Shown: one piece after another, positions 1 through 8,919 of the stretch | How positions within the stretch are numbered: the first letter of the stretch is position 1 | Layout: each line of letters starts with the position of its first letter | From: Bacillota bacterium | GTDB lineage: Bacteria; Bacillota; Clostridia; Saccharofermentanales; UBA5734 | Direction: 5' to 3' | NCBI GenBank assembly: GCA_023438965.1 | Contig: JAEXPB010000567.1 | Location: forward strand, 1-8,919 | DNA: 8,919 bases | Notes under the pieces: model-generated | What the model saw: only the letters and a program-made list of their open reading frames with translations | The model's database searches: none | What the model was told of the DNA's origin: nothing | Translations under genes and position numbers: made by a program

Positions 1-667
1 TAAGCATGGTCTGCATCAGGCTGTTCTCTTCGCCGAAGGTCTCGATGATCTGGTCGTTGGTGCCGAAGCCCAACGAACGCAGGAATACGGTCAGGTGGAA
101 CTTGCGGGTGCGGTCGACGCGAACCCAGAGCAGGTCGTTGACATCCGTCTCGTATTCCAGCCAGGCGCCGCGATTCGGAATGATCTGCGAGAAATAGAGG
201 TCCTTGTCGCTCTTGTCGCGGACAATGTCAAAATAAGCGCCCGGGGAGCGGACAAGCTGGCTGATGATGACCCGCTCGGCGCCGTTGATGATAAAGGTGC
301 CGGTGTCGGTCATGATCGGGAATTCGCCGATATAAATGAACTGGTCCTTCAGGATATCGTCCTTGCGGTTGTGCAGTCTGACTTTCACGCGAAGCGGTGC
401 GGCGTAATTGGCATCTCTCTCCTTGCATTCTTCGATCGAATAGGTGGGATTGTTGATGTCAAATTCCTTGTCAATGAAAGAAAGCTCGATGTCACCCGAA
501 TAGTCCGTGATCGGCGATACATCGCGCAGGACTTCCATCAGGCCTTCATCAAGAAACCACTGGTAACTGTTCTTCTGAATCTCGATCAGATTCGGAATGT
601 CAATGACCTCATCGATTCTTGAGTAGGACATTCTTTCGGCTCTTCCCAATTTGACGGGACGCACCAT
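1..667 (-). CDS. rpoB: RNA polymerase beta subunit, N-terminal part (partial)
   Basis: This is the 5' part of the gene for the catalytic beta subunit of RNA polymerase; 222 codons are visible before it runs off the left edge. The translation begins [20 protein letters not shown] and continues with the family's [20 protein letters not shown] segment, then [18 protein letters not shown] and the [11 protein letters not shown] stretch of the protrusion and lobe region. Rifampicin-site residues lie outside the window. The start at 667 is chosen because GAGGTGATC, a nine-base match to the 16S anti-SD, lies four bases upstream. An internal ATG at 631 (MSYSRIDEV) is less likely. The preceding gene on the strand is a prolyl isomerase and not rplL, so rpoB is read from its own promoter. 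rpoC would be expected beyond position 1. Confidence 0.97.
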
Positions 668-671
668 TAAT

Positions 672-680
672 GATCACCTC
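672..680 (-). promoter_or_regulatory. Extended Shine-Dalgarno site of rpoB
   Basis: On the minus strand the sequence reads GAGGTGATC followed by ATTA and the ATG. This pairs over nine bases with the usual bacterial 16S 3' end (GATCACCTC), longer than the five or six bases seen before other genes here. It fixes the rpoB start at 667 and predicts very efficient initiation. Confidence 0.85.
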
Positions 681-693
681 ACGCATGTTCTGG

Positions 694-739
694 CCAGGTT
701 GCCCTGGTGAGTCGCCGGAATTTTAATATTGACGGCGAC
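694..739 (-). promoter_or_regulatory. Two hairpins in the rpoB leader RNA
   Basis: Two consecutive perfect stems lie just upstream of the rpoB ribosome binding site. The first in transcription order has arms GTCGCCG and CGGCGAC (711-739, 7 bp, 15-base AU-rich loop). The second has arms CCAGG and CCTGG closing a GCAA loop of GNRA type (694-707). Neither is followed by a U-run, so they are not terminators. They could stabilise the mRNA or bind a regulator; that role is inference. Confidence 0.5.
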
Positions 740-827
740 CCTGCAGATGCTATAATTGATTTAACAAGTATCGGTTTTGCCTCAAAAAGTGCGGCCGAAA
801 GACCTCCACCTTATGACGCGTTATAAA

Positions 828-856
828 ATAATAGCACTCAGCTATGAAGGTGTCAA
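828..856 (-). promoter_or_regulatory. Sigma-A promoter of rpoB
   Basis: On the minus strand, TTGACA (851-856) and TATTAT (828-833) are separated by exactly 17 bases, an almost perfect housekeeping promoter. Transcription should start near 821, leaving a leader of roughly 150 nt before the rpoB ATG. It lies downstream of the terminator of the preceding gene, so rpoB transcription looks independent. Confidence 0.85.
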
Positions 857-870
857 TTCAAATTGTCACC
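849..870. repeat. Imperfect 22-bp palindrome over the rpoB -35 box
   Basis: The arms GGTGTCAATT and AATTGTCACC flank a central CA and are inverted copies with one mismatch. The palindrome covers the whole -35 hexamer of the rpoB promoter, which is where a repressor operator would sit. On the plus strand it is followed by six T residues, but no plus-strand gene ends there, so an operator is the likelier reading. Confidence 0.5.
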
Positions 871-937
871 TTTTTTCTATTTGTTCATGTTTGCCCGGAA
901 GCCGCCGGGCGGGAGCCAGACCAGCCGGCACCCGGCG

Positions 938-976
938 AAAAAACCAGCCGGCGAACAGATAAATCCGTTCGCCGGC
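938..976 (-). terminator. Rho-independent terminator of the prolyl isomerase gene
   Basis: The arms GCCGGCGAAC (947-956) and GTTCGCCGGC (967-976) form a perfect 10-bp stem with a 10-base loop. On the minus strand the stem is followed after three bases by TTTTTT (938-943). It lies about 65 bases after the isomerase stop codon and ends that transcript before the rpoB promoter. Confidence 0.9.
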
Positions 977-1042
977 AATCATATTTTATCAAGCAGGCAT
1001 CTGGCTGACCTGGCAGACCGAATACCGTCGGTTGCGGCAGTC

Positions 1043-2560
1043 TCAGCCGACAAACCGCATACCGAAGCTATTCTTCGTATACGGGTATTTTTTCAATTCA
1101 GCCTGCAGATATGTGGCGTAGGCATCACTTTGCAGGTTGGCTTTGACTTTGGCTTCCCAGTCAACGCTGCCTTGTCCGACATAATACATGACATGGAAGC
1201 CGTAGGAGGTCTGGACAATGCCGACATCACCGGCCTTCCGGCTTGTGTCGAAGCACCAGTCGTTGAACTCGTCGACCATCTGGCCCGGATAGACATCCTC
1301 ATACAAGCCGCCTTCGCTGGCGTTGCTGTCGGCGGAATTGGTCTTGGCCAGCGCGGCAAAGGAGTCCTCGGTCTTGGCGCCCGACTTGTACTGAGCCAGG
1401 ATCGATTCGGCCTTGGTCTTGGCCTCAGCGATCTGGGCGTCGGTTGCCGATGCTTTGGCGGCGCTGATCAGAATGTGCCGGATATTGACATAACGATAAT
1501 CGGCGCGGCTGCGATTGACAAAATAGAGAACATAGTAGCCGCTGGTCGACTCGATCACGGTCTTGTCGCCGGCTTTGCGGTCGCTGCTGAACAGCCAGGT
1601 GGCCTGATCGGTGGCGAGGTCCGCTTTATGGGCGTTCGCTTTCAGCGAAGCATCCGTGGTCTTATAGCTGTCCTTGTCGGTATCGGCAGCATAAGCAATG
1701 CACTGTTCCTTAAAGGAGGCCTCGCTTGTGATCTTGGCCAGCATTTCATCCGACTTGGTGCGGGCCGCTTCCAGCGCCTTGGTCTTTTCGGCGTCGGAGG
1801 CGCCGGTCTTGATGTCGGCAGCCAGGTAGAACGTGCGGTAGTTGACGATGTCATAATCGTCCTTGCTTTTTTCATAACCGGCTTTGAGTTCGTCGGCGTT
1901 AAAGGTGAAGGATGTCTGCTTGGTCGTGGCATAATTCATGGCCAGCAGATAGCGATTCAGGATCTGGGTCAGAATCGTCGTATTGATGCCTTTACCGTAG
2001 GTGCTGATCAGGTAATTTTCGAACGTGGTTTTGTTGGACAGGGCCGTGCTCTCCAGGCTGTCCAGATAATCGGCGATGCGCTTGCTGTCGTCGGCGCTGA
2101 GCGTCACGCCGTCCTTGGCGGCATTGGCCGCCAGAACCGCATATTGCTGGACTTCCTGAGCGGCCATGTCCTTCAGGTAATCGGCGACGGTTTTAAATCC
2201 CTCCACGCCAGGATCGGACTTGAGGGTATTCTGGCCGTCGGCGGTCGTCGCATCGATGCTGTAGTTGCTGAGCAGCGAATGGTAATAATAATCGACTTCG
2301 ACAGCCTTGATCGCCTCATTGTTGACGGTCATGGCCGTGAGGCTGCGCTGCGGAATGCCGACGCCGACAGCCCAGTACAGGCCGCCCGCAATCACGGCGA
2401 TGACCAGAATGATCGATGTGACAACCCAAGCCAAAGGATTGCTGGTCTGGATCGGCTTTTTACCGCCGCTTTTCGATTTCATGCGAGCCAGGCGGGCTTT
2501 ACGCTGGGCACGCAGTTGTTCGGCACGCCATTTTTCCTGAACCTGCTTTGAATCGCTCAT
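1043..2560 (-). CDS. Membrane-anchored parvulin-type peptidyl-prolyl isomerase
   Basis: A predicted extracytoplasmic folding factor of 505 residues. After a basic cytoplasmic N-terminus rich in K and R there is one membrane segment at about 43-67 (WVVTSIILVIAVIAGGLYW) with no lipobox, so it is anchored as a signal-anchor and not as a PrsA lipoprotein. A SurA/PrsA-like helical region follows. Residues about 358-464 form a canonical parvulin domain with VNIRHILIS, FAALAKTNSAD, EGGLYED, and TSYGFHVMYYV. Residues about 240-351 look like a second, degenerate parvulin copy (see findings). The start was placed at 2560: AAGGA lies ten bases upstream, whereas the ATG at 2596 falls almost on the predicted transcription start and has no SD site. 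The gene has its own promoter and terminator. Confidence 0.9.
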   Translation of the reverse strand: MSDSKQVQEKWRAEQLRAQRKARLARMKSKSGGKKPIQTSNPLAWVVTSIILVIAVIAGGLYWAVGVGIPQRSLTAMTVNNEAIKAVEVDYYYHSLLSNYSIDATTADGQNTLKSDPGVEGFKTVADYLKDMAAQEVQQYAVLAANAAKDGVTLSADDSKRIADYLDSLESTALSNKTTFENYLISTYGKGINTTILTQILNRYLLAMNYATTKQTSFTFNADELKAGYEKSKDDYDIVNYRTFYLAADIKTGASDAEKTKALEAARTKSDEMLAKITSEASFKEQCIAYAADTDKDSYKTTDASLKANAHKADLATDQATWLFSSDRKAGDKTVIESTSGYYVLYFVNRSRADYRYVNIRHILISAAKASATDAQIAEAKTKAESILAQYKSGAKTEDSFAALAKTNSADSNASEGGLYEDVYPGQMVDEFNDWCFDTSRKAGDVGIVQTSYGFHVMYYVGQGSVDWEAKVKANLQSDAYATYLQAELKKYPYTKNSFGMRFVG

Positions 2561-2604
2561 TTCTGATCCATCCTTCTCCGCATTAAAATTGGCCATACTG
2601 GCAT

Positions 2605-2633
2605 ATTATACACAGTTGGCCGCGGCTAAACAA
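2605..2633 (-). promoter_or_regulatory. Promoter of the prolyl isomerase gene
   Basis: On the minus strand a perfect TATAAT (2605-2610) lies 17 bases after TTGTTT (2628-2633). Transcription should start near 2598. This makes the ATG at 2596 essentially leaderless and supports the start at 2560, which then has a leader of about 38 nt with an SD site. Confidence 0.75.
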
Positions 2634-2693
2634 TAAGGCCTCTTTGATCATAACGGATCATTGTGACAGCAATATGAAATTCCGCCGCTGTTT

Positions 2694-3329
2694 TCAAATT
2701 TTCGTGCCGGTTCCCGGCTGGGTGCCTTGACCGGGCACTCGCCGGGGCGGGGCTTTGAAGCCCAGTTCGGCGGCCTTTTTATAGAAGCTGGTGCTGCGCA
2801 GGCCGCTACGGCGGGCAGCTTCCCGGCCGTTGATCCGGCCGGCGGACCATTCTTTGCAAATTTCACGGAAGCCCGGCGGAATGGCCACCGGCGGGCGGCC
2901 GATCCGGCGTCCCTGCTGGCGGGCGGCCTGGATGCCGGCCTTTTTCCGGTCCGACTGATAGCGGAATTCCAGTTGCTCAAAGGCCTGCAGCATGCGGATG
3001 GTTTGCCGGCCAGCCTGGCTGCGGCTGTCCAACGATTCCTGCAGAACGGCCAATTCGGCGCCGCTGGCAAAGATAGCCTGGCACAGCTGGAGAAAGTCGC
3101 GCATGTTGTCACAAAAGCGGTCGATGGCCGCCGCAAAGACGACATCGCCTTTTTGCAGCTGGCCCAGCAGGCGTTCCCGCTGGTCGCGAACGGTCTGCCG
3201 GCGGCGGGTGCCTGCCGGCTGCCGGTCGACGAAGATCCGGTCGAAGCTGCCGATGCTATCCAGTTGCATTGCCTGGCGGCTGACGTCCGGATCAGCCTGA
3301 TCCAGCAGCATATATCCATATCGGGCCAT
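2694..3329 (-). CDS. Resolvase-like protein lacking the catalytic serine
   Basis: A 211-residue protein with the layout of small serine recombinases (gamma-delta/Hin type): an N-terminal catalytic-fold domain (about 1-120), a long helix (IQAARQQGRRIGRPP, about 133-147) and a C-terminal helix-turn-helix (about 150-190, ending STSFYKKAAELG). It aligns with gamma-delta resolvase at the same numbering (YGYMLLD against FGYARVS), so catalytic Ser10 is Asp10 and Arg8 is Leu8. In the second motif the D-R pair is kept (IDRF, residues 69-72), but the arginine three residues on is Asp74. It is therefore probably a DNA-binding protein without recombinase activity. The start has GGAGGT nine bases upstream. 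It follows the HAD gene by 22 nt, so the two are probably co-transcribed. No inverted repeats or cargo suggest an intact mobile element. Confidence 0.8.
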   Translation of the reverse strand: MARYGYMLLDQADPDVSRQAMQLDSIGSFDRIFVDRQPAGTRRRQTVRDQRERLLGQLQKGDVVFAAAIDRFCDNMRDFLQLCQAIFASGAELAVLQESLDSRSQAGRQTIRMLQAFEQLEFRYQSDRKKAGIQAARQQGRRIGRPPVAIPPGFREICKEWSAGRINGREAARRSGLRSTSFYKKAAELGFKAPPRRVPGQGTQPGTGTKI

Positions 3330-3351
3330 GTAACGTTTACCTCCGGTGAGT

Positions 3352-4011
3352 TTATATTTCGTCCAGACAAGCCGGCAACTGGTCAGGCTTGGTCAGCCAG
3401 AAATCCGGTGCGGCAGCGCGCAGCTCGGCGGCCGGCATGGCGGTCCAGCCGACAATTGCGCTGCGGCAGCCGGCATTACGGGCGCAATACAGATCGTGCA
3501 AGCTGTCACCGACGAAGATGATCTTCTGCGGATCGGTCAGCCCCAGCCGGCGCATGCTCTCCAGCACCGGCTCGGCCTCCGGCTTGTGCGTCCGGGTCGA
3601 TTCCTTGGCAATGACCACCTGAAAAAAAGATTCGAGGCCGAAGCCGCGCAGGCTGTGCAGCGCCGAAGCCATCCGCTTGGAGGTGACGACCCCGAGCGGG
3701 ATACCCCGTTGGCGCAGCGCGGCCAGCAGCTGGGGAATGCCCAGGAAGATCCCGACATGCGAATCGAGATGGGAATGATTGTATTCCAGGTAATCCGCCT
3801 GCATCGGCTGGATCAGGTCAGCTGGAAATTGCCGGAAATAAGATTCCAGCGGTATGCCGATGCTGGCCAGGATCTCAGCCGTGTCGCCGGGACGGCCCAG
3901 CCATTTTTGAAATATATACTGGTAGGTCTCGACAATCAAGGGAACCGTGTCCAGCAAGGTCCCGTCCACATCAAACAGGACGGCCTTGCCGGCAGCGGGG
4001 TCATTCGTCAT
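3352..4011 (-). CDS. HAD-superfamily phosphatase (PpaX/Gph-like)
   Basis: A 219-residue cytoplasmic hydrolase of the haloacid dehalogenase superfamily. Motif I is FDVDGTLLDT, giving nucleophile Asp14 and acid/base Asp16. Motif II is VVTSK, the motif III lysine is in THKPEAEP, and motif IV is IFVGDSLHD. The helical cap between motifs I and II (about 20-90) is of the C1 type found in phosphoglycolate phosphatase and the pyrophosphatase PpaX. These families cannot be told apart from motifs alone, so the substrate is open. The ATG lies inside the end of the CNNM/CorC gene (11-base overlap) with AAGGAG six bases upstream, which implies translational coupling. The resolvase-like gene follows after 22 nt. 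Confidence 0.9.
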   Translation of the reverse strand: MTNDPAAGKAVLFDVDGTLLDTVPLIVETYQYIFQKWLGRPGDTAEILASIGIPLESYFRQFPADLIQPMQADYLEYNHSHLDSHVGIFLGIPQLLAALRQRGIPLGVVTSKRMASALHSLRGFGLESFFQVVIAKESTRTHKPEAEPVLESMRRLGLTDPQKIIFVGDSLHDLYCARNAGCRSAIVGWTAMPAAELRAAAPDFWLTKPDQLPACLDEI

Positions 4012-5386
4012 GCTCTTCTCCTTCCGGGGATTCTTCCGGGACGATGGTCAGCTGGATGCGCGACACGCGTTTCTCATCCATTTCCAGCACTTTCAGGCGC
4101 AAGTTGCGGAATTCCACCTCGGGGAATTCGTTTTCCTCCGGAATTCGGCCCAGCAGGCTGATCACCAAGCCTGCCAGCGTGTCATAATCCTCATCGGGGA
4201 ACTCCTGGCCGACAGCTTCGCCGACTTCGTCAAGCTGGGCCAGGCCGGAGATCAGGTAAGTGTGCGGATCCTTTTGGATGATCTCCTGCTCCTCCTCGTC
4301 ATATTCATCTTGAATGTTGCCGACAATTTCCTCCAGCAAGTCTTCGATGGTAATGATGCCGGCAGTGCCGCCGTATTCGTCGATTACCACGGCCAGCTGG
4401 ATCCGGTCGCGCTGCATCTCGCGGAACAGGGCGTCGATGTTTTTGGATTCGGGCACAACATAGGGCGGGCGGATCATGTTCCGCAGCGAGAAAGGCTGTT
4501 TCAGCCCTTCGGCGGCATGGTACAGCAGGTCCTTGATATGCAGGATGCCGATGATGTTGTCGATGCTGTCCTCATATACCGGAATGCGGGTGTATTTTTC
4601 GTGAATGGCCACATCGAGCACCTCGGCGTAGTCGGCATCGACGTCCAGCGAGACGATGTTGGTCCGGTGGGTCATGATCTCGGATACTTCCTTGTCATTG
4701 AATTCAAAGATATTCTCGATCATTTCCTTTTCTTCGGCATGGATATTGCCGGATTCCCGGCCGACATCGACCATCATCCGGATCTCCTCTTCAGTCACCG
4801 ACCGGTCGGTCTGGCCGGGATCGATGCCCAGGACACGCAGGACCAGATTGGTCGAAACGGTCAACAGCCAGATGAATGGCCTTAAAACAGCACCCAGGCC
4901 GGTGATGATGCTGACGACGCGATTGGCGAAACGCTCCGGATTGTGCTGGGCCACGCGCTTGGGTACCAATTCGCCGAAAACCAGTGAAAAAAAGGATAAG
5001 ATCAGCGTCACCAGGATGACGCTGATGTTGCGGACAGTTGTCGTATCATTGCCGATCAGGATCATCAGCCGCTCTGTGAATTTGTCGGCGGCAAAGGCTG
5101 ACGAAAGGAATCCGGCCAGCGTCACGCCAACCTGGATCGTGGCCAGGAAACTGCTGGGCTGGGAAATCAGCTTCTCCAGCTTGCAGGCGGTCTTGTCGCC
5201 GTCTTCAGCCAATTTGCGGACCTTGTTGTCATTGAGCGAGATGATGGCGATTTCGGTTGCCGAAAAGAACGCATTGATGGCAATCAGCAAAGTCAGGATC
5301 AGCAAATCGAGGAACAGGGATGTTAGCGAAGAATCCGGCTGGGCAACAGCCGTCATGAAGTAGCTTATACTACTGCCATCTTCCAC
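4001..5386 (-). CDS. CNNM/CBS-domain transporter-associated membrane protein (CorC/HlyC family)
   Basis: A 461-residue inner-membrane protein of the UPF0053/CNNM family, whose members are linked to magnesium or cobalt export and resistance. Domains in order: a short N-terminal tail; a DUF21/CNNM membrane domain (about 23-190) with hydrophobic segments near 23-50, 83-100, 118-140 and 155-186 and the conserved [12 protein letters not shown] stretch; a first CBS domain (about 237-288, [11 protein letters not shown] to [10 protein letters not shown]); a second CBS domain (about 303-352, containing [21 protein letters not shown]); and a C-terminal CorC_HlyC domain (about 373-448, containing [17 protein letters not shown]). 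It starts with GTG, with AAGGAG ten bases upstream; the first internal ATG lacks an SD site. It is the first gene of a three-gene unit. Ion specificity cannot be read from the sequence. Confidence 0.93.
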
Positions 5387-5473
5387 TGTGGTGAGTCTCC
5401 TTTTTCAACAGAGCCGTCGTAAGCGAGCTGCCGTACAGGCAGGGCTGGAACCGATTCAGCTTTGAATAGACCA

Positions 5474-5502
5474 ATCATAGCAGTTTTTTCCGTCTGGAGC
5501 AA
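5474..5502 (-). promoter_or_regulatory. Promoter of the CNNM/HAD/resolvase-like unit
   Basis: On the minus strand, TTGCTC (5497-5502) and TATGAT (5474-5479) are spaced by 17 bases, and the -10 is extended by an upstream TGC (TGCTATGAT). Transcription would start near 5467, giving a leader of about 80 nt. The leader holds a small hairpin at 5428-5442 (CTGCC/GGCAG). No terminator separates this region from the end of mntP, so some read-through is possible. Confidence 0.65.
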
Positions 5503-5544
5503 CTGCCGGCGGCATGGTCCGGGCTGGCTGGGCATGGTCTGTCG

Positions 5545-6138
5545 TCAAGCCAGGAGATGCTCCAGCACGATTTTGATCCCAAGCAGGATCAGCACGCTGC
5601 CGCCGACCAGGCAGGCATTGCGCTGGAACAGAACACCCAGCCGTTTACCAAGCAGCGTGCCGGATGCAGCGACCAAAAAGGTGATCAGACCGATAATCAG
5701 GATGGCCGCAAGGATCGATGTGTTCTCAAAGGCCAGGCTGATGCCGGCAGCCAAGGCATCGATGGAGGTTGCGACAGCCAGGGTGGCCAGGCGGCGGCTG
5801 GACGTCGGGTCCTCAACCGGGCAGGCCGGCGCATCGGCTTCGGTATCGGACACCGTTTTTTCGTGCAGGGTTTCGAAGATCATTTTACCGCCGAGGAAGG
5901 CCAGCAGCGCAAACGCCACCCAATGGTCGAGCGGGCGGATCAAATCGATGACCCGCGTCCCGGCCAGCCAGCCCAGGAAAGGCATCAGGGCTTGACAGGT
6001 GGCAAAGAACAAGCCGACTTTCAGGGCGTGCCGGATCCGGATGCCCGATTTGCAGATACCGATGGTCACCGATACCGCCAGGGTGTCCATTGACAGGCTG
6101 AGGCCCAATAATACCAGTGTTAATATCTGTATATACAT
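5545..6138 (-). CDS. mntP: Manganese efflux pump MntP
   Basis: A 197-residue polytopic membrane protein that exports Mn2+ from the cytoplasm. It shows the two-fold repeated MntP pattern: an acidic motif in the first membrane segment (LSLSMDTLAVS, Asp18), its counterpart in the second half (VATSIDALAAGISLAF), the conserved ALMPFLGW stretch, HWVAFALLAFLGGKMI, and a C-terminal VGGSVLILLGIKI segment. About six membrane helices are expected, with a hydrophilic loop between the halves. The start MYIQILTLVLLG at 6138 is chosen over an in-frame ATG at 6180 because the predicted -10 box covers that ATG; AGAGGA lies 13 bases before 6138, slightly far. The gene is divergent from the XRE-type regulator. 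The leader is too short for the manganese yybP-ykoY riboswitch that often controls this family. Confidence 0.93.
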   Translation of the reverse strand: MYIQILTLVLLGLSLSMDTLAVSVTIGICKSGIRIRHALKVGLFFATCQALMPFLGWLAGTRVIDLIRPLDHWVAFALLAFLGGKMIFETLHEKTVSDTEADAPACPVEDPTSSRRLATLAVATSIDALAAGISLAFENTSILAAILIIGLITFLVAASGTLLGKRLGVLFQRNACLVGGSVLILLGIKIVLEHLLA

Positions 6139-6175
6139 ATGGATGCGCCAATCCTCTTCTCGCAGTTGTTTGCCC

Positions 6176-6184
6176 ATCATAGCA
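6176..6184 (-). promoter_or_regulatory. Extended -10 promoter of mntP
   Basis: The minus strand reads TGCTATGAT, an extended -10 element identical to the one before the CNNM gene. The -35 region is poor, which is typical of extended -10 promoters. Transcription should start near 6169, about 30 nt before the mntP start. The TGTCA array begins about 47 bases further upstream. Confidence 0.55.
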
Positions 6185-6230
6185 AAAAAGCAGCCAAATT
6201 ACCAGAATTTGATTAGGGGGCAACCTTTTT

Positions 6231-6297
6231 TGTCATCACCGGATGTCACATCATGTCATTGACATCTTGTGTCATTTCATGTCATAATATGATGACA
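6231..6297. repeat. Array of TGTCA half-sites in the divergent promoter region
   Basis: In 67 bases there are five direct TGTCA copies (starting at 6231, 6244, 6254, 6270 and 6280) and two inverted TGACA copies (6260-6264 and 6293-6297). They form two perfect inverted repeats: ATGTCA-T-TGACAT (6253-6265) over the -35, and TGTCAT-6 bases-ATGACA (6280-6297) over the -10 of the XRE gene promoter. This looks like an operator array; the likely binder is the adjacent HTH protein (inference). Confidence 0.75.
6259..6288 (+). promoter_or_regulatory. Promoter of the XRE-type regulator gene
   Basis: TTGACA (6259-6264) is followed after 18 bases by CATAAT (6283-6288). Transcription would begin near 6295, giving a leader of about 60 nt. 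Both hexamers lie within the inverted TGTCA repeats, so binding there would block RNA polymerase. Confidence 0.7.
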
Positions 6298-6355
6298 GTT
6301 TATCAATATACCAGTAAGAAAAAAGCATATTGCATTGCAGGCAACGGAGGCTGTC

Positions 6356-8014
6356 ATGAATTTCGATCAGAAATTGAATGCCCTGATGCATCTATTCAAG
6401 ATTAGCAACAGCCAGCTGGCCCGGGGCATTAATGTTGATGCTTCGTTGGTCAGCCGCTGGAAGTCCGGCGAACGGAAAATATCCATCAATTCGCCGCATA
6501 TCCCGGTTTTAGCCACTTACTTTCTCCACTTGAACGCCTATCAGTACCAGCGGGAGTACCTGGAGCGCATCATCACAGCCCGGCTGCCGGAGAAGCAGCG
6601 GGTCGAGGAAGCGCAGCGGATTCATGTCCTGGCCGATTGGCTGGTATCCGAAGAGTCACCCGACCCCCAGCCGGACGAACAGCCGGAGCAACTGGCGCAA
6701 TCCGTCAGCCTGATCAACAATTTGTCAAACATCCTGATCGACCCGGGCAGTGTCCGAGCCAGCGTGATCCAGGCCATGGCCGCGGCCCAGCCGGCAGCTG
6801 CCGGACAGCCGGAAGCGGATTGGCAGCCGAACGCGCAGCCCGGCACGGCAGCAAGCTACGAGATCTTCGAGGGGCGCGCCGGTCGCCGGCAGGCGGTGAT
6901 CAATTTCCTGAACCAGGTATTGAATTCGGATAAACCGCTGGATATCCTGCTCACCAGTGAGGATGACACCCGCTGGATCACCGAAGACCGTAATTTCGCT
7001 GTGCTCTGGGCACAGCTGCTTGGTCAGGCGATAGCCCAGGGCCATCAAATCACCATTATCCATGTGCTCAGCCGCCGTATCGGAGAAATCATGACCATGT
7101 TGAATTACTGGATGCCGCTGCATATGGCCGGCCGCTTGAATTCCTATTTTTATCCGCGGTACGGCGAACGCCGGATCCGGCAGACCATGTTCATCGTCCG
7201 CGATCAGATGGCGCTGATTTCGCATAATATTGCTGACTATACCGGGCCGGAGTTGAATTTCGTCTACAACGACCTGCCCACCGTACAGCAATTCACCCGC
7301 CAGTTCATGGTCCATGTCGGTCAGTGCCGTCCTCTTTTTGCTGTTTTTACCGCTCAGAACGCCAAAGCTTATTTTGAACGTGTTCTCGAGTTGAGCAAAA
7401 AGCCGGGCGCGGTTTTTTGCATCCGTCATCAGTTGAACATCCGGCTCCTGTCGCCGATAATCCTGAGCCAGTATCTGCATAAGAACAGCGGCATGCTGTC
7501 CGAATCGCAACTGACCGCCTGGCTGGCCAGCCAGCAGCAGAGCTTCTATAATCAACTGGAACGTGAACCCTATGTCGATATCCTGCCCGTGTCCCTGCTG
7601 GAAAACATCCAGCAGCAGAAATACACCTATGTCGGTTGCTGCGAGACCTTCTCCGAGCGTCCGATCCAGATTCGAATGGCCGATACGCAGGCCTGGCTGC
7701 AGCAAACTGTCGACACCCTGCGTAAATACGACAACTATGAAGTTTATTTGTGCAGCGACACCCATGCCATCGATGATTTGCAGATCAATATCACTTACAA
7801 GGAAAATACCATCGCCCAGTTCGCATCCTCCGCGCGGGAGAAACGGTTGAATTCGATCATCCAGATCAGTGAGAACAACATCCTGCATTCCATGAGCTAC
7901 TACTTCGACAATTTCATCCAGCAAATCGCACCGTCCCTTCGCAACCGGAACGATGTCATCCTGCGATTGGAACGGCTGATTGCCAACCTCGCCGGATCGG
8001 CGACACGGAAGTGA
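6356..8014 (+). CDS. XRE-type helix-turn-helix protein with a large uncharacterised C-terminal region
   Basis: A probable DNA-binding regulator of 552 residues whose function I do not recognise. Residues about 3-45 form a lambda-repressor-like HTH (ISNSQLARGINVDASLVSRW). A helical segment follows (about 48-98), then a linker rich in Pro, Gln and Ala (about 99-168). A compact domain (about 175-292) has hydrophobic strands LDILLTSED, QITIIHVLSR and QTMFIVRDQMALIS, plus an LNYWMPLHMAGRLNSYFYP stretch. This looks like a phospholipase-D-like fold without HKD motifs, as in some sensor domains; that is inference. The remainder (about 300-552) is mixed and ends in a helical tail. No membrane segment is seen. 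The start at 6356 has GGAGG five bases upstream; an in-frame TTG at 6335 is less likely. The promoter is covered by the TGTCA array. No terminator separates it from the mutarotase gene 93 nt downstream. Confidence 0.85.
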   Translation: MNFDQKLNALMHLFKISNSQLARGINVDASLVSRWKSGERKISINSPHIPVLATYFLHLNAYQYQREYLERIITARLPEKQRVEEAQRIHVLADWLVSEESPDPQPDEQPEQLAQSVSLINNLSNILIDPGSVRASVIQAMAAAQPAAAGQPEADWQPNAQPGTAASYEIFEGRAGRRQAVINFLNQVLNSDKPLDILLTSEDDTRWITEDRNFAVLWAQLLGQAIAQGHQITIIHVLSRRIGEIMTMLNYWMPLHMAGRLNSYFYPRYGERRIRQTMFIVRDQMALISHNIADYTGPELNFVYNDLPTVQQFTRQFMVHVGQCRPLFAVFTAQNAKAYFERVLELSKKPGAVFCIRHQLNIRLLSPIILSQYLHKNSGMLSESQLTAWLASQQQSFYNQLEREPYVDILPVSLLENIQQQKYTYVGCCETFSERPIQIRMADTQAWLQQTVDTLRKYDNYEVYLCSDTHAIDDLQINITYKENTIAQFASSAREKRLNSIIQISENNILHSMSYYFDNFIQQIAPSLRNRNDVILRLERLIANLAGSATRK

Positions 8015-8107
8015 AATTGTTCCGACGCAGTGAGTCATCGCTAACCATTCTGTCATCCGCACTGGATAGTCAGCGCAGAAATAATGTCACCAAGGAGATC
8101 CATCAAC

Positions 8108-8446
8108 ATGAGTGAAAAGAACGCTACGCAGAGAGTCGCTTGGAAAGCCCGGATCAAGGCGGGAACCGAAGCCGAGTACATTCGCCGGCACGATGAGATC
8201 TGGCCGGAAATGACCGCGGTCCTGAACGATGCCGGTATCCGGAACTATTCGATCTGGCTGGTCGGTCTGGAATTGTTTGGTTATTACGAATGCGATGACA
8301 TGGATCTGGCCGCCCGCGTCCAGGCCGGCAGTCCGGTCGTCGACCGTTGGAACGAGTATATGAAGGACATCCTGATCATGGACTTCGACCCGGAAACCGG
8401 TGTGACACCGCCGTTGAAGCAGGTCTTTTTCCACGCCGGGAAGTAA
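8108..8446 (+). CDS. rhaM: L-rhamnose mutarotase
   Basis: A 112-residue member of the rhamnose mutarotase family (DUF718), which interconverts the alpha and beta anomers of L-rhamnose or a related sugar in the cytoplasm. Family motifs: EYIRRHDEIWPEMTAVL, with Tyr24 and the acid/base His28 matching Tyr18 and His22 of E. coli RhaM; NYSIWL; the RWNEYM segment with Trp81; and the C-terminal LKQVFF, like the LQEVFY of RhaM. It is about eight residues longer than E. coli RhaM, mostly at the N-terminus. The start at 8108 has AAGGAG ten bases upstream; the ATG at 8084 would put that SD site inside the gene. It is probably co-transcribed with the XRE-type regulator and is followed by a strong terminator. 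No isomerase, kinase or aldolase gene for rhamnose lies in the window. Confidence 0.92.
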   Translation: MSEKNATQRVAWKARIKAGTEAEYIRRHDEIWPEMTAVLNDAGIRNYSIWLVGLELFGYYECDDMDLAARVQAGSPVVDRWNEYMKDILIMDFDPETGVTPPLKQVFFHAGK

Positions 8447-8481
8447 GCCCGGTTCGATCTGTCATTGTTGCATGGCATCGG

Positions 8482-8524
8482 AAAAACGGACTCGCGTTAG
8501 CTATAGCCGCGTGAGTCCGTTTTT
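8482..8524 (+). terminator. Bidirectional Rho-independent terminator after rhaM
   Basis: The arms AACGGACTC (8485-8493) and GAGTCCGTT (8513-8521) form a perfect 9-bp stem, extended inward by a GCG/CGC stem after a small bulge. It is followed by a T-run (8520-8524) and preceded by AAAAA (8482-8486), so it can act on both strands. It closes the XRE-rhaM transcript. Confidence 0.9.
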
Positions 8525-8863
8525 ATGTAATAAATAATGTGTGTTTCAGCCAGGCTGAAGATTAAGCATTTTGGGTGTTTCAATGATTATAATCCCCCAA
8601 ATAACCTTTTTGGCGATTATGGTCGACGGCCTGCCAAGGCCGGTCTATCAGCGTTTTCGCGGTTAAATATCGATCGTATATCACTCATTTACGAATTATG
8701 ATTTTTGAATTGTCAAACCGTGATATTCATCGCAGCTGTAATACCGGCCTCGCAAGGATTGTTGGTCTATCGACAAAAGTGCCAATTGTCGATCATATTC
8801 ATCACCAGACGCATTTATAAGCGAATATGTTCATCGGCAGCCACAAGATGAAATAACCGGTTA
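8525..8863. other. AT-rich intergenic region with short inverted repeats, no gene recognised
   Basis: No reading frame of convincing length or composition is present, and the base composition is clearly more AT-rich than the genes. It contains perfect inverted repeats at 8545-8559 (TTCAGCC-A-GGCTGAA), 8627-8642 (CGGCC/GGCCG), 8704-8717 (TTTGA-ATTG-TCAAA), 8769-8793 (ATCGACAA/TTGTCGAT, 8-bp stem, 9-base loop) and 8852-8865 (AATAACCGGTTATT, which extends past the edge). ATATTCATC occurs at 8723 and 8795, with a variant at 8825, and GGTCTATC occurs at 8642 and 8764. None has a U-run, so no terminator is called. No convincing promoter was found. Confidence 0.5.
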
Positions 8864-8919
8864 TTAGCGGGCCGGCGAAGCAGGTTGTTCAAGGTCCCGG
8901 ATCTGGTCCAACAAAAACG
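8864..8919 (-). CDS. Possible 3' end of a minus-strand gene (partial)
   Basis: On the minus strand from the right edge one frame reads FLLDQIRDLEQPASPAR and stops at TAA (8864-8866). The segment is GC-richer than the intergenic DNA beside it and its codon and residue use resemble the genes in the window. Another frame is open further, to about 8816, but has unlikely composition. With only 17 codons, no family can be named, and the call rests on composition alone. Confidence 0.25.
   Translation of the reverse strand, partial: FLLDQIRDLEQPASPAR

Follow-up and report, generated by a model that had tools for sequence, protein, structure and literature searches.

An array of seven TGTCA half-sites as the probable autoregulatory operator of an XRE-type regulator with PLD-like domains

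The proven system nearest to the locus studied here appears, by analogy, to be RcoLS20 of pLS20, for which the available part of the report (PMC4207663) describes seven copies of the motif spread over its own promoter, the overlapping divergent promoter and their surroundings, with binding proven by gel shift and footprinting. The window (the whole stretch of 8919 bases that was analysed) encodes a regulator which, compared with the same part of that source, resembles RcoLS20 in having an Xre-type helix-turn-helix (HTH) and, as a multi-copy array over its own promoter (a predicted one in the window), seven short motif copies of mixed orientation on and around this promoter. Also common to both are divergent promoters, which in the window are predicted, and an overlapping inverted repeat whose arms are one base apart, TTTCAgTGAAA in RcoLS20 and TGTCAtTGACA in the window; autoregulation has been shown for RcoLS20 and is what we infer for the window regulator. 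The two differ in the motif, which is CAGTGAAA in RcoLS20 and TGTCA in the window, and in operator number: the same part of the report gives RcoLS20 a further operator at a distance of 75 bp, with looping of the DNA, whereas no second cluster was seen in the window. The TrmB proteins are, in the portion of PMC4158304 at hand, winged-HTH proteins, and the motifs given there for TrmB/TrmBL1/TrmBL2 are TACT-N3-AGTA and TATCAC-N5-GTGATA rather than TGTCA. In contrast, the window regulator combines a Cro/C1-type HTH with two tandem PLD-like domains and, unlike the TrmB family, has no match to PF01978 or PF11495; among 35 relatives, matches at E up to 0.1 fall to five families, and neither of these two is one of them. 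A further likeness is to the MntR array at mneP of Bacillus subtilis, where the part of PMC11275975 consulted places adjacent sites over ~80 bp, one of them on the -35, next to a manganese exporter gene, as the window array adjoins mntP. According to this source, however, MntR belongs to another protein family, uses 18-bp sites and activates the exporter, whereas the window array lies on the regulator's promoter.

In the window, the ORF for the 552-aa regulator is followed by a rhaM-like gene, and the genes to its left encode a PPIase-domain protein, a resolvase-like protein, a HAD phosphatase, a CNNM transporter and MntP. Motif placement confirmed the statement of an earlier, sequence-only reading that the 67 bases from 6231 to 6297, between mntP and the regulator ORF, hold seven TGTCA/TGACA half-sites (Table 1). 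On the + strand they are arranged as TGTCA-8-TGTCA-5-TGTCA-1-TGACA-5-TGTCA-5-TGTCA-8-TGACA, with start-to-start steps of 13, 10, 6, 10, 10, and 13. The two inverted repeats that had been described over TTGACA and CATAAT were recovered as IR1 and IR8, the latter reading TGTCAT-N6-ATGACA, with a spacer of 8 when the arms are counted as five bases, and so were the direct copies toward mntP at 10- and 13-base steps (starts at 6231, 6244, and 6254). An additional TGTCA at 6352-6356 overlaps the start codon of the regulator gene and was left out of the half-site count.

Table 1. Coordinates of the array, its predicted promoter and the neighbouring genes in the window, and of small PH-like genes at related loci
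Feature	Position	Strand	Remarks
mntP, divergent neighbour	5545..6180	-	Pfam PF02659, E 1.7e-49
Possible mntP extended -10, TGC-TATGAT	6176..6181	-	Read by eye; promoter scan without match there
Half-site 1, TGTCA	6231..6235	+	mntP side
Half-site 2, TGTCA	6244..6248	+	mntP side
IR1, TGTCA-T-TGACA	6254..6264	.	Half-sites 3 and 4; spacer 1; contains the predicted -35 hexamer
Half-site 3, TGTCA	start 6254	+	Left arm of IR1
Predicted -35 of regulator gene, TTGACA	6259..6264	+	Promoter scan; overlapped by IR1
Half-site 4	6260-6264	-	TGACA on +; right arm of IR1
Half-site 5, TGTCA	6270..6274	+	Inside the -35/-10 spacer; forms TGACA-5-TGTCA with half-site 4
IR8, TGTCA-N8-TGACA	6280..6297	.	Half-sites 6 and 7; spans the predicted -10 and transcription start
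Half-site 6, TGTCA	start 6280	+	Left arm of IR8
Predicted -10, CATAAT	6283..6288	+	Promoter scan; preceded by TG-N (extended -10 from half-site 6); overlapped by IR8
Half-site 7	6293-6297	-	TGACA on +; right arm of IR8
Regulator ORF, 552 aa	6356..8011	+
rhaM-like gene, downstream of regulator	8108..8446	+	Pfam PF05336, E 1.5e-23
Small PH-like gene	L008:4289-4591	-
Small PH-like gene	L022:6841-7167	-
Small PH-like gene	L023:6829-7167	-
Small PH-like gene	L007:17132-17446	-
Small PH-like gene	L010:6581-6886	-
Small PH-like gene	L011 and L028	-

The array is the densest 67-base stretch of half-sites in the window, across which TGTCA is enriched as a whole (38 matches versus 15.3 expected). A chance origin of the array is excluded: compared with the seven half-sites observed, first-order Markov simulation gave at most three per 67 bases in 300 versions of the whole window, and at most six when the 175-base intergenic stretch by itself was copied 5000 times. 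A scan of 6050-6420 gave one sigma-70-like site, with 11 of 12 matches and a spacer of 18; as shuffled sequence averages 0.9 sites at the lower threshold of the scan (at least 9 of 12 matches), the scan by itself is weak evidence for a promoter. Transcription of the regulator gene would start near 6295, which would place half-site 7 on the transcription start. An RNA element was considered and rejected, since the array strand folds modestly (z -1.83, with 12 of 200 shuffles folding equally well) and the array lies at or upstream of the predicted transcription start. Rfam gave no family at gathering score in the window, including the manganese riboswitch before mntP.

For a comparison with relatives, a profile from 35 homologues yielded 38 genome loci (L001 to L038), with helix patterns used in the fetching, and a first set of 42 loci was formed from these, the window, and L082, L083, and L085. 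Upstream regions of 200 bases were compared with 475 control upstream regions of other ORFs at the same loci, called mechanically (at least 150 aa) and in part spurious. Several of L024 to L038 match the query in the HTH only, and L011/L028, L022/L023, L035/L036, and L083/L085 were judged by eye to be near-duplicate pairs. IR1 was present in 11 of 42 upstream regions and in 1 of 475 controls (10/41 without the window, p 3e-11; 8/37 also without near-duplicates, p 3e-9), and IR8 in 6 of 42 and 1 of 475 (5/41, p 1e-5; 4/37, p 1e-4, after the same two exclusions). TGACA-5-TGTCA occurred before 8 of the 42 regulator genes and none of the 475 control ORFs (7/41, p 1e-8; 6/37, p 1e-7), and at least three half-sites per 67 bases were found in 12 of 42 versus 6 of 475 (11/41, p 2e-9; 10/37, p 7e-9). 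A second, more distant set from the order of another centre genome, fetched after the elements had been defined, comprised 29 loci from the 40 matching genomes among 295. IR1 was found in four of these loci (L162, L167, L173, and L176), or in 4 of 25 (p 2e-5 versus the first-set controls) when L150, L154, L158, and L159, which repeat L032, L017, L018, and L024, are left aside. A simple HTH rule served to assign start positions in the second set, some of which clearly lie inside the gene and may hide arrays; loci with in-frame stops were kept unaltered.

The operator reading survived the refuting condition set earlier, a lack of conservation before orthologues, as conservation was seen before some relatives, 22-43% identical to the regulator in the best tblastn segment: half-site spacings stay fixed there while the flanking bases have diverged to ~30% identity. 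The four-site layout TGTCA-1-TGACA-5-TGTCA-5-TGTCA is common to the window, L004, and L006, whose half-sites agree by choice of the pattern and whose core spacers agree at 3, 7, and 2 of 11 bases and flanks at 15, 15, and 16 of 50 bases. IR1 followed by IR8 at a distance of 4-7 bases is present in L007, L008, L009, L022, and L023, and the two TGTCA copies on the mntP side recur in L001 and L003 with a gap of 7, versus 8 in the window. L002 retains TTGACA-5-TGTCA-5-TGTCATAAT, and L082, L083, and L085 retain TTGACA-15-TGTCATAAT alone, for which a plain extended -10 promoter would suffice. The 20 upstream regions of the layout table were picked for having half-sites, so that layout counts carry no denominator. 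Arrays of at least four half-sites occur in records titled Eubacteriaceae, Erysipelotrichaceae, Tepidanaerobacteraceae, Halanaerobium, Marasmitruncus, Pseudothermotoga, and Thermotogota. In most relatives the arrays are reduced or absent, with fewer than three half-sites per 67 bases in 30 of 42 upstream regions of the first set and 25 of 29 of the second. As the recognition helix looks similar in loci with and without arrays (helix patterns having been used to fetch the first set), array and helix are not tightly coupled. Judged from these upstream regions, the TGTCA word and its spacings are old in the family and far from universal.

The regulator has no Pfam or NCBIfam match at cut-off. HTH_26 (18.8 bits, cut-off 22) and HTH_3 (16.7 bits, cut-off 23) both stay below the Pfam curated cut-off; at E up to 0.1 they match 29 and 28 of 35 relatives, respectively, and a precomputed HTH_3 domain is present in 1 of 55 family proteins (P0046). 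In the predicted model, an HTH at about residues 1-60 (mean pLDDT 90-94 for blocks of these residues) precedes tandem PLD-like domains at about 165-330 and 350-525. The HTH model superposes on the P22 c2 repressor (3jxb) with an rmsd of 1.3 over 53 columns (probability 1.00, E 0.14), which gives the regulator a predicted fold of the Cro/C1 type in common with these phage repressors; many invariant residues of the family fall in the HTH. The P22 operator is 18 bases long, the same length as IR8. Unlike the Cro/C1 phage repressors, the window has a seven-half-site array with three kinds of spacing and a regulator with a large sensor-like C-terminus. The PLD-like part of the model matches archaeal TrmB/TrmBL2 (3qph, 2f5t, and 5bpd) and other PLD folds, indicating a predicted effector fold of the TrmB type, and the catalytic PLD motif HxK(x4)D (HKD) was found in none of the 55 family proteins, window protein and fragments included. 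When PDB sequences were searched with the family profile, fibrinogen (E 0.57) was the sole match. In L030, L095, L124, L129, and L162, a tandem pair of HTH units seems to precede the PLD-like part. A defence role was rejected, the regulator having no PADLOC match and its relatives weak ones to RmrA and PDC-M64B (best E 0.0016), and so was a phage role, PHROGs matches being confined to N-terminal, HTH-bearing stretches.

The nearest relatives (P0002 to P0012, 55-59% identical) exist as proteins; a first genome scan gave no confirmed relative of this identity, and a search with P0002 of a 391-genome sample had G001 as its best match. Relatives matching at E up to 0.001, often distant ones, were found in two genome samples (40 of 295 genomes and 39 of 391) and in one order (23 of 188). 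Among the matches listed from the open-licence PMC literature, neither an XRE protein with PLD-like domains nor a TGTCA operator of this kind was found. Within the literature and databases searched, the regulator family appears to be undescribed.

The half-sites lie on the promoter and recur at matching spacings in distant relatives, which makes the array a likely switch for self-control of the regulator. We consider it probable that the adjacent HTH protein has the array as its autoregulatory operator, a reading that is well supported by the comparison with relatives, and the best reading by analogy is that it works like the RcoLS20 operator. The protein encoded at 6356-8011 would bind as side-by-side dimers or higher oligomers on the IR1, TGACA-5-TGTCA, and IR8 units, the HTH units of adjoining dimers occupying half-sites about one turn apart; the 10-base steps and the kept spacings would fit such cooperative binding. 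The half-sites overlap the predicted promoter from its -35 through the spacer and the -10 to the start, so that RNA polymerase would be shut out by the bound protein and the regulator level kept low; a ligand of the PLD-like domains would presumably lift this repression.

That the TGTCA words are mere promoter parts (a TTGACA -35 and the TG-N of an extended -10) plus chance is very improbable: two of the seven half-sites do coincide with promoter hexamers, and L082, L083, and L085 keep those two alone, but seven half-sites are far above chance, and the spacings are fixed also in loci whose IR1 lacks TTGACA, such as L008 (TGTCAcTGACA) and L009 (TGTCAaTGACA). Dual or positive autoregulation, in which upstream half-sites would activate at low occupancy and promoter half-sites repress at high occupancy, is modelled on RcoLS20, which according to the part of PMC4207663 consulted switches from activating its own weak promoter at low concentration to repressing it at high concentration. 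The half-sites at 6231 and 6244 lie upstream of the -35 and the five others on the promoter, as such a mechanism would have it. We regard it as improbable, since L002, L004, L006, L007, L022, and L023 have no half-site in the 60 bases upstream of the core and keep the promoter-side ones, and the window promoter already looks strong.

Two other explanations involve mntP. The array could control both the regulator gene and the divergent mntP, the regulator being part of manganese or metal handling. In agreement with this, L001 and L003 also have a divergent mntP, with two additional TGTCA copies on its side. CNNM, which adjoins mntP in the window, lies divergent to the regulator in L002, L083, and L085, and five other genomes have a divergent small gene sharing half-sites. 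However, there is no constant register, the nearest half-site being 49, 44, and 20 bp from the predicted mntP -10 in the window, L003, and L001, respectively; the same core is present in L004 and L006 despite other neighbours; L005 has mntP 1.5 kb from the regulator and just two half-sites; and the rhaM neighbour does not point to metals. We therefore consider control of mntP unlikely. Of the joint control suggested by the sequence-only reading, the part concerning mntP is thus improbable, and the notion of a shared divergent operator is better supported for another partner gene, in L008, L011, L022, L023, L028, and the second array of G004. Use of the site by another protein or a manganese sensor (an MntR array or a riboswitch) for mntP control has a precedent in the four 18-bp sites on which MntR is reported at B. 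subtilis mneP in the part of PMC11275975 consulted, yet is extremely improbable, as the words stand before the regulator gene even where mntP is not a neighbour and no Rfam match reaches gathering score in the window.

In most of the genomes tested, though not in all, exact matches to three-site or promoter patterns were concentrated at the regulator's own promoter. The three-site pattern TGTCA-N-TGACA-N(3-8)-TGTCA matched in 10 of 13 genomes with a relative and was absent from G001, G010, and G011. The regulator's own promoter was the single place in G002, G003, G005, G006, and G007; G004 had a second place besides the regulator, a near-copy lying 9.6 kb away in front of a small gene, and G008 had the regulator and one site within an ORF. 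The two matches each in G012 and G013 all lie within ORFs. G009 (L044, L052, L056 to L059, and L077 to L079; 1.6-Mb genome) had nine TGTCAATGACA-N-TGTCA matches, far above the other genomes: one at the regulator, seven within ORFs, and one before an ORF (L059). Twelve of the 13 off-regulator places (G008, 1; G009, 8; G012, 2; G013, 2) are thus within ORFs. A single match to TGACA-N(12-19)-TGTCATAAT was present in each of five genomes out of eight; it lies at the regulator's promoter in G011, G181, G182, and G190 and away from the regulator in G010.

A global regulon defined by IR1 was rejected, as 13 of the 15 further IR1 sites in G002 and G006 are within ORFs. In coding sequence GTC-AAT/ATT-GAC can encode V-N/I-D, and 10 of the 13 ORF-internal sites stand without a further half-site in the surrounding 160 bases. 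TGTCANTGACA was counted 139 times versus 34 for a reversed-pattern control (one strand, 18 genomes), and because IR1 sites are mostly ORF-internal, this excess is not claimed as regulon evidence. The other two sites (L136 and L141) are intergenic, so that there may be additional targets, among them ones with fewer half-sites than the regulator promoter. L141 (G002:C218, near 1800), with TGTCATGTCAaTGACA ~120 bp before an ORF, is a possible second target. The target set is likely narrow, with the regulator gene as its core and a single divergent neighbour added in some lineages.

A recurring neighbour of this kind encodes a member of a family of small proteins of ~100 aa with a motif near LKTGFFK and a predicted PH-like fold. 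Its gene is divergent across TGTCA half-sites in L008, L011, L022, L023, and L028, the shared half-sites in L011 and L028 being IR1 only. In G004, the near-copy of the array (L054:1501; G004:C36:91102) stands before a small PH-like gene, and a very large ORF lies between the regulator and this second array. The small PH-like protein is a likely partner of the regulator, and since the divergent small gene shares half-sites in five genomes, two-way control is plausible within the family.

It is possible, though on balance doubtful, that these proteins form an undescribed, widespread one-component class and bacterial counterpart of TrmB, with a Cro/C1 HTH and two catalytically dead PLD-like domains. 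Such proteins would read a TGTCA spacing code (IR1, TGACA-5-TGTCA, and IR8) both at their own promoter and at a divergently oriented partner gene, which in several lineages encodes the small PH-domain-like protein, and the switch would be set by a phospholipid-type or phosphorylated ligand sitting in the dead PLD pocket. The array offers a first likely DNA target for a family whose window member is below all Pfam and NCBIfam cut-offs. The half-site code makes targets of the family searchable, the ligand could be tested with a simple reporter, and the recurring spacings provide naturally occurring variants for examining how a single HTH may read inverted repeats with spacers of 1 and 8.

Some further features of the window and its relatives were recorded. 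A rhaM match adjoins the regulator in L002/L081, L082, L083, and L085 and not in L003; given this repeated adjacency, the two genes possibly form an operon. After rhaM, at 8486-8524, a GC-rich inverted repeat followed by T5 resembles an intrinsic terminator by eye. A second terminator-like feature, also read by eye, is the imperfect inverted repeat AAGGTGTCAATT-CA-AATTGTCACCTT at 847-872, which runs into a T stretch and contains two TGTCA words separate from the array.
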